DNA of 64,000 nt from Dethiobacter alkaliphilus (GTDB taxonomy: Bacteria > Bacillota > Dethiobacteria > DTU022 > UBA8154): positions 62,001 to 126,000 of the forward strand of contig JAENYV010000011.1 in NCBI GenBank assembly GCA_016841605.1, read 5' to 3'. The notes beneath the pieces were generated by a model, which saw nothing but the letters and a program-made list of their open reading frames with translations, did not search any database and had not been told where the DNA came from. Below, piece by piece: positions 1 through 64,000 of the stretch. The position numbers and the translations under genes are program-made. How positions within the stretch are numbered: position 1 is the first letter of the stretch; every line of letters starts with the position of its first letter.

Positions 1-2
1 GC

Positions 3-1124
3 AAAGTAATGACCGCAGGTTTTCTAAATACCTTTAAAGCTCTGAACGGTGACGAGCAGCCTGATGAAAACGACCCTGAAAATGATCCGGATCAGAGTCC
101 TGTACCGGATATTTATCCTGGAGGAGATGAAATGGGGGACAAACCTGCTCCCGAGCTTTTCCTTCCGGAAATCATCGACGAAAAACCGGCACCGGCAGAA
201 TCTTTGGCAGAAGACCTTGAAATTATCCCAATTACAGAAGAAGAGATAGCAAACATTCTCAGCAAACAAGAGGAACAATTATACATAGCTGAGCTTGAAG
301 AAGAACTAATTGATAAAGACAAATTGGAAATTACTTATTTAACCTATCTCAAAAGCAAGTTTGAACTGGAAGTGCTTCAGTATGATAAAAAAGGAAACAT
401 CATTACAGAAGCTCCTTTTGAAAATAACTATAACCTAGGAACGGAAACGGGTAGGGAGAATCGGGGTACAGTTGTCGATGAAGTGTATACGCCTCTAGAT
501 ACTGAGACAGTAGACTTTGTGGAAAAAACGATTTTTAGCAATGTTCATCGAATAAGCATTGAGCTCAATAAAAAAGCGGATACCCTTGTCTATAATCTCA
601 AAGTTACGGATGAACAAGGAAACAGCGTCGAGACAGGGCCTAGAACAGTCGATTTAAATAATTTCTCCAAAGACAGCGATAAAACAAAAACAAAACTTAA
701 AGAGCTTAAAGATAAAGCCCAAGTATTCCTGAATAATCAGCATAGCAGTACCCCTCCTGATTCTGCAAACGAAATAGTTGATATCCAAACAATCGATCAG
801 TATGATAATATGGCAGAAGCAGGAGATATTACAACTAGTTATGTAATCCAAAACAGTAACAGTTTGGCTTATTATTCCCAAAGGGAAGGATATATTGAAA
901 GTACCGACGGTGACTATCAGTCAGTAGATGATGATTGGTACAAAATATATGTGCGAAAACCCTCGAACTTGCAACTTTTACTGACTATGGCGGATTACGC
1001 CAGCCTAAATTTGTATCTGTATGACCAGGAAGGGGACTGGTTGTCATATACAACTTCAAATATACCCGGTACCCCCAAGTACATTTTTTATCAAATACCC
1101 TCGGCAGATTATTATTATGTCTAG
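3..1124 (+). CDS. N-terminal part of large secreted PPC-repeat protein (5' end outside window, ends at in-frame TAG)
   Basis: The frame is open to the left edge, so the true start lies outside the window; the first visible ATG is at 9. The visible part begins with an acidic, Pro/Asp-rich low-complexity stretch, then a charged helical segment, then a first bacterial pre-peptidase C-terminal (PPC-like) beta domain with the DDDWYKIYV signature at about 925-955. It stops at TAG 1122-1124, in the middle of the last strands of that domain. The next gene continues in the same frame and supplies the missing strands, so the two are best read as one gene broken by a stop. Such proteins are usually exported. 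Specific function unknown. Confidence 0.7.
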   Translation, partial: KVMTAGFLNTFKALNGDEQPDENDPENDPDQSPVPDIYPGGDEMGDKPAPELFLPEIIDEKPAPAESLAEDLEIIPITEEEIANILSKQEEQLYIAELEEELIDKDKLEITYLTYLKSKFELEVLQYDKKGNIITEAPFENNYNLGTETGRENRGTVVDEVYTPLDTETVDFVEKTIFSNVHRISIELNKKADTLVYNLKVTDEQGNSVETGPRTVDLNNFSKDSDKTKTKLKELKDKAQVFLNNQHSSTPPDSANEIVDIQTIDQYDNMAEAGDITTSYVIQNSNSLAYYSQREGYIESTDGDYQSVDDDWYKIYVRKPSNLQLLLTMADYASLNLYLYDQEGDWLSYTTSNIPGTPKYIFYQIPSADYYYV

Positions 1125-1136
1125 ATCAGGCCGAGA

Positions 1137-4100
1137 GTGTATAGCTATTATGATTATGACTTGAATGGTTACTACTACTATACCTGCGGAGGCGATTACA
1201 ATCTGGCTGTTTACAATGATACGGCTTCCAGCAGTGTAAACTACGGCAGCACAACATATAATACCATCGATCATTCCCTTGATATCGACTGGTATAAAAT
1301 AAACGTCAGTGAAAATTCGAAAGTTAACTGTAAACTGGGAAATATCCCTGCCGGAACTGATTACGATCTTCAGGTATATAACAGCAATGCATCTCTAATG
1401 GGAGGTTCTTACCGCGGGAGCAATTACAGCGAAAATCTTTTTTTAATCCTTGAACCCGGCGATTACTATATTAAGGTCTACTCGTGGAGCGGGTATTCAA
1501 CCACGGCAAACTACAGTTTAAGGGTGAACAAATATATTCCCGACAGCTATGAACTCAATGAAAACCTGTTTTCAGGAAAAAACATCGATCCGAACCAGCC
1601 GATCTTTGCCACTATAGATAATCCGGAAGATCAGGACTGGTATAAAATAAATGTAAATCAAAATTCAAAGATAAACTTTATTTTAGAAGATATTCCGGCA
1701 TACCATGATTACGATATTTCCATATACGACAGTTCGCTGCAATATATAGGCGGTTCTTATCACAACAGCGACTCTACCGAAGACTTTACGCTGCTTCTCA
1801 ATCCGGGGATTTATAATATTATGGTTTACCCTTATGAGGGAGCGAATCAGTTTGAAGCGTACAGGTTAACAGCATACCAGTATTTCCCTGATGCCTATGA
1901 GTTTAACGAGACATTAACTACAGCAAAACCAATTGATTTGGGAACTCCCATCTGGGGGACTATAGACAACCAGCAGGACCAGGATTGGTATGAAGTGTAC
2001 TTTAACGAACCGGGCGTCCTAGATGTCCAATTGACAAATATACCATTTTTATGCGACTATGATCTTGAGCTTTTTAATGCCGCAGGTACTGAGATAAAAA
2101 GCGGACAAAGTCCCGGAAATTTGGATGAGAAATTTATGTATGATATTACTGCACCCGGGTACTATTATCTCAAGGTCTACAGCGAACATGCATATGATTA
2201 TTCCATAGACTATGAATTGCAGGTTGGCAAAAGAGATAAATTAGAACTGTTTTATCACGTAAACTATGATGACAGAATAGTATTGGGATTAAATGGTGTT
2301 AACCTCCAACATATTAAGAATGCAGCGGTGGTCCTGGAATACGACCCGGCATATTTGCAGGAACCCTGTAGCTTTGCCTCAGTTCCTCTATTAAACCCCA
2401 CTCCCCTGAAAACGGTGGCAAGTAAAAGAATAACCGGAACAGATCAAAATATTGTTGTCTTTTATTACGATATGGAAGACGACATGGCCAGGGATATGGA
2501 AGATATGGAAGCAGTAATAGATTATATCGAGTTTGGAAAGAAACCCATTCCCGGCAGCACTTCATATTATGAAGGGATAACCGGTATCACAATTTTGCCG
2601 GAAACCTGTCTGGGCTTGTTTGATTCAAATAAGTATGAGCTAAATAAAGAAGTTTCCTTAATAATTGATACCGGTTCATCTCCGGGAACAGCGGCCTGTC
2701 AAAGTTTAAGTAACTCAGCTTCAACGGACGAAACATTGGACCTGTGGATTAATCAAAGCAGTGAACAACAAGGAGACGGTATCTCTGTTTTTAAAAACGA
2801 TAAAAACCTGGATCTGAATTCCCTAAAAGAGAAATCCACCGAACTCCAGGAGATTAAAAGGCGATATCCCAGTATTGTTAAAGAGTATAACTCTTTCAGT
2901 CATGAGCAAGAGGATCTGTTGGTACAGTCAGAAGAGCTTGACCTTCTATTTGACCCGTACAGCGACAGTTCAATCTCCGGGCAAGTACGGATTCCCATGG
3001 GAAGCGGCCTGAAACCGGAAAAAATAAAAGTGACGATTACCGATACATCTACCATCAATTTGCCGGAGCCGGTAACCCGGTCTATGTTTCCCGACCGGGT
3101 GGGCAGGTTTAGATTCGAACATGTGCCCGCAGGGATATCCTACACTTTTAGCGTGGAAGACACCAATAACATTACCCCTTCACCGCTGGAAGAACCTATT
3201 TGGGGTTCAACGCCAAAAGATCTCGGCCAGGTAAACGGAACAAACAGTCTGTTCATTCAGGATATAGGCTATTTCTACGAATTTGATTTTAATGACAACG
3301 GCATAATGAACGAAGCCGATGAAGCCGACGGGTTTTTTAATGCAATCGCCTATGACGACGGAACCGAAGAAGTAACACCGGAAAATTACCTTTACAGTAC
3401 CGGTGGTTATACTGCCCTATCGACTAACCAGGATTTAAATCTAGACAGCGATCCTGAGGTAAATGTATCTGACGCTTCCAGCTCTGTCAGCGGGGGAACC
3501 TGGTTTGATAGCAACGCCCCTGATTTAAACAAGTATGATGCGCGTTTGGAATCCTGCAGCCTCCCGGACAGCGTTAATCCCGGGGAAACAGGTACATTCT
3601 ATCTTACATTTTCAGACATAACCGATCTTTCAGATATGGTTTCAGAGGATATGTGGAAATGCTTCGTAGACACTGATGAATATTATAAGATAAAGAGAAA
3701 AGACGGTAATACGGAATTCCAGACTTCATTTACATTATCAAACTATTCTTATGATGATGAGGTTTTGTGGACACTTGTATATGAAGTGTCATACAAGGTC
3801 GGCAATATACCGAATGGTCCCTTAGCCCTGCAATTCCAGCTTGCCAACACCACCACCCTCCCCGGGGGATTCGGAGAAATATTTACGGGAACGGTCATGG
3901 TTGACCAGCCTGGTACGACAGCTCCGCCGTTTAGTGGTGTAGTGCTTGGAAAAGGCCTTGATAACAATCGTAATGATGTTAAGTTAATACAAGGCAGGTT
4001 AAACGAATTAGGCTATACAAATGAAAGTGGTTTTCTACTGGATGTTGATAGTGATTTCGGGGATAATACGGAATTTGTAGTAAAAAACTTCAAACATAAA

Positions 4101-4910
4101 AATGGATTGCAAACTTCCAGTAACTACTTTGGCCAGGTTGAGGAACAGACATGGACTGTTCTTTTCTCTGACAACGCTATAAGAAATGACCAGGGATTTG
4201 GAACGGCAGAAGCAGCACCGTATGGAAACCTGGGATGGGTATGGCCAACAACTGGCGATGGCAGTTACCGCGTTACCTCATATCATGGTTGGCGAGATGT
4301 TGTCCAAGGTTCAAATCCACATATTGGCCTAGATATAGGAGTCAAAAAAAAGCAGGTTTTCAGTGTTACCGATGGGAACATAATATTTAAAGGCACTGTT
4401 GGTAATTTGGGTGGAATAGCACTTTTCATTGAAACAAACAGTTCAGATCCTGAAACAGGGGAAAAACTTATTGTCCGGTACTTTCATTTAAACAGCTATT
4501 CTGAAGAGATTGAAAATGCCACAATACCATTTTCTGTTAGTAAAGGGCAAGAAATAGCCATTTCAGGCAATAGTGGAGGAGTTGGTTATCACCTTCACTT
4601 TGATATCAATAAAGAAGGCAAGACTAGTATTATATTTGACGATACAGTAAACCCCCATTATTTTTATCCCAATTTACCTATTTACGGAAAATTACATCCG
4701 CAGCCGGCGCCTGAAACAGCAAGTCTTGCAATCGAAGCGTTTTATAATAATTCCGAGTATTTCTTTGACTATAGAATTGTCAAGCATGTTGGTAAAGAAA
4801 ACTTCTATAATTGGTTAAATCAGATGCCTCTAGAAGAGCAAACAGTTACTAATTTTAAAAGACATTTTAAAATTACAGATGAGGTTTATAATCATATATT
4901 AGGCAACTAA
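1137..4910 (+). CDS. Secreted multidomain M23 metallopeptidase with PPC repeats and PG-binding domain (C-terminal part of split gene)
   Basis: The frame continues after the TAG at 1122, and GTG 1137 is only the first possible restart, without a good ribosome site. Domains in order are the tail of PPC domain 1 and three further PPC domains, each with a D-x-DWY motif (about 1290, 1635, 1980). Then come a beta-rich cohesin-like region, an EF-hand/dockerin-like stretch (DFNDNG, about 3285) and a peptidoglycan-binding domain (about 3940-4160). Last is a LytM/M23 endopeptidase domain (about 4250-4650) with HIGLD, a middle FHL and HLHFD zinc/catalytic motifs. Expected role: cleavage of peptide cross-links in the cell wall, anchored by the binding domain. 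A partial copy of 3173-4137 lies at 6534-7489. Confidence 0.75.
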   Translation: MYSYYDYDLNGYYYYTCGGDYNLAVYNDTASSSVNYGSTTYNTIDHSLDIDWYKINVSENSKVNCKLGNIPAGTDYDLQVYNSNASLMGGSYRGSNYSENLFLILEPGDYYIKVYSWSGYSTTANYSLRVNKYIPDSYELNENLFSGKNIDPNQPIFATIDNPEDQDWYKINVNQNSKINFILEDIPAYHDYDISIYDSSLQYIGGSYHNSDSTEDFTLLLNPGIYNIMVYPYEGANQFEAYRLTAYQYFPDAYEFNETLTTAKPIDLGTPIWGTIDNQQDQDWYEVYFNEPGVLDVQLTNIPFLCDYDLELFNAAGTEIKSGQSPGNLDEKFMYDITAPGYYYLKVYSEHAYDYSIDYELQVGKRDKLELFYHVNYDDRIVLGLNGVNLQHIKNAAVVLEYDPAYLQEPCSFASVPLLNPTPLKTVASKRITGTDQNIVVFYYDMEDDMARDMEDMEAVIDYIEFGKKPIPGSTSYYEGITGITILPETCLGLFDSNKYELNKEVSLIIDTGSSPGTAACQSLSNSASTDETLDLWINQSSEQQGDGISVFKNDKNLDLNSLKEKSTELQEIKRRYPSIVKEYNSFSHEQEDLLVQSEELDLLFDPYSDSSISGQVRIPMGSGLKPEKIKVTITDTSTINLPEPVTRSMFPDRVGRFRFEHVPAGISYTFSVEDTNNITPSPLEEPIWGSTPKDLGQVNGTNSLFIQDIGYFYEFDFNDNGIMNEADEADGFFNAIAYDDGTEEVTPENYLYSTGGYTALSTNQDLNLDSDPEVNVSDASSSVSGGTWFDSNAPDLNKYDARLESCSLPDSVNPGETGTFYLTFSDITDLSDMVSEDMWKCFVDTDEYYKIKRKDGNTEFQTSFTLSNYSYDDEVLWTLVYEVSYKVGNIPNGPLALQFQLANTTTLPGGFGEIFTGTVMVDQPGTTAPPFSGVVLGKGLDNNRNDVKLIQGRLNELGYTNESGFLLDVDSDFGDNTEFVVKNFKHKNGLQTSSNYFGQVEEQTWTVLFSDNAIRNDQGFGTAEAAPYGNLGWVWPTTGDGSYRVTSYHGWRDVVQGSNPHIGLDIGVKKKQVFSVTDGNIIFKGTVGNLGGIALFIETNSSDPETGEKLIVRYFHLNSYSEEIENATIPFSVSKGQEIAISGNSGGVGYHLHFDINKEGKTSIIFDDTVNPHYFYPNLPIYGKLHPQPAPETASLAIEAFYNNSEYFFDYRIVKHVGKENFYNWLNQMPLEEQTVTNFKRHFKITDEVYNHILGN

Positions 4911-4917
4911 GCATGGT

Positions 4918-4957
4918 GATTGCTGGTGTTGGTATCTTTTATGCCACACCAGCAATC
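4918..4957. other. 12-bp perfect hairpin between peptidase and lipoprotein genes
   Basis: GATTGCTGGTGT at 4918-4929 is the exact reverse complement of 4946-4957, with a 16-nt loop. It lies just after the peptidase stop. It has no clean U-run, so it may be a weak terminator or an mRNA-processing hairpin. Confidence 0.5.
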
Positions 4958-4990
4958 CAATCTTATAGCAAAGTTAGGGTGAAGTATTAT

Positions 4991-6487
4991 ATGGATAAAA
5001 AGAAGTTTTTTTTAATAATCACATTTATTTTTATACTTTTTTCCTTGGGCAGCTGTGGATCAAATAATTTTTCAAGTCTACCAGACCAAAGGATAATTAC
5101 AAATGAGTTAGAGGAAAACCAGGCTGAAAATGCAGAAATGCAAAGTGAAGAAAATATTTTAGATGCGTTAGATGAACAAACAGAAACTGATGTAAGCAAA
5201 GAAGATTATCTGCCTGATCCAAATTTACAAGATAATGATTTTGCGCAGGCCGCTTCTCCTTCAGATTACATAATAAAGGAGAAAAACGGCATTTTCACTA
5301 TTAAGGTTCCGGGAAAATATCCTGACTGGGGTTGGTTTGACCCAAATAATTTTTGGGTTAGCTATTCGGAAGAAGATGATAATGATGTTATACTACACGG
5401 TACAATAGTAGATGGAACTGAATTGTACATAAGACCATTGGATAAGCTTAATAAGCTTAATTATACGCATATGTTTGATATAAGATATCCAGATAAACAT
5501 GGTTATATTGACAATGGCATTTTATTGCGATTTCAAAAAGGCGAATGGAAAGAATATCAAGGTTTTTATTATTATTTTTCACCACTCCAAAAACATATAT
5601 TAATTTTTCCCTTTGATTATAATGCTCCTTATCAAGTGATTGATTTAATTACAGATGAAGAATATGTTTTACCCCCAGAGGCAAACCATGGTTCGCCTAT
5701 ATACAATCTTGGTACAACTTTTTCCTCTTCTGAGGAGTATCTTCTTTATGAAAATTGGCAAGATTATTCTCTCCATATTTACGATTTTCAAGAAAATGTC
5801 GAGACAGCTCAAATTTCGGAAAAAGAATTTTATCTTCTAGAAGCATCATGGTCTCCTGACGAAAAAATTATAGCGTACTTAAAATGGGATAAAGATGAAC
5901 CGTTTATTTATACTGAAGGAGACGGGAGACCTCCCGTTGGACATATCGCGAGTATTTATGACCTAAATGAAAAAAAGGTCATTTTAGAAATAACAGGTAA
6001 ACCTTACATCTATGGTCCCCCGATTTGGTCACCGGATGGAAAACAACTAATTTTAAACATGGCTGAACATGCTCCAAACAATATAGACCTAATCGGAAAT
6101 CCACACAGATATGATTTGGAAACCGGAGAGTTAGTAGAACTGATTACACCAGTTAGTGGAATGGTCGAGACCGTTGCCACAGCTTGGTCTGCTGAAGGTG
6201 ACAAGATATTAATCAAATCTATAGATCAAACAACAGTGAAATGGTCATACTGGGAAGTTGATATTCATACAGGGGTGGCAACCGAAATCGACAAAGGAAA
6301 GCAGTATGTTTCAATAAGTAATCAGATGGGTACTAGCATCTATGAACTTATTGCCATAACTAACCCTATTTTTGAAGAGACTTTTGGCGATAGAATTGAT
6401 GAAAACCGCGTAGAAGTTTTCCCGGGAGGAAGATACGCCTTATTTAGGGCAAATGATGACCAGTTAATAGTCGCTCCCCTGAACTGA
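4991..6487 (+). CDS. Lipoprotein with TolB/WD40-like beta-propeller repeats
   Basis: ATG 4991 is chosen because it follows AGGGTGA and begins a classical lipoprotein signal: MDKKK, a hydrophobic stretch and the lipobox LGSC with Cys22. The frame is open further upstream to 4913, but that would bury the signal peptide. The mature part starts with an acidic linker. The C-terminal half carries repeated WSPDEK, WSPDGK and WSAEGD motifs typical of PD40/TolB propeller blades. It is probably anchored on the outer face of the membrane. Substrate unknown. It lies between the M23 peptidase gene and its truncated duplicate. Confidence 0.65.
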   Translation: MDKKKFFLIITFIFILFSLGSCGSNNFSSLPDQRIITNELEENQAENAEMQSEENILDALDEQTETDVSKEDYLPDPNLQDNDFAQAASPSDYIIKEKNGIFTIKVPGKYPDWGWFDPNNFWVSYSEEDDNDVILHGTIVDGTELYIRPLDKLNKLNYTHMFDIRYPDKHGYIDNGILLRFQKGEWKEYQGFYYYFSPLQKHILIFPFDYNAPYQVIDLITDEEYVLPPEANHGSPIYNLGTTFSSSEEYLLYENWQDYSLHIYDFQENVETAQISEKEFYLLEASWSPDEKIIAYLKWDKDEPFIYTEGDGRPPVGHIASIYDLNEKKVILEITGKPYIYGPPIWSPDGKQLILNMAEHAPNNIDLIGNPHRYDLETGELVELITPVSGMVETVATAWSAEGDKILIKSIDQTTVKWSYWEVDIHTGVATEIDKGKQYVSISNQMGTSIYELIAITNPIFEETFGDRIDENRVEVFPGGRYALFRANDDQLIVAPLN

Positions 6488-6533
6488 GCTTGAGTGTGTA
6501 AAATAATATGCACTATTGCATTGATACTAACTT

Positions 6534-7536
6534 ATTACCCCTTCAGCGCTGGAAAAACCTATATGGGGTTCGACACCGAAAGATCTCGGCCAGGTAAACG
6601 GAACAAACAGTCTGTTCATTCAGGATATAGGCTATTTCTACGAATTTGATTTTAATGACAACGGCATAACGAACGAAGCGGACGGGTTTTTTGATGCAAT
6701 CGTCTATGACGGCGGAACTGAAGAAGTAATACCGAAAATTACCTTTACAGCACCGGTGGTTATACCGCCCTATCGCTAACCAGGATTTAAATCTGGACAG
6801 CGATCCTGAGGTAAATGTATCTGACGCTTCCAGCTCTGTCAGCGGGGGAACCTGGTTTGATAGCAACGCCCCTGATTTAAACAAGTATGATGCGCGTTTG
6901 GAATCCTGCAGCCTCCCGGACAGCGTTAATCCCGGGGAAACAGGTACATTCTATCTTACATTTTCAGACATAACCGATCTTTCAGATATGGTTTCAGAGG
7001 ATATGTGGAAATGCTTCGTAGACACTGATGAATATTATAAGATAAAGAGAAAAGACGGTAATACGGAATTCCAGACTTCATTTACATTATCAAACTATTC
7101 TTATGATGATGAGGTTTTGTGGACACTTGTATATGAAGTGTCATACAAGGTCGGCAATATACCGAATGGTCCCTTAGCCCTGCAATTCCAGCTTGCCAAC
7201 ACCACCACCCTCCCCGGGGGATTCGGAGAAATATTTACGGGAACGGTCATGGTTGACCAGCCTGGTACGACAGCTCCGCCGTTTAGTGGTGTAGTGCTTG
7301 GAAAAGGCCTTGATAACAATCGTAATGATGTTAAGTTAATACAAGGCAGGTTAAACGAATTAGGCTATACAAATGAAAGTGGTTTTCTACTGGATGTTGA
7401 TAGTGATTTCGGGGATAATACGGAATTTGTAGTAAAAAACTTCAAACATAAAAATGGATTGCAAACTTCCAGTAACTACTTTGGCCAGGAGGTAAGGTGG
7501 ATAAGGTTGTCAAGACAATTTTTTGGCCTTGTATAA
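6534..7536 (+). pseudogene. Truncated duplicate of the PPC/M23 peptidase gene (dockerin-like to PG-binding part)
   Basis: Positions 6534-7489 match 3173-4137. The first 260 bp have scattered substitutions, a 9-bp deletion and two 1-base deletions that break the frame. From about 6803 to 7489 the two copies look identical base for base (constant offset 3352). Homology ends at 7489 inside the PG-binding domain, 8 bp before the IS3-family left end. A frame from TTG 6898 to 7536 remains open and would give 212 residues lacking signal, PPC and peptidase domains. Almost certainly non-functional. Confidence 0.85.
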
Positions 7537-7755
7537 GGTGGATCCACCTCCTGTTTAACTTAGATTTTGGTCTTTTAGTTCTTTGAAAATATAAAAATAC
7601 TTTGCAGCAGCGGAGGCTGTGGGTATGTGGGCAACGCCGTTTTTGCGTTGTCCAAGTGAGTGTGGAGCTTGTGGGTAACCCTGCCCCTGGAGGTTTATCC
7701 ATAAATCCACGCTCACGGCATATCCACGGCCACCAAGGCCTAAGGGGGCAAGACA

Positions 7756-8586
7756 TCAAAAATCATTCAGTGTGTAGTTGCCATAATATACTTCAGCCGG
7801 TGTTAAATTACGTAATGCTTGATGTGGCCTGTAATTGTTGTACTTGTCAAGAAATCTGGTTAATCCAGACCGGGCAGCCCTAGGGCTTTCATAGTCATGA
7901 AGATAGACCTCCTGGTACTTGACTGTACGCCATAGCCGCTCTGTAAAAATATTGTCCATATACCGCCCCCGTCCATCCATGCTTATTTTGCTCTGGCTGG
8001 CCAGCACCTGCTCTACATAGCGGTCGCTGGTATACTGGCTTCCTTGGTCCGAATTTATAATATCGGGCTGGGCTATTTTAAGGGCATTACCTAAGGCCTC
8101 AAGAACAAAGTCTACCTCAAGGGTAAAGTCCAGTTCCCAGGCCAACACATATCTGGAAAACCAGTCCATGAAAGCCACCAGGTAAAGCCAACCTTTTTTC
8201 ATGCGAATATATGTAATATCGGTGCCCCAGACATGGTTAGGTGAGCTGGCTTTTATCCCACGCAGGAGATAGGGAAATATCTTGTGTTCGTGGTTTTTCT
8301 TGCTTAAATTGGGCTTTGGATAAATGGCTGCTATCCCCATTTGACGCATGTATTTCTGAACTGTCGGCCTACTTATGGAAAAACCTAAACGGTTTAAAAT
8401 AGTTGTTATGGGACGGGAGCCCATGTAAGGGTCCTCTGTATAGATACGGTCTATCTCATGCTTAATTGCGATTTCTTGTGGTGATGGCGGCACTGGCCGA
8501 TAATAAAGGCTTGTCCGATTAAGAGACAGCAGTTCGGTTTGAGTTGTAACAGGTAGTTTTCGATTTTTAAAATCTATTAGGATCAT
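7756..8586 (-). CDS. IS3-family transposase OrfB (rve integrase core)
   Basis: 276 residues. An N-terminal HTH_21-like region (SRPTVQKYMRQMGI) is followed by the DDE core: WGTDITYI (first Asp), NSDQGSQYTS (second Asp) and DNIFTERLWRTVKYQEVY (Glu). It ends in the typical YNNYRPHQAL motif. It starts 4 nt after the orfA stop, so an OrfAB fusion would need recoding. All catalytic residues are present. Confidence 0.92.
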   Translation of the reverse strand: MILIDFKNRKLPVTTQTELLSLNRTSLYYRPVPPSPQEIAIKHEIDRIYTEDPYMGSRPITTILNRLGFSISRPTVQKYMRQMGIAAIYPKPNLSKKNHEHKIFPYLLRGIKASSPNHVWGTDITYIRMKKGWLYLVAFMDWFSRYVLAWELDFTLEVDFVLEALGNALKIAQPDIINSDQGSQYTSDRYVEQVLASQSKISMDGRGRYMDNIFTERLWRTVKYQEVYLHDYESPRAARSGLTRFLDKYNNYRPHQALRNLTPAEVYYGNYTLNDF

Positions 8587-8590
8587 GCGT

Positions 8591-8890
8591 TCATTCCTGC
8601 TCCAGTTTAATTCCAGATTTTTTTTTGAGCCAGTTGAGCTGAGTCGTCAACTTGCCGATTTCTGCATAAAGTTCCTGGTTTTTCTTTTCAAGAGCTTCCT
8701 TCTCCTTGTCACTTTTTCTCCGGCCATCTTCAAGTACGTTAGCAAGGCCATTAATGGCTTCTTTTCGCCATTTCGTTAGCTGATTGGGGTGAACCTCATA
8801 CTGAGAGGCTATCTCGGATATGGTTTTCTCCTCTTTTAAAATTTCTAGCACTACGGCAGCTTTGAATTTACCTGTATATGTTTTTCTCAT
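8591..8890 (-). CDS. IS3-family transposase OrfA (HTH)
   Basis: 99 residues from the ATG at 8890; an upstream GTG at 8905 lies in the inverted-repeat region. The N-terminal half (YTGKFKAAVVLEILKEEKTI to HPNQLTKWRKEAI) is the HTH_Tnp_1 fold. The C-terminal half is a leucine-zipper coiled coil (KEALEKKNQELYAEIGKLTT) used for multimerisation. It belongs with orfB. Confidence 0.9.
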   Translation of the reverse strand: MRKTYTGKFKAAVVLEILKEEKTISEIASQYEVHPNQLTKWRKEAINGLANVLEDGRRKSDKEKEALEKKNQELYAEIGKLTTQLNWLKKKSGIKLEQE

Positions 8891-8945
8891 GTGACAATTA
8901 TACACCTTAAAGAAAGCCGTTTTTTTGTCTGAAATTCTTTATCCA

Positions 8946-9610
8946 TTATAGTAGATGCCAAGAAAAAAGAATTGGTCGGTGATTTTAAGAATAACGGCAA
9001 AGAGTATCGCCCCCAAGGTGATCCTGAGAAAGTAAGAGTGCATGATTTTATAATCAAGGACGAAGACCACGGCAGAGTAACGCCTTACGGTGTTTATGCC
9101 TTAAACAATAACACCGGTTAGGTAAATCTAGGCACAGACAGCGATACCTCGGCCTTTGCCGTAGAAAGCATCAGACGCTGGTATTTTACCATGGTAGAGC
9201 AGTTTTACCCTGGGGCCAAAGAATTACTCATTACGGCTGATGGTGGCGGCAGCAACGGTTCTAGAGTAAAGCTATGGAAAGTTGAGTTACAAAAGCTTGC
9301 CAATGAAACAGGATTAAGTATTACTGTATGCCATTTTCCGCCTGGAACTTCCAAATGGAACAAGATCGAACGTCGGCTTTTCTCCTATATCAACTTAAAT
9401 TGTAGAGGCAGACCGCTTATCAGCCATGAGATAATTGTAAACTTGATCGCCTCCACAACAACTGCAAAGGGTTTGAAAGTAAACTGTGAACTGGATAGAA
9501 ATAAATATCCAAAGGGTATCAAAGTGACGGACGATGAGATGAATAGTATTAATATTGTAAGGAATAATTTCCACGGGGAATGGAATTACACCATCATGCC
9601 CCAAAAATAA
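8946..9610 (+). pseudogene. ISAzo13-type transposase remnant, 5' truncated with in-frame TAG
   Basis: Reading the frame from the IS3 right end gives IIVDAKKKELVGDFKNNG, then RPQGDPEKVRVHDF, then a TAG at 9119-9121 where these transposases usually have Trp (NNTG-stop-VNLG). After that come LLITADGGGSNGSR and NKIERRLFSYI, typical of the Rhodopirellula/ISAzo13 DDE family. The N-terminal half is missing. A residual frame runs 9191-9610. Its left boundary coincides with the IS3 end, so the IS3 element probably inserted here and the other half was then lost. Confidence 0.85.
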
Positions 9611-9854
9611 TTTCGCTTATATTTATATTATTGTTGTGTGCGTCCTAAGGGTTTGGGTTTCTATTAAAATTTTATTGGATTTTCTTTTTTTCTATTTATA
9701 TGAAAGCCAAGGGAAAATTAGCGGTTTAGTAAAACAAGCAAATCTTCGCTGTAGTATTAAGCCTTGGTATCATTAAACATTGCTCCGGTTACAGCCGAAA
9801 AGTTGCATACCAGTCCTCTTTTACCGGGATAATAGGGAAAAGGGGGGTTTTATT

Positions 9855-10694
9855 TTGCGAGCGATGTGGAAGGGTTCCCTGAGTTTTGGTTTGGTTAACA
9901 TTCCTGTCCGTCTATTTGCGGCTACTGAGAGTAAAGGTCTGAAATTTCGCTATCTGCATCTTCCCTGTCATGCCCCGGTAGAATACCGTAAAACCTGTCC
10001 TGTCTGCGGGAAAGAGGCGCCCTGGGAGGAACTTGCCCGCGGCTTTGAGTATCAAAAAGGATCTTTTGTTATTCTTGATGAAGAAGAATTTAAAAGCGCA
10101 GCCGGTGAAAGCGAGCACCTCATAGAGATACAGGATTTTGTTCGCATCGAAGAGATCGATCCTGTTTATTTCCAAAACAGCTATTACCTTTCCCCTGACG
10201 GAGCAGGCGGTAAGCCTTACGCTCTTTTACGAAAGGCAATGTCTGAGGCGGGTAAGGTTGCAGTAGCCAATATTACGATCCGGACAAAGGAAACACCCGC
10301 AGTCGTGCGGGTTTATCAGGATATTCTTGCCCTGTCGACCATGTATTTTCCCGATGAAGTAAGGAATACCCGGGAACTCCCTGATATTCCGGGAGAGGAA
10401 AAAATTCGTGAACGAGAGCTGGAAATGGCCAGGGATCTGATCGAAAATCTGGCAGTTCCTTTTGATCTGGAAAAATATCATGACACTTACCGGGAAAAAC
10501 TCCTGGAGATAATTGACGCCAAGATCAAAGGTAAAAAAGTTGCTGTGGCGCCCTCGCCTGAAAGAGAAAAAGTTGTTGACTTGCTGGAAGCCCTTCAGGC
10601 CAGTGTGGAAAAAGTGCGGGAGAAAAAGGGGAAAGGGAAGGCAAGTCAGGCGAAAAAAAGCCCGAAGGAAAAACTGACAACCTCCGGGCGTTGA
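9855..10694 (+). CDS. ku: Ku protein (bacterial NHEJ DNA-end binding)
   Basis: 279 residues from TTG 9855, which follows AGGGGGG and gives the family start MRAMWKGSLSFGLVNIPVRL. Homodimeric bacterial Ku threads onto DNA ends and recruits LigD. Visible signatures are the beta-barrel core, a CPVCGKE zinc-knuckle-like pair near residue 50, and a Lys-rich C-terminal tail (KKGKGKASQAKKS) like the LigD/DNA-binding tails of other Ku proteins. The matching ligase and polymerase genes lie 2.6 and 6.5 kb downstream rather than in an operon. A scar of a second ku copy lies at 13225-13336. Confidence 0.95.
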   Translation: MRAMWKGSLSFGLVNIPVRLFAATESKGLKFRYLHLPCHAPVEYRKTCPVCGKEAPWEELARGFEYQKGSFVILDEEEFKSAAGESEHLIEIQDFVRIEEIDPVYFQNSYYLSPDGAGGKPYALLRKAMSEAGKVAVANITIRTKETPAVVRVYQDILALSTMYFPDEVRNTRELPDIPGEEKIRERELEMARDLIENLAVPFDLEKYHDTYREKLLEIIDAKIKGKKVAVAPSPEREKVVDLLEALQASVEKVREKKGKGKASQAKKSPKEKLTTSGR

Positions 10695-10926
10695 TCGATT
10701 CACCCTGACCTCTGTATTTTCGCGCTGAGGATGGCGGTGGTAATTATTAGGCTGTAAGCAGTTGAGGCATTTCATAGTTTTCTTTTCATAAAGGTTCTAA
10801 TTTTTTGGGCGGCACGCATCATTGCTGTTATCGAGCGGGCTAATTTATCGCCGTTAAAAACGTTGGCAAAGCCAACCATCTAAACGGCTCCGAATCCATC
10901 CAAACATATCGGTAATAGAAATAGTG
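10695..10926. other. Gene-free interval between ku and the molybdoenzyme gene
   Basis: No convincing gene, RNA or hairpin terminator is seen between these convergent genes. Short broken frames on the minus strand could be an eroded gene but match nothing I recognise. Confidence 0.4.
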
Positions 10927-13044
10927 CTAGGCTTTCTTGATCTGGCACAAAAGCGCCTTAAATACGGGAAATCCTGAAATCGGATCCCTGTTACTGAAGT
11001 CCGTCAAATAGTTTACGTTGGATTGGCGCCAGGCCTCAACCTGGGTCGGATTTCCTCCGCCCATATTAACCTCAACCTGGCCAGGCAAAACGTTTTCCGT
11101 CACATCCGCATAAAAGAAAACCTCTCCTCTCCTGGTGCTTACCGCGACCTTGTCCCCTGGACTGATACCACGTTCTGCCGCGTCAACGGGGTTGATCAGG
11201 GCCAGCGGTTTTTCATGCAATTCCACCAATCCCGGTACATTCAGGTGCTGTGAGCGGAAGGTTGACTGGATTCTCGCTCCCGTATTCAGCACCAGGGGAA
11301 ACTCTCTATAGAGCTCAGGATCTTGCAAGGGACCTTCCACAGGTTCAACGTAGAGAGGCAGGGCATCGTAGCCGTATTTGGCCGTCAAGCTGGAAGTGAT
11401 CTCCATAAGCCCTGAAGGAGTTGGGAAACCGGGCTTTTTGTCGCTCCTCAGTAACCCCAGCTCGTATTTTTTGTAGCGACGTTTTGGAACGGGGAACTCA
11501 ACTCCGTCTGTACTGTTGCGCATATCTTCAAGGAGGGCAGGGTGTCCGGCAAAAGCTTTTTCCACAAGCTCTTCTTCGCTTTGCGGAAAAAGGTGGCCGT
11601 AACCAAGCCTTTTGGCCAGTTCAGCCATAATCATGACGCCGTTTTTTGACTGCCCCACGGGTTCTATGACGCGCCTTCTGAGGCGCACGTAACCCGGGTA
11701 GCGCTGATAAGAGTTTGTTTCATAGTAAGTGGCTGAAGGGAGGACAACATCGGCAAAAAGAGCGTCCCGCGTCATCACAAGGTCAACCACCGTCATAAAG
11801 TCCAGCTTGCGGAAGGCGTCTTCAAAGATCTTGGGTTGCGGGTAGGAAGTCAAAATGGATGATCCGATAACCAGCAAACCTTTCACAGGATAAGGCTTTT
11901 CCTCCAGGACAGCCTTGGGAAATTCCATGAACTGGGCGCTTCCGGTTAATTCACAAAACAGCGGATATTTGTCCGCGCCTACCGGCAGCACCCCGGCAGG
12001 TTTGGAAAAGTTGTCTTGTGGGCTCCGAGACGGGGTTAAATATACACCGCCCGGCACGTCGAGATTTCCTGTTATCGCCCAGAGAATATAAAGTGCCCTT
12101 ATACTTTGCATTCCGCAGTTCGAGTACTCCAGGCCGGTATAGGTGTGCAGGCTTACTCCCTCTGTCTTTGCTATTTCTCCGGCAAGTGCTATAATGGTTT
12201 CCGCCGGCACACGGGTGATGCTCTCCACCTTTTGCGGGGTGAACTCCTGCACGTAATCACGAAGCTCTGCAAAGCCGAGCGTCCATTTTTCCACAAATTC
12301 CCGGTTGTACAGCTTCTCATTAATGACAACATTAAGCAAACCCAGAATTAACGCTCCGTCTGTTCCCGGACGTACTCCTACCCACTGGTCGGCCCGTGCT
12401 GCTATATCACTGCGCATCTGGTCCACAGCAATAAGTTTAGTTTTTTTTCGCTGCGCTTCAATAACCCTTTTAAAGATGAATGGTGGTGAATCGGTAATTG
12501 GATTTGTGCCCCAAACAACAATAAGATTGCTGTTTTCCAGGTCAGGGGACAGGTTGGTCGCGAACAGGCCGAAGTTGGCCATGGGAGCAAAGATGCCGTA
12601 TGTTACATAGCATAAAGAATCGACACCAGCGATATTAGGCGAACCGAACGGTAGAAGCAGTTTATTTGTCATTGTATTAGGCATGTTGCAAAATCTTGCC
12701 ATCGACTGTTCAAAATTGCCTCGACCGGAGTGGCTAAACATGGCCTGGGGGCCGTATTTAGCTTTAATCTCATTCATCTTTTCTACTGTCAGATCCAGCG
12801 CTTCATCCCAGGAAGCTGCGCGAAATTTTCCTTCACCGCGCTTTCCCGTGCGAATAAGGGGTGTTTTCAGGCGGTGTGGCGAGTACACTATTTCAGGCGC
12901 GTGTTTCCCCCTGACACACAAATTCGCGTAAGGAGCTCCCTTGAGCGGTTCTACCTGTACCAACCTGCCGTCTTCCAGCGTCACTTCCACTCCACAACCT
13001 CCGATGCACACACCACAGATAGAAGGCTTTTTTTCAATAGTCAT
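10927..13044 (-). CDS. Molybdopterin (Mo/W) oxidoreductase, DMSO-reductase family
   Basis: About 705 residues. ATG 13044 is preferred over 13050 because GAGGAGG lies 7 nt before it. The N-terminal [4Fe-4S] motif is C-x2-C-x3-C-x25-C (Cys12, 15, 19, 45 counted from 13050). The probable metal-ligand cysteine is Cys147 in DSLCYVTYG, as in thiosulfate/polysulfide reductase-like and acetylene-hydratase-like enzymes. VWGTNPITDS and VDQMRSDIAARAD are pterin-binding motifs, and the C-terminal cap (DKVAVSTRRGEV) is present. No Tat signal is visible and no iron-sulfur or membrane-anchor subunit lies beside it, so it is likely a soluble cytoplasmic enzyme. Substrate cannot be assigned. Confidence 0.85.
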   Translation of the reverse strand: MTIEKKPSICGVCIGGCGVEVTLEDGRLVQVEPLKGAPYANLCVRGKHAPEIVYSPHRLKTPLIRTGKRGEGKFRAASWDEALDLTVEKMNEIKAKYGPQAMFSHSGRGNFEQSMARFCNMPNTMTNKLLLPFGSPNIAGVDSLCYVTYGIFAPMANFGLFATNLSPDLENSNLIVVWGTNPITDSPPFIFKRVIEAQRKKTKLIAVDQMRSDIAARADQWVGVRPGTDGALILGLLNVVINEKLYNREFVEKWTLGFAELRDYVQEFTPQKVESITRVPAETIIALAGEIAKTEGVSLHTYTGLEYSNCGMQSIRALYILWAITGNLDVPGGVYLTPSRSPQDNFSKPAGVLPVGADKYPLFCELTGSAQFMEFPKAVLEEKPYPVKGLLVIGSSILTSYPQPKIFEDAFRKLDFMTVVDLVMTRDALFADVVLPSATYYETNSYQRYPGYVRLRRRVIEPVGQSKNGVMIMAELAKRLGYGHLFPQSEEELVEKAFAGHPALLEDMRNSTDGVEFPVPKRRYKKYELGLLRSDKKPGFPTPSGLMEITSSLTAKYGYDALPLYVEPVEGPLQDPELYREFPLVLNTGARIQSTFRSQHLNVPGLVELHEKPLALINPVDAAERGISPGDKVAVSTRRGEVFFYADVTENVLPGQVEVNMGGGNPTQVEAWRQSNVNYLTDFSNRDPISGFPVFKALLCQIKKA

Positions 13045-13224
13045 TCCCATACCTCCTCAAATATTTAATATTTTAACAAAATAACAAATTATATGATAAG
13101 ATGTTCGGGCCAGTTGGCTATAATTTGCTTTTCCGGAGCAATTATAGCAATTTTCAGTTATGAAGGTCAACTTCATTAGTCGGGTAGGTCATCTTTCTAA
13201 AAGAATAATATTGCTTACTTTTCC

Positions 13225-13336
13225 GCATACCGCTCCCTCTTTACCGGGATAATAGAGTAAAAGGGATTTTTTACGAAAAGGGAAGGAAAGTTCGAGTAAA
13301 AAAGCCTGAGGAAAAACTAACAAATCCCGGCGGTGA
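13225..13336 (+). pseudogene. Scar of a second ku gene (5' leader joined to 3' end)
   Basis: 13225-13268 matches the leader of ku (9805-9848), including an identical TTACCGGGAT AATAG core. 13275-13336 matches the last 70 bp of ku (about 10630-10694). The roughly 800 bp in between are missing. The ku stop TGA aligns with the TGA inside GTGAGC at the ligase start, so an ancestral ku ended in a GTGA overlap with the ligase gene. Confidence 0.6.
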
Positions 13337-14322
13337 GCACTATTTTTGATAAATTTCTTATCCCAATGGAACCGCTTGCCGGTAAAGCTTTGGTGGAAGA
13401 ACCATCTTATGTTTATCAGGTTAAGTGGGACGGGATACGGCTCCTTGCTTCCTGGGACGAGGACCGACTCCTGCTGCAAGGGAGAAGACTGACAAATAAA
13501 ACGGTATCCTATCCGGAACTGGCAGTACTTTCTGAACTGGTAAAAGGCCGAAGTTTTCTTCTCGATGGAGAGCTGATCTCTTTAAAAGGAGGGAAACCCT
13601 GCTTTTTTACCCTTATGCAGAGGGAAAACAGGATTTCTCAGCAAAGGGAAGGATTATCTTTGCAAATTCCTGTTTATTACATGGTCTTTGACCTTTTATT
13701 GTTAAACGGAAAGTGGTTGCTGGAAAAGCCCTGGGAGACCCGTCAGGAGCTGTTGCAAGGTTCACTGGAAAAGCATGATCTCATTCATGTGACGGAAAAT
13801 TATTCGGAAGGGAAAAATTTATTGGAAGCAGTTGCCGAGCAAGGGCTGGAGGGAATAGTTGCCAAAAAAAGGGAGAGCCCTTACGTTCCGGGTCCTCGCA
13901 AATCAAATTACTGGATTAAACACAAACTGCAACAAACTTTGGAAGCCTGTGTGGGGGGAATATACCTGAAAGGGAAAAAACCTATTTCGTTGCTTCTGGG
14001 TATGGAAGACGAAAACGACTTTACAGGTAATGGACCCCAAAAAATCCGCTTAATAGGCAGCGTCAGCAGCGGCCTGACAGAGGCGGAACTCCATTTATGG
14101 GTCCAGTGGGGAAGAGAAAATTCTTTACCTTTCTCTCCTTTTTTTAATCCTCCTCCTCTTTCCCGGGGGAGGACTATTTTATGGGTTGAACCTATCCGGC
14201 GAGTGCAGGTGCTTTTCAGCGAGTGGACCCCTGATTTGAAGCTGCGCTCCCCCCGGATAAATCCTCATAAGCGTCAAAATGAATTTAAAAATCAGAGAAA
14301 TGAGCTTCAAAAGAGACAGTAA
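13333..14322 (+). CDS. LigD-type ATP-dependent DNA ligase (stand-alone ligase domain)
   Basis: 329 residues from GTG 13333. It contains the adenylation domain with nucleotidyl-lysine motif I KWDGIR (Lys31), motif III/IIIa regions (LLDGELIS; YYMVFDLLLLNGK), motif IV EGIVAKK and motif V YWIKHKL. An OB-fold follows. It lacks the polymerase and phosphoesterase domains of fused LigD. It would seal double-strand breaks with Ku. No good ribosome site precedes the GTG, which is explained if translation was once coupled to an upstream ku now reduced to a scar. The 47 bp to ablA hold no clear terminator. Confidence 0.92.
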   Translation: MSTIFDKFLIPMEPLAGKALVEEPSYVYQVKWDGIRLLASWDEDRLLLQGRRLTNKTVSYPELAVLSELVKGRSFLLDGELISLKGGKPCFFTLMQRENRISQQREGLSLQIPVYYMVFDLLLLNGKWLLEKPWETRQELLQGSLEKHDLIHVTENYSEGKNLLEAVAEQGLEGIVAKKRESPYVPGPRKSNYWIKHKLQQTLEACVGGIYLKGKKPISLLLGMEDENDFTGNGPQKIRLIGSVSSGLTEAELHLWVQWGRENSLPFSPFFNPPPLSRGRTILWVEPIRRVQVLFSEWTPDLKLRSPRINPHKRQNEFKNQRNELQKRQ

Positions 14323-14368
14323 AGCTTTACGATTTCAGAAAAAATCATTAATGTCTGGGGTGTCTTAA

Positions 14369-15685
14369 GTGGATATAATCTATGATCAGGGACAACAAAA
14401 TATCGCCGAAAAGATTAGCCCAACAGCTAAGATATCCAACTGGAGAGATTGGAAGTGGCAGCTAAAACATTCAATCCGGGATATTGGGATGTTTGAAAAA
14501 CTCCTCGGGATTCAATTTAATGCTTCTCAAAAACAACAGCTTCAGGAAACTATCGCCAAGTTCCCACTGTCCATAACACCGTACTATCTCTCTTTAATAG
14601 ATACGGAGAACTATGAAAACGATCCGATCTATAAGCAGGCGTTTCCTTCCATCTCCGAATTACAAGTCGGAGATTTTGAAATGAGAGATCCTCTTGATGA
14701 AGATAAAGACAGCCCTGTTCCGGGGATTACCCATCGTTATCCGGACCGGGTATTATTTCAGGTTTCTCCTATTTGTTCAATGTATTGCCGACACTGCACC
14801 AGGAAAAGAAAAGTTGGGGATGAAAGCCTTCTGCCTAACCGGGAGCAATTATCCCGAGGTATCCGGTATATCCGAAATACTACTGCCGTCAGGGATGTCT
14901 TATTATCCGGAGGAGACCCTTTACTGCAGTCCGATGAGAGTCTTGACTGGATTCTAACAGAATTACGCAACATCCCTCATGTGGAAGTGATCAGGATAGG
15001 CACCCGCATACCTGTTGTCCTTCCCTATCGAGTAACCGAGGGATTAGTGGCGATATTAAAGAAGCATCATCCCCTCTGGGTTAATACTCACTTTAATCAT
15101 CCCAGAGAAATAACGGAGTCTTCCAAGGAGGCATTAAGCAAGTTGTCAGATGCGGGGATTCCATTGGGAAATCAGACTGTCCTGCTTGCCGGTATCAACG
15201 ATAGCCCGGTTATTATTAAAAAATTGGTTCATAAGCTTGTGCAAAATCGTGTAAGACCCTATTACCTTTATCAATGTGACTTGTCGGAAGGATTAAACCA
15301 TTTCCGTACCCCGGTAGGTAAAGGGGTGGAAATAATGGAAAGCCTGATTGGTCATACAAGCGGATTTGCTGTTCCTTCATACGTAATTGATGCGCCGGGG
15401 GGAGGGGGCAAGATACGTATCGCTCCAAATTATCTGGTTTCATGGTCCCACGATAAAGTTGTATTGCGAAACTTCGAGGGGGTCATCACCACTTATGAAG
15501 AACCGAAGGGGTATGAAGACAGCTTTCGGAATCTCCTTTCTGATGAGTTACAGGCATCTCGTATACTTGAAGGAGCTTCGGAATATAAAGCGATTGGGAT
15601 TGAGAAGCTTCTGTCGGATACCGATGACACCGTTTCCCTCATACCGGAGAATACTGAGCGAATAGAGAGAAGAGAGCATGTATGA
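14369..15685 (+). CDS. ablA: Lysine 2,3-aminomutase (radical SAM, PLP)
   Basis: 438 residues from GTG 14369. It converts L-lysine to beta-lysine. The radical-SAM cluster motif CSMYCRHC (Cys136, 140, 143) and the PLP-lysine motif [10 protein letters not shown] (about residue 345) are present. Length fits the family. Its stop overlaps the start of ablB by 8 bp, so the two are translationally coupled. Together they make N-epsilon-acetyl-beta-lysine, a compatible solute in salt-stressed archaea and some Clostridia. Expression is therefore likely osmotically controlled, but I see no specific operator. Confidence 0.95.
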
Positions 15686-16538
15686 TACCATAGGTACCCT
15701 GGGTAACTCGCTGATTCAACATGGCCCTTTAAGTGATCGGATATATCTAATGAAGCTCTCTCCGGAAGACTTTCCGGATATAATAACCCGGTTAGACGAG
15801 CTGGCCATTCAAAACAAGTATACAAAAATATTTGCCAAGATACCGGTCTTTGCCAGAGAAAGTTTCTTATCCGGGGGCTATATAGTAGAAGCCTCTATCC
15901 CTAAATTCTATAACGGAATTCATCCTGCTTATTTTCTTGGAAAATATTTTTCCCAAGCACGGAGGCAGGCTAGGAATATAGAGAGAAATAACCATGTCCT
16001 GGATATTGCGCAATCTAAATCTGTAAAAAAAGACCGGATCAGTCTGCCCGACAAGCACTACAAATGCCGTAAGTGTCAGGCAAGCGATATCCCCGTTATG
16101 ACCGAATTATATAAAAAGGTCTTTAAAACCTATCCTTTTCCAGTATTTGATCCTGATTATGTCTTCGAGACAATGCACCATAATGTTACTTATTTCGGAG
16201 TATGGAATAACCGGCAACTCGTTGCACTCTCTTCTGCTGAAACGGATCGGCAAGCGGATAATGTCGAAATGACCGACTTTGCAACCTTACCTGACCATCG
16301 GAAGAAAGGTTTATCTTCTTTCCTTTTACAAACCATGGAAAACTATCTGGAGAATTTAGGGATTAAAACAGCTTACACGATCGCCAGATCGCTCTCTTAC
16401 GGCATGAATATTACTTTTGCCGGGCTGGGTTATACCTACAGCGGCACATTAATTAACAATACCAATATTGCAGGTAATTTGGAAGATATGAATATCTGGT
16501 ATAAATATTTAGGAGAGCTTGATACTACTTACGTTTAA
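15678..16538 (+). CDS. ablB: Beta-lysine N-epsilon-acetyltransferase (GNAT)
   Basis: 286 residues. ATG 15678 lies inside the end of ablA, behind GAGAGAAGAGAG. The C-terminal half is a GNAT domain with the acetyl-CoA loop [14 protein letters not shown] (about residue 207). The N-terminal half is the conserved AblB extension ([12 protein letters not shown]). It acetylates the side chain of beta-lysine made by AblA, completing the osmolyte pathway. Assignment rests on both sequence and gene order. Confidence 0.93.
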
Positions 16539-16577
16539 TGCTGAAGTTTTTGCAGGCTTGCTTTGGATGATAAAAAA

Positions 16578-16979
16578 CTAGTCTTTTATTATTTTAATAT
16601 AATAGGTCCGCTTTCGTGGCCCGTCAAACTCACAAAAATAAATACCCTGCCATACTCCCAGAATAAGCTCACCGTCTGCTACAGGGACGGCTTGGGATAC
16701 GCCTATGGTGGCGGCTTTTAAATGAGCGGCCGAGTTTCCTTCGCCATGAAGATAGCGCGGATGCTTCCAGGGGTAGACCTCTTCCAGGCGCATGAAAAGG
16801 TCACGACCCACATTGGGATCTGCATTTTCATTAATAGTAATACCGGCAGTAGTATGGGGGCAGTAAATAACAACTGCGCCGTTTTTTACCTGTGCTTGTT
16901 GGAGTGCCTTTCTTACCTGACCGGTAATTTCCAGTAACTGATCACGATTACCGGTCTGCAGAGTATATTTATACAGCAT
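16578..16979 (-). CDS. YjbQ/UPF0047 family protein
   Basis: 133 residues. The UPF0047 signatures are plain: CPHTTAGITINENADPNVGRD, HGEGNSAAHLKAA and GELILGVWQGIYFCEFDGPRKR. The conserved His and Glu cluster binds a metal in solved members. Some members have thiamine-phosphate-synthase-like activity in vitro, but physiological role is uncertain. A ribosome site (AGGAGG) precedes the ATG on the minus strand. It stands alone, convergent with ablB. Confidence 0.93.
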   Translation of the reverse strand: MLYKYTLQTGNRDQLLEITGQVRKALQQAQVKNGAVVIYCPHTTAGITINENADPNVGRDLFMRLEEVYPWKHPRYLHGEGNSAAHLKAATIGVSQAVPVADGELILGVWQGIYFCEFDGPRKRTYYIKIIKD

Positions 16980-17169
16980 GCGGGAATCCTCCTTTCAATG
17001 CTTAAGAATTAGAAGCTATCTATACAAATAGTGTATATCCTTTTCAGCGTCTTGCCAAGTCAATTCGGACCGATTAAAAACCACCCTACATTGTTTTTTT
17101 TACAGTTATAACTTTCCTTGAAGTTAAGATAATTTTTATTGTGTCCCGAAATTTTGGAGGAAACTGTTT

Positions 17170-18054
17170 ATGACTATTTTGCTGGAAAGCGGCGGGAAAA
17201 AAATTTCCCTCACCAATTTACAAAAAGAACTCTGGCCCGAGGAAGGAATTACTAAATACCATCTGATCAAGTATTACCTCGAAATTTCTTCCTATATTCT
17301 TCCGCATTTAGAAAATCGTTTTCTGGTTTTTCAGCGTTTCCCGGGAGGAATTAACGAGCCGGGTTTTTTCCAGAAAAACATCCCTGCCGGAGCGCCTTCC
17401 TGGTTAAAGACGGCCGACTTTCAGGGAAGTGAAAAAGAAACCCGTTATATTCTTTGCAGTGAACCGGAAACCCTCGCCTGGCTGGGAAATCAGGCCTGTT
17501 TGGAGATTCATCCCTGGCTTTCATCCATAAATTTTCCGGAAAAACCCGACTTTGCTGTTTTTGACCTGGATCCCCCGCAGGAAGTCCCCTTTAAAAAAGT
17601 CTGCCTGGTTGCTTTATGTTTACACAAAATTTTAAGAGAAAAAGGTTTTTATGCTTACCCCAAAACTTCCGGTTCACTGGGTATCCAGGTATACATCCCT
17701 CTGAAACCTTTCTACTCTTATGAGCAGGTTAGGGATTTTACGGCCGGTATTTTTAAGATTCTGGAGAATGAGCTTCCGGAGATAACGACAACAGAAAGAC
17801 GTATTTCCATGCGTGGAGATAAAATCTATCTTGATCATTTGCAAAATGCCCGGGGGAAAACCCTTGTTGCTCCTTATTCGCCCCGCCCTTTACAAGGGGC
17901 TCCGGTTTCGGCCCCCCTGTTATGGGAGGAGCTTGCCGAACCGACCCTGCTCCCTTCTTCCTTTACTATTCGTACTATTCTTCCCCGTCTTCGTTCCAAA
18001 GGCGAATTATTTAATCCGGTCCTCCACCATCGTCAGGAAATACATCTTGACTAA
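17170..18054 (+). CDS. LigD-type DNA polymerase/primase domain protein (stand-alone)
   Basis: 294 residues; ATG 17170 follows GGAGG. Archaeo-eukaryotic primase-like PolDom of NHEJ: FFQKN (phosphate/end binding), LEIHPW, metal Asp pair FDLDPP (Asp132, Asp134) and IYLDHLQNARGKT with the third Asp. It fills gaps during end joining, often with ribonucleotides. Unusual: the nucleotide-binding motif reads TSGSLGIQVYIP, with Gln173 where the family has His (SG-x-x-G-[LI]-H). It is separate from the ligase gene, with ablAB and yjbQ between. Confidence 0.92.
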   Translation: MTILLESGGKKISLTNLQKELWPEEGITKYHLIKYYLEISSYILPHLENRFLVFQRFPGGINEPGFFQKNIPAGAPSWLKTADFQGSEKETRYILCSEPETLAWLGNQACLEIHPWLSSINFPEKPDFAVFDLDPPQEVPFKKVCLVALCLHKILREKGFYAYPKTSGSLGIQVYIPLKPFYSYEQVRDFTAGIFKILENELPEITTTERRISMRGDKIYLDHLQNARGKTLVAPYSPRPLQGAPVSAPLLWEELAEPTLLPSSFTIRTILPRLRSKGELFNPVLHHRQEIHLD

Positions 18055-18141
18055 ATTTACAAGATTTGATGTTGTTAAGACATTTTTTCAAGATTATTTG
18101 TTGTTAGCATATATTTTTATACAATATATTTCCACAATGTA

Positions 18142-18170
18142 TTGATGTAATTGCAAACCAGGAGTATAAT
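18142..18170 (+). promoter_or_regulatory. Candidate sigma-A promoter before the M24 peptidase gene
   Basis: TTGATG (18142-18147), 17-bp spacer, TATAAT (18165-18170). This would leave a leader of about 130 nt before TTG 18304. I see no known riboswitch in that leader. Confidence 0.5.
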
Positions 18171-18303
18171 ATAATACATTGGCAAAAATTAGACAATTTG
18201 ACTAACCGGAAACATTTCTTCGGTTCAAGGGTAGCTTACTTTATTAAGCTTAAAAAACTTTAAAATAATAAGTAAAATATGCTAAAAATGGGGGTATGGG
18301 GAC

Positions 18304-19506
18304 TTGCTTTTTACACCGGCGGAAGAACTTTCGGGACGTTTAAACAGGCTTCAGGAAAGGATCAGGCATGATTTTCTGGATGGTGTCCTTTTGACGGAGA
18401 ATATGGATCTTTTTTATTTTGCCGGTTCAATGCAGCAGGGATTTTTATTTGTTCCGGATGACGGAGAACCTCTTTATATGGTTAAGAGAAATTTTTACAG
18501 GGCTCAGGAAGAATCCCGACTGGAAAATATCCTGCCCCTAGGTAAAATGAAACAACTTCCGGCATATATAAAAGATTACCGGGGTAAAAAAATTCTAAGA
18601 AAAATAGGTCTTGAACTGGATGTCCTACCTGTAAATTTATTTAAAAGTTTGCAGGAATTGTTTACAGGAGTGGAGTTTGTCGATATTTCCGGTATCATCA
18701 AGGAAATACGCATGATCAAGTCCGAGTATGAAGTTAATTTTTTCCGGCGTGCGGGAGAGATCGCTCTGAGTATTTATGAACAAATCCCCGCGCTTTTACA
18801 GGTGGGGAAGCCGGAGATAGTCCTGGCGACGGAGCTGGAAACCCTTTACCGCAGAGCGGGACACCAGGGAATTTTACGTATGCGCGCTTTTAATTCGGAG
18901 ATGTTTTTCGGTCATGTGTATAGCGGTGAAAACGGTGCGATAAGCACCTTTCTGGACAGCTGTACCGGTGGAAAGGGTATGACGGCGGCCTGCCCGCAGG
19001 GAGCGGGGTGGAAAACGTTATCTCCCCATGAACCTATCGGCTTCGATTATGCCAGTATCTATGAAGGATATGTCCTGGACCATACCCGGGTCTTTTCTAT
19101 CGGTGCGCTTTCTCCTGAGCTGGAGAGGGTATACAGGCTTGCTGTGTCAATTCAGGATGAGGTGATTTCCAGGGTCCACCCGGGGGTGTCCTGCAAGGAA
19201 CTGTACCGGCTTGCTGTGGAGATGGCTGCCGATGAGGGCCTGGGAGACTACTTTATGGGTTATGGAGAGGGGAAGGTCAAATTTATTGCTCACGGTACCG
19301 GTCTCGCCCTTGACGAATTTCCCATTCTCTCCCAGGGTTCGAGGCACCTTCTCCAGCCCGGAATGGTTTTTTCTCTAGAACCCAAGTTCGTCTTTCCGGA
19401 TAAAGGAATGGTGGGGCTGGAGAATGCCTGGCTTGTGACGGATTCCGGTCTGGAAAAGCTCAGCCCTCTTCCTGATGAGCTGGTGACTGTTGAACCGGGG
19501 AAATAG
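18304..19506 (+). CDS. M24-family metallopeptidase (Xaa-Pro aminopeptidase-like)
   Basis: 400 residues from TTG 18304, with GGGG just upstream. The N-terminal creatinase-like domain is followed by the pita-bread catalytic domain. All five metal ligands can be picked out: Asp in GFDYASIYEG, Asp in VLDHTRVF, His in IAHGTGLALDE, Glu in SLEPKF and Glu in GLENAW. Likely cytoplasmic and acting on Xaa-Pro peptides, although prolidase specificity is also possible. The mgtC-like gene follows 15 bp later, probably in one transcript. Confidence 0.85.
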   Translation: MLFTPAEELSGRLNRLQERIRHDFLDGVLLTENMDLFYFAGSMQQGFLFVPDDGEPLYMVKRNFYRAQEESRLENILPLGKMKQLPAYIKDYRGKKILRKIGLELDVLPVNLFKSLQELFTGVEFVDISGIIKEIRMIKSEYEVNFFRRAGEIALSIYEQIPALLQVGKPEIVLATELETLYRRAGHQGILRMRAFNSEMFFGHVYSGENGAISTFLDSCTGGKGMTAACPQGAGWKTLSPHEPIGFDYASIYEGYVLDHTRVFSIGALSPELERVYRLAVSIQDEVISRVHPGVSCKELYRLAVEMAADEGLGDYFMGYGEGKVKFIAHGTGLALDEFPILSQGSRHLLQPGMVFSLEPKFVFPDKGMVGLENAWLVTDSGLEKLSPLPDELVTVEPGK

Positions 19507-19521
19507 AAACGGAGTTTGCGT

Positions 19522-20247
19522 ATGGAACTTATCAGCTATTCTGAGATCGCCTTCCGTCTCTTTCTGGCCCTGGTATTGGGCGGAATTGTCGGCTTTGAGC
19601 GAGAGACCCACAATCGTCCGGCCGGTTTTAGAACCCATATCCTGGTATCTGTGGGTTCAGCTCTGGTTATGCTGGTATCTGCATATGGTTTTTCCGGGGA
19701 AATGTCTTACTTTGGAGAAGGAGTGGATCCTTCCCGGATAGCCGCGCAGGTAGTCACCGGGGTGGGCTTTTTAGGTGCCGGGACGATTCTTCGTCATGGG
19801 AACACCGTTACCGGCCTTACTACTGCCGCAACTCTCTGGATCGTTTCGGGGATTGGCCTGGCTGTGGGAATCGGTTTTTATCCGGGTGCAGCTTTTGCCA
19901 CACTTATGGTCCTCGTCAGTTTGATTTTGTTGCGCAGCCTGGAAAGCTATTTTGCCAGGAAGAAGTCCCTGCGCCGGCTTTGGGTCAGAGGTTTTTACCA
20001 GCCCGGTCTTCTGGGCCGGGTCGGCGGTGTCCTGGGAGAGCTGGGGATTTATATCGTTAAAGTCGACCTGGGAGATGCCCAGTACCAGGAAACTTTTAAA
20101 AGAGATGTTATTACGATAGAATTTTTACTGAGATTGCCTGCCAGGATTGATACCTCCGACCTTTTGCGCCGAGTGGCCACTTTAGCAGGGATACTTGAAG
20201 TTGGCTGGGATGGAGGAGAAATGGAAAGTATGGCAGAGAGCAGCTAG
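19522..20247 (+). CDS. MgtC/SapB-family membrane protein
   Basis: 241 residues from ATG 19522 (GGAG 19511-19514); an upstream TTG 19516 is in frame. The MgtC signature GGIVGFERETHNRPAGFRTH, then QVVTGVGFLGAGTILRHG and GLTTAATLWIVSGIGLAVG, is followed by a soluble C-terminal ACT-like domain. Four or five membrane helices are seen. MgtC proteins are linked to growth at low magnesium and to membrane-energy control; substrate transport is not established for the family. Confidence 0.9.
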   Translation: MELISYSEIAFRLFLALVLGGIVGFERETHNRPAGFRTHILVSVGSALVMLVSAYGFSGEMSYFGEGVDPSRIAAQVVTGVGFLGAGTILRHGNTVTGLTTAATLWIVSGIGLAVGIGFYPGAAFATLMVLVSLILLRSLESYFARKKSLRRLWVRGFYQPGLLGRVGGVLGELGIYIVKVDLGDAQYQETFKRDVITIEFLLRLPARIDTSDLLRRVATLAGILEVGWDGGEMESMAESS

Positions 20248-20360
20248 GCTTCCTTTGGGCTGATGAGAAAAATGAATGAATCCGGCAAAACTGGGCTATT
20301 ATATATAAAGGTGCCGGGCAGGGATCAGCCCGAGCTTATCTGCTCTGGGGAAGTGATATT

Positions 20361-20681
20361 ATGAAAGTCGTCAGTTTTGTGGAGAAAAAGAAAAAAAAGA
20401 TAGAAGATAATCTTGCTGTTTTCCAAGAACACTTCTGGGAATGGGTTTTTGCCTATCGTTGGAAGCCTTGCTCTGCTTGTACGCGTGTGCTTCTCTCCAT
20501 GTTGGGACAGGAACATCTCTGGTCAAATCTATGCACCAGTTGCTGTTCCTATTTTTATTTTTACCAGGTGCTGTATGTCAGAGCGATTAAGACGGTTTGC
20601 CAAAAGGGAGAAAAAATTCCTACTTTCCGGGAGCTGGAAGATTGGTACTATCAGCAGGAACCCTTTAAGGAGCAAGAATAA
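20361..20681 (+). CDS. Small Cys-rich protein of unknown function
   Basis: 106 residues from ATG 20361 behind GGGGAAGTGAT. A Lys-rich N-terminus is followed by a W/Y/F-rich middle with CSAC and CTSCC clusters and one further Cys, suggesting a metal site. I do not recognise the family. A clear terminator lies directly after its stop, which supports it as a real gene. A second frame (20413-20787) overlaps it and runs through the terminator, so is not favoured. Confidence 0.5.
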   Translation: MKVVSFVEKKKKKIEDNLAVFQEHFWEWVFAYRWKPCSACTRVLLSMLGQEHLWSNLCTSCCSYFYFYQVLYVRAIKTVCQKGEKIPTFRELEDWYYQQEPFKEQE

Positions 20682-20685
20682 ATTA

Positions 20686-20717
20686 AACCACCTTTCAGAC
20701 CGGAAGGTGGTTTTTTT
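20686..20717 (+). terminator. Rho-independent terminator
   Basis: AACCACCTT (20686-20694) pairs with AAGGTGGTT (20704-20712), followed by a T-run. Confidence 0.9.
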
Positions 20718-20873
20718 ACGTACAGTAGATTTTTGCATATATTCCTCCGCTTCATCAAATATTATTAAAAGAGAAAACAAAGTATAAGAAAGAATTATTT
20801 ACTCCGGATGAGAATAAAAAGGGAAATGCCTATATAATGCCATGATATGATTATATTCAGTCGTGAATAATAT

Positions 20874-20930
20874 TTGCATTTTCCCAGAGGTAATAGGGTA
20901 TAATATTAGCAAAGGTCAGAGATAGTCAAA
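20874..20930 (+). promoter_or_regulatory. ctsR promoter with CtsR operator
   Basis: A -10 TATAAT at 20899-20904 has a weak -35 TTGCAT at 20874-20879 (19-bp spacing). Just downstream, GGTCAGA-GAT-AGTCAAA (20914-20930) matches the CtsR heptad direct repeat (A/G)GTCAAA-NAN-(A/G)GTCAAA with one mismatch. This fits autorepression of the ctsR-mcsA-mcsB-clpC operon, relieved by heat or arginine phosphorylation. The interval 20718-20984 contains no gene. Confidence 0.8.
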
Positions 20931-20984
20931 GTCAAGGTTTTGTTTTCAGCTAAGGAGATCTAAGAAGAGAAATGGAGCCGCACA

Positions 20985-21458
20985 ATGAGTAATTTAGCTA
21001 ATAATATGGAGGATTATCTGAAGAAGTTGCTTACTTTGAGCGCCTCCGGGTATATTGAAATTAAGAGAAAAGAACTGGCTGCAAAGTTTAGGTGTGTTCC
21101 TTCTCAGGTAAATTATGTTTTGGAGACGCGTTTTACCCTGGAAAGAGGTTTTCTTGTCGAGAGCAGAAGGGGTGGCAAAGGTTTTGTCAGTATAAAAAAG
21201 TTTAATTTCCCGGCACAGCAATTGCTTTCCATCCTGATGCCGGATATTGCAGCAGGTCGGATTGAAGACGAAAAAGCAAAAATGCTTCTTCATAAAATTT
21301 ATGAGGAAAAATATATTTCTTTTCGGGAGCTGAGGCTTATGGAAACTGTTCTCGATACCCTTTCTTTTCTTGAGGAAGAATCGCAACAGGTCAAGTTAAG
21401 AAGTATGTTATTAAAAAATATGCTAATTGCCTTAACCGGTCAATTTCCTTTCGATTGA
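20985..21458 (+). CDS. ctsR: CtsR, repressor of class III heat-shock genes
   Basis: 157 residues, family length. ATG 20985 follows GGAG. The winged-HTH N-terminal domain includes FRCVPSQVNYVLETRFT, and the tetraglycine-like wing appears as ESRRGGKGFV. The C-terminal domain (RELRLMETVL) is the dimer and McsB-interaction part. First gene of the operon and preceded by its own CtsR box. Confidence 0.96.
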   Translation: MSNLANNMEDYLKKLLTLSASGYIEIKRKELAAKFRCVPSQVNYVLETRFTLERGFLVESRRGGKGFVSIKKFNFPAQQLLSILMPDIAAGRIEDEKAKMLLHKIYEEKYISFRELRLMETVLDTLSFLEEESQQVKLRSMLLKNMLIALTGQFPFD

Positions 21459-21463
21459 AACAG

Positions 21464-21545
21464 CGAAGCTGTGGGGACGGTTCGAGCGGCTCCGGAGCAA
21501 AACGAAGGACTAAAGGGAAGCCGATGGAACTGTCCCCCTGCTTCG
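21464..21545. repeat. GGGGACGGTTC-type palindromic repeat inside the ctsR operon
   Basis: Arms 21464-21483 and 21526-21545 pair almost fully (CGAAGC with GCTTCG; TGGGGACGGTTC with GAACTGTCCCCC), around an inner GCTCCGGAGC palindrome. It shares the GGGGACGGTTC core with the perfect palindrome at 55203-55281. It probably represents a REP/MITE-like dispersed element sitting between ctsR and mcsA. Confidence 0.7.
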
Positions 21546-21647
21546 TGGAAAACCGGCAAAAATTTCTAGTAAAAGGAGGGTTAAACCGGCGGCAAGATGT
21601 GTTGCGGATCAAACCGCAAAAGCACAACTTTTTGTCCGGTGAAAATT

Positions 21648-22190
21648 ATGCTTTGTCAGGCTTGTGGTAAAAATAGTGCTTCTGTACATGTTACACAGAT
21701 TGTCAATGGGAAGAAGACAGAGGTTTACCTTTGTGAATCTTGTGCCCGGGAGAAGGGTGAAATCGATTTTCCTTTTGAAGGAAAATTTCCTCTGCATCAG
21801 TTTTTTTCAGGATTAATGGGACTTGCGCCTGCCGGGGGAACGGAAACGACTAAAAAGGCTGTTTCCGGCGGGCTTCAATGTGCTGAGTGCGGCCTTACCC
21901 ATGCACAATTCGGCCAAATAGGTCGCTTTGGCTGCAGTCGCTGTTATGATGCTTTCGGGGAGGCGCTGGTTCCTCTTTTCCGTCGCCTGCACGGAAACCA
22001 GAAACATATAGGGAAAATACCTGCCAGGGCGGGAGCTGATGTAAAAGTCAGAAAAGAAATTGAACGTTTAAGGAAAGAGTTGCAGAAAAAGGTGACGGAA
22101 GAAGCTTTTGAAGATGCGGCAAGTATCAGGGATGAGATCCGCAGGTTGGAAAGCGAGCATCGTTTGGGAGGTGAGAACCTTGAGCAGTGA
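21648..22190 (+). CDS. mcsA: McsA, zinc-binding activator of the McsB kinase
   Basis: 180 residues from ATG 21648, giving the family start MLCQACGKNSASVHVTQIVNG. An in-frame ATG at 21597 would add an unlikely leader. The CxxC motifs CQAC and CESC, then CAEC and CSRC, bind zinc. The C-terminal UVR motif (LRKELQKKVTEEAFEDAASIRDE) resembles UvrB/ClpC linkers. It overlaps mcsB by 11 nt. Confidence 0.95.
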   Translation: MLCQACGKNSASVHVTQIVNGKKTEVYLCESCAREKGEIDFPFEGKFPLHQFFSGLMGLAPAGGTETTKKAVSGGLQCAECGLTHAQFGQIGRFGCSRCYDAFGEALVPLFRRLHGNQKHIGKIPARAGADVKVRKEIERLRKELQKKVTEEAFEDAASIRDEIRRLESEHRLGGENLEQ

Positions 22191-23379
22191 AAAAAAACCA
22201 TTCCCGGAAAACCGTTCGGAAAAACAAGAGGATAAACAGTTTTTTCCCATAAAAAGTCCTCTGGAAGAGATCGTCCGGGAAAACAGAGAACAGGAACTGC
22301 ATGAAGTGGAACGAAGAAAAGATTTGGAAAGCAATTGGATGCAGGGAACGGGTCCTGAAGCGGAATTTGTTATCAGCACCAGGGTAAGGCTGGCAAGAAA
22401 TATTTGTAATTATCCCTTTCCCTCCCTGGCTTCAGATGAACAGTTGGGAAAAATTTTTAGGCTTGTAGAGACAATTTTTCGTGAACAACAGGATAAGCTG
22501 CCCGGGTTTCGTTTTTTGAATATCCACGCCCTTTCGCCCGTTTACCGGCAGGTACTGGTGGAAAAACATTTAATTAGTCCTTTACTGACCAAAGAAATCA
22601 GATACCGGGCCCTTGCCGTTAAGGATGACGAAACAATCAGTTTTATGATTAATGAAGAAGATCATTTTCGCATTCAATGTATCCTGCCGGGTTTACAATT
22701 GGAGCAAGCCTGGTTGGAAGCTTCCCGATATGATGACATTTTGGAATCCCAGGTTGATTATGCTTTTCATGAGGAAATGGGTTTTTTGACGGCTTGCCCC
22801 ACTAATGTGGGAACGGGCTTGAGAGTATCCGTGATGCTGCACCTTCCGGCGTTGGTAATTACCAGACGAATTAATCATATTCTGGCTGCCGTCAACCAGG
22901 TCAGTCTTGCTGTAAGGGGCCTTTATGGAGAAGGGACAGAAATGACCGGAAACTTGTTTCAGATTTCCAATCAGATTACCCTTGGACAGTCGGAAGAGGA
23001 AATTTGGCAAAATCTTTACGGCGTGACGCGGCAATTGATTAACCAGGAGAAGAAGGCCAGGGAACAACTGCTTAATGAAGGCAGAGAAAAACTGGCCGAC
23101 CGGGCCGGCAGAGCCCTTGGAGTTCTTCTACATGCCCGTCTGCTCGGTTCCCAGGAAACGATGCAACTTCTTTCGGATGTTCGCCTGGGTGTAGACCTTG
23201 GGCTCATCAAGAAAGTTCCTACTAAAGTATTAAATGAACTGTTGGTTGTAACCCGCCCCGGATGTTTGCAGTATCTCAAGGGGAGGCCTTTAAATGCCTA
23301 CGAGAGGGATCTGGAAAGGGCGGTTCAGGTTCGGAAAATATTACAAGACTATCACAGACAGGAAAGGAGTGCGGAATAA
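22180..23379 (+). CDS. mcsB: McsB, protein-arginine kinase
   Basis: About 399 residues from TTG 22180, behind GGGAGGTGAG and overlapping mcsA. The ATP:guanido phosphotransferase core carries FVISTRVRLARN, DDETISFMINEEDHFRIQ and CPTNVGTGLRVSVMLHLP. McsB phosphorylates arginines on CtsR and on proteins marked for ClpC. Odd: the N-terminus has about 35 extra charged residues before the usual WM-x-GTGPE start of the family. TTG is chosen because of the strong ribosome site. Confidence 0.95.
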   Translation: MSSEKKPFPENRSEKQEDKQFFPIKSPLEEIVRENREQELHEVERRKDLESNWMQGTGPEAEFVISTRVRLARNICNYPFPSLASDEQLGKIFRLVETIFREQQDKLPGFRFLNIHALSPVYRQVLVEKHLISPLLTKEIRYRALAVKDDETISFMINEEDHFRIQCILPGLQLEQAWLEASRYDDILESQVDYAFHEEMGFLTACPTNVGTGLRVSVMLHLPALVITRRINHILAAVNQVSLAVRGLYGEGTEMTGNLFQISNQITLGQSEEEIWQNLYGVTRQLINQEKKAREQLLNEGREKLADRAGRALGVLLHARLLGSQETMQLLSDVRLGVDLGLIKKVPTKVLNELLVVTRPGCLQYLKGRPLNAYERDLERAVQVRKILQDYHRQERSAE

Positions 23380-25884
23380 ATGTTTATGTTCGGTAGATTT
23401 ACGGAGAGAGCGCAACAGGTTTTGGTGTTGGCCCAGGAAGAGGCGAAAAGGTTAAATCATAATTTTATCGGGACAGAACACATCCTTCTGGGACTTGTCC
23501 GGGAAGGTTCGGGTATTGCCTCCAGGGCTTTACAGAATCTAGGAATTGAACTTCCCCGGGTTCGTTCCGAAGTAGAGAAGATTATCGGCAAAGGAGATAA
23601 AGGTGTCGTCCAGGGAATCAGTTATACACCCAGGGCCAAAAAAGTAATTGAACTGGCCATCGAAGAAGGACAGAATTTCGGTCATAATTATGTGGGGACA
23701 GAGCATCTCCTGCTGGGTCTCCTGCGGGAGGGAGAAGGGATTGCGGCCCAGGTGCTGACCAATCTGGGTGTTGATTTGAAAAAAGCCCGCCGAGAAGTGA
23801 TCCAACTGCTCGGTGGTGAGCCCCAGATGGGCGGGGGGCAGGCCGGGAAAAGCGTCCCCCAAACTCCCACTGTAGACGCATTTGGGCGGGACCTTACCAA
23901 GCTGGGCAAGGAAGGGAAGCTGGACCCGGTTGTGGGACGTGATCAGGAGATCGAAAGGGTTATCCAGATTTTGAGCCGCCGGACGAAGAATAACCCCGTT
24001 TTAATCGGAGAGCCGGGGGTCGGAAAGACGGCTATTGTCGAAGGCCTGGCTCAGAGAATTACCGAGGGTAATGTTCCCGATATTCTCCTTGAGAAAAGAG
24101 TTGTTACCCTGGAACTGGCGGCGGTTGTGGCCGGAACCAAGTACCGGGGTGAATTTGAAGAACGCCTGCGAAAATTAATGGTCGAACTTCAGCAGGCCGG
24201 AAACGTAATAATTTTCATTGACGAGTTGCACACCATTATCGGAGCCGGGGCGGCAGAGGGAGCGATTGATGCTTCCAATATTCTCAAACCGGCCCTGGCC
24301 AAAGGAGAACTTCAGGCCATTGGTGCGACTACCCTTGACGAGTACCGGAAATATATTGAACGGGACCCTGCCCTGGAGAGGCGCTTCCAGCCCATCCTTG
24401 TGGGTGAACCGTCAACTGATGAAAGCCTGGAAATTCTTAAAGGGCTCCGGGATCGCTACGAGGCCCATCACCGGGTTAAAATTACGGATGAAGCTTTGGA
24501 ATCTGCCGTCAAGCTGGGTGACAGGTATATCCAGGACCGCTATCTTCCCGATAAGGCCATTGATCTGGTCGATGAGGCGGCTTCCAGGGTCAGACTCCGT
24601 AATTATACCGCTCCTCCCGATTTAAAGGAGATGGAGGAGAAAATGGAAAATATACGGCAGGAAAAAGAAGCTGCAGTCCGTAGCCAGGATTTTGAGCATG
24701 CAGCCCAGTTGCGGGATAAGGAACAGCAGTTTAGAGCCCGGCTGACAGAGCTGAAAAAAGAATGGGAACAGAAAAAAGTTGTCTCCGATCAGGCTGTTGT
24801 TACTGAAGAAGATATCGCTCATATTGTTTCCAGTTGGACCGGAATTCCGGTAAAGAAACTGGCTGAGGAGGAGTCTGCACGCTTGCTGCGTATGGAGGAT
24901 ATTCTCCATGAACGGGTAATCGGGCAGGATGAAGCGGTGCAGGCTGTCTCCCGGGCAATCAGGCGCGGCAGGGCAGGTCTGAAAGATCCCAAGCGGCCGA
25001 TAGGATCCTTTATCTTTCTGGGCCCGACCGGTGTGGGGAAAACGGAGTTGGCTCGCAGCCTGGCCGAAGCACTTTTTGGTGATGAGAATGCCATGATCCG
25101 CCTGGATATGTCGGAGTACATGGAAAAGCATACCTCCGCCCGCTTAATCGGAGCGCCTCCCGGATACGTCGGTTACGAAGAAGGGGGTCAATTAACGGAA
25201 AAAGTGCGGCGCAAGCCATACAGCGTCATCCTGATGGACGAAATTGAAAAAGCTCATCCCGATGTTTTTAACATCTTACTGCAGATTCTGGAGGACGGCC
25301 GGCTGACGGACGGAAAAGGCAGAACAGTCAACTTTCGTAATGCAGTGGTCATTATGACTTCCAATGTGGGAGCAAACTTTATTAAAAAGCAGCCGACCAT
25401 GGGTTTCCATCCTGATGATGTGGAGAAAAACTACGAAAACATGAAAGGGCGGCTGCTGGAGGAATTAAAAAGAACTTTTCGTCCGGAATTTTTAAACAGG
25501 GTTGACGATCTGATCGTCTTTAAGTCGCTGACCGAAGGGGATATTTCCCTCATTGTCAACCTGATGCTTGCTGAGTTATCGAAACGTATTGCGGATTACG
25601 GCTTGCAGTTGGATGTCTCTGCGGAAGCTAAAGAGCTGCTGGCGCGGGAAGGATATGATCCCACTTATGGCGCACGCCCTTTGCGGCGGGTGATCCAGAA
25701 AAGACTGGAAGACGGTATCTCCGAAGAACTGCTGCGAGGAACGTTTACCGCCGGGGATGTGATTGGTGTGGAGAAAGAAAAAGAGGAAGAGAAGCTGGCT
25801 TTTATCAAAAAAGGGGCTCAGGCTCAGACCGCAGAGTTTGCGGCAAATTTACCTGAATCAGCGAAAAATGAGCCGGCATCCTAA
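23380..25884 (+). CDS. clpC: ClpC, AAA+ unfoldase of the ClpCP protease
   Basis: 834 residues. ATG 23380 follows GGAG; the second ATG at 23386 gives the common [10 protein letters not shown] start. The N domain has two Clp_N repeats ([22 protein letters not shown]). Then come D1 Walker [10 protein letters not shown], a UVR-type middle domain ([24 protein letters not shown]), D2 Walker [10 protein letters not shown] and the ClpP-loop region. A short Ala/Glu-rich tail follows. It works with McsA/McsB and ClpP. In Bacillus radA follows directly; here the operon ends at a terminator. Confidence 0.98.
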
Positions 25885-25902
25885 TTGTTACCAATTTTTT
25901 AA

Positions 25903-25928
25903 AAAGACCCCGCAAGCGGGGTCTTTTT
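25903..25928 (+). terminator. Rho-independent terminator after clpC
   Basis: AAAGACCCCGC pairs with GCGGGGTCTTT across a short AA loop, followed by TTTTCT. Confidence 0.93.
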
Positions 25929-25948
25929 CTTTGCGTTAAAATTCCGGT

Positions 25949-25978
25949 GCAGGAATAAAAATAGTTTGTAGCGAAATA
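25949..25978 (+). promoter_or_regulatory. Candidate sigma-H promoter of the acs operon
   Basis: -35 GCAGGAATA (25949-25957), 12-bp spacer, -10 AGCGAAATA (25970-25978). The sigma-H consensus is RNAGGAWWW - 11/12 - RNNGAATWW; one mismatch in the -10. A near copy lies at 34141-34169. Confidence 0.5.
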
Positions 25979-26023
25979 GCAAAAACGGCAATTTATTTTT
26001 TCGAGCAAAAGAGGTAAGCGTTG

Positions 26024-28222
26024 ATGGGTAATGGGCAGATAAACTCTTTTGAAGAAATATACGACGGGGCGCTAGATTCCTCCACCGTCCCGCTCGCTTT
26101 ATTTCAGAAAGCTTATGACGGAACCGTTGTTGCTGTAGATTTGGCTGAGTCTTTGCTCCGCCGGGCGATTCATTGCCATGGTAACGAATATCCCATCAGG
26201 TACCCTGATACGAATTATTATTTGCCGGTAATTTTGAGCCTGAGCGGTAAAAAAGTGAGCAGTCTGGGTGAATTGATCCCCATCTTGAAATATTTGCGCA
26301 AACGGATGAAGAAGAAATTAAGCTTTGACAATATACTTTTATGCGGAGAAACGACTGCTTATGCCGCCGAGATTATTGAAGCGCTCAGCTCTATTGATGA
26401 TGACGACAAACTCCACGCGGGTAACCGGAAGGGTTTTCTGGGAGATCATGTCTTGCGCCGCTACGGTATCCTTCTGCTGGACTGGACCATTCCAGGTCTG
26501 GCTATCCTGGTGGGCAAAGCAAAGTCCACCACAGCCCTGGCCGGGATTGTTTCCGATCTGCAGGCCAAAGGTTTTCTGATTTTTCTGGCCGGTGAGGCGG
26601 CAGAACAGGCTCTTGCAGCCGGTCTTAAACCCGGGATTGATTCCCTGACTTTCTCCGCGGGCGACGTTACCGGGATGATTCATGCCGTCAATTTTGCCTT
26701 GCGGGCCGGTCTTCTTTTTGGCGGGATTGCCCCGGGGGCCAGGGATAAGCAGCGGTATTACCAGCACCGCCGGGTCCGCGCTTTTCTTCTGCAATTGGGG
26801 GAAAGAGATAAACTCCGGACAGCAGTCCACCTCGCTGCCATTTTTTTCGGGTTTCCTGTTCTGGTGGATCAAAAGCTTTCCGAGGAGGAGCAGATCCCTG
26901 ACTGGTACATCTCCCATCCGGATTATAACACTCTGGTCCGGACAGCCCTGGAAGTGCGGGGAATTAAACTCAAGAGCCCGCATATCTCCTTCCCTTTTGC
27001 CGTGGACCCTGCTTTTACAGGGGATGCTGTCCGCCAGGAAGATATGTACTTGGAATTGGGAGGTAACGGCACCCTTTCCTTTGAGCTGGTAACAATGGTG
27101 GGTGCAAATGAGATCGAGGACGGGAAAGTGGAAGTGATTGGCCCTGATATATACGAGCTTGAGAAAGGTGCTACCGTCAGCGGCGGTATCTGCATCAAGG
27201 TTTACGGACGCAGGATGCAGCCGGATTTTGCCGGTGTCCTTGAACGCCGCATTCAAAACTTTATTAATTCCGGAGAGGGCCTTTGCCATACGGGGCAGCG
27301 AAATACCTGTTGTTACCGGATTAGCAAGGATTGTGCGGCAAAAGGCTTCAGGTTTCGTCACCTCGGAGATCTTCTTATTGCTAAGATTAAGGATGTTTTT
27401 TCGCCTATTGTGGATCGCGTCCAGGTAACCGTTTATACCGATCCCAAAGCAGTAGAAGAAAAACTGAGTGCAGCGAAGCAGGTTTACGCGGCCAGGGACG
27501 CCAGGCTGGCCGGTTTCAGCGATGAATCGGCGGATGTCTTCTATTCCTGTGCAGTGTGCCAGTCTCTTTCCCCCAATCACATTTGCGTGATTACACCGGA
27601 ACGCCCCGGACTTTGCGGTGCTGTCAGCTGGCTGGACGCCAGGGCCTCCAATGAGCTCGATCCTTCAGGACCGAACCAATTGATTAAGAAGGAAGGCCTG
27701 ATCGATGAAGAGAAAGGGATCTGGAAAAGTGTCAATGATTTTGTTTTTTCCAAAACCAATGGTAAGATTGAAATATGTTCTCTGTATTCTTTTCTCCGTT
27801 ACCCCATGACCTCCTGCAGATTTTTTGAGTGCATTCTGAGTATTGTGCCCGAAGCAAACGGTGTCATGATTACTACCCGGGAACACAGCGGACCAACCCC
27901 CTGCGGAATGGACTTTCCTACCCTGGCGGGTTTCGTTGGTATTGGTGTGCAGACCCCGGGCTTTTTGGGACACGGGAGAAGATATATTCTGAGCAAAAAG
28001 TTTATTAAGGCTGATGGAGGTTTAGCCCGCGTGATCTGGATGCCCGGGGAACTTAAAGCATGGCTGGGCGATGACCTGCGCAAATCCGCCGGGGAACAGG
28101 GTCTGGGGGCGTGCTTTGTGGATAAGATCGCGGACGAAACTATCGGTACAACGATTGAGGAGATTCTCCCCTTTCTGGAGGAGAAAAAGCATCCGGCCTT
28201 AACAATGCTTCCCTTAATCTAA
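26024..28222 (+). CDS. acsB: Acetyl-CoA synthase/CODH beta-type subunit with altered A-cluster
   Basis: 732 residues from ATG 26024 (GAGGTAAG upstream), full length for bacterial ACS (Moorella 729). The family enzyme joins methyl, CO and CoA at the Ni-Ni-[4Fe-4S] A-cluster. The four cluster cysteines are kept: Cys509, 512, 521, 531. However, the Ni-binding motif, TSCGCFE in known enzymes, is TSCRFFEC here (Cys598-Arg599-Phe600, new Cys603). The CoA-site Trp418 of Moorella is Cys421. Further unusual cysteines occur at 429, 430 and 437. The N-terminal CODH-contact/channel domain is present. No acsA/cooS is nearby. Whether it still makes acetyl-CoA is doubtful. Confidence 0.93.
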   Translation: MGNGQINSFEEIYDGALDSSTVPLALFQKAYDGTVVAVDLAESLLRRAIHCHGNEYPIRYPDTNYYLPVILSLSGKKVSSLGELIPILKYLRKRMKKKLSFDNILLCGETTAYAAEIIEALSSIDDDDKLHAGNRKGFLGDHVLRRYGILLLDWTIPGLAILVGKAKSTTALAGIVSDLQAKGFLIFLAGEAAEQALAAGLKPGIDSLTFSAGDVTGMIHAVNFALRAGLLFGGIAPGARDKQRYYQHRRVRAFLLQLGERDKLRTAVHLAAIFFGFPVLVDQKLSEEEQIPDWYISHPDYNTLVRTALEVRGIKLKSPHISFPFAVDPAFTGDAVRQEDMYLELGGNGTLSFELVTMVGANEIEDGKVEVIGPDIYELEKGATVSGGICIKVYGRRMQPDFAGVLERRIQNFINSGEGLCHTGQRNTCCYRISKDCAAKGFRFRHLGDLLIAKIKDVFSPIVDRVQVTVYTDPKAVEEKLSAAKQVYAARDARLAGFSDESADVFYSCAVCQSLSPNHICVITPERPGLCGAVSWLDARASNELDPSGPNQLIKKEGLIDEEKGIWKSVNDFVFSKTNGKIEICSLYSFLRYPMTSCRFFECILSIVPEANGVMITTREHSGPTPCGMDFPTLAGFVGIGVQTPGFLGHGRRYILSKKFIKADGGLARVIWMPGELKAWLGDDLRKSAGEQGLGACFVDKIADETIGTTIEEILPFLEEKKHPALTMLPLI

Positions 28223-28249
28223 TAATTAAAATAAAAGAGAGGAGAAAAA

Positions 28250-29599
28250 ATGGGTTTAACAGGTTTGGAGATTTATAAACTTCTGCCGAAGACCAACTGT
28301 AAGGAATGTGGTTTCCTCACCTGTCTTGCTTTCGCGACGGCTCTGGCAAACGGCAAGTCTTCTGTTGATGCTTGTCCGGCCATTTCAGCAGAGGCGAAAG
28401 AGATTCTTTCAGCCGCATCAGAACCACCTATCAGGTTGATTAAAATCGGCAGCGGAGAAAAAATTGTTGAAGTGGGCGATGAAACGGAGCTTTTCCGTCA
28501 CGATAAGCGTTTTAACCATCCGACGGCCATTGCCGTTGCTGTCAACGATAATGAAGATTTGGAAGCAAAAATAGATGTAGTCAATAAACTTTATTTTGAA
28601 CGGGTCGGCCAGCATTACGAAGTGGATCTGGTGGCCCTGATCAATGCCTCCGGCGACGCGGCTGTTTTCCGCAATGCTGCAGAGAAAGCCGCTGCCCGGA
28701 CCGATAAAAACTTTGTCCTGGTTACGGGTGAGCCCGGTGCCATGGAAGCGGCCCTTCAGGTTCTTGCCGCGCGCAAACCGCTCCTTTATGCCGCAGATCA
28801 CGATAATTATACCAGGATGACAAATTTGGCCAAAGCAAATGGTTCTCCTCTTGCCGTCAGGGCGAAGGGACTCGATGCGCTGGCTGAACTGGTGGGTAAA
28901 ATTACGTCTCTGGGTTATCGTGAATTGGTGCTTGATTCCGGTGCAAATGACACCGGCAAAGTTCTTGCCGATCTGACCCAAATCCGGCGTCTGGCTGTTC
29001 GGAAAAAAAACCGCACCTTCGGCTATCCGGCCATTACTTTTACTACTACCAGAGAAGATCCTGCTGAAGAAATGCTGCAGATAGCCTCCTATGTGACCAA
29101 ATATGCCGGTATTGTTGTTGTCGGAACGGATAAGGCGGAATACCTTCTTCCTGCCCTTAGCCTGCGGGCAAATATTTACACGGATCCACAAAAACCGGCA
29201 ACCGTGGAACCCGGGTTGCATGTAATCGGGGACGTGGGCAACGATTCTCCCGTTTACTGCACGACTAACTTCTCCCTTACTTACTTTTTGGTTGAAGGGG
29301 AAGTGGAGGCCACCCGTATTCCCAGCTTTATTCTCTCCGTGGATACCAATGGAACCTCTGTCCTGACAGCCTATGCGGACAATAAGTTTTCCGCGGAAAA
29401 GATTGGAGAGGCAATCAAACAGTGCGGTCTGGAAGAAAAAGTGAGCCATAAAGATATTGTTATCCCCGGGGCTGTTGCTGTCCTCAAAGGAAGGCTGGAA
29501 GATGAATCCGGGTGGAATATTATCGTCGGGCCGCGCGAGTCTTCCGGTATTCAAAAATTTGCCAAATTACAGTTTTCCGGAAAGTATTTCAGAGGATAG
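28250..29599 (+). CDS. acsC: Corrinoid iron-sulfur protein large subunit
   Basis: 449 residues; ATG 28250 follows GAGAGGAG. The N-terminal [4Fe-4S] domain has Cys17, 20, 25 and 42 in NCKECGFLTCL...DAC. A TIM-barrel follows, then the C-terminal cobamide-binding Rossmann-like domain (VVPGxVAVLKG-like segment, IIVGPRESSGIQ). With AcsD it carries the methyl group from methyl-H4folate (via AcsE) to ACS. The cluster cysteines are intact, unlike the altered metal site of AcsB. Confidence 0.96.
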   Translation: MGLTGLEIYKLLPKTNCKECGFLTCLAFATALANGKSSVDACPAISAEAKEILSAASEPPIRLIKIGSGEKIVEVGDETELFRHDKRFNHPTAIAVAVNDNEDLEAKIDVVNKLYFERVGQHYEVDLVALINASGDAAVFRNAAEKAAARTDKNFVLVTGEPGAMEAALQVLAARKPLLYAADHDNYTRMTNLAKANGSPLAVRAKGLDALAELVGKITSLGYRELVLDSGANDTGKVLADLTQIRRLAVRKKNRTFGYPAITFTTTREDPAEEMLQIASYVTKYAGIVVVGTDKAEYLLPALSLRANIYTDPQKPATVEPGLHVIGDVGNDSPVYCTTNFSLTYFLVEGEVEATRIPSFILSVDTNGTSVLTAYADNKFSAEKIGEAIKQCGLEEKVSHKDIVIPGAVAVLKGRLEDESGWNIIVGPRESSGIQKFAKLQFSGKYFRG

Positions 29600-29634
29600 A
29601 ATGTTTTTGTCGGCCGTTAGAAAGGAGAAGGAAA

Positions 29635-31442
<1,808 letters not shown>

Positions 31443-31497
31443 GGCAGCAATTAATGTAATATTGGAGGAGAGCGAAGAAGAAAAAGGTGAGGGAAAA

Positions 31498-32178
31498 ATG
31501 ATCGTTGGTAAAAGAAAGCCTTTGGCTGAGATAGCACGGATGCTGGAACCCTTCAAAAAAATTTGTATTCTGGGATGTGCAACCTGCGCAGCTGTCTGTC
31601 TTTCCGGCGGTGAAAAGGAAACAGCCGAAACAGCATCTCTTTTGTCTCTCTTGTGGCAAAAAGAGGGGAAAGAGGGCGAAATTACCACCCATACGCTTCT
31701 CAGGCAGTGTGAATACGAGTATATCGACGAATTTGCCAAAGCACTGCCGGATTGTGATGTTTTTTTATCACTGGCTTGTGGTGTAGGGGTCCAGGCGATG
31801 ACGACCAGGCTGCCGGATAAGATCTTCCTGCCGGGGCTTAATACAACTTTTTTGGGCTATCCCCTGGAGCAGGGCGTCTGGGCGGAAAATTGTCTGGCCT
31901 GCGGGAATTGTATCCTCCATTTAACTATGGGGATCTGTCCTATTACCCGCTGCGCTAAGAGCATGCTGAACGGACCTTGTGGCGGCTCTCAAAACGGGAA
32001 ATGTGAGGTCAGACAGGATGTGGACTGTGCCTGGCATTTGATCTACGAACGCCTCTCAAAGATGGGTGAGCTGGCGAGAATGGAGGCTATCCAACCCCCG
32101 CAGGACTGGTCTGCCTCCCACCATGGCGGCCCTAGAACAATTGTAAGGGAGGATCTCAGGCTTGAAACCGGCGAGTAA
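31498..32178 (+). CDS. metV: MetV, zinc/iron-sulfur partner of methylene-H4folate reductase
   Basis: 226 residues from ATG 31498 behind AAGGTGAGGG. The N-terminal CATCAAVC motif and the C-terminal CLACGNCIL...GICPITRCAKSMLNGPCGGSQNGKCE make up the MTHFR C-terminal-like Cys-rich domain. In acetogens MetV joins MetF in the ferredoxin- or NADH-linked reductase complex. It overlaps metF by 17 nt. Confidence 0.93.
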   Translation: MIVGKRKPLAEIARMLEPFKKICILGCATCAAVCLSGGEKETAETASLLSLLWQKEGKEGEITTHTLLRQCEYEYIDEFAKALPDCDVFLSLACGVGVQAMTTRLPDKIFLPGLNTTFLGYPLEQGVWAENCLACGNCILHLTMGICPITRCAKSMLNGPCGGSQNGKCEVRQDVDCAWHLIYERLSKMGELARMEAIQPPQDWSASHHGGPRTIVREDLRLETGE

Positions 32179-33088
32179 GCTCGAAAAAATTCTCAGCAGC
32201 GGGCATTTCGCCGTCACTGGAGAACTCAGCCCGCCGAAGAGTGCTGATTTGGAGATGTTAAAGCGGCATGCGGAGGCCATGCGCAATTATGTGGATTCAT
32301 ACAATATTACAGATAACCAGACAGCTATTGTCCGGACATCCAGCATCGGTGTAGCTGCAACGCTAATCCGGATGGGCCTGGAACCCAATGTGCAGGTGAC
32401 AGTCAGAGACAGAAACAGAATAGGCCTGCAGAGCGACTTGCTGGGCGCTGTCAGCTTCGGCTGCAGAAATTTTCTTTGCCTCCAGGGAGACCACGCTAAA
32501 TTCGGCAATGAACCCCAAAGCAAGAATGTGAATGATATTGACTCTGTGCAACTGCTGCAGGCGGTTAAAAATATGAGAGATAAGGGAGTTTTTATCGGCG
32601 GAGGAAAGTTGGAACAACCGTTGCCGCGCATTTTTATCGGTGCGGTGGCCAATCCTTTTGCCGATCCTTTTGCCTATCGTTCCCTGAGGCTGGCAAAAAA
32701 AATTGCGGCAGGGGCGCAATTTATCCAGACACAAAGTATTTTCGATCTGGACCGCTTTGAAAAATGGATGGAAAAAGTAAGGGAGATGGGTTTGGATAAA
32801 AAGGTTTATATCATGGGAGGGATTATCCCGCTTAAATCCCCTGGAGCTTGCAGATATATGCAGAATAACGTCCCGGGAATGCTTATTCCCGAAGAAATTT
32901 ATACCCGCATCAAGGAAGCACAGGATAAGAAAAAAGAGGGGATTAGGATCGCGGTGGAGACCATTTTGCGTCTGCGGGAAATTGCCGGAGTTGCCGGGGT
33001 TCACATCATGGCGATCGGTTGGGAAGAAGTGATACCGGAAATCGTTGAGCGTTCCGGCCTTTACCCGCGGCCATCCCTGGAAGAGTGA
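32162..33088 (+). CDS. metF: Methylenetetrahydrofolate reductase
   Basis: 308 residues from TTG 32162; GGGAGG lies 9 nt upstream within metV. The FAD-binding TIM-barrel shows AVTGELSPPKSADLEML, the YNITDNQ motif, CLQGDH (flavin/folate site), ANPFADPFAYR and QTQSIFD. It makes methyl-H4folate for AcsE. It is the last gene of the acs operon. The end runs into a short direct repeat of CTTTTGACTTT before the next gene. Confidence 0.95.
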   Translation: MKPASKLEKILSSGHFAVTGELSPPKSADLEMLKRHAEAMRNYVDSYNITDNQTAIVRTSSIGVAATLIRMGLEPNVQVTVRDRNRIGLQSDLLGAVSFGCRNFLCLQGDHAKFGNEPQSKNVNDIDSVQLLQAVKNMRDKGVFIGGGKLEQPLPRIFIGAVANPFADPFAYRSLRLAKKIAAGAQFIQTQSIFDLDRFEKWMEKVREMGLDKKVYIMGGIIPLKSPGACRYMQNNVPGMLIPEEIYTRIKEAQDKKKEGIRIAVETILRLREIAGVAGVHIMAIGWEEVIPEIVERSGLYPRPSLEE

Positions 33089-33135
33089 CTTTTGACTTTA
33101 AACTTTTGACTTTCGACTGAATCGGGGGGTTTTTA

Positions 33136-34125
33136 TTGAGCAAACAATTTGTCAAAGATCTGAAAATCGGCAGTCCCGTACAATCCCAGTTCGTTGTCTT
33201 TGATATACAGGAACTGGCTTATTCGGCTCCATCCAGGATGGGGGAATCTTTTCTAAAGCTAATGCTCGGGGATGTCAGTGGAAGCATAAAAGGTATTATC
33301 TGGGATCGCTCCATGGTTACGGAGCCGATCAGGCAGGATGATATCCTGCTTATATCAGGAGAAGTAAAAGATTATCATGGTCCCCAGTTAATTATAAGTT
33401 ATTTTCAAAAAGTGAGCAGGGAACATATTAACCGTGCTTATTTTCAGCCCGTGGCTGTAAGAAAACCGGCCGAGATGTGGGAAGCGCTGCTGGAAGTTGT
33501 CGCAAGGCGGGTTACAGATGAATATCTTCAGAAGCTTGTAAAAGTTTTGTTTCAAGATGAAATTATAGTCCGAAAATTTTTAACGGCACCCGCGGCAAAA
33601 GTAATTCATCACAATTACCTCGGAGGCCTTTTGGAGCATACACTGGAAGTAATAGAAATATGCTGTAAACTTGCGGCATTTTATCCGGATAAAATTAACG
33701 AACCGCTTCTTCTAACAGGGGCTGTTTTTCATGACATCGGCAAAATAGAAGAATATGACCAGGAAAGCTTTACTTTTCAACAAACGGACAGGGGACGCCT
33801 GTTGGGTCATATTACCATAGGTCTGGAAATTTTAAGAGAAAAAATAAAAAAGGTTCCTTTGTTTCCGGATCCTTTAAGGTTAGAGCTGGAACATATGCTA
33901 ATTAGCCATCACGGTGAAAAGGAATGGGGTTCTCCGGAAATTCCCCAGACAATAAATGCTTTTGCGCTCTTTCATGCCGATTTGATCAGCGCCAGAATGA
34001 AACAGTTCATGCAGGTATTGGAGAGCGGAGTCCGGAATGATCTTTCATGGACAAAATTTGATCGTTTTCTTGGTCGAAAGGTTTTTACAGGTTTTAAGGA
34101 TAATGATGATGTTTTTAACGAATGA
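33136..34125 (+). CDS. YhaM-like OB-fold/HD-domain 3'-5' exonuclease
   Basis: 329 residues from TTG 33136 behind GGGGGG. The N-terminal OB-fold (about 20-90: LMLGDVSGSIKGIIWD) binds nucleic acid. The HD domain follows: HNYLGGLLEHTLEV, AVFHDIGKIEEY and ISHHGEKEWGSPEIPQT, with metal-binding His and Asp. YhaM of Bacillus degrades RNA and DNA 3'-5'. It may be co-transcribed with metF (47-bp gap) but is not a pathway gene. Confidence 0.88.
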   Translation: MSKQFVKDLKIGSPVQSQFVVFDIQELAYSAPSRMGESFLKLMLGDVSGSIKGIIWDRSMVTEPIRQDDILLISGEVKDYHGPQLIISYFQKVSREHINRAYFQPVAVRKPAEMWEALLEVVARRVTDEYLQKLVKVLFQDEIIVRKFLTAPAAKVIHHNYLGGLLEHTLEVIEICCKLAAFYPDKINEPLLLTGAVFHDIGKIEEYDQESFTFQQTDRGRLLGHITIGLEILREKIKKVPLFPDPLRLELEHMLISHHGEKEWGSPEIPQTINAFALFHADLISARMKQFMQVLESGVRNDLSWTKFDRFLGRKVFTGFKDNDDVFNE

Positions 34126-34140
34126 AAAGTTCCGGATTGG

Positions 34141-34169
34141 GCAGGAAATTACCTGTTTGTAGCGAAATA
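34141..34169 (+). promoter_or_regulatory. Candidate sigma-H promoter of the TPR gene
   Basis: -35 GCAGGAAAT (34141-34149), 11-bp spacer, -10 AGCGAAATA (34161-34169). It shares the 15-mer GTTTGTAGCGAAATA with the acs promoter region at 25964-25978. Confidence 0.5.
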
Positions 34170-34250
34170 ATTTTAAAACAGATTATAACTGCCGCCTAAA
34201 AGTGGAAATATATACATGGGAATCGATAATTTGCAAAGTGGTGAGGAAAA

Positions 34251-35375
34251 GTGAAATACCGGAGGAGTTTGAAAAAAATAGTACCTTTTATTCAATCGAG
34301 CGATTATTATTTTGAGAAAGGGAATCATTATTTTCAAAAAAACAAGCTGGAGAAAGCATTACTTTTTTTTAAAAAAACCATTGAAATAGAACCGGAAAAT
34401 TCTCTTTATCATTATAACCTGGCGTGTCTCTTAAGCAGGATGAGCCATTTGGAAAAAGCCAATAAAATATTTTCCTATATAGTGAACAAGATGGATCCTT
34501 CGCTGACAGGCTGTTATTTCCTGATGGCCATTAATTACGGATTAATGGATGAGGTGGACAAAGCACGTTATTACCTGAACCTGTATCTGCAGGTTTCACC
34601 CCATGGCGAAATGGCGGAGGAAGCGGAGGACATTCTTTTTGCCTTGAGCGAAGAGGATAGAGATTTACTTCCCGCCAGGAGGGATGATATTCCGATTACA
34701 AGAGTTATCTGTGTGGAAGAAGAGGAACTACTCCAGCATTATCGGGAGAATCATTCCATGCGCCATACTTTATGGCAGGCCCTTTACCAAAGAAACGAAC
34801 AGATTGTGGAGAAAGCAATTCGCCTCTACAGCCTGCTCAGGGATGAAGGCGGAAAGGAAAACCTGCTGGATTTTGTCAGGAATCCCTGGATTAAGCAAAG
34901 ATTACGGCTAAAGGCACTCCTTGAATTAAAAAATATGGGTGTGAAGGGCTTGGTCTGTGTATTTATGGAGGGTTCCCTGCGCGATGTGGACCTTTCCTAT
35001 TACCCTCTCCTTGCACCCAGATGGCTGCAACCATGGCAGGATGTTTTGGAACGCACTCTGCAGAACATGCGTCTGAGTCAGTGCTATAATGAGCGTTTTT
35101 ATGAAGACGTTCAGGCGATCTGGATAGACTTTTTAAATAATTTTTATCCTCGTTATCCTCTTATTCACAAGGTGGAGACATGGTCGGCAGCACTGGAATA
35201 CGCGCTGGCCAGGTATCATTTTTTAAATCTGACTCAGAAAACCCTGGCCGGGCAGTATAAAATTTCAACGTCAAGCTTATCGGCAAAATACAGGATCATA
35301 AACGAAGTTTTAAATATTCAGCATCGGGCTTATCATAATATGCTTAGATATCTTACCCAGAGGGAAAAGGAGTAA
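34251..35375 (+). CDS. TPR protein with C-terminal helix-turn-helix-like segment
   Basis: 374 residues from GTG 34251, behind GGTGAGG. Two to three N-terminal TPR units are seen (SDYYFEKGNHYFQKNKLEKALLFF; YYFLMAINYGLMDEVDKA). A long helical middle follows. The C-terminus has TQKTLAGQYKISTSSLSAKYRI, which resembles the HTH seen at the end of several Clostridial TPR/SEC-C proteins. No enzyme motif. Role unknown; possibly a regulatory scaffold. Confidence 0.65.
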   Translation: MKYRRSLKKIVPFIQSSDYYFEKGNHYFQKNKLEKALLFFKKTIEIEPENSLYHYNLACLLSRMSHLEKANKIFSYIVNKMDPSLTGCYFLMAINYGLMDEVDKARYYLNLYLQVSPHGEMAEEAEDILFALSEEDRDLLPARRDDIPITRVICVEEEELLQHYRENHSMRHTLWQALYQRNEQIVEKAIRLYSLLRDEGGKENLLDFVRNPWIKQRLRLKALLELKNMGVKGLVCVFMEGSLRDVDLSYYPLLAPRWLQPWQDVLERTLQNMRLSQCYNERFYEDVQAIWIDFLNNFYPRYPLIHKVETWSAALEYALARYHFLNLTQKTLAGQYKISTSSLSAKYRIINEVLNIQHRAYHNMLRYLTQREKE

Positions 35376-35385
35376 AGTTAAACAT

Positions 35386-36246
35386 TTACTCCAGGATCTC
35401 TTGCAACAGCTTTCTTGCTTCAGCCGGGGGAAGCCCCTCCCCTAAATAGTGTTCTCCCAGCCATATTTCAAAATGCAGGTGGGCCCCTTCGGTGGTTCCC
35501 TTTGCTCCGTCGCTGGTACCGGAATTTCCAATGTTCCCGATAAAATCTCCCGCCTGGACAAGATCGCCCTTCTGCAATTCTGCAACCTGGTTCAGGTGTG
35601 CGTAAACCGTGATAATCCCGTCAGGGTGTTTGATCCATACCTGTCGGCCCCTAAGCTTGTCCAAAATATCATCGGGTGTTTCCTCCATTTCACTACAAAT
35701 CCGCAGCAATTCATTTCTCTCTTGCTCAGTAAGTTCAGTATATTGGTGATCGATACGATCGATTACACCCTCTCCCGCGGCATAAACCGGGTCGCCTAAA
35801 CGGATGGGGACCCCGCAGGCTCCGTCATAATAATCCAGACCCTGGTGAGTTCCATTTCGGTATGTTCTTGGTGCCCCCGGCAACTGTGAATCTCTGCTTG
35901 TGACCAGAGCTTCGGGGATAGGGCTCTGCAAAAAGCTAAGTTGCTCTATGAGGGCTTGATCCGGCTGGAGAAGTCCGTCGTCCCCTTCCGGGTTAAGAGG
36001 GTCGGATGTGGAAGATCCGGAAGGAGCCGGTGACGTCGGCTCAGGAGTACTTTCTTCCGCGGTGTTCCCATGAGAATGATTTTCTATTTCAGGTGTAGGC
36101 GGCAAGAGTGTTTCTCCCGCAGGTGTTTCTATTACAGCCGGGATTTCTCTGGAAAAAGTAACCGGAAAGAGGTTAAAAAAATAAAAGGCCAGGAAGCAAC
36201 CGGCAATAATTAGCAAATAAAGGGTGTATCTTTTTCTTTTAAACAT
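35386..36246 (-). CDS. Membrane-anchored M23 (LytM-type) peptidase
   Basis: 286 residues from ATG 36246 with AGGAGG 7 nt upstream on the minus strand; an upstream frame to 36366 lacks a site. A single N-terminal membrane helix (residues about 8-25) is followed by a Pro/Ser/Thr-rich linker. The M23 domain has HQGLDYY (zinc ligands), VYAHLNQ and AHLHFEIW. Like sporulation SpoIIQ-type or cell-wall LytM proteins it acts outside the cell. Its ribosome site lies in the loop of a 12-bp hairpin. The gene converges on the TPR gene with a 10-bp gap. Confidence 0.88.
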   Translation of the reverse strand: MFKRKRYTLYLLIIAGCFLAFYFFNLFPVTFSREIPAVIETPAGETLLPPTPEIENHSHGNTAEESTPEPTSPAPSGSSTSDPLNPEGDDGLLQPDQALIEQLSFLQSPIPEALVTSRDSQLPGAPRTYRNGTHQGLDYYDGACGVPIRLGDPVYAAGEGVIDRIDHQYTELTEQERNELLRICSEMEETPDDILDKLRGRQVWIKHPDGIITVYAHLNQVAELQKGDLVQAGDFIGNIGNSGTSDGAKGTTEGAHLHFEIWLGEHYLGEGLPPAEARKLLQEILE

Positions 36247-36277
36247 CAAAAAAGCCTCCTGTAAATTTTTGATGTTT
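36241..36277 (-). promoter_or_regulatory. Hairpin enclosing RBS and start codon of the M23 peptidase mRNA
   Basis: AAACATCAAAAA (36241-36252) and TTTTTGATGTTT (36266-36277) are perfect inverted repeats. On the transcript the loop holds AGGAGG and the 3' arm holds the AUG. The all A-U/G-U-poor stem would be weak and temperature-sensitive. Confidence 0.55.
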
Positions 36278-36479
36278 ATATTGTAACAGAAGATAAACAA
36301 AAAAACATATTTTTTGTGGAAAAAAATAAAATATGGAGGAAGAATAAGAAGCTTTGCCGAATACATAATTTTGGTTAAAGTGGTTATCGGTTAAATTGAT
36401 TGCTTAAACTAGTTAAAGGATGACTTTGTGCATTGATGTTGATAGGGGAGGTGCAGCCCAGGAATTCAAATGGGAGTAT

Positions 36480-36698
36480 ATGAAAAAAGAAAATTATTCG
36501 TCCCGGATTAGGGAACTGACTAAAATGTATGAAAATAGGAATGCCGACGGTCTCGACCGTTTTCTTTTCCGCAACGGTGAGAGGATAACTGCTGATTATT
36601 TGATGTCTGTCATGCTTTCAAGGAGCTTCAGGGATGTGCGAAAGAGCAGTAAAGGAGGGAGAGACACCTTTGTTTCCCGGGAACGTGTTATCTATTGA
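36480..36698 (+). CDS. Small hypothetical protein upstream of pyrB
   Basis: 72 residues from ATG 36480 (GGAG 7 nt upstream); an earlier in-frame ATG at 36420 has no good site. Basic, rich in Arg and Ser, with no recognised domain. It overlaps the first 29 nt of pyrB, so it may act as a leader gene translationally linked to pyrB. A short ACGGT/ACCGT hairpin with a T-rich tail lies inside it at about 36545-36565. Confidence 0.4.
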   Translation: MKKENYSSRIRELTKMYENRNADGLDRFLFRNGERITADYLMSVMLSRSFRDVRKSSKGGRDTFVSRERVIY

Positions 36699-37599
36699 AG
36701 ATCTTTCGGTGCAGGCGATGGAGGAAATTTTTCAGAGGGCAGCTTATTATAAGTCTGAAGACCGGGGAGTTGCTTTTTCGGCTTTAAAAGGAAAAAATAT
36801 TGTGCTCTCCTTCTGGGAACCCAGCACACGCACCAGAGTTTCTTTTGAACTGGCTGTCCAAAAACTCGGGGGAACTGTGCTGGACCTCCGTCCTGAGCAG
36901 AATAGCGAAAAAAAGGGAGAGAGTCTGGAAGATACCGTCAAAACATTGAGATCTCTCGGGGCAGATGCTCTCATCTTTCGACATGGGGCGCCCGGGTTAT
37001 TTGGGCGAATATCACGAACAGTAGATCTTCCCCTGATTAGCGGGGGGGAAGGTTGTTACCAGCATCCGACCCAGACTTTGCTGGATATTTTTACCATGAA
37101 GGAAGCAGGGATTGTGCTTTCAGGGCTGGAAGTCGTCATCGCGGGAGATATATTACACAGCCGGGTTGCCCGCTCGCATTTACTCGCACTGCCGGCTTTT
37201 GGTGCCAGGGTCACCCTGGTTGGGCCTCCTGCTTTACTCCCCAGAGAACTTGTCCCTCCAGGTCTGAATTATACTTACTCCTTTGATGATGTACTCGCCC
37301 GGGGGGGTGTGCTCTATTTATTGCGGGTCCAGATGGAACGTCATCGCCGTTTCTTTTCCTCTCCCGGCGAATATGCGGCTCTTTACGGGTTAAATGAAAA
37401 AAGGCTTGCTTTGTTAAATAACGAAACGTTTGTGATGCATCCCGGACCGGTTAACCTCGGGGTTGAATTGAGCACCGGAGCCCTGCATATTCTGGAAGCG
37501 AATTGCCCTGATAAAGTACTTATTCAAAAGCAGGTTCGAAACGGAGTTTATGTCCGCATGGCTGTTTTAGATCTGCTTTTGTCCGGGAGGATGGTTTAA
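36670..37599 (+). CDS. pyrB: Aspartate carbamoyltransferase catalytic subunit
   Basis: 309 residues from TTG 36670; AAAGGAGG (36651-36658) is the only good site, giving MFPGNVLSIEDLS. An in-frame ATG 36634 is less likely. The carbamoyl-phosphate loop STRTRVSFELA, the HPTQTLLDIFT and HPGPVN motifs and LYLLRVQMERH are present. No pyrI is nearby, so it is the trimeric class. First enzyme gene of pyrBCKDF. Confidence 0.95.
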   Translation: MFPGNVLSIEDLSVQAMEEIFQRAAYYKSEDRGVAFSALKGKNIVLSFWEPSTRTRVSFELAVQKLGGTVLDLRPEQNSEKKGESLEDTVKTLRSLGADALIFRHGAPGLFGRISRTVDLPLISGGEGCYQHPTQTLLDIFTMKEAGIVLSGLEVVIAGDILHSRVARSHLLALPAFGARVTLVGPPALLPRELVPPGLNYTYSFDDVLARGGVLYLLRVQMERHRRFFSSPGEYAALYGLNEKRLALLNNETFVMHPGPVNLGVELSTGALHILEANCPDKVLIQKQVRNGVYVRMAVLDLLLSGRMV

Positions 37600-38943
37600 A
37601 TGGAACTGCTTTTTCGAGGAGGAATTTTATATGACCCGGCAGCAGGATGGGCCGGGCCTGCCGAAATATTAATCAAGGGGGACAGGGTTGAGGCGGTCGC
37701 CGGATCCCTGGGAAAAGTTGATCTTCCGGTCATTGATCTCCGGGGGAAAATTGTTCTTCCCGGACTGGTGGATATGCATGCACATCTCAGGGAACCAGGA
37801 GAAGAAGGCAAGGAGACCATCGCGGACGGATGTGCGGCGGCTGTGGCAGGGGGTTTTACTTCTCTGGCCTGCATGCCCAATACTTACCCTCCCGCGGATA
37901 ACAAGACGGTTGTCTCCTATATTCGGGAACGTGCCCGGAGAACCGGACTGGCCCGTGTTTATCCAGTGGGGGCTATTTCCAAAGGTTTAGAGGGAAAGGA
38001 GCTCTCCAACATGTGGGAGCTTGCCTCGGAAGGTGTGAAGGGTTTTTCCGATGATGGCCGGCCTGTCATGGACGGCGGACTGATGCTCAGGGCCATGCAG
38101 TTTGCTTCTTCGCTGCAACTCCCTATAATTTCCCATTGCGAAGATCTTTCCATTGCGGAGGATGGGGTCGTTCACGCCGGTCCCACCGGTTATCAAATGG
38201 GACTTCCTGTAATAAGGCCCGCCGCGGAGGCAGCCATGATCGCCAGAGATCTTCTTCTGCAGGAGGAAGTTGGAGGAAAACTCCACCTTGCCCACATCAG
38301 TTCCCAAAAGAGTGTGGCTATGCTAAAATGGGCAGCAGAGCGGGGAGTGCCGTTTACCGCGGAAGTGACACCTCACCATTTGTTTTTGACGGAAGAAGCA
38401 GCAAAAGAGTTTTTTTCCGATGCGAAAATGAATCCTCCTCTCAGAGAAATCGAAGATCAGAAAGCCCTGCAGAAAGCCCTGCAGAAAGATCTTATTGGAG
38501 TTGTGGCCACTGATCATGCGCCCCACCGCCCACAGGATAAAGAGAATGATTTTCTCAGCGCACCCTTTGGTGTTGTGGGGTTGGAAACAGCACTCCCCCT
38601 GGTGATTACTCGCTTGCTCTGCCAAGAGTTGATCTCCTGGGAACGGGTTGTTGAGATATTATCACTGACACCGGCACGCATTCTAAATATCCCCGGGGGA
38701 ACTCTTGCTCCCGGTTCTGCGGCGGACCTTGTCGTCATTGATCCGCAGGAGGAGCGGCCTGTCGAAAAAGAAAACTTTTATTCCCGGGGGAGAAATACTC
38801 CTTTTCAGGGCTGGGTGCTAAAAGGATTTCCCATATTGACCATGGTTGGCGGAGATATTAAAATGCTGGCCGGCAAAGTAAAAGGTTTCTCCCCGGACTT
38901 TCCGGCTCTGATAAATGAATCCCTTCTAAAGGAGTCACTTTAA
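37600..38943 (+). CDS. pyrC: Dihydroorotase (class I)
   Basis: 447 residues; ATG directly abuts the pyrB stop. Amidohydrolase with the metal site DMHAHLREPG, Cys/His sites SHCED and LAHISS, and ATDHAPH. Closes carbamoyl-aspartate to dihydroorotate. Confidence 0.96.
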   Translation: MELLFRGGILYDPAAGWAGPAEILIKGDRVEAVAGSLGKVDLPVIDLRGKIVLPGLVDMHAHLREPGEEGKETIADGCAAAVAGGFTSLACMPNTYPPADNKTVVSYIRERARRTGLARVYPVGAISKGLEGKELSNMWELASEGVKGFSDDGRPVMDGGLMLRAMQFASSLQLPIISHCEDLSIAEDGVVHAGPTGYQMGLPVIRPAAEAAMIARDLLLQEEVGGKLHLAHISSQKSVAMLKWAAERGVPFTAEVTPHHLFLTEEAAKEFFSDAKMNPPLREIEDQKALQKALQKDLIGVVATDHAPHRPQDKENDFLSAPFGVVGLETALPLVITRLLCQELISWERVVEILSLTPARILNIPGGTLAPGSAADLVVIDPQEERPVEKENFYSRGRNTPFQGWVLKGFPILTMVGGDIKMLAGKVKGFSPDFPALINESLLKESL

Positions 38944-39731
38944 TGTTTTTATCCGGTGTACGGGTAATGGAGACGGAAGAAGTAGTTGACGGCTGTTTTT
39001 CTTTGCTGCTGGAAGGAAAAAATATTGCCGTAAATGCCTATCCCGGTCAATTTATTCATATGCGTATTGCCGATAACCTGCTTCCTTTTTTACGGCGCCC
39101 TTTCAGTCTGGCGGAAACTTTTCCCGAGGAAGGACTTTTTCGGATTATTTTTCGTCTTATCGGTGCAGGGACAAAGATTTTAAGCCGGGTTCGCAGGGGA
39201 GACGTTTTGGACTGTTTGGGACCACTGGGGACCGGGTTCAAACCTTGCGAAGATCTCCGTCTTTCTATCCTTGTGGGCGGGGGGATCGGTGTGGCACCAC
39301 TGCTTTTCCTGGCTAAAAAACTTCAGGAAAAGGGGAACAAGGTGATCATGTATTATGGAGCTTCTCAATCTGCTGATCTGATACCTGTACACCAATTTCT
39401 GCCTCCCGGCGTGGAGATAAATCTGGCTACAGAGGACGGTTCCAGTGGTTTTCCCGGTTTTGTGACGGATCTGTTCCAAACCCATCTGCAAAACGGGCTG
39501 TTGCCGGAAGAAATATTTGCCTGCGGTCCCCGGTTGATGCTGCAAAAGCTGGCAGAAGTGCACAGGAATAAAAAAATCCCCATGCAATTTTCCCTGGAGG
39601 AAATGATGGCCTGCGGAATTGGCGCCTGTCTGGGTTGTTCCGTAGAAATGCAAAGAGGGGAAAACGAAACGGTTTTTAAGCGTGTCTGCCGGGATGGACC
39701 GGTCTTTAAGTCCTGCGAGGTGGTGTGGTAG
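38943..39731 (+). CDS. pyrK: Dihydroorotate dehydrogenase electron-transfer subunit
   Basis: 262 residues, overlapping pyrC by 1 nt (TAATG). FAD-binding domain with RRPFSLAE, an NAD-binding domain with VGGGIGVAPLLFLAK, and a C-terminal [2Fe-2S] motif MACGIGACLGCSV...VCRDGPVF. Links PyrD to NAD+, as in class 1B enzymes. Confidence 0.96.
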   Translation: MFLSGVRVMETEEVVDGCFSLLLEGKNIAVNAYPGQFIHMRIADNLLPFLRRPFSLAETFPEEGLFRIIFRLIGAGTKILSRVRRGDVLDCLGPLGTGFKPCEDLRLSILVGGGIGVAPLLFLAKKLQEKGNKVIMYYGASQSADLIPVHQFLPPGVEINLATEDGSSGFPGFVTDLFQTHLQNGLLPEEIFACGPRLMLQKLAEVHRNKKIPMQFSLEEMMACGIGACLGCSVEMQRGENETVFKRVCRDGPVFKSCEVVW

Positions 39732-40655
39732 ATGGCCGATCTCAGAGTCAAGTTGGGTCCTTTGGAACTGCAAACGCCATTTATGGCCGCTTCCGGGACG
39801 TTCGGATTTGGGGAGGAATACGCTTCACTGCTAGATTTACAGAAATTGGGCGCTCTGGTCGTCAAGGGATTGACGCTTCGTCCCCGCAAGGGCAATCCGC
39901 CTCCCCGCATCGTGGAAACTCCTGCCGGTATGCTGAATGCCATCGGGTTGCAAAATCCCGGACTGGATGTTTTTCTCTCCAGAGAGCTTCCCCGCTTGAA
40001 AAAGTCCGGGACAGCTGTAATCGTCAATATTGCCGGGGATACGGAAGAAGAGTATGTTACCCTGGCGCGAGAGCTTTCCCGGGCCGGGAACGGGGTGCTG
40101 GCTCTCGAACTGAATGTTTCCTGTCCCAACGTGAAAAAAGGCGGTATTCTTTTTGGAACGTCTCCGTCGATTCTTGCCTCTCTGGTGGAAAAAGTACGTC
40201 CGGTCTGTACATTGCCGCTCATTGTCAAGCTTACTCCCAATGTAACGGATATTACAGAGGCAGCACGCGCGGCGGAAAGCAGCGGCGCGGATATCCTCTC
40301 CCTTGTTAATACGTTTTTGGGTATGGTTATTGATGTTGCTTCCAGGCGTCCATTCCTTGCGAACGAAACCGGGGGGCTTTCAGGCCCTGCCATCAGGCCC
40401 CTGGCAGTGCGGATGGTTTATGATGTCTATGCTGCCGTAAAAATTCCCCTTATCGGGATGGGAGGCATTCTTACACTGGAAGACAGTTTGCAATTTTTTA
40501 TGGCCGGTGCCGCTGCTGTTGCGATCGGTTCCGCCAATTTTCCTGATCCGCTGACGATCCCTCGCCTGACGGGGGAGCTTAACAAGTATATGAAAAAAGA
40601 AGGGATTGACTCCCTGGAAGAAATAATCGGCGCAGCCCATCAAAATACAGTATAA
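39732..40655 (+). CDS. pyrD: Dihydroorotate dehydrogenase catalytic subunit (class 1B)
   Basis: 307 residues, starting right after pyrK. FMN-binding TIM barrel: MAASGTFGFGEEY, VKGLTLRPRKGNPPPRI, the class 1 catalytic Cys in LNVSCPNVKKGG, and NTFLGMVIDVASRRP. Works with PyrK. Confidence 0.97.
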   Translation: MADLRVKLGPLELQTPFMAASGTFGFGEEYASLLDLQKLGALVVKGLTLRPRKGNPPPRIVETPAGMLNAIGLQNPGLDVFLSRELPRLKKSGTAVIVNIAGDTEEEYVTLARELSRAGNGVLALELNVSCPNVKKGGILFGTSPSILASLVEKVRPVCTLPLIVKLTPNVTDITEAARAAESSGADILSLVNTFLGMVIDVASRRPFLANETGGLSGPAIRPLAVRMVYDVYAAVKIPLIGMGGILTLEDSLQFFMAGAAAVAIGSANFPDPLTIPRLTGELNKYMKKEGIDSLEEIIGAAHQNTV

Positions 40656-40680
40656 GCCTGAAAAATGTCGGAAAGGTGAT

Positions 40681-41436
40681 GTGACGTCTTTGTTTGGGAA
40701 ACGGGAACCTCTGGATAAGGGCTCTTTGGCAGAGAAAATTATTGTTGCCCTCGATGTGGATAATGAAGAAGATGCTTATGAACTTGTCAGGCATTTATCT
40801 CCTCCCATCAATTATTTTAAGGTTGGATTAAAGCTTTTTGTCTCCTGTGGGCCCCGCATTCTTACAGGTCTGAAAAAATTTGGGGTTCGCATATTTCTTG
40901 ATCTTAAATTTCACGATATACCCAACACTGTGGCTTCCACAGCCGAAGCGGTTGTACGCCACGGTGTAGATATGTTTAATATTCATTTAAGCGGAGGCCG
41001 GGATATGATTGTGCGTACCGTTGAGGCTGTGGAAAACGTTTCTCATAAACTGGGTGTTTCCCCTCCCCTTATTGTCGGTGTTACGGTTTTAACTTCCTTT
41101 AGTGAAAAAATGCTGCGGGAAGAAGCGGGAGTAGAGAGAAACCTGGAGCAACATGTTATTCACCTGGCGCAGATGGCCAGGGAGAGCGGTCTAAACGGTA
41201 TAGTGGCTTCTCCCCGGGAAGCCTCCATGATCCGTCAAAATATCGGCAACGATTTTGTGGTCGTAACTCCAGGTGTTCGGCCTTTATGGGCCGTTTCCGG
41301 CGACCAGCAGCGTATCCTGACTCCTCGCCGGGCTATTGAAGACGGTGCCGATTATCTGGTTATCGGCAGGCCAATCATTGAACATCCCTCTCCCCGTGAA
41401 GCTGCAGAAAAAATTCTTGATGAAATAATAGGTTAA
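40681..41436 (+). CDS. pyrF: Orotidine-5'-phosphate decarboxylase
   Basis: 251 residues from GTG 40681 (GGAAAGGTG upstream). The active-site DLKFHDIPNTV loop and TPGVRP are present. Last gene of the pyr cluster. pyrE, carA and carB are not in this window. Confidence 0.95.
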   Translation: MTSLFGKREPLDKGSLAEKIIVALDVDNEEDAYELVRHLSPPINYFKVGLKLFVSCGPRILTGLKKFGVRIFLDLKFHDIPNTVASTAEAVVRHGVDMFNIHLSGGRDMIVRTVEAVENVSHKLGVSPPLIVGVTVLTSFSEKMLREEAGVERNLEQHVIHLAQMARESGLNGIVASPREASMIRQNIGNDFVVVTPGVRPLWAVSGDQQRILTPRRAIEDGADYLVIGRPIIEHPSPREAAEKILDEIIG

Positions 41437-41446
41437 TAGTATAATA

Positions 41447-41467
41447 TTAAAAATAGCGTATTTTTAA
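41447..41467. repeat. AT-rich palindrome TTAAAAATA-GCG-TATTTTTAA
   Basis: Perfect 9-bp arms at 41447-41455 and 41459-41467. A shorter relative, AAAATA-ACG-TATTTT, lies at 41581-41595, just before the M52-like gene. Possible operator pair. Confidence 0.4.
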
Positions 41468-41524
41468 AAAAGGTATACAATTAAGATAATTACCGAGTTA
41501 ATGTAGTTAATGTAGCTATTATTC

Positions 41525-41557
41525 AAAAAGAAGAGAGGGGAGAGGGCCTTCTTTTTT
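41525..41557 (+). terminator. Probable terminator of the pyr operon
   Basis: AAAAAGAAG pairs with CTTCTTTTT across a G-rich loop, with a T-run in the 3' arm. Confidence 0.6.
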
Positions 41558-41622
41558 AATTAAAATTATAAGAATATTCAAAAATAACGTATTTTATCTG
41601 CTTTGAACCGGGAGGGAATAGT

Positions 41623-42075
41623 TTGAAAAAGATTAAAGTCATCGGCTGCGGCAATATTCTCGCCTTTGACGAGGGAGTAGGTATCCATATAGCCCGTCGC
41701 CTTCGGAGTGAAATCTTGCCGGAATGGATCAAAATTGAAGAGTTGAGTAATCCGGGGCAAATGTTACCTGAACTGATTATCGGTTCCGATAAGCTGCTCA
41801 TTATCGATGCCTGTCGGAATGAGGGTTTTATTCGTCGCTATTCCCGGGGAAACGGGGATATAAGTAGCATTTTAACTGATACTATTCATGCAGTTCATCT
41901 TTCTTCCATGTTTGAATTGAAGGACAAAAAATATGCTAAAAAGCTGCCGGAAGAAATTGTGGTCTTTGGGGTTAAAATCTCCGGAGAGACGAAAAAATTT
42001 GGGGTCGGACTCAGCAATGAAGTCTTTGCCTCTCTGGATAACACCATAAATGCTATCTTGCAGGAGTTGTATTAA
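41623..42075 (+). CDS. Hydrogenase maturation protease-like (M52/HybD) protein
   Basis: 150 residues from TTG 41623 behind GGGAGGG. The family start KKIKVIGCGNILAFDEGVGIHIA contains the metal-binding Asp/Glu (DEGVG), and LLIIDACRN follows. These proteases trim the C-terminus of the [NiFe] hydrogenase large subunit. No hydrogenase genes are nearby, so the target is unknown. Confidence 0.75.
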   Translation: MKKIKVIGCGNILAFDEGVGIHIARRLRSEILPEWIKIEELSNPGQMLPELIIGSDKLLIIDACRNEGFIRRYSRGNGDISSILTDTIHAVHLSSMFELKDKKYAKKLPEEIVVFGVKISGETKKFGVGLSNEVFASLDNTINAILQELY

Positions 42076-42149
42076 TAATTTGACAAGAGTTTCTTGATCA
42101 GATATGATTAGTTGCGCAAGTGAACGAGTAAAGGATGCGTATTTTAACT

Positions 42150-43025
42150 ATGAAATTTGGTATTCATATGTCTCAAAAAGGTGGGTTTTCCAGAAACGTG
42201 AAGCGTGCTGCACAGATCGGTTGCCGGTCTTTGCAAATTTTTGCCGGCAATCCCACGTCGTGGAGATCTCCGCGCTTAAACCCTGAAGAACTGCAAAGGC
42301 GTTCTGCCGTATTACAAGAAAATGGTATTTACCCCTTGATTATTCATGCTCCTTATCTGGTGAACCTTTCTGCGGCAAAAGAAGAATTCTATCATAAATC
42401 CGGACAATTGCTTCGTGAAACGATGGAGAGGGCGGCTTATCTGGATGCCCCTTTTGTAGTGCTTCATGTGGGAAGTCACCGCGGTATGGGGTTTGAGGAG
42501 GGGTTAGAGCTTTTTATTTCAACATTAAAAACGGAGAGCAGCCACTGGCCTGAAAAAGTGCAGTTGCTGTTGGAAAATACCGCGGGAGGGGGAAACTCTC
42601 TGGGTGGTTCTTTTGCTTCCATCGGTCATATTTTAAAGAGCCTTAAAGGTATTTTCCCACTGGGAATATGCTTTGATACAGCTCACGCCTGGGCGGCAGG
42701 TTATGATTTTTCTTCAGCGGAAGGGTTTAAAAGTCTGATGGATAATCTCCATCGTCATATCGGCCCGGAGAATGTCAAAGCATTACATGTGAATGATACC
42801 GGCACACCATGCGGGTCTCACCGGGACCGGCATGCTCACTTGGGTGACGGCCTGATCGGGGAGGAAGGACTTTCAGCTTTTTTACGTTTTCCCTGGCCGG
42901 ATGATCTTCCCGCCATACTGGAGACACCGGAAACAGGAACTGATTGGGATGTTTTTAATCTGAACAGGTTGCGTCTTTATGCCGGCGAAAACTGTGAAGC
43001 TTCTCCCCTTAGTCAAGGAGATTAA
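42150..43025 (+). CDS. nfo: Endonuclease IV (AP endonuclease)
   Basis: 291 residues from ATG 42150, giving the usual MKFGIHMSQKGGFS; an in-frame ATG at 42135 overlaps the ribosome site. Zinc-binding motifs of the TIM barrel: VLHVGSHRG, LLENTAGGG, FDTAHAWAAG, ALHVNDTGTPCGSHRDRHAHLGDG and LETPETG. Cuts at abasic sites in base-excision repair. radA starts 4 bp after it. Confidence 0.95.
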   Translation: MKFGIHMSQKGGFSRNVKRAAQIGCRSLQIFAGNPTSWRSPRLNPEELQRRSAVLQENGIYPLIIHAPYLVNLSAAKEEFYHKSGQLLRETMERAAYLDAPFVVLHVGSHRGMGFEEGLELFISTLKTESSHWPEKVQLLLENTAGGGNSLGGSFASIGHILKSLKGIFPLGICFDTAHAWAAGYDFSSAEGFKSLMDNLHRHIGPENVKALHVNDTGTPCGSHRDRHAHLGDGLIGEEGLSAFLRFPWPDDLPAILETPETGTDWDVFNLNRLRLYAGENCEASPLSQGD

Positions 43026-43029
43026 TACT

Positions 43030-44415
43030 ATGGCCAGGGAAAAGGTCCTTTTTATCTGCCGGGAGTGTGGGTATGAGACATACAAGTGGATGGGGCGCTG
43101 TCCATCCTGTCAGAGCTGGCAGACTTTTCAGGAAGAACGGGTTTTAAAAAAGGGTCCGGAGAGCAGCTTTACCTGGAGAAGTGCCGGGGAATTAATGCCA
43201 TTGGGCGAGATCGTTCCGCTAGAGGATGAACGCTTGCGAACAGGTATCGGCGAATTTGATCGCGTCCTCGGGGGCGGTGCGGTTCCAGGTTCAACCGTCC
43301 TGGTCGGCGGTGATCCGGGTATCGGTAAATCGACGCTGCTTCTACAGGCGGCTCTGCGGCTGGCTTCCGGGGATTACAGGGTAATATATGTAACCGGGGA
43401 AGAGTCTTTGCAGCAGGTTAAGATGCGTGCGGCCAGGTTAAATTCAAGCCGGAATCCACTTCTTGTTCTGGCAGAAACAGAGTATAGCATTATAGAAAAA
43501 CAAATTTTGCAAAATACACCCCACCTGGTTATCCTCGATTCCATCCAGACGGTCTTGAAAAGCGAACTGGGAACTGTTCCGGGAAGTGTCGTCCAGATCC
43601 GGGAAGTTACGGCATCGCTCATTCAACTGGCAAAAAGCCGTCAGATTACCTTTTTTATTGTCGGACATGTGACCAAGGATGGGGCCATAGCAGGACCTCG
43701 TATGTTGGAACATATGGTTGATTGTGTCCTTTATTTTGAAGGAGAACGTTATCAAAACTTCCGTATTCTTCGAGGGGTAAAAAACCGTTTTGGCTCAACA
43801 AACGAGATAGGTATTTTTACCATGGAGACAAGAGGTCTGATGGAAGTGGACAACCCTTCAGCACTTTTCCTGGAGCAGCGTCCCATTGATGCGGCCGGTT
43901 CGGTTGTCGTTCCTTCCATGGAAGGAACTCGCCCTCTGCTGGTCGAGATTCAGGCTCTGGTTACTCCTTCCTGTTTTGGTGGAAATCCGCGTCGCGTTTC
44001 CACAGGGCTTGATTACAACAGAGTTGCGCTTATTATCGCTGTCCTGGAGAAAAGGTTGGGCTTGCAACTCTATAATGGCGATATTTTTGTCAATGCAGTG
44101 GGCGGAGTCAAGGTGCTGGAACCGGCGACGGACCTGGGGGTGTCGCTGAGCATTGCCTCCAGCTTCTTGGATAGACTTGTCCTTCCGAAAACCATGGTTG
44201 TCGGAGAAATTGGACTAACCGGAGAGGTTCGACCGGTCAACCGCCTGGAAGATCGCCTGCGCGAAGGATTAAAGATGGGATTTCACCGCTGTATTGCGGC
44301 AAACGGCAATCTCCGAAAAGGTTTTAAGGATAATATAATGGATATAACGGAAAAATTGGATATTGTCGGTGTTTCTACGGTTGCAGAGGCTTTGAACCTT
44401 GTGTTGAAGGGATAA
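43030..44415 (+). CDS. radA: DNA repair protein RadA
   Basis: 461 residues from ATG 43030 behind AAGGAG. A zinc finger (Cys10, 13, 24, 27), a RecA-like core with Walker A GGDPGIGKST, the RadA-specific KNRFGSTNEIG motif and a Lon-like C-terminal domain. It promotes branch migration in recombinational repair. In many Firmicutes it lies between clpC and disA; here it follows nfo, and disA is absent. Confidence 0.97.
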   Translation: MAREKVLFICRECGYETYKWMGRCPSCQSWQTFQEERVLKKGPESSFTWRSAGELMPLGEIVPLEDERLRTGIGEFDRVLGGGAVPGSTVLVGGDPGIGKSTLLLQAALRLASGDYRVIYVTGEESLQQVKMRAARLNSSRNPLLVLAETEYSIIEKQILQNTPHLVILDSIQTVLKSELGTVPGSVVQIREVTASLIQLAKSRQITFFIVGHVTKDGAIAGPRMLEHMVDCVLYFEGERYQNFRILRGVKNRFGSTNEIGIFTMETRGLMEVDNPSALFLEQRPIDAAGSVVVPSMEGTRPLLVEIQALVTPSCFGGNPRRVSTGLDYNRVALIIAVLEKRLGLQLYNGDIFVNAVGGVKVLEPATDLGVSLSIASSFLDRLVLPKTMVVGEIGLTGEVRPVNRLEDRLREGLKMGFHRCIAANGNLRKGFKDNIMDITEKLDIVGVSTVAEALNLVLKG

Positions 44416-44417
44416 AT

Positions 44418-44822
44418 TTATAAAAGATGAAAATACCCCAGAGCATTGAGCTTTTCATATTCTTTATGATAAATATCTTCAAGATTAATATTTAAAAGGT
44501 GACAAAGAGCGGCAAGATAAAAGAGGTTCTTCCCAATTTCTTCCTGAATTGCTTCCCGGCAATTTTCGCACAAATTGCCTGCCAGGTGAGAATCCATATA
44601 CTTACGGCAATCCTCCAGGGAGACGTCGGGCGGGATCTCCTGTTTGCGTGCGTTAACGGAAATACATCCACAACCGGTAACCGTTTTACTGATGGATCTA
44701 TTCACCCGGACAGCGGATTCTGAGTGTTTGGAAAGTGTATCTAAGATGCTTCGATGTTTTAGCAGGAGCTCTGAAACTTTATCCTGAAATAACCAGACAA
44801 CTTCTTTATTCCTGGTTACCAT
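44418..44822 (-). CDS. Conserved MazG-like small protein (uncertain)
   Basis: 134 residues on the minus strand, with AGGTGACAT before its ATG. An N-terminal helical part (VSELLLKHRSILDTLSKHSESAVRVNRSISK), a conserved-looking CGCISVNARKQ segment and LCENCREAIQEEIGKNLFYLAAL with a CxxC. The last helices resemble MazG nucleotide pyrophosphohydrolases, but the usual ExxE metal motif is not convincing. Convergent with radA. Confidence 0.45.
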   Translation of the reverse strand: MVTRNKEVVWLFQDKVSELLLKHRSILDTLSKHSESAVRVNRSISKTVTGCGCISVNARKQEIPPDVSLEDCRKYMDSHLAGNLCENCREAIQEEIGKNLFYLAALCHLLNINLEDIYHKEYEKLNALGYFHLL

Positions 44823-45008
44823 GATTATGTCACCTCTTTTCTTTTTCTAGTATTATACTTGTTCTTTTTTCACCTTGTCAACTTTCTGTAAGAAGATGAC
44901 AAGGTGATTTTCCTTAAAATAATGTGCTGGACTGATACCATACAACCTTTAACAGGATAACCGGCAGTTAAAAAACAATACTGCCCATTATTTAACATGA
45001 CACTGTCA

Positions 45009-45077
45009 TTGACATTTTCTTTGGCTTATGATAAAATTCAAACTTTCTTTGACAGGATCTATCATCTATGTTAAAAT
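45009..45077 (+). promoter_or_regulatory. Tandem sigma-A promoters of carD
   Basis: P1: TTGACA 45009-45014, 17 bp, TAAAAT 45032-45037. P2: TTGACA 45049-45054, 17 bp, TAAAAT 45072-45077. Same boxes, 40 bp apart. The rest of 44823-45127 is gene-free. Confidence 0.8.
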
Positions 45078-45127
45078 ATTAAATAGTACAAACTATGCCC
45101 CTCAAGATTTTAAGGAGGCCGGGGTTA

Positions 45128-45700
45128 ATGTTCAATATTGGAGATAAGGTTGTTTATCCGATGCACGGTGCCGGTATTATCGAATCCATCGAAGAAAAAG
45201 AGATTCTCGGCGATCGGAAAAAATATTATGTTATGAATATGCCTGTGGGAGATATTAAAGTAATGATTCCCATGGATAATGTGGAGAGAATCGGTTTGCG
45301 GGATGTCATCGGAAAAGGATCTCTGCGCGAGGTGTTTGAGATCCTGGAGAGTGTAGAAGAAAGTACAAATCCGAACTGGAACAGGCGCTATAGAGCCAAT
45401 ATGGATAAGATTAAAAGCGGCAATATCTTTAAAGTTGCCGAAGTTGTTCGCAGCCTTCTGCTGCGGGAAAAGAAGAAAGGGCTTTCTTCCGGGGAAAGGA
45501 AAATGCTGGAAAGCGCCAAGCAGATCCTGATGAGTGAGCTTTTGATGGTTAAGGGGGTAGATAGAAATGAAATTGTCGACTATCTTGAAAAACTCTTTAA
45601 TCATCAAAATGGTGAAACCGCTTGCAATGGTGAAGACAGGTGTGGAGATAATAATGAAGATGAAGAAGAATATGAAGAAGAAGATGATGATGAAAATTAA
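45128..45700 (+). CDS. CarD/CdnL-family RNA polymerase-binding regulator
   Basis: 190 residues from ATG 45128 (AGGAGGCCGGGG upstream). The N-terminal Tudor-like RNAP-interaction domain (FNIGDKVVYPMHGAGIIESIEEKEI) is followed by a helical DNA-binding domain (RRYRANMDKIKSGNIFKVAEVVRSLLLREKKKGLSSGERKML). Odd: a 25-residue acidic tail of Glu, Asp and Asn. Such proteins stabilise open complexes at rRNA and housekeeping promoters. Confidence 0.93.
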   Translation: MFNIGDKVVYPMHGAGIIESIEEKEILGDRKKYYVMNMPVGDIKVMIPMDNVERIGLRDVIGKGSLREVFEILESVEESTNPNWNRRYRANMDKIKSGNIFKVAEVVRSLLLREKKKGLSSGERKMLESAKQILMSELLMVKGVDRNEIVDYLEKLFNHQNGETACNGEDRCGDNNEDEEEYEEEDDDEN

Positions 45701-45747
45701 TTATTCAGACGGATTTTTCGACACGTAACCTTTGCGTACGGTCTAAA

Positions 45748-45775
45748 AAAGACATCGCAGTGATGTCTTTTTTTT
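45748..45775 (+). terminator. Rho-independent terminator after carD
   Basis: AAAGACATC and GATGTCTTT pair around GCAGT, followed by a T-run. Confidence 0.93.
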
Positions 45776-45986
45776 GCAGGTATTCCGTTTTCAGCGTTCA
45801 GAATTCAGAATTATTATTGCGGAACTCTGTCGAGACGAAAAACTGTTCTTTCATTCCGGCTCCTGCCCCCTAAGTTTTTTTATTCGCAAGTGAGTATAAT
45901 TATCCTTGAAGCAGGGCAAAAATATAAGTTATAATATAAAAACAAGATTTAACAAAATGGTTCAAGGTGGAAAGGAGGTGGATTGG

Positions 45987-47084
45987 ATGTTAAAGACTGT
46001 TTTTCGGGTTCTCCTGACGATTATTGGTTTTATTAGTGGTTTTCAGCTTTTTAAAGTGGCCGTATCTTCACCTATTGTTGCTACAGGCCTTCCTTTTTCT
46101 CTTCCTTCCGGTATTTGGTTTTCAGCTTTGGGAGGGAGTATCTTCGGACTTATATTTTATTTTATAACGCCTTCTGTTGTGGATGTTGTTGGAAATATGG
46201 CTTCCTGGTCGGACAGCAAACTGAAAATGATTCCCACCAGGGACATTGTTTTGGGAGTTTGTGGCTTGCTTATTGCCCTTTTAATTGGTGTTTTATTAAA
46301 TTTTCCCCTGGGGCGTATCCCCTGGGTTGGTCCTTACCTCTCTCTTTTGGTTACTCTAGTTCTGTCGTACCTGGGTGTTACATTTATCCTCAATCGCAAG
46401 GATGAGTTTTCCTTTTTGACCAATCAACTTACCAAACGACCTGCTTCTTCTAGCGGAAAAAAAGAGGGAATAGGAAAGATACTTGATACAAGCGTGATTA
46501 TTGATGGTCGTATTTTAGATATCAGTAAAACCGGTTTTCTCGAAGGTGAGATCCAGGTACCGGGTTTTGTTTTGGAGGAACTAAGGCATATCGCCGATTC
46601 GCCGGATCTTTTAAAAAGAAATCGCGGGAGGCGTGGACTTGATATTTTAAATAAAATGCAAAAAGAGCTTGATATTGAGATTAACATTATTAATAAAGAT
46701 TACGATGATATCTCGGAAGTTGATAGTAAACTTGTTAAATTGGCCCAGGATGAGGGTTCAGTTATCCTGACCAATGACTTTAATCTGAACAAAGTCTGCG
46801 AATTACAGGGTGTCAGTGTCTTGAATATTAATGAATTGGCTAACGCGGTCAAACCGGTAGTTCTTCCCGGGGAAGAGATGCTTGCGCATATTATCAAGGA
46901 TGGAAAAGAAGTTGGACAGGGTGTTGCCTATCTGGATGACGGAACGATGATTGTGGTGGAAGGTGGGAGACGCTTTATCGGTGACACCATTGAAGTTTTG
47001 GTAACCAGTGTTTTGCAAACGGCAGCAGGTAGAATGATTTTCGCCAAGCCCAAGCTTGCTTTTTCCGAAAAGATCAGTACTTAA
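45987..47084 (+). CDS. PIN/TRAM-domain membrane protein (YacL-like)
   Basis: 365 residues from ATG 45987 behind AAAGGAGG. Four N-terminal membrane helices, then a PIN nuclease domain ([15 protein letters not shown] with acidic residues; [12 protein letters not shown]) and a C-terminal TRAM RNA-binding domain ([22 protein letters not shown]). Probable membrane-bound ribonuclease. It sits at its conserved place before ispD. Confidence 0.93.
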
Positions 47085-47141
47085 CAAAGATCGGTACTTA
47101 ACGATTTTCTGAATAACTAGTTGGCGGACGCTCGGTATACT

Positions 47142-47203
47142 CGGGCAAAGCGCCGGACCGGTGCCCGGTTTTTCTGCCTGTAAGTCCTGCGGCTCTTCTT
47201 AGC
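47142..47203. repeat. 62-bp intergenic repeat, copy 1
   Basis: Matches 51912-51974 at roughly 85 percent. The conserved cores are GGGCAAAGCGCCGGACCGG, CTGCCTG and AAGTCCTGCGGCTCTT. It lies between yacL and ispD, directly before the three-way-junction fold. Confidence 0.75.
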
Positions 47204-47208
47204 CCTTC

Positions 47209-47278
47209 GCTTACCTACCCGGCTCGCTGCCCTCTATGGCAGCGAGCCGGCTGCAGACGTCCTGTCTGCAGGGTAAGC
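47209..47278. other. Perfect three-way-junction fold (possible structured RNA or element end)
   Basis: Stem P1 GCTTACC 47209-47215 pairs with 47272-47278. P2 pairs 47219-47231 with 47238-47250 (13 bp). P3 CTGCAGAC 47251-47258 pairs with 47264-47271. All stems are perfect, with only three unpaired bases at the junction. No known RNA family recognised. Confidence 0.55.
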
Positions 47279-47370
47279 TTTCGGTCTGCGCTTCGCCGGA
47301 GATGACATTCCTCTGCAAGAGGTGTGTTCCCAACAAAAAAATGTCTTGTAAAACTGGAGGTTTTGGAAGG

Positions 47371-48138
47371 ATGGACGGTCCGGTAGTGATCATGCCTGCA
47401 GCAGGTCAGGGAAAACGTATGGGTGGCGAAAGAAATAAGCCATACCTGCTGCTGGCAGGTAAACCGGTTCTTGCCCACACACTCCAGGTTTTTACGGAAT
47501 CGGGACTTTTTTCCCGAATAATTCCGGTTATAGCTCCCGGAGAGGAACAAATTTTTTACAAGTGGATTTTGCTACCTTTTTTTAGTGAGGAAAAAAGAAT
47601 TTTTCCTGTTTCCGGTGGAGAGGAGAGGCAGTCCTCTGTCTTTAATGCTTTGAAAATTCTTCACCAGGAAGGAGTTCCGGGAGATACAATTATCTGTGTT
47701 CATGACGGGGTACGCCCCCTTCTTCAGAGACAACTTATCCAAAACGTCTACCGGGAAGCCCTGGAGTGCAAAGCGGCAATCGCCGGAGTACCCGTGAAAG
47801 ATACCGTTAAGATGGTCGATAGCCGGGGATTTGTGCAAAATACTCCTCCCCGGGAACATTTAATATTAACCCAGACTCCCCAGTGTTTTCATTTTTCCCT
47901 TCTCTGGGAAGCCCACTGCCGCGCCCGGGATGAGGATTTCCGGGGCAGCGATGATGCAGTTCTGGTGGAGAGAATGGGCGCTTCTGTCAGGGTCGTGCCG
48001 GGAAATTATGACAATATCAAGTTAACAACTCCCCATGACCTTAAGATAGCCGAGGTACTTTATTTTCTTTCCTCAAATCGAAAAATTGATGAAGACGAAG
48101 AAGACCTGGATCTTTTATATGGAGGGCGCTGCACATAG
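47371..48138 (+). CDS. ispD: 2-C-methyl-D-erythritol 4-phosphate cytidylyltransferase
   Basis: 255 residues from ATG 47371 behind GGAGG; the frame is open upstream to 47236 but through the structured repeat. MPAAGQGKRMGGERNKPYLLLAG is the CTP-binding loop, and VHDGVRPL, GVPVKDTVKMV, TQTPQCF and GSDDAVLVE are family motifs. MEP isoprenoid pathway, followed by ispF. Confidence 0.96.
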   Translation: MDGPVVIMPAAGQGKRMGGERNKPYLLLAGKPVLAHTLQVFTESGLFSRIIPVIAPGEEQIFYKWILLPFFSEEKRIFPVSGGEERQSSVFNALKILHQEGVPGDTIICVHDGVRPLLQRQLIQNVYREALECKAAIAGVPVKDTVKMVDSRGFVQNTPPREHLILTQTPQCFHFSLLWEAHCRARDEDFRGSDDAVLVERMGASVRVVPGNYDNIKLTTPHDLKIAEVLYFLSSNRKIDEDEEDLDLLYGGRCT

Positions 48139-48304
48139 AGCTGAACATTAAGGATTTTCCTCCCAAGTTAAAGGGAAGAAGCCGATAAAAACTTCCCTGC
48201 TTTATGCTATATGGGCGGTAACGAGGAAATTATAAAGGAGGTGCGGCCTGGGGTGCTATGATCATGGCTTTACGATAAGCTGATTTTAGCAACCAGGTTT
48301 TCAA

Positions 48305-48802
48305 GTGCTGAGCTGGCGTATCGGGTTAGGTTATGATGTTCATCCTCTGGCTAAGGATTTACCTCTTATTCTCGGTGGGGTAAGAATTCCTTATACTTCG
48401 GGCTTGATTGGGTATTCCGATGCGGATGTCTTAACTCACGCTATTATCGATGCTCTTTTGGGCGCCGCATCGTTGGGAGATATCGGTAGTCACTTTCCTG
48501 CTGGAGATCCCCGTTTTAAAGGGATCTCCAGCCTTTTGCTTTTAAAAGAGACACTTTTTCTCCTCGAAGAGGCCGGTTATCTTGTTGGTAATATCGACAG
48601 CGTTATTATTGCGGAAAAGCCGCGTTTTTCCCCGTATATACCTGAAATGCGCCGAAAAATTGCCGAAACCCTGCATGTGCCGGAGGCGGATGTTTCCGTG
48701 AAAGCTACGACGACGGAAAAGCTGGGTTTTACAGGTAGGGAAGAGGGGATTGCCGCTCAGGCGGTAGCCCTCGTGCAGCAAAGCAGTAAGGAGGTAAAAT
48801 AA
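48305..48802 (+). CDS. ispF: 2-C-methyl-D-erythritol 2,4-cyclodiphosphate synthase
   Basis: 165 residues from GTG 48305 with a weak ribosome site. Metal motif GYDVHPL, then YSDADVLTHAIIDALLGAASLGDIGSHFP, and ATTTEKLGFTGREEG at the end. The 166-bp gap from ispD contains AAAGGAGG before a 6-codon frame (ATG 48258) that could be a mini-leader. Confidence 0.96.
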   Translation: MLSWRIGLGYDVHPLAKDLPLILGGVRIPYTSGLIGYSDADVLTHAIIDALLGAASLGDIGSHFPAGDPRFKGISSLLLLKETLFLLEEAGYLVGNIDSVIIAEKPRFSPYIPEMRRKIAETLHVPEADVSVKATTTEKLGFTGREEGIAAQAVALVQQSSKEVK

Positions 48803-50235
48803 TGATTAGATTTTATAATACTTTAAGCCGTAATAAGCAGACACTACAACCCGTGCAGGAGGGGAAAATCGGTATTTATGCCTGTGGGCCGACCGTATAT
48901 GATTATTTTCATATCGGCAATGCCCGGGTCTTTCTTACTTTTGATGTTCTGAGGCGTTATCTTCAGTACCGGGGCTTTGATGTTACTTTTGTGCAAAATT
49001 TTACTGATATTGACGACAAGATGATTAAACGCGCGGCTGAGCTGCAGATTTCCGTGGACGAGCTGGCGGAGAGATATATCCGCGCCTACCGTGAAGATAC
49101 GGAAGCCCTGGGTGTCCTGCCCGCGGATTATCATCCCAGGGCCACACACCATATTCCCCAGATTATCGCGTTTATTGAAAAACTACTGGAGAAGAATCTG
49201 GCGTATGAGCTGGAAGGTGATATTTATTATCACGTTGCCTCTTTTCCATCATACGGAAAACTTTCTCACCAGAATTTAGATGAGCTTTCTTTGGGAGCAA
49301 GGGTGGAGATTGATGCAAGAAAGCGCCACCCTATGGATTTTGCTCTCTGGAAAAAAGAAAAACCGGGTGAGCCTTCCTGGGAAAGTCCCTGGGGCAGAGG
49401 GAGACCCGGATGGCATATTGAATGTTCGGTTATGTCCATGGTTTACCTGGGTAATACATTGGATATTCATGGAGGAGGGCAGGATCTTATTTTCCCTCAT
49501 CATGAAAATGAAATTGCGCAAAGTGAAGGTGTTTCCGGACAGCCTTTTGCCCGGAACTGGCTTCATGTGGGCTATTTGAATATTAATGAGGAAAAAATGT
49601 CCAAAAGTTTGGGAAACGTTCTGACCGTGCGCCAACTGGTCAAGGAGATAAACCCCTTGGTCCTGCGCTTTTTTATGCTTTCAGCCCATTATCGCAGCCC
49701 CATTAATTTTTCCGGAGAGCATCTGGAGCAAGCCGGTAAAGCACTGGAAAGGTTGAATACCCTGCTCTATAAGTTGCAAGAACGTCTGGGACGGGTTGCA
49801 GAAGGTGTTCCGTCAGCGGAAGAAGAGGAACTTCTAGATTTTCTGGAAGCCTCCAGGGAGCGCTTTGTGGAAACCCTGGACGACGATTTTAATACTGCAG
49901 AAGGGACAGCTGTTCTTTTTGAACTGGCCAGAAAGACGAACACGTACCTGGACCGTTTTCCGGAACAAAAACAAAATGTTCTGGAACCTATTTTAAAATT
50001 TTATAAGGAAGTTAATGATATCTTTGGTTTTCTGAAGATGGGCCCCGAGGCTGTTTCCGTCCTGGAAAAGGAGGTAGAGGAACTTATCTCCACCAGGGAG
50101 AAAGCCAGGAGCGAAAAGAACTGGGCTTTGGCTGATGCTATCCGTGAGCAACTTAAAGAAAAAAATATTCTTCTTGAGGATACGCCACAAGGGGTCCGTT
50201 GGAAATTCCTTGACAGGGAGAATGAAAAGTCATGA
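48802..50235 (+). CDS. cysS: Cysteinyl-tRNA synthetase
   Basis: 477 residues, overlapping ispF by 1 nt. CGPTVYDYFHIGNAR contains the HIGH motif and the first zinc Cys; HIECSVMS and HHENEIAQSEG supply the other zinc ligands; KMSKSLGN is the KMSKS loop. No T-box leader, since it is coupled to ispF. Confidence 0.97.
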   Translation: MIRFYNTLSRNKQTLQPVQEGKIGIYACGPTVYDYFHIGNARVFLTFDVLRRYLQYRGFDVTFVQNFTDIDDKMIKRAAELQISVDELAERYIRAYREDTEALGVLPADYHPRATHHIPQIIAFIEKLLEKNLAYELEGDIYYHVASFPSYGKLSHQNLDELSLGARVEIDARKRHPMDFALWKKEKPGEPSWESPWGRGRPGWHIECSVMSMVYLGNTLDIHGGGQDLIFPHHENEIAQSEGVSGQPFARNWLHVGYLNINEEKMSKSLGNVLTVRQLVKEINPLVLRFFMLSAHYRSPINFSGEHLEQAGKALERLNTLLYKLQERLGRVAEGVPSAEEEELLDFLEASRERFVETLDDDFNTAEGTAVLFELARKTNTYLDRFPEQKQNVLEPILKFYKEVNDIFGFLKMGPEAVSVLEKEVEELISTREKARSEKNWALADAIREQLKEKNILLEDTPQGVRWKFLDRENEKS

Positions 50236-51068
50236 ATTTGTTCAATGTTGGGGACGGCAAGGTTGTCTTACTCGCAGGCGGAGGAAAGATTTTTACCGAT
50301 ATTGCCGCAAAATTTGTTAAATCGGAAAGATCCTTAGAGGAGATAATTGCCTCTCCCTATGATAAAAAAGTAGTCTATAATATCATCAACAGCGGACACA
50401 AAGCGGCCGTGGAATTTGACTATTTTATTTTTGGCGTGGAAGGATATTCAAGAGTTACGGAAGTGCAGCTGGTCAGGAAAAGGATCGCCTCTTACATTAT
50501 TAAAACCGGAAGAGCCAATAAAAGTGGTAAACGGTCATTTGATATGGTTTTGCCGCATAATATCCAAAATATGTCCATAAATTTTGAGGTACCTGTTGAT
50601 CTGGTCAAACTCCCGGATGGAACCCCTTTAAGCAATTTTTCTGATTCCGGCCGCCATACGCATGTAGATGTGCAAATCAGCACGGAATTAATTTTAAAAA
50701 TAATTGAATCCTGGTATACTCAAGGTGTGGCAGATCATCTTCCCGAAGAAGATCTGCGTTATCTTAAACCGCAAGCAACCGAATTTAAAGGGCTGATTGG
50801 CATGAATGCGCACGCACTCATGGACTGGTTTGCCATTAGATGCTGCAAAAATGCCCAGGCCGAAATACGAGATATGGCCAATAAAATGCTGGCCCTTTGC
50901 AAAGAAGCCGCGCCGGATCTTTTTGCCCAGGCCGGTCCGAATTGCAGAGTTTTAGGTTACTGTCCGGAAAACGACTTTCAGCATAAAGACTGCCGGGGAA
51001 AAATACCGACCAAAAATAAAGCACTGGCTATCTTGAAAAAGTATCAAACCGAAGGTGAAGCAATTTGA
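50232..51068 (+). CDS. Divergent ThyX-like flavin-dependent thymidylate synthase
   Basis: 278 residues, overlapping cysS by 4 nt (ATGA). ThyX-fold signs include the C-terminal motif WFAIRCCKNAQAEIRDMANKML. The diagnostic RHR-x7-S motif is altered to R82-K-R-x7-T, with no following RY. It lies at the usual ThyX position between cysS and rlmB of Peptococcaceae-type genomes. Given the changes, dTMP synthesis cannot be assumed; flavin or nucleotide binding may remain. Confidence 0.75.
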   Translation: MNLFNVGDGKVVLLAGGGKIFTDIAAKFVKSERSLEEIIASPYDKKVVYNIINSGHKAAVEFDYFIFGVEGYSRVTEVQLVRKRIASYIIKTGRANKSGKRSFDMVLPHNIQNMSINFEVPVDLVKLPDGTPLSNFSDSGRHTHVDVQISTELILKIIESWYTQGVADHLPEEDLRYLKPQATEFKGLIGMNAHALMDWFAIRCCKNAQAEIRDMANKMLALCKEAAPDLFAQAGPNCRVLGYCPENDFQHKDCRGKIPTKNKALAILKKYQTEGEAI

Positions 51069-51835
51069 AGAAGAAAAGGGAAAATAAGCACGATTCCGGC
51101 CTGATGATCTGGGGTCGCCATCCTGTTCTGGAAGCATTAAAGGGTTTTCTTCCTGTTCAGGAGATACTCTTGCATGATGGAGCGAGGGGAAGCGTTATCG
51201 AGCAAATTGTGAAGCTTGCGCAAAGCAGGGGAATCCCTGCCAAACAGGTGCCGCGCATAGAGCTTGAACAAAAGGCACCCGGAGAAAATCATCAGGGTAT
51301 TATTGCTTATCTTTCTCCTTATCAATACCTTGCCACGGAGGAACTCCTCCAACGGACCCGCACGGAAGGCAGCGTACCTTTTCTTCTCATGCTGGATCAT
51401 CTTCAGGACCCGTATAATTTTGGTTCCCTGCTGCGCACAGCCTCCCTGACCGGTGTTTCCGGAGCGATCATTCCCCGGGACAGGGCCTGCGGGGTGACGC
51501 CCGCGGTTTTTAAAGGTTCTGCAGGAGCCCTGGCCCATGTGCCGGTTGCTCAGGCCGTCAATCTGGCCAGGGAAGTAGATCTTTTAAAAAAAGAGGGACT
51601 TTGGATTATGGGGGCTGATATGGCCGGTGATTCGGCATTCTTTGAAGCGGATTTAAAGCTCCCCATGGTTCTTATTCTCGGCGGTGAGGGAAAAGGATTA
51701 TCCAGGCTGCTCAAGGAAAAATGCGATTTTTTACTGCGCATTCCCACCGGTGAAGCCGTCTCGTCATTAAATGCCGCCGTGGCAGGGGGAATTATTATGT
51801 ATGAAATTTTTCGACAGCGGGGCCTGCGGGTCTAA
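51065..51835 (+). CDS. rlmB: TrmH/RlmB-family 23S rRNA 2'-O-ribose methyltransferase
   Basis: 256 residues from TTG 51065, overlapping the previous gene by 4 nt. N-terminal substrate-binding domain, then the SPOUT knot with motifs LDHLQDPYNFGSLLRTA, LILGGEGKGLSRLL and IPTGEAVSSLNAAVAGGI. It modifies G2251-type positions in 23S rRNA. Confidence 0.94.
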   Translation: MKKKRENKHDSGLMIWGRHPVLEALKGFLPVQEILLHDGARGSVIEQIVKLAQSRGIPAKQVPRIELEQKAPGENHQGIIAYLSPYQYLATEELLQRTRTEGSVPFLLMLDHLQDPYNFGSLLRTASLTGVSGAIIPRDRACGVTPAVFKGSAGALAHVPVAQAVNLAREVDLLKKEGLWIMGADMAGDSAFFEADLKLPMVLILGGEGKGLSRLLKEKCDFLLRIPTGEAVSSLNAAVAGGIIMYEIFRQRGLRV

Positions 51836-51911
51836 TTGGTCTAATTATTACTACAGCGAAAAATAGTAATTAGGTGTTATGGGGACTGTTTGAGCGGGCG
51901 TTCAGGTCGCC

Positions 51912-51974
51912 CGGGCAAAGCGCCGGACCGGTGCTTTAGATTTCCTGCCTGCAAGTCCTGCGGCTCTTTTTAGC
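51912..51974. repeat. 62-bp intergenic repeat, copy 2
   Basis: Partner of 47142-47203, here without the three-way junction. It lies between rlmB and yacP, after GGGGACTGTTTGAGCGG, which recalls the palindrome family core. Confidence 0.75.
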
Positions 51975-52017
51975 TGCTAAGAGGAAATTTGCTGTAGTGT
52001 TATTCGGGGGAGAAAAG

Positions 52018-52518
52018 ATGTCCCTGTTGCTTGTGGATGGGTATAACATCATTAATACCTGGCCTGAGTTAGAAATCTTGTGCCGGGAGGATTTGGGCGC
52101 TGCCAGGGCTAAACTGGCTGATATTTTGAGCGAGTTTGTTCCACTGCTCTGGAAAAAGATTATTATCGTCTATGATGCCTACCAGGTAAAAGGCAAACCC
52201 AGGGTTTACCGGGAAGGTAAAAATATTGAGGTGGTTTTTTCCGGAGCAGGACAAACGGCCGATGCTTTTATTGAACGTCTGGTGGCCAATCTCCGGGAAC
52301 TTGGAGAGGAAGTAGAGGTGGCCTCTTCCGATTATCAAGAACAAAACCTTGTTATTTGGAAAGGAGGACGAAGGATTTCCGCAAGGGAATTGCGTGAGCG
52401 CCTGTTGAGTTCCCGGAAGGATTTACAAAAATTTGTCCTGCCTGCTCCCCGGGATCTCCTGGATGACCGGCTCTCGGAGACAATAAAAATATTACTGGAA
52501 AAATGGCGGCGTGAGTAA
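52018..52518 (+). CDS. NYN-domain ribonuclease (YacP/Rae1-like)
   Basis: 166 residues from ATG 52018 behind GGGGGAG. LLLVDGYNIINTWPEL and VVFSGAGQTADAFIERLV carry the NYN/PIN acidic residues. Bacillus Rae1 (YacP) cleaves mRNA in the ribosomal A-site. Conserved place before sigH. Confidence 0.9.
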   Translation: MSLLLVDGYNIINTWPELEILCREDLGAARAKLADILSEFVPLLWKKIIIVYDAYQVKGKPRVYREGKNIEVVFSGAGQTADAFIERLVANLRELGEEVEVASSDYQEQNLVIWKGGRRISARELRERLLSSRKDLQKFVLPAPRDLLDDRLSETIKILLEKWRRE

Positions 52519-52658
52519 GTCTTTGTGACAGAGGACCTCCTACTATCGTTGTAGTAACATTCTTGGAAGAGGAAAATGGGATATGTAACCTGGTGGAATA
52601 ACCTGTAATGCATTTCCAGTAGTTGCAAAAAGAATAAATTTTTATAATGAAGAAATGC

Positions 52659-52687
52659 TTGACGCTATCAGGGGCATAAGATATAAT
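52659..52687 (+). promoter_or_regulatory. sigma-A promoter of sigH
   Basis: TTGACG 52659-52664, 17-bp spacer, TATAAT 52682-52687; 38 bp before the ATG. Confidence 0.85.
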
Positions 52688-52725
52688 AGCAAAGAAGAGA
52701 GATCTCCAATATAGTAACGGAGGCG

Positions 52726-53415
52726 ATGTTTGTGGGCTTAACGGCGCAGGGTTTGAGGGAGGAAGACAGTGTATGCACCGAACTGGATTTTCTAAAAGTA
52801 GAAGAATACGAAGAACGAACAGATGAAGAAGTTGCCGAAGAAGCCAAAGACGGAAACGACATCGCCCTGGAGTATTTGATTAATAAATACAGGAATTTTG
52901 TCAAAGCCAAAGCACGTTCTTACTTCCTTATCGGCGCCGATCGGGAGGATATTATTCAAGAAGGTATGATCGGTCTATACAAGGCTATTCGGGATTTCAG
53001 GGGTGACAAGCTCTCTTCGTTTCGGGCTTTTGCCGAGCTTTGTATTACACGGCAGATTATTACGGCGATTAAAACGGCAACAAGGCAGAAGCATATTCCA
53101 CTTAATTCCTATGTTTCCTTGAATAAACCCATTTACGATGAGGATTCCGATCGCACCTTACTGGACATCCTTTCCGGGACCAAAGTAACGGATCCGGAAG
53201 AGCTAATGATTAACCGGGAAGAGTATTTTGATATTGAGTTTAAAATGGGAGAAATTCTCAGCGACCTGGAATGGCGCGTCTTAATGCTTTACCTGGAGGG
53301 TAAGTCTTATCAGGAAATTTCCATTGAATTGCGGAGGCATGTTAAGTCTATTGATAATGCCCTGCAGAGAGTAAAGCGTAAGCTTGAGCGTTACCTGGAA
53401 ATCAGGCGGGTGTAG
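52726..53415 (+). CDS. sigH: RNA polymerase sporulation sigma factor SigH
   Basis: 229 residues; ATG 52726 follows GGAGG. Region 2 (ALEYLINKYRNFVKAKARSYF, ADREDIIQEGMIGLYKAIRDF) and region 4 (EWRVLMLYLEGKSYQEISIELRRHVKSIDNALQRVKRKL) are clear. It directs early sporulation and stationary-phase genes. Its final codons and stop lie inside tRNA-Gly. Confidence 0.97.
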   Translation: MFVGLTAQGLREEDSVCTELDFLKVEEYEERTDEEVAEEAKDGNDIALEYLINKYRNFVKAKARSYFLIGADREDIIQEGMIGLYKAIRDFRGDKLSSFRAFAELCITRQIITAIKTATRQKHIPLNSYVSLNKPIYDEDSDRTLLDILSGTKVTDPEELMINREEYFDIEFKMGEILSDLEWRVLMLYLEGKSYQEISIELRRHVKSIDNALQRVKRKLERYLEIRRV

Positions 53416-53479
53416 CTCAATGGCAGAGCCCTGGCTTCCCAAGCCAGTCGCGTGGGTTCGATTCCCATCACCCGCTCCA
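53406..53479 (+). tRNA. tRNA-Gly (anticodon CCC), CCA encoded
   Basis: Acceptor GCGGGTG pairs with CACCCGC, followed by T and an encoded CCA (53477-53479). The D-arm is GCTC/GAGC; the anticodon stem CTGGC/GCCAG encloses TTCCCAA with anticodon CCC. The T-arm is GTGGGTTCGATTCCCAT. Its first 10 nt overlap the end of sigH, whose TAG stop is tRNA positions 8-10. Confidence 0.97.
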
Positions 53480-53485
53480 AAAAAA

Positions 53486-53520
53486 GAAAAACCCCTCCCC
53501 TGCAGGAGGGGTTTTTCTTT
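53486..53520 (+). terminator. Rho-independent terminator after tRNA-Gly
   Basis: GAAAAACCCCTCC pairs with GGAGGGGTTTTTC around CCTGCA, then a T-run. Confidence 0.95.
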
Positions 53521-53573
53521 TTTTGGATGATCACATTTTTCGCAAAAATTTGGAAATGAAGGAGATGGGTTAC

Positions 53574-55196
53574 TTGCGTAACTTTGTTCAACAGCCAAAG
53601 CTGCCTCCTGTGGAAAAGAAAATGACATGCCGGGAATTGCTACACGAGAGGTGTTCCCATTACGGTGAAAAGACTTTCGTTATTGATCCCGCTGCCGGGC
53701 GAAGTTATACCTATAGCAAATTTTTAGAAAAGGTCAACAGGGTAAGCAATATGCTTTGGACACTGGGCATTCGCAAGGGAGACAAGGTTACTGTTTTTAT
53801 GTCCAATTCTCCGCAATACCTGTGGTCTTATTTCGGGATAATTCAGTTGGGTGCGGTGATAATCCCCCTAAATATTCACTTAAAAACGGAGGAGGTCGGG
53901 TACATCCTCCGCAATTCAGACAGCGTAGCTCTTTTTGCTTCAGGAGATTGTCTGGAACAGGCGCAGCAGGTCCTGTCCGCCGAGCAGTTGGAGCTTTCCC
54001 TGCTGGCCTGGAATTTTCCGAACGATTTTCCTCCGAAGATTGACACAGCCCGGCTATTTGATGTCCCAACTTGCCTTGCACAGGAAAAAGGGGAACTTCG
54101 GCCGGAAATAGCAGGCCTTTCCCTGGAGCCCGATGATGTGGCCCAGATCATGTACACTTCCGGGACGACCGGCAGGCCTAAAGGGGCCATGCTTACCCAC
54201 CATAACATGATTATTGATGCTCACTGGATAACGAACTGGAACCGTCTTGAAGAAAAGGACCGGGCCATGTGCGTCATGCCTCTCTTCCATATTAACGGAC
54301 AGATTGTTACGGTTATGACACCGCTCTACCATGGGGGGAGTCTGGTATTGCCCGGGAAATTTAGCGTAACGAGGTTTTTTGAACATATTACTGCTTACAA
54401 CGTAACCTATACCGGAACCGTGGCGACGATGTTATCGATGTTGCTGAACAAAAAAGCTTCGTGGGATAAGCAAAAGGAGAGCAAGTTGAAAATTGTTTTT
54501 TGCGGTTCTGCTCCTGTTCCGGAAAAAGTTCAGGTTGAATTTGAAAAAACCTTCCAGGTACCTGTTATCGAAGGATATGGAATGACGGAGACGACATGCC
54601 GTTCAACATTCAATCCTCTCCCGCCCGCCGGGGAGGCGTTGTTGGGACAGAGCGACGGGTACAGGAAAATCGGTTCTGTCGGGCTGCCCCTGGGAAATGA
54701 AATGAGAGTCGTGGACGAACAGGATAAACCTCTGGGGCCAAACGAGCGGGGAGAAATTGTCATTCGCGGTGAAAATCTTATGAAAGGTTACTACAAAAAC
54801 CCCGAGGCCACTGAGCGGGCCTTTGCCGGTGGATGGTTCCACAGCGGAGACATAGGCTTTTTTGATGAAGACGGATACTTCCATATTGTTGATCGCAAAA
54901 CCGATATGATTATCAGGGGCGGTGAAAATATTTATCCCAGGGAGATCGAAGAGGTTCTTTACCGTCATAAGGCGGTGAAAGATGCGGCCTGTATCGGTGT
55001 CCCTGACGATCTATACGGTGAAGAGGTAATGGCTTTTGTTGTAATCAAGGATGATGAACATTCTTCGGAAGAAGAGCTGCTCCTCTTTTGCCGGCAACAT
55101 CTCGCTGCTTTCAAATGTCCCAAAAAGATACGGATCCTGGCTGAAATACCGAAAAGTTCTTCCGGGAAATTGCTGCGCAGAATGCTCAAAGCTTAA
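53574..55196 (+). CDS. Long-chain acyl-CoA synthetase/AMP-dependent ligase
   Basis: About 540 residues from TTG 53574 (AAGGAG 9 nt upstream); in-frame ATGs at 53556 and 53565 are alternatives. ANL-family motifs: YTSGTTGRPKGAMLTH (P-loop), GYGMTET, WFHSGDIGFFDEDGY, RKTDMIIRGGENIYPREIE and the catalytic Lys in SSGKLLRRML. It activates a carboxylic acid with ATP and CoA. Chain length not readable. Stands alone. Confidence 0.93.
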   Translation: MRNFVQQPKLPPVEKKMTCRELLHERCSHYGEKTFVIDPAAGRSYTYSKFLEKVNRVSNMLWTLGIRKGDKVTVFMSNSPQYLWSYFGIIQLGAVIIPLNIHLKTEEVGYILRNSDSVALFASGDCLEQAQQVLSAEQLELSLLAWNFPNDFPPKIDTARLFDVPTCLAQEKGELRPEIAGLSLEPDDVAQIMYTSGTTGRPKGAMLTHHNMIIDAHWITNWNRLEEKDRAMCVMPLFHINGQIVTVMTPLYHGGSLVLPGKFSVTRFFEHITAYNVTYTGTVATMLSMLLNKKASWDKQKESKLKIVFCGSAPVPEKVQVEFEKTFQVPVIEGYGMTETTCRSTFNPLPPAGEALLGQSDGYRKIGSVGLPLGNEMRVVDEQDKPLGPNERGEIVIRGENLMKGYYKNPEATERAFAGGWFHSGDIGFFDEDGYFHIVDRKTDMIIRGGENIYPREIEEVLYRHKAVKDAACIGVPDDLYGEEVMAFVVIKDDEHSSEEELLLFCRQHLAAFKCPKKIRILAEIPKSSSGKLLRRMLKA

Positions 55197-55202
55197 AAAG
55201 AG

Positions 55203-55281
55203 TGAGACAGGGGACGGTTCCTTGACTCATCTCCCCTGTCTCTCAAGTGGAAAGTGAGTCAAGGAACCGTCCCCTGTCTCA
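55203..55281. repeat. Perfect 27-bp palindromic repeat (GGGGACGGTTCC type)
   Basis: Arms 55203-55229 and 55255-55281 are exact inverted repeats, separated by 25 bp that contain a further CCCCTGTCTC. It ends 16 bp before the helicase start, so it lies in its 5' untranslated leader. Related to 21464-21545. Confidence 0.9.
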
Positions 55282-55297
55282 TCTCTAAGGAGGAACA

Positions 55298-57532
55298 ATG
55301 TCCGTACAGAAACTGATTAGTGCTCTACTGGATAACCGGGATCTTAAAAAACAGGTTGCCATCATCATAGAAAAAGCGGAGACCCCTCCCAGATATAGTG
55401 TCCTGAGGGAAGCACTACCTGCCGGTCTGCAGCAGTACCTTTCCCGGCACCAAATACGCCTCTATACCCACCAGACCGAAGTAATTGAGAAAGCACGCAC
55501 CGGCAGTAATGTGGCCCTGGTAACCTCAACCGCTTCCGGAAAAACCCTGGCGTTTACAATTCCCGTTTTTGAACAGCTTTTTAAAAATCCCGGTTCAACG
55601 GCGCTGTTTCTTTACCCGATGAAAGCCCTTTCCTACGATCAGCTTCGGGAAATTAAGAAGATGGAAGAGGGAACGGAAATTAACCTGAGGGCTGCCGTGT
55701 ACGACGGAGATACACCAAAAGAGGAAAGAAAGTCTATTCGGGAAAACTCGCGCCTGATCCTGAGCAATCCCCATGCCCTGCATCACTACCTATCATGGCA
55801 CCGGTTGTGGTCGAGGTTCTTTCGCCAATTGCGTTTTATTGTAATTGACGAGGCCCATTGGTACCGGGGTATATTCGGTACGAACGTTGCGTTTTTGTTG
55901 CGCCGTTTGCGCCGCATTTTAGAGCACTACAAAACAGACCCCCAATTTATTATCTCCTCAGCCACGATGGCCGACCCGCTGGAACATGCCGGGTCCCTGA
56001 CCGGCAAACGGTTTGAGCTGGTAAGTAAGGATGGGAGTTCCCAGGGGAAAAAAACCTACCTGTTTTGGGATACTTCCGCCAAGCCGGATCGTTCCCAACA
56101 TCTTCAGACAGCGGACCTTACTGCAGCTTGTGTGCAGCACGGATTGCAAACCCTCTGTTTTTCCGTCAGCAGAAAAATGACGGAATTAACGGCAACCTGG
56201 GCCAATAAGCTGGTACCCGGCACCGAGATTGTTCCTTATCGGGCAGGTTACCTGCCGGAGGATAGAAGGGAACTGGAGAAAAAGTTTAAAGAGAAACAAA
56301 TAGCCGGAATTATCTCCACCAATGCTCTGGAACTGGGTGTTAATATCGGCGGTCTTGATGCCGTGGTGCTCGGGGGATATCCCGGGACAATTTCTTCTTT
56401 TCATCAGCGGGCAGGCCGGGCGGGACGTTCCGGCCAGGAAAGCCTGGTCATGCAAATGCTTTTCGATAACCCGTTGGATACCTATCTGCAGGCCAACCCT
56501 CATTACCTTTTCGAAGAGCCCAGCGAGCAGGCTGTTATTTCCCTGGGAAACAGGAAAATTTTAAAAAACCATGTCATGTGCGCCGCGGAAGAACTTCCCC
56601 TAGTCAAGGAAGATGAGAAGTGGTTCGGTGTGGAATATGAAAGCATCGTTAGCGAACTTATTAAGGAACAGGCCATTCGTCTTAATTCCGGCGATATTCC
56701 GGAGGGACGCAGAGGAAGAGCGGCTTCCATAAAGAAGTATCGCTACAATGGGAGCGGGTCTTTCTTTCAGGTCAATTTGAGCGATATTGAGGGGGATAGC
56801 TACAAGTTGATCTGCGATGGACATATTCTGGAGGAACTGAGCAGAAGGCAGGCGTACTCTGAAGCCCATCCCGGTGCTATCTTCCTGCACAGGGCCGAAC
56901 CTTACCTGGTTGCCGATTTTGACGAAAAAACAAAAACCGTTTTACTGCGGCCTTATGACAGGGAAACATATACGACACCGCTCAAGGAAACCCGGGTAAA
57001 AATTGATAAAATTATGCAAAAGCGGCAGCTTGCCGGCCATATTTTGCATTACGGACAAGTTGTTGTGGATGAAGAGGTCTACGGATATGTGCGGCGCTCT
57101 TTTAGTAAAACGCTTGGCAAGAACATCCTGGAAAACCCCCTTTCGCTTCAGTACCGTACCGAGGCCGTCTGGATTGGCTTTAACAAGCTGCGGGGCGTTA
57201 ACCCAGACGGCGGTCTTCATGCTTTGGAGCATCTGCTCATCGGAGTGGCGCCGCTGTTGGCCATGTGCGACCGTTGGGACCTGGGAGGAGTTTGTTCCGC
57301 TTCCAGGGAGCTTTTTCTCTACGATGGTTTTCCGGAGGGAATCGGTATATCCCGGCATCTTTATCAAAAATATGAAGTTTTGGCGGCCAAAGCACTGGAG
57401 GTAATTTTGGGTTGTCCTTGCGAGAGCGGCTGTCCCAAATGTATTATGTCACCCAAGTGCGGCAACAACAATGACCCACTGGACAAAAACAGTGCCCGGA
57501 TAATATTGGAAAGTTTTGTCCGGCGTTTCTAA
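55298..57532 (+). CDS. DEAD/DEAH helicase with Zn-binding DUF1998 domain (MrfA/YprA-like)
   Basis: 744 residues; ATG 55298 follows AAGGAGG. Walker A STASGKTLAF, DEAH-type box IDEAHWYRG, SSATMADP, and motif VI HQRAGRAGRSGQ. The C-terminal DUF1998 has the four-Cys site CPCESGCPKCIMSPKCGNNN. The Bacillus homologue MrfA repairs mitomycin C damage with the nuclease MrfB; no mrfB is next to it. Confidence 0.93.
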   Translation: MSVQKLISALLDNRDLKKQVAIIIEKAETPPRYSVLREALPAGLQQYLSRHQIRLYTHQTEVIEKARTGSNVALVTSTASGKTLAFTIPVFEQLFKNPGSTALFLYPMKALSYDQLREIKKMEEGTEINLRAAVYDGDTPKEERKSIRENSRLILSNPHALHHYLSWHRLWSRFFRQLRFIVIDEAHWYRGIFGTNVAFLLRRLRRILEHYKTDPQFIISSATMADPLEHAGSLTGKRFELVSKDGSSQGKKTYLFWDTSAKPDRSQHLQTADLTAACVQHGLQTLCFSVSRKMTELTATWANKLVPGTEIVPYRAGYLPEDRRELEKKFKEKQIAGIISTNALELGVNIGGLDAVVLGGYPGTISSFHQRAGRAGRSGQESLVMQMLFDNPLDTYLQANPHYLFEEPSEQAVISLGNRKILKNHVMCAAEELPLVKEDEKWFGVEYESIVSELIKEQAIRLNSGDIPEGRRGRAASIKKYRYNGSGSFFQVNLSDIEGDSYKLICDGHILEELSRRQAYSEAHPGAIFLHRAEPYLVADFDEKTKTVLLRPYDRETYTTPLKETRVKIDKIMQKRQLAGHILHYGQVVVDEEVYGYVRRSFSKTLGKNILENPLSLQYRTEAVWIGFNKLRGVNPDGGLHALEHLLIGVAPLLAMCDRWDLGGVCSASRELFLYDGFPEGIGISRHLYQKYEVLAAKALEVILGCPCESGCPKCIMSPKCGNNNDPLDKNSARIILESFVRRF

Positions 57533-57672
57533 CTGTAATTGTAACAAAAAAATGGAATAATATTCAAAATCTCCTTCTGCCGTCTCAGGCTTAATTAGGC
57601 TCGATTGCGGTTATAATAATCTTGAGCAATTAATGAACTTTAGCCGTAAAGTGCAGGAAGGAGTTGTTTTTT

Positions 57673-60186
57673 TTGAAAGCCGTTATTATGGCCGGAGGGG
57701 AAGGTGCCAGGCTGCGCCCTCTGACCTGTGACCGGCCCAAGCCGATGGTCCCCTTAATGGATAAACCCATGATGGAATATATTATCGAACTTCTGACCAG
57801 GCATGGGATTAAGGAACAAGCTGTAACACTACAATATCTTCCCGAACAAATCAAAGAATATTTTGGTGACGGGTCCTCCTTGAGCGTCTCTCTTCATTAT
57901 TCCCTGGAGGATGAGCCCCTGGGTACGGCCGGGAGTGTTAAAAATACTTCCTCTTTTCTAGATGAAACATTTTTGGTTATCAGCGGGGATTGCCTGACGG
58001 ATATAGATCTAAGCGAAGCGATCACCTTTCACCGGCAAAAAAAGGCCTTAGTTACTATTGTGCTTACTCCCCAGGATAATCCCCTGGAGTATGGCGTAGT
58101 GATGGTAGACGAAGAAGGAAGGATCCTCCGTTTTCTGGAGAAACCAAGTTGGGGAGAGGTTTTCAGCGATACGGTAAATACGGGAATATATATTATTGAG
58201 CCTGAGGTTTTGGACTATATCCCGTCAGGAAAGAAATTTGACTTCAGCAAAGATCTTTTCCCTTTACTGCTTAAAGATGGGAAAGCGCTTTACGGCTGCT
58301 CGCTTTCAGGATACTGGTGCGATATCGGCAGCCTGGAACAGTATCGCCAGACTAATTACGATATTCTCAGAAAAAAAGTTAAAGTTAATTTAAATGCCTG
58401 GGAGAAAAAACCGGGAGTATGGATCGCGGACGATGTTCAGGCGGATCCCGGAGCCGTTCTAATCCCGCCCCTTTATATCGGTAAGGGGAGCCAGATCGGT
58501 CCCGGGGCTGTTGTCGGCGGCTATACGGTGCTCGGTTCCGGCAGCCGTGTCTTTGGCAAAGCTTCCATCAAACGAGGGGTTGTCTGGTCGCAGGCGACCC
58601 TGGAGGAAAATGCCGTGGTCCGAGGGGGTATTCTGGCCGGAGGGTCCAGAGTGGGAGCAGGTGCAGTTGTCTATGAAGGAGCGGTTGTGGGAGATAAAAC
58701 CGTTGTTGAAAGTAAAGCTACATTAAAACCCGGTGTCAAATTATGGCCGTTTAAGAGAGTGGAAAGCGGTGCGGTTGTTCACGGCAACTTGATCTGGGGC
58801 GGGCAGGCCAGACGTTCCCTTTTCGGCAGCAACGGCGTAGAGGGAGAGATCCACAGCGATCTGGCACTGGAGAGCACTCTTCGGTTAGGCTCTGCCTTTG
58901 CATTTTTGCTTGGCGGTGATGTTCCTGTCGTAACGGGCGCGGATTTTTGGGGACCTTCGCAGCTTTTAAAAAAAGTTTTTGAGGTGGGTCTTATGGCCGG
59001 AGGGGCGCAGGTTATGGATATCGGGAGCACTTTTGCCCCGGCGCTGCGCATGTCCGTTACTGAACTGCAAGCAAAAGGAGGAGTCTATGTTCATTCCTGC
59101 TCCCATCATGAGGGACATTGCGTTCTCCGCTTCTTTGACCGGGAAGGACTCCAGATGGCTCACGGAGACGAACGCAAGCTGGAGCAGATTCATTCCAGAG
59201 ACGATTTTCCCCGCGCGGCTAAAGAAAAACTTGGAACATTGAAACAGATTCCGGACTATAACCGGGTCTATGCCGGAGCGCTTTTGGAAGACCTGGCTGT
59301 GCAGAGGATCAAGGATTTTCATTTTTCCCTCCTGCTCGCTTTCCCTGCCACTCATGTGGGGACTTTTTTAATCCCGCTTTTTCAAGAACTAGAGTGCCGC
59401 CTGACTGTTATCCATCCACCCGGCAAAGAGGAGCCCACCTGTTGGGAACAGGATGAATTTAGCCATTTTAAAAAAGAATTCGCCCGCAATGTGGTTAAAG
59501 AAAAAGCTGATCTGGGCTTTCTGATGGCTCCCAGCGGTGAAGAGATGATACTTTTTGATAATGAAGGAAATGAAATATCCGGGGAAGTTTATCAGGCTCT
59601 GCTCTCTCTGCTGATTTTAAGAGGGGGAAAAGCTTCCACACTGGTCCAGCCCTTTTTTGCCTCCTGGGTTCACGAGGAGCTGGCCCGGAAAAACAGAGGG
59701 AAAGTTTTGCGCAGCAAAACATTGCCGCGCCATTTTCAGGAGAAATTAAAAGAAACTTTACATAGTGGGATCTCTTCCGGAAAAGGATATCGTCCCGGTG
59801 ATTTTTTACAGCTGGATGCCATGACCGCTCTTTTTAAAATTTTGGATTGTCTGGCCAGGGAAGAAAAAAGTCTTTCTATCCTGTTAAAAGAAATCCCCGG
59901 AATACGTATGCATCAAAAAGAAGTTTTCTGTCCTTGGGGCCAGAAAGGGAGGGTCATGCGGCGCCTCGTCCAGGAAGGACCTGGTAAGGCAGAGCGGATT
60001 GAACTTTTTGACGGAGTTAAGTTTTTTTACCCCAACGGGTGGGCCCTTGTTCTTCCTGATCCGGAAAAACCTTCTTACAGGATTTACGGAGAGGGTTTTA
60101 CCGAAGAGATTTCCGAATCATTGACGGGATTTTTGGCGGAAAAAGTTAAGAATCTGCAGGATGATCACGTCAGACCAGTAACCTGA
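57673..60186 (+). CDS. Nucleotidyltransferase / phosphohexomutase-like fusion protein
   Basis: 837 residues from TTG 57673 (AAGGAG). The N-terminal sugar-nucleotidyltransferase (1-235; KAVIMAGGEGARLRPLT, SGDCLTDIDL) is followed by left-handed beta-helix repeats (260-370) and a phosphomannomutase-like domain (390-837). In the mutase part the phosphoserine loop, usually TASHNP, reads SCSHHEG, and the DGDGDR metal loop is APSGEEM, so mutase activity is unlikely. The transferase half looks complete and probably makes GDP-mannose or UDP/dTDP-glucose. Confidence 0.85.
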   Translation: MKAVIMAGGEGARLRPLTCDRPKPMVPLMDKPMMEYIIELLTRHGIKEQAVTLQYLPEQIKEYFGDGSSLSVSLHYSLEDEPLGTAGSVKNTSSFLDETFLVISGDCLTDIDLSEAITFHRQKKALVTIVLTPQDNPLEYGVVMVDEEGRILRFLEKPSWGEVFSDTVNTGIYIIEPEVLDYIPSGKKFDFSKDLFPLLLKDGKALYGCSLSGYWCDIGSLEQYRQTNYDILRKKVKVNLNAWEKKPGVWIADDVQADPGAVLIPPLYIGKGSQIGPGAVVGGYTVLGSGSRVFGKASIKRGVVWSQATLEENAVVRGGILAGGSRVGAGAVVYEGAVVGDKTVVESKATLKPGVKLWPFKRVESGAVVHGNLIWGGQARRSLFGSNGVEGEIHSDLALESTLRLGSAFAFLLGGDVPVVTGADFWGPSQLLKKVFEVGLMAGGAQVMDIGSTFAPALRMSVTELQAKGGVYVHSCSHHEGHCVLRFFDREGLQMAHGDERKLEQIHSRDDFPRAAKEKLGTLKQIPDYNRVYAGALLEDLAVQRIKDFHFSLLLAFPATHVGTFLIPLFQELECRLTVIHPPGKEEPTCWEQDEFSHFKKEFARNVVKEKADLGFLMAPSGEEMILFDNEGNEISGEVYQALLSLLILRGGKASTLVQPFFASWVHEELARKNRGKVLRSKTLPRHFQEKLKETLHSGISSGKGYRPGDFLQLDAMTALFKILDCLAREEKSLSILLKEIPGIRMHQKEVFCPWGQKGRVMRRLVQEGPGKAERIELFDGVKFFYPNGWALVLPDPEKPSYRIYGEGFTEEISESLTGFLAEKVKNLQDDHVRPVT

Positions 60187-60301
60187 ACCGAAAGCGCTCC
60201 GGCAAACGCCTTCTCCGGGACTTTGCACGGCCGGAAAGAGTCGTACCTTGCCCGGGGCTTCACCCGAGCGCCTGGCGTATACGAAAACTAAGAAAAAGTC
60301 T

Positions 60302-60333
60302 GCAAACCCTGCCCAGAAAGTGGCAGGGTTTGC
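60302..60333 (+). terminator. Probable terminator hairpin
   Basis: GCAAACCCTGCC pairs perfectly with GGCAGGGTTTGC; U-tail weak (CTTTG). Together with a GC-rich stretch 60187-60290 it fills most of the gap after the fusion gene. Confidence 0.6.
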
Positions 60334-60364
60334 CTTTGCAAATGAGAGGTAATTTTACATAGTT

Positions 60365-60429
60365 TTAACAATAAAAACCCTATGTTTTAACAATAATCTT
60401 TCTTTGATTTAACATTGAAGCGCTATAAT
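60365..60429 (+). promoter_or_regulatory. Candidate PhoP/Pho boxes and phoA promoter
   Basis: TTAACA occurs at 60365, 60387 and 60409, exactly 22 bp apart, each within TTTAACA. TATAAT at 60424-60429 has a poor -35. This matches PhoP-activated promoters, whose TT(A/C/T)ACA repeats lie on an 11-bp period and replace the -35. Confidence 0.75.
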
Positions 60430-60470
60430 GCCTTTGAAACTTAACCTATTTTATTTAAGGAGGAAGAGAA

Positions 60471-61910
60471 ATGCTCAGAAGGATTTCCTTATCCAAGATC
60501 TGTACTCTTTTCATATTGATGGTATTGCTATTAAATTTAGCAGCAATAACCGGGACCGCGGAAGCAGCAGCCGGGGTTCCCAAGTATGTATTTTACTTTA
60601 TCGGTGACGGTTTGGGAGCCAGTCAAAGGCAGGCAGCCGAGTTCTTCTTGCAGGAAGAAAACGGTGATAAAAATAGCAAACTTCTTATGGATACTTTTCC
60701 TGTAGCAGGAATTAACACTACTTACTCTGCAGACACCCTGGTGACTGACTCAGCGGCTGCAGGTACTGCCTTAGCCACCGGACATAAGACTAATAATGGT
60801 ATGATTTCCGTGTTGCCGGACGGGACAGAAGTTAAGAGCTTGATTGAATGTGCGGTAGAAAAAGGCATGGGAACAGGCATTATCACCACAACAAGACTGA
60901 CCCATGCAACTCCTGCAGTGTTTGCAGCTCATAATGAAGATAGAGATGACGAAAATGCTATTGCTGAAGACTATTTGGAAAGCGGAGTTAATTTCTTTGC
61001 AGGTGGGGGTTACAGGCATTTTGTTCCCAAAGATTGGAAATGGGGCAGTTCAAAAAGAACAGACAGCAGAAATATTATTCAAGAATTTTATGAAAAGGAC
61101 TATGAGGTCTTTGTAGGAAAAAGTGATGTGCAGAAATTTATTAATTATCATCCGACCGCAAGAGAGCAAGTCTTCGCTATCTTTACGAGCAGTCATATGC
61201 CGTATGAAATAGATAGAATGAATAGCAATAGCGGGATACCAAGCATAGCCGAAATGACGGAAAAAGGTATTGAAGTTTTATCCAGGTATTCTAAAGGTTT
61301 CTTTATGATGGTTGAAGGTGGAAGGATTGACCATGCCTGTCACGCTAATGATCCGGCAGGAGCTATTTACGATGTTCTGGCATTCGATGAGGCTTTAAAA
61401 GAAGCTTATGAATTTTATCAAAAGCATCCCAAGGAAACTTTAATCGTTGTGGTTGGTGACCATGAAACCGGTGGTATGGGTTTAGGTTTCGGCCAAAATT
61501 ATTTCTTAAATATGGACGAGTTGCTTGATGTAAAAGTGTCTGTTGAAGACATACTCCAGGGGAAATATGCAGGAGACAGAGCCGCTTACTTTACTTATAT
61601 CGAAGAAAATTTAGGGCTGGATAATTTGAGTGCAGCAGAAAAAGCAGAAATCGAAAAAGCTATGGATATAGTCGATGGTAAGATTGATCCCGGTACTTTA
61701 TACGGTGGCTATGATCCTGTAGCTATCGCTGCTACCCATGTCGTTTCCGAAAGGATAAATCTTAATTGGACTACTTACGCTCACTCGGGGACGGCGATAC
61801 CTATGTGTGCTATGGGTGTTGGAGCAGATGACTTCGGCGGCTATAAAGATAATACAGAGATTGGCGAAACTATGGCTGATATTATGAACTTTAAATTAGA
61901 TATTCATTAA
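60471..61910 (+). CDS. phoA: Alkaline phosphatase (secreted)
   Basis: 479 residues; AAGGAGG before ATG 60471. Signal peptide (hydrophobic 10-28, AEA-A cleavage about 34). FIGDGLGAS (metal Asp), the nucleophile Ser in DSAAAGTALATG, EGGRIDHACHANDP, VVGDHETGG and AHSGTAIP are the active-site motifs. It releases phosphate outside the cell. Candidate Pho boxes precede it. Confidence 0.96.
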   Translation: MLRRISLSKICTLFILMVLLLNLAAITGTAEAAAGVPKYVFYFIGDGLGASQRQAAEFFLQEENGDKNSKLLMDTFPVAGINTTYSADTLVTDSAAAGTALATGHKTNNGMISVLPDGTEVKSLIECAVEKGMGTGIITTTRLTHATPAVFAAHNEDRDDENAIAEDYLESGVNFFAGGGYRHFVPKDWKWGSSKRTDSRNIIQEFYEKDYEVFVGKSDVQKFINYHPTAREQVFAIFTSSHMPYEIDRMNSNSGIPSIAEMTEKGIEVLSRYSKGFFMMVEGGRIDHACHANDPAGAIYDVLAFDEALKEAYEFYQKHPKETLIVVVGDHETGGMGLGFGQNYFLNMDELLDVKVSVEDILQGKYAGDRAAYFTYIEENLGLDNLSAAEKAEIEKAMDIVDGKIDPGTLYGGYDPVAIAATHVVSERINLNWTTYAHSGTAIPMCAMGVGADDFGGYKDNTEIGETMADIMNFKLDIH

Positions 61911-61914
61911 TTGC

Positions 61915-61955
61915 AAAGTCAAATAGCCGGGGGGATTCCCCGGCTATTTGACTTT
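61915..61955 (+). terminator. 18-bp perfect hairpin between phoA and the YibE/F gene
   Basis: 61915-61932 and 61938-61955 are perfect inverted repeats with a 5-nt loop. The T-tail is weak, so partial read-through into the next gene is plausible. Confidence 0.75.
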
Positions 61956-61979
61956 CTATCGCCTGGAGGAAAGAAATTC

Positions 61980-63161
61980 ATGAAAAAAGCATTACCCGTT
62001 TTATTATTCTTAGTATTGGCCGTGCTGCTATTAGGAATATTGACCTTCAGTAAAACCGGTGATAAGGCCCAGCAAAATAGTCAAGAAGTAAGAGCTGTTG
62101 TGCTGGAAACGGATGAATCGGACGTAATTCAAGCGGGAATATCCAAAATAGGAAATCAGCATCTTATTATTGAAATAACTGAAGGAAAGTATGCAGGAGA
62201 CACTATCGCAGCCGGCAATCATCTGCTGGGAAAGCTTGAATTGGACAGTTTTTATAAACGGGGAGATGAAATAGTTGTTGCTCTCTTAGAAAAAGATGGT
62301 GAAATTAAAGATGCCAAAGCTTTGGAAATCTATCGCCAGGATTGGGAACTGGTCTTATTCGGAATTTTTGTGTTATGTCTCCTTGTGTATGCCGGAGTAA
62401 TCGGTTTGAAAGCACTATTTTCCTTTGTGGCAAGCTTGTATCTAATTTGGGCTTTTCTCCTGCCGGGTCTTTTAGACGGGAAAAACCCACTTGTTCTGGC
62501 TTCTGTTACTTTAGTCCTCCTGACGGCTATTATTATCTTTTCCGTAGCAGGTTTGACAAAAAAAGGTGTAGCAGCTTTTTGCGGAACAATTTTTGGTTTT
62601 CTGATCACAGCAGGCATTACCCTGCTTTTGGGAAGCAAACTGGCTTTAAACGGTATGACTTTACCGTATGCTGAGTCATTGCTATTTAGCGGTCACTTGA
62701 ATCTTAATATGAGAGATATCTTCTATGCTGCCATCATAATTGGCGCTTCCGGAGCAGCCATGGATATTGCCATGGATGTTGCAGCAGCAATAGAAGAAAT
62801 AAAAGCAAAAAAACCTGAGATAAATGTTCATGAGCTTATTCAATCAGGTTTTAATATCGGCAGGGCGGTAATAGGTACAATGACCACAACATTATTATTA
62901 GCTTATTCCGGTGGATATCTCACCTTGTTAATGCTTTTCATGACCAAGAATTCAAGTCCGGCACGCATACTTAATTTGAAAATTGTTGCGGCGGAAATTA
63001 TGAGAACATTAGTGGGAAGTATTGGTTTAGTGCTAGTCGCACCTCTTACTGCTGTTATTGCCGGGTTAATATTCTCCGTTAATTTTCAGGATGTTTTTGT
63101 TAAACATAGCGCTAAACAGCATGCTGAAAAAGAAACAAATCAAGTGCCGGAAGCGAAATGA
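61980..63161 (+). CDS. YibE/F-family membrane protein
   Basis: 393 residues from ATG 61980 behind GGAGG. An N-terminal anchor, a small extracellular beta domain (about 35-110), then seven or so membrane helices with the family motif GASGAAMDIAMDVAAAIEEI. Function of the family is unknown. Its place behind phoA suggests a link to phosphate stress. Confidence 0.88.
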   Translation: MKKALPVLLFLVLAVLLLGILTFSKTGDKAQQNSQEVRAVVLETDESDVIQAGISKIGNQHLIIEITEGKYAGDTIAAGNHLLGKLELDSFYKRGDEIVVALLEKDGEIKDAKALEIYRQDWELVLFGIFVLCLLVYAGVIGLKALFSFVASLYLIWAFLLPGLLDGKNPLVLASVTLVLLTAIIIFSVAGLTKKGVAAFCGTIFGFLITAGITLLLGSKLALNGMTLPYAESLLFSGHLNLNMRDIFYAAIIIGASGAAMDIAMDVAAAIEEIKAKKPEINVHELIQSGFNIGRAVIGTMTTTLLLAYSGGYLTLLMLFMTKNSSPARILNLKIVAAEIMRTLVGSIGLVLVAPLTAVIAGLIFSVNFQDVFVKHSAKQHAEKETNQVPEAK

Positions 63162-63333
63162 AATTCGCTCGGAGCTGACTACCAGGTTTCTTTATTAAAT
63201 TTTTTGTCCAAATAAATCTGTTCATTAATTTTTTTACTCTCTCCGGAAGGAAAAAGGGCGTATTTTCGAGAAGTTTTATTGTTATACTAAGATGGAAATA
63301 TTATTGGAAATGTTTCCGGACGGGAGGAAAATA

Positions 63334-63672
63334 TTGTCTATATTGGAAAAAGCAAAGGATCTTGGTCTTGAACTACGCAACACCGAAGAGTATCAGAAAC
63401 TGGAAGAGGTTAATCAACGGCTTAATAACGACAGCGAAGCACAGCAGATCATTAAATCCTTTCAGGAAGTCCAGCAAAGTATTCAATTCTCACAGCAAAG
63501 CGGTATTAAACCGACAGAAGAACAAATGGCCGATTATAATGAGAAGCAAAAAAGTATTGAGGCCAACCTTACTTTAAAAGCATATATGAAGGCTACGGAG
63601 GCGTTCTATGCCGTTATGAAAGAAGTTAATGATGCTATCACTGCAGCTATTCAGGGTAAAACAGAGGATTAA
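63334..63672 (+). CDS. YlbF/YmcA-family protein
   Basis: 112 residues from TTG 63334 (GGGAGG 6 nt upstream); an ATG at 63292 is in frame but has no site. All-helical with SILEKAKDLGLELRNTEEYQKL and NDSEAQQIIKSFQEVQQ. In Bacillus YlbF, YmcA and YaaT form a complex affecting RNase Y, competence and sporulation. Confidence 0.88.
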   Translation: MSILEKAKDLGLELRNTEEYQKLEEVNQRLNNDSEAQQIIKSFQEVQQSIQFSQQSGIKPTEEQMADYNEKQKSIEANLTLKAYMKATEAFYAVMKEVNDAITAAIQGKTED

Positions 63673-63704
63673 ATTATTCTAGTTTGTCATGAATTGCCCA
63701 GGCG

Positions 63705-63763
63705 CCGGCAAAGCCCTTGCTTAAAGCAGCAGTTTTTTTCGCTTTGAGCAAGGGCTTTGCCGG
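63705..63763 (+). terminator. Hairpin terminator-like element after ylbF
   Basis: 63705-63721 pairs with 63747-63763 (17 bp), with further AAAGC/GCTTT pairing; the loop contains seven T residues. Confidence 0.6.
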
Positions 63764-63842
63764 TAGTAAGGTTTATTTTTTATTTTCATTCATTTTCATT
63801 GTAAAGATTAGAGTATGAAGTGAAGCAAGAGGTGAGGTTTAC

Positions 63843-64000
63843 TTGAATTCATCAATATGGATTAGTGTCTATCTTCCATTGTTTCTATTGTTTTTTATCA
63901 TTTTTCCACAGCAGCGTGAAAGGGAAAAAGGGGTATTAGTGAAATTAAAAAAAAGAAAGGGTTTAATAACCATGACAAATGAATTAATTAAAAAATACGT
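63843..64000 (+). CDS. Small membrane protein, 3' end outside window
   Basis: The frame opens at TTG 63843 behind AGGTGAGG and stays open to the window end (52 codons seen). One N-terminal membrane helix (WISVYLPLFLLFFIIF) is followed by a basic stretch with PQQREREKG, reminiscent of YajC-like small proteins. ATG 63971 could be an internal or separate start. Function unknown. Confidence 0.5.
   Translation, partial: MNSSIWISVYLPLFLLFFIIFPQQREREKGVLVKLKKRKGLITMTNELIKKY

Follow-up and report, generated by a model that had tools for sequence, protein, structure and literature searches.

The stop codon of sigH lies within a tRNA-Gly(CCC) gene in one family of Dethiobacteria

The sigH-tRNA-Gly(CCC) junction

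We analyzed a stretch of 64,000 nucleotides from Dethiobacter alkaliphilus (assembly GCA_016841605.1, contig JAENYV010000011.1, positions 62,001 to 126,000; hereafter the window), in which two genes on the forward strand share sequence. The first, called as an ORF at 52726..53415, encodes the RNA polymerase sigma factor SigH, with scores above the membership cut-offs of both NCBIfam NF006148 (402 bits; cut-off 208) and TIGR02859 (369 bits; cut-off 295). The second, called by ARAGORN at 53406..53479 on the same strand, is a tRNA-Gly(CCC) with an encoded CCA. The two overlap by 10 nt (53406..53415, GCGGGTGTAG), the end of sigH being nucleotides 1 to 10 of the tRNA. In the SigH frame the junction reads ..ATC AG|G CGG GTG TAG, where the bar marks the start of the tRNA, and the shared bases are the last base of the Arg codon AGG, Arg CGG, Val GTG and the stop codon TAG, which is U8-A9-G10 of the tRNA. 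The sequence-only reading had placed the sigH stop codon inside this tRNA, and the sequence, the tRNA call and the ORF call bear this out: the 5' end of the tRNA falls within an ORF of the same strand, and the stop codon of that ORF falls within the tRNA.

A TAG at nucleotides 8 to 10 is by itself not unusual, being present in 20 of the 39 other tRNAs of the window genome. At none of these 39 tRNAs did we find an ORF comparable to sigH ending within the tRNA; the longest open frames that reach tRNA nucleotide 1 or extend beyond it have 104, 95, 73 and 67 codons (candidate frames only).

At the 5' end of sigH, a ribosome-binding site read from the sequence, GGAGG (52719..52723, forward strand), lies 2 nt from the ATG at 52726 and 8 nt from an in-frame GTG at 52732. 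Because of this spacing the GTG is the likelier start, and SigH probably begins there. At its C-terminus, SigH follows the pattern RYL-x-(I/V)-R-R-V in 21 of the 21 members of the window's family, and most relatives' SigH proteins end two residues past the equivalent R (R-x-x), the last residue varying freely. Judged from these sequences, the length of SigH is unchanged by the overlap.

Directly after the tRNA, a terminator scan and folding identified an intrinsic terminator, a hairpin with a T run (53484..53519, forward strand), and the same scan detected a terminator hairpin after the tRNA in 18 of the 21 family loci. The stem reaches in silico into the 3' UCCA of the tRNA (window 53476-53527), so that 3' processing of the tRNA may compete with the hairpin. 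The gene that follows (53523-55196) encodes an acyl-CoA ligase, and not rpmG-secE-nusG, the usual genes after sigH in Bacillus.

The features of the tRNA are those expected of a functional molecule: folded alone in silico it forms a cloverleaf, it has a CCC anticodon and an encoded CCA, and it is conserved in relatives. In an alignment of 20 of the 21 family copies, 68 of 74 columns are invariant and one further column is conserved in at least 90%. The exact anticodon arm is present once per genome, always at sigH, in 21 of the 23 family genomes, including that of the window.

Conservation of the overlap

Conservation in relatives had been suggested as a check on the overlap, and we found that it holds in every family genome that has sigH. 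Of 97 Dethiobacteria genomes, 70 gave a sigH match at a threshold of E 1e-40, and we inspected the junction in each of the 70. In the window's family (f1) all 21 loci have the overlap, in exactly the same register, and it is absent from all 49 other class loci with sigH. A pattern search returned the overlap in 21 of 23 family genomes and in 0 of 74 other class genomes; the two pattern-negative family genomes, which are 76% and 79% complete, are without a sigH match. In a sample of the phylum, where the pattern detects Gly(CCC)-like tRNA starts only, 3 of 398 genomes matched, all three from the window's family and genus. Two of 80 named loci, L031 and L032, have the overlap; both bear the label Syntrophomonadaceae bacterium and come from CSSed isolates, and they correspond to family genomes G011 and G004. 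All genomes of the window's family that are at least 85% complete have sigH. Four genomes of family f3 (G035, G053, G038 and G068; 90-96% complete) are without a match at the above threshold, and these absences could be assembly gaps.

In a tree of sigH from which the overlap codons were removed, all 21 overlap loci lie on one branch (support 100/97), so that one origin of the overlap suffices. Median nucleotide identity of sigH within the family is 0.78 (210 pairs), and a stop-restoring insertion was found in none of the 21 loci.

Automatic annotation often clashes where a coding sequence and a tRNA overlap, and the junction might on that account be an artefact, whether a wrong ORF call, an assembly error or a dead tRNA. 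However, 21 of 21 separate assemblies concur, SigH matches its family up to the last residues, and the tRNA is nearly invariant and folds as a cloverleaf. The identical overlap in all of these genomes rules out sequencing or assembly error, and an artefact of any of the three kinds is hardly credible.

Promoters of sigH and the tRNA

Upstream of sigH is a promoter of the sigma-A type, TTGACG-17-TATAAT (52659..52687, forward strand; 11/12), which we infer to drive a transcript of both sigH and the tRNA. A sigH promoter at 11/12 was found at 20 of the 21 family loci, the remaining one having too little upstream DNA, and at 49 of the 49 class relatives. Because the relatives share it, we rejected the possibility that the sigH promoter was upgraded after it took over the tRNA.

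In each of the 49 relatives sigH ends at a stop codon of its own. A tRNA is located 50-375 nt downstream of sigH in 45 of them (the first tRNA is Gly(CCC) in 40 and Thr(TGT) in 5), and in the other four no downstream tRNA was found within the available stretch. Every one of the 45 spaced tRNAs is preceded, at a distance of 13-36 nt, by a TTGACA/T-17-TATAAT promoter scoring 11-12/12. The usual order in the class is thus sigH, a sigma-A promoter, and tRNAs Gly(CCC)-Met-Thr-Met (relatives L021-L030 and L111-L149); in family f8 the tRNA order is Thr(TGT)-Tyr-Gly(CCC)-Met-Thr-Met, and in other Clostridia Thr, Tyr, Met and Thr tRNAs are often located at that position. In the overlap family the spacer, the separate sigH stop codon and the tRNA promoter are all missing, and the strong sigH promoter is retained. 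Because the tRNA starts within the sigH coding sequence, there is no space for a tRNA promoter of the relatives' type. At two family loci (L004 and L013) the Met-Thr-Met tRNAs are still present downstream, with a TTGACA-17-TAAAAT promoter of their own.

A separate tRNA promoter was another feature that the earlier reading had marked for examination, and none is detectable in the family, although it is present in each of the 45 relatives whose tRNA is spaced from sigH. A promoter scan of the window revealed no promoter-like site inside sigH. Within the final 300 nt of sigH, the top score for a promoter-like site is only slightly higher in the family (mean 8.28, n=21) than in the relatives (7.98, n=49), values from a consensus scan, which could miss a weak or non-sigma-A promoter. 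The same scan showed no fixed position for such sites in the family, and a conserved promoter inside sigH was rejected for want of a conserved site. We also considered a tRNA promoter hidden within sigH, by which the two transcripts would be largely separate and the overlap would barely affect the sigH mRNA. The 3' part of sigH does contain weak TATAAT-like words (at best 7-9 of 12), and in the window a GATAAT is encoded at Asp-Asn codons about 47 nt before the tRNA. This GATAAT is not kept in the family, however (Asp is GAT in 9 and GAC in 12; Asn is AAT in 13 and AAC in 8), and the scores are near those of relatives whose real tRNA promoter sits elsewhere; we regard a hidden promoter as quite improbable.

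Proposed history and mechanism

The account that we favor, and consider likely, is that an ancestral deletion fused the two genes, that RNase P frees the tRNA from the sigH transcript, and that the ensuing competition is mostly tolerated. We infer each of its parts, namely the deletion event, co-transcription, the RNase P cut and the nonstop fate of the message. In the ancestor of the family, a deletion would have eliminated the spacer, along with the stop codon of sigH and the promoter that belonged to the tRNA, and one may speculate that it used short similarity between both ends. The 5' end of the tRNA would have provided a replacement in-frame stop codon, U8-A9-G10, with no alteration in the length of SigH. 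From then on, transcription of the tRNA would have started at the sigH promoter, and the tRNA would have formed the 3' portion of a single RNA that ends at the terminator. The other glycine tRNAs in the window genome (G000) are UCC and GCC. A UCC glycine tRNA can probably read GGG as well, so tRNA-Gly(CCC) may be dispensable, which would account for the survival of a lineage in which its promoter was lost.

RNase P is expected to cut before tRNA nucleotide 1, between 53405 and 53406 on the forward strand as placed by the ARAGORN 5' end, and would thereby remove the sigH stop codon; that a stop-less sigH RNA would result follows from the anatomy of the junction. As read from the sequence, RNA cut at this site would end in ..AUC AG, and the predicted cut end is AG in 20 of the 21 family loci and CG in one. 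Addition of poly(A) to this end gives AGA (CGA in the one member), which is no stop codon. Ribosomes on the stop-less RNA should require rescue, and tmRNA and RNases would be expected to remove this RNA. A tmRNA gene is present in the window genome (193.7 bits), and tmRNA scores above the Rfam cut-off in 15 of the 23 family genomes; it is probably missing from the rest due to incomplete drafts. Second tmRNA-like genes above this cut-off in three family genomes (G010:C51:512-870, G003:C135:1463-1889 and G008:C100:1033-1359) may belong to mobile elements or contaminant contigs.

The footprint of a ribosome at the UAG would span the 5' half of the tRNA, and translation and processing should therefore hinder each other: a terminating ribosome would sit over the acceptor and D regions, which should hold back folding and cleavage of the tRNA. 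On any one RNA, the finished tRNA and a stop-bearing sigH message would exclude each other, with early rounds of translation yielding SigH and later processing yielding the tRNA. Mohanty and Kushner (2008) reportedly found that terminators near a tRNA inhibit RNase P, in E. coli secG-leuU. The terminator adjoining tRNA-Gly(CCC) could likewise slow RNase P, in which case cleavage could be rare and the intact message longer-lived.

Control versus tolerance

The sequence-only reading went on to propose that the overlap is a post-transcriptional control of SigH. If such control had been selected, RNase P would serve as a timer limiting the SigH made per transcript, SigH from cut RNAs would be tagged by tmRNA and degraded, and the output of SigH before sporulation would respond to changes in RNase P, in the folding of the tRNA or in ribosome load. 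Several observations are in keeping with this model: the overlap is without exception even at the above divergence of sigH, none of the 21 lineages has acquired a stop-restoring insertion, the cut end AG plus A is unable to form a stop codon, tmRNA is present in the window genome, and the same model has been proposed for selB/selC.

The codon and folding analyses point the other way. Across sigH the family has a synonymous codon identity of 0.49, and the blocks upstream of the overlap, at 0.44-0.51, show no excess; only the three codons that the tRNA sequence fixes reach 0.97. When the loci are folded in context, pairing of the tRNA acceptor stem varies from 0.03 to 1.0 among family members, and no shared structure that hides the acceptor stem was found across the 21 loci. 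On this variation we rejected a conserved anti-tRNA hairpin, formed in the window fold by sigH codons and the 5' strand of the tRNA. Mean acceptor pairing is 0.67 for the real family sequences versus 0.85 for synonymous shuffles that drew on codons pooled from the family (21 loci), a weak hint that the acceptor stem is more hidden by the real codons. When relatives' sigH ends were joined to the same tRNAs (42 of 49 used; 7 were dropped as the ERYL motif was not located), acceptor pairing was not clearly different from that of the family (p=0.095), and the relatives' tRNAs in their own spacers have an acceptor pairing of 0.72 (41 loci), likewise below 1. These analyses revealed no regulatory RNA element at the junction beyond the needs of the protein and the tRNA. 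Furthermore, the sigH promoter is identical in kind in the genomes that do not have the overlap.

Control of SigH is therefore unsupported so far, there being neither extra synonymous conservation nor a conserved alternative RNA structure, and passive lock-in after the deletion would account for these data too. Reversal requires a stop-bearing insertion, so persistence by itself is no proof of use. Because nothing is demonstrably kept beyond what the protein and the tRNA need, we favor tolerated co-dependence. Selected control seems to us unlikely, and it is just as doubtful that RNase P is an obligatory off-switch, with SigH made only before tRNA processing and the rest tagged by tmRNA.

We additionally rejected loss of sporulation as an explanation for the overlap. 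Spo0A scores above its cut-off in 17 of the 23 family genomes, most of which therefore seem able to sporulate. Five genomes (G003, G004, G007, G011 and G020; 69-94% complete) have the overlapping sigH and no Spo0A above the cut-off, and in these sigH may be retained for other functions, or because the tRNA relies on its promoter.

Significance and comparison with known systems

If the favored account is true, this family provides a natural case of a promoterless bacterial tRNA carried on the transcript of a protein gene, whose message the tRNA must break. Its cells would either put up with or exploit a standing conflict, on a single RNA, between translation of the message and maturation of the tRNA, and the locus would offer a clean test of competition among ribosomes, RNase P and trans-translation. 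A deletion that killed a promoter would have been fixable since the tRNA happens to have an in-frame stop codon at nucleotides 8 to 10. If RNase P were indeed an off-switch, then the level of SigH, the supply of a GGG-reading tRNA and the capacity for tRNA processing would be tied together with no shared pathway, unlike in selB/selC.

Parts of this arrangement are familiar from other systems. LacI was reportedly shown by Abo in 2000 to be controlled through SsrA tagging, with trans-translation trimming the level of the regulator. By analogy, trans-translation would be expected to trim SigH made from cut mRNA, although the cause of stop loss differs. In E. coli transcripts such as secG-leuU, RNase P releases a tRNA that forms the 3' end of an mRNA and precedes a terminator. 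The proposed sigH transcript would similarly carry a 3' tRNA and then a terminator. The stop codon of secG precedes the tRNA, leaving a complete message after processing, and in this respect sigH departs from an ordinary mRNA-tRNA operon, as its stop codon is not upstream of the tRNA. In mitochondria, excision of tRNAs sets the 3' ends of mRNAs, annotated TAG stop codons may share 2 nt with the tRNA that follows, and poly(A) can complete a stop codon (PMC4624183). The sigH case differs from this tRNA punctuation, in that the overlap is 10 nt and the stop codon of the cut message would be neither complete nor able to be completed by poly(A).

A study of overlaps between selB and selC is reportedly the work of Mukai. 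As described in PMC8124441, selC lies inside selB in Alphaproteobacteria, partial overlaps with the stop codon within the tRNA are found in Gammaproteobacteria, and the overlap also is present in Nitrospirae; in Dyella/Luteibacter the selB stop codon is at tRNA nucleotides 46-48. That report proposed, as a prediction from sequence only, that tRNA processing gives a nonstop selB mRNA and that the two products are alternatives, and it noted that the overlap has been lost in several lineages (PMC8124441). The idea of a nonstop message made by tRNA processing is thus already in print for selB/selC, and its application to sigH is not new in kind. The two cases are alike in having a tRNA that starts within an ORF of its own strand and an overlap conserved across species, and in both a lowered protein output is a proposal. 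They differ in that the sigma factor and the glycine tRNA are unrelated, with no common pathway, in that the stop codon of sigH is at nucleotides 8-10, and in that relatives of the family reveal the lost spacer and promoter and the overlap is exceptionless within the family. A literature search limited to open-licence PMC papers found no description of a sigH-tRNA overlap. What is new here is the gene pair, the position of the stop codon at exactly nucleotides 8-10, the unbroken conservation across a family, and the comparative evidence of promoter loss.
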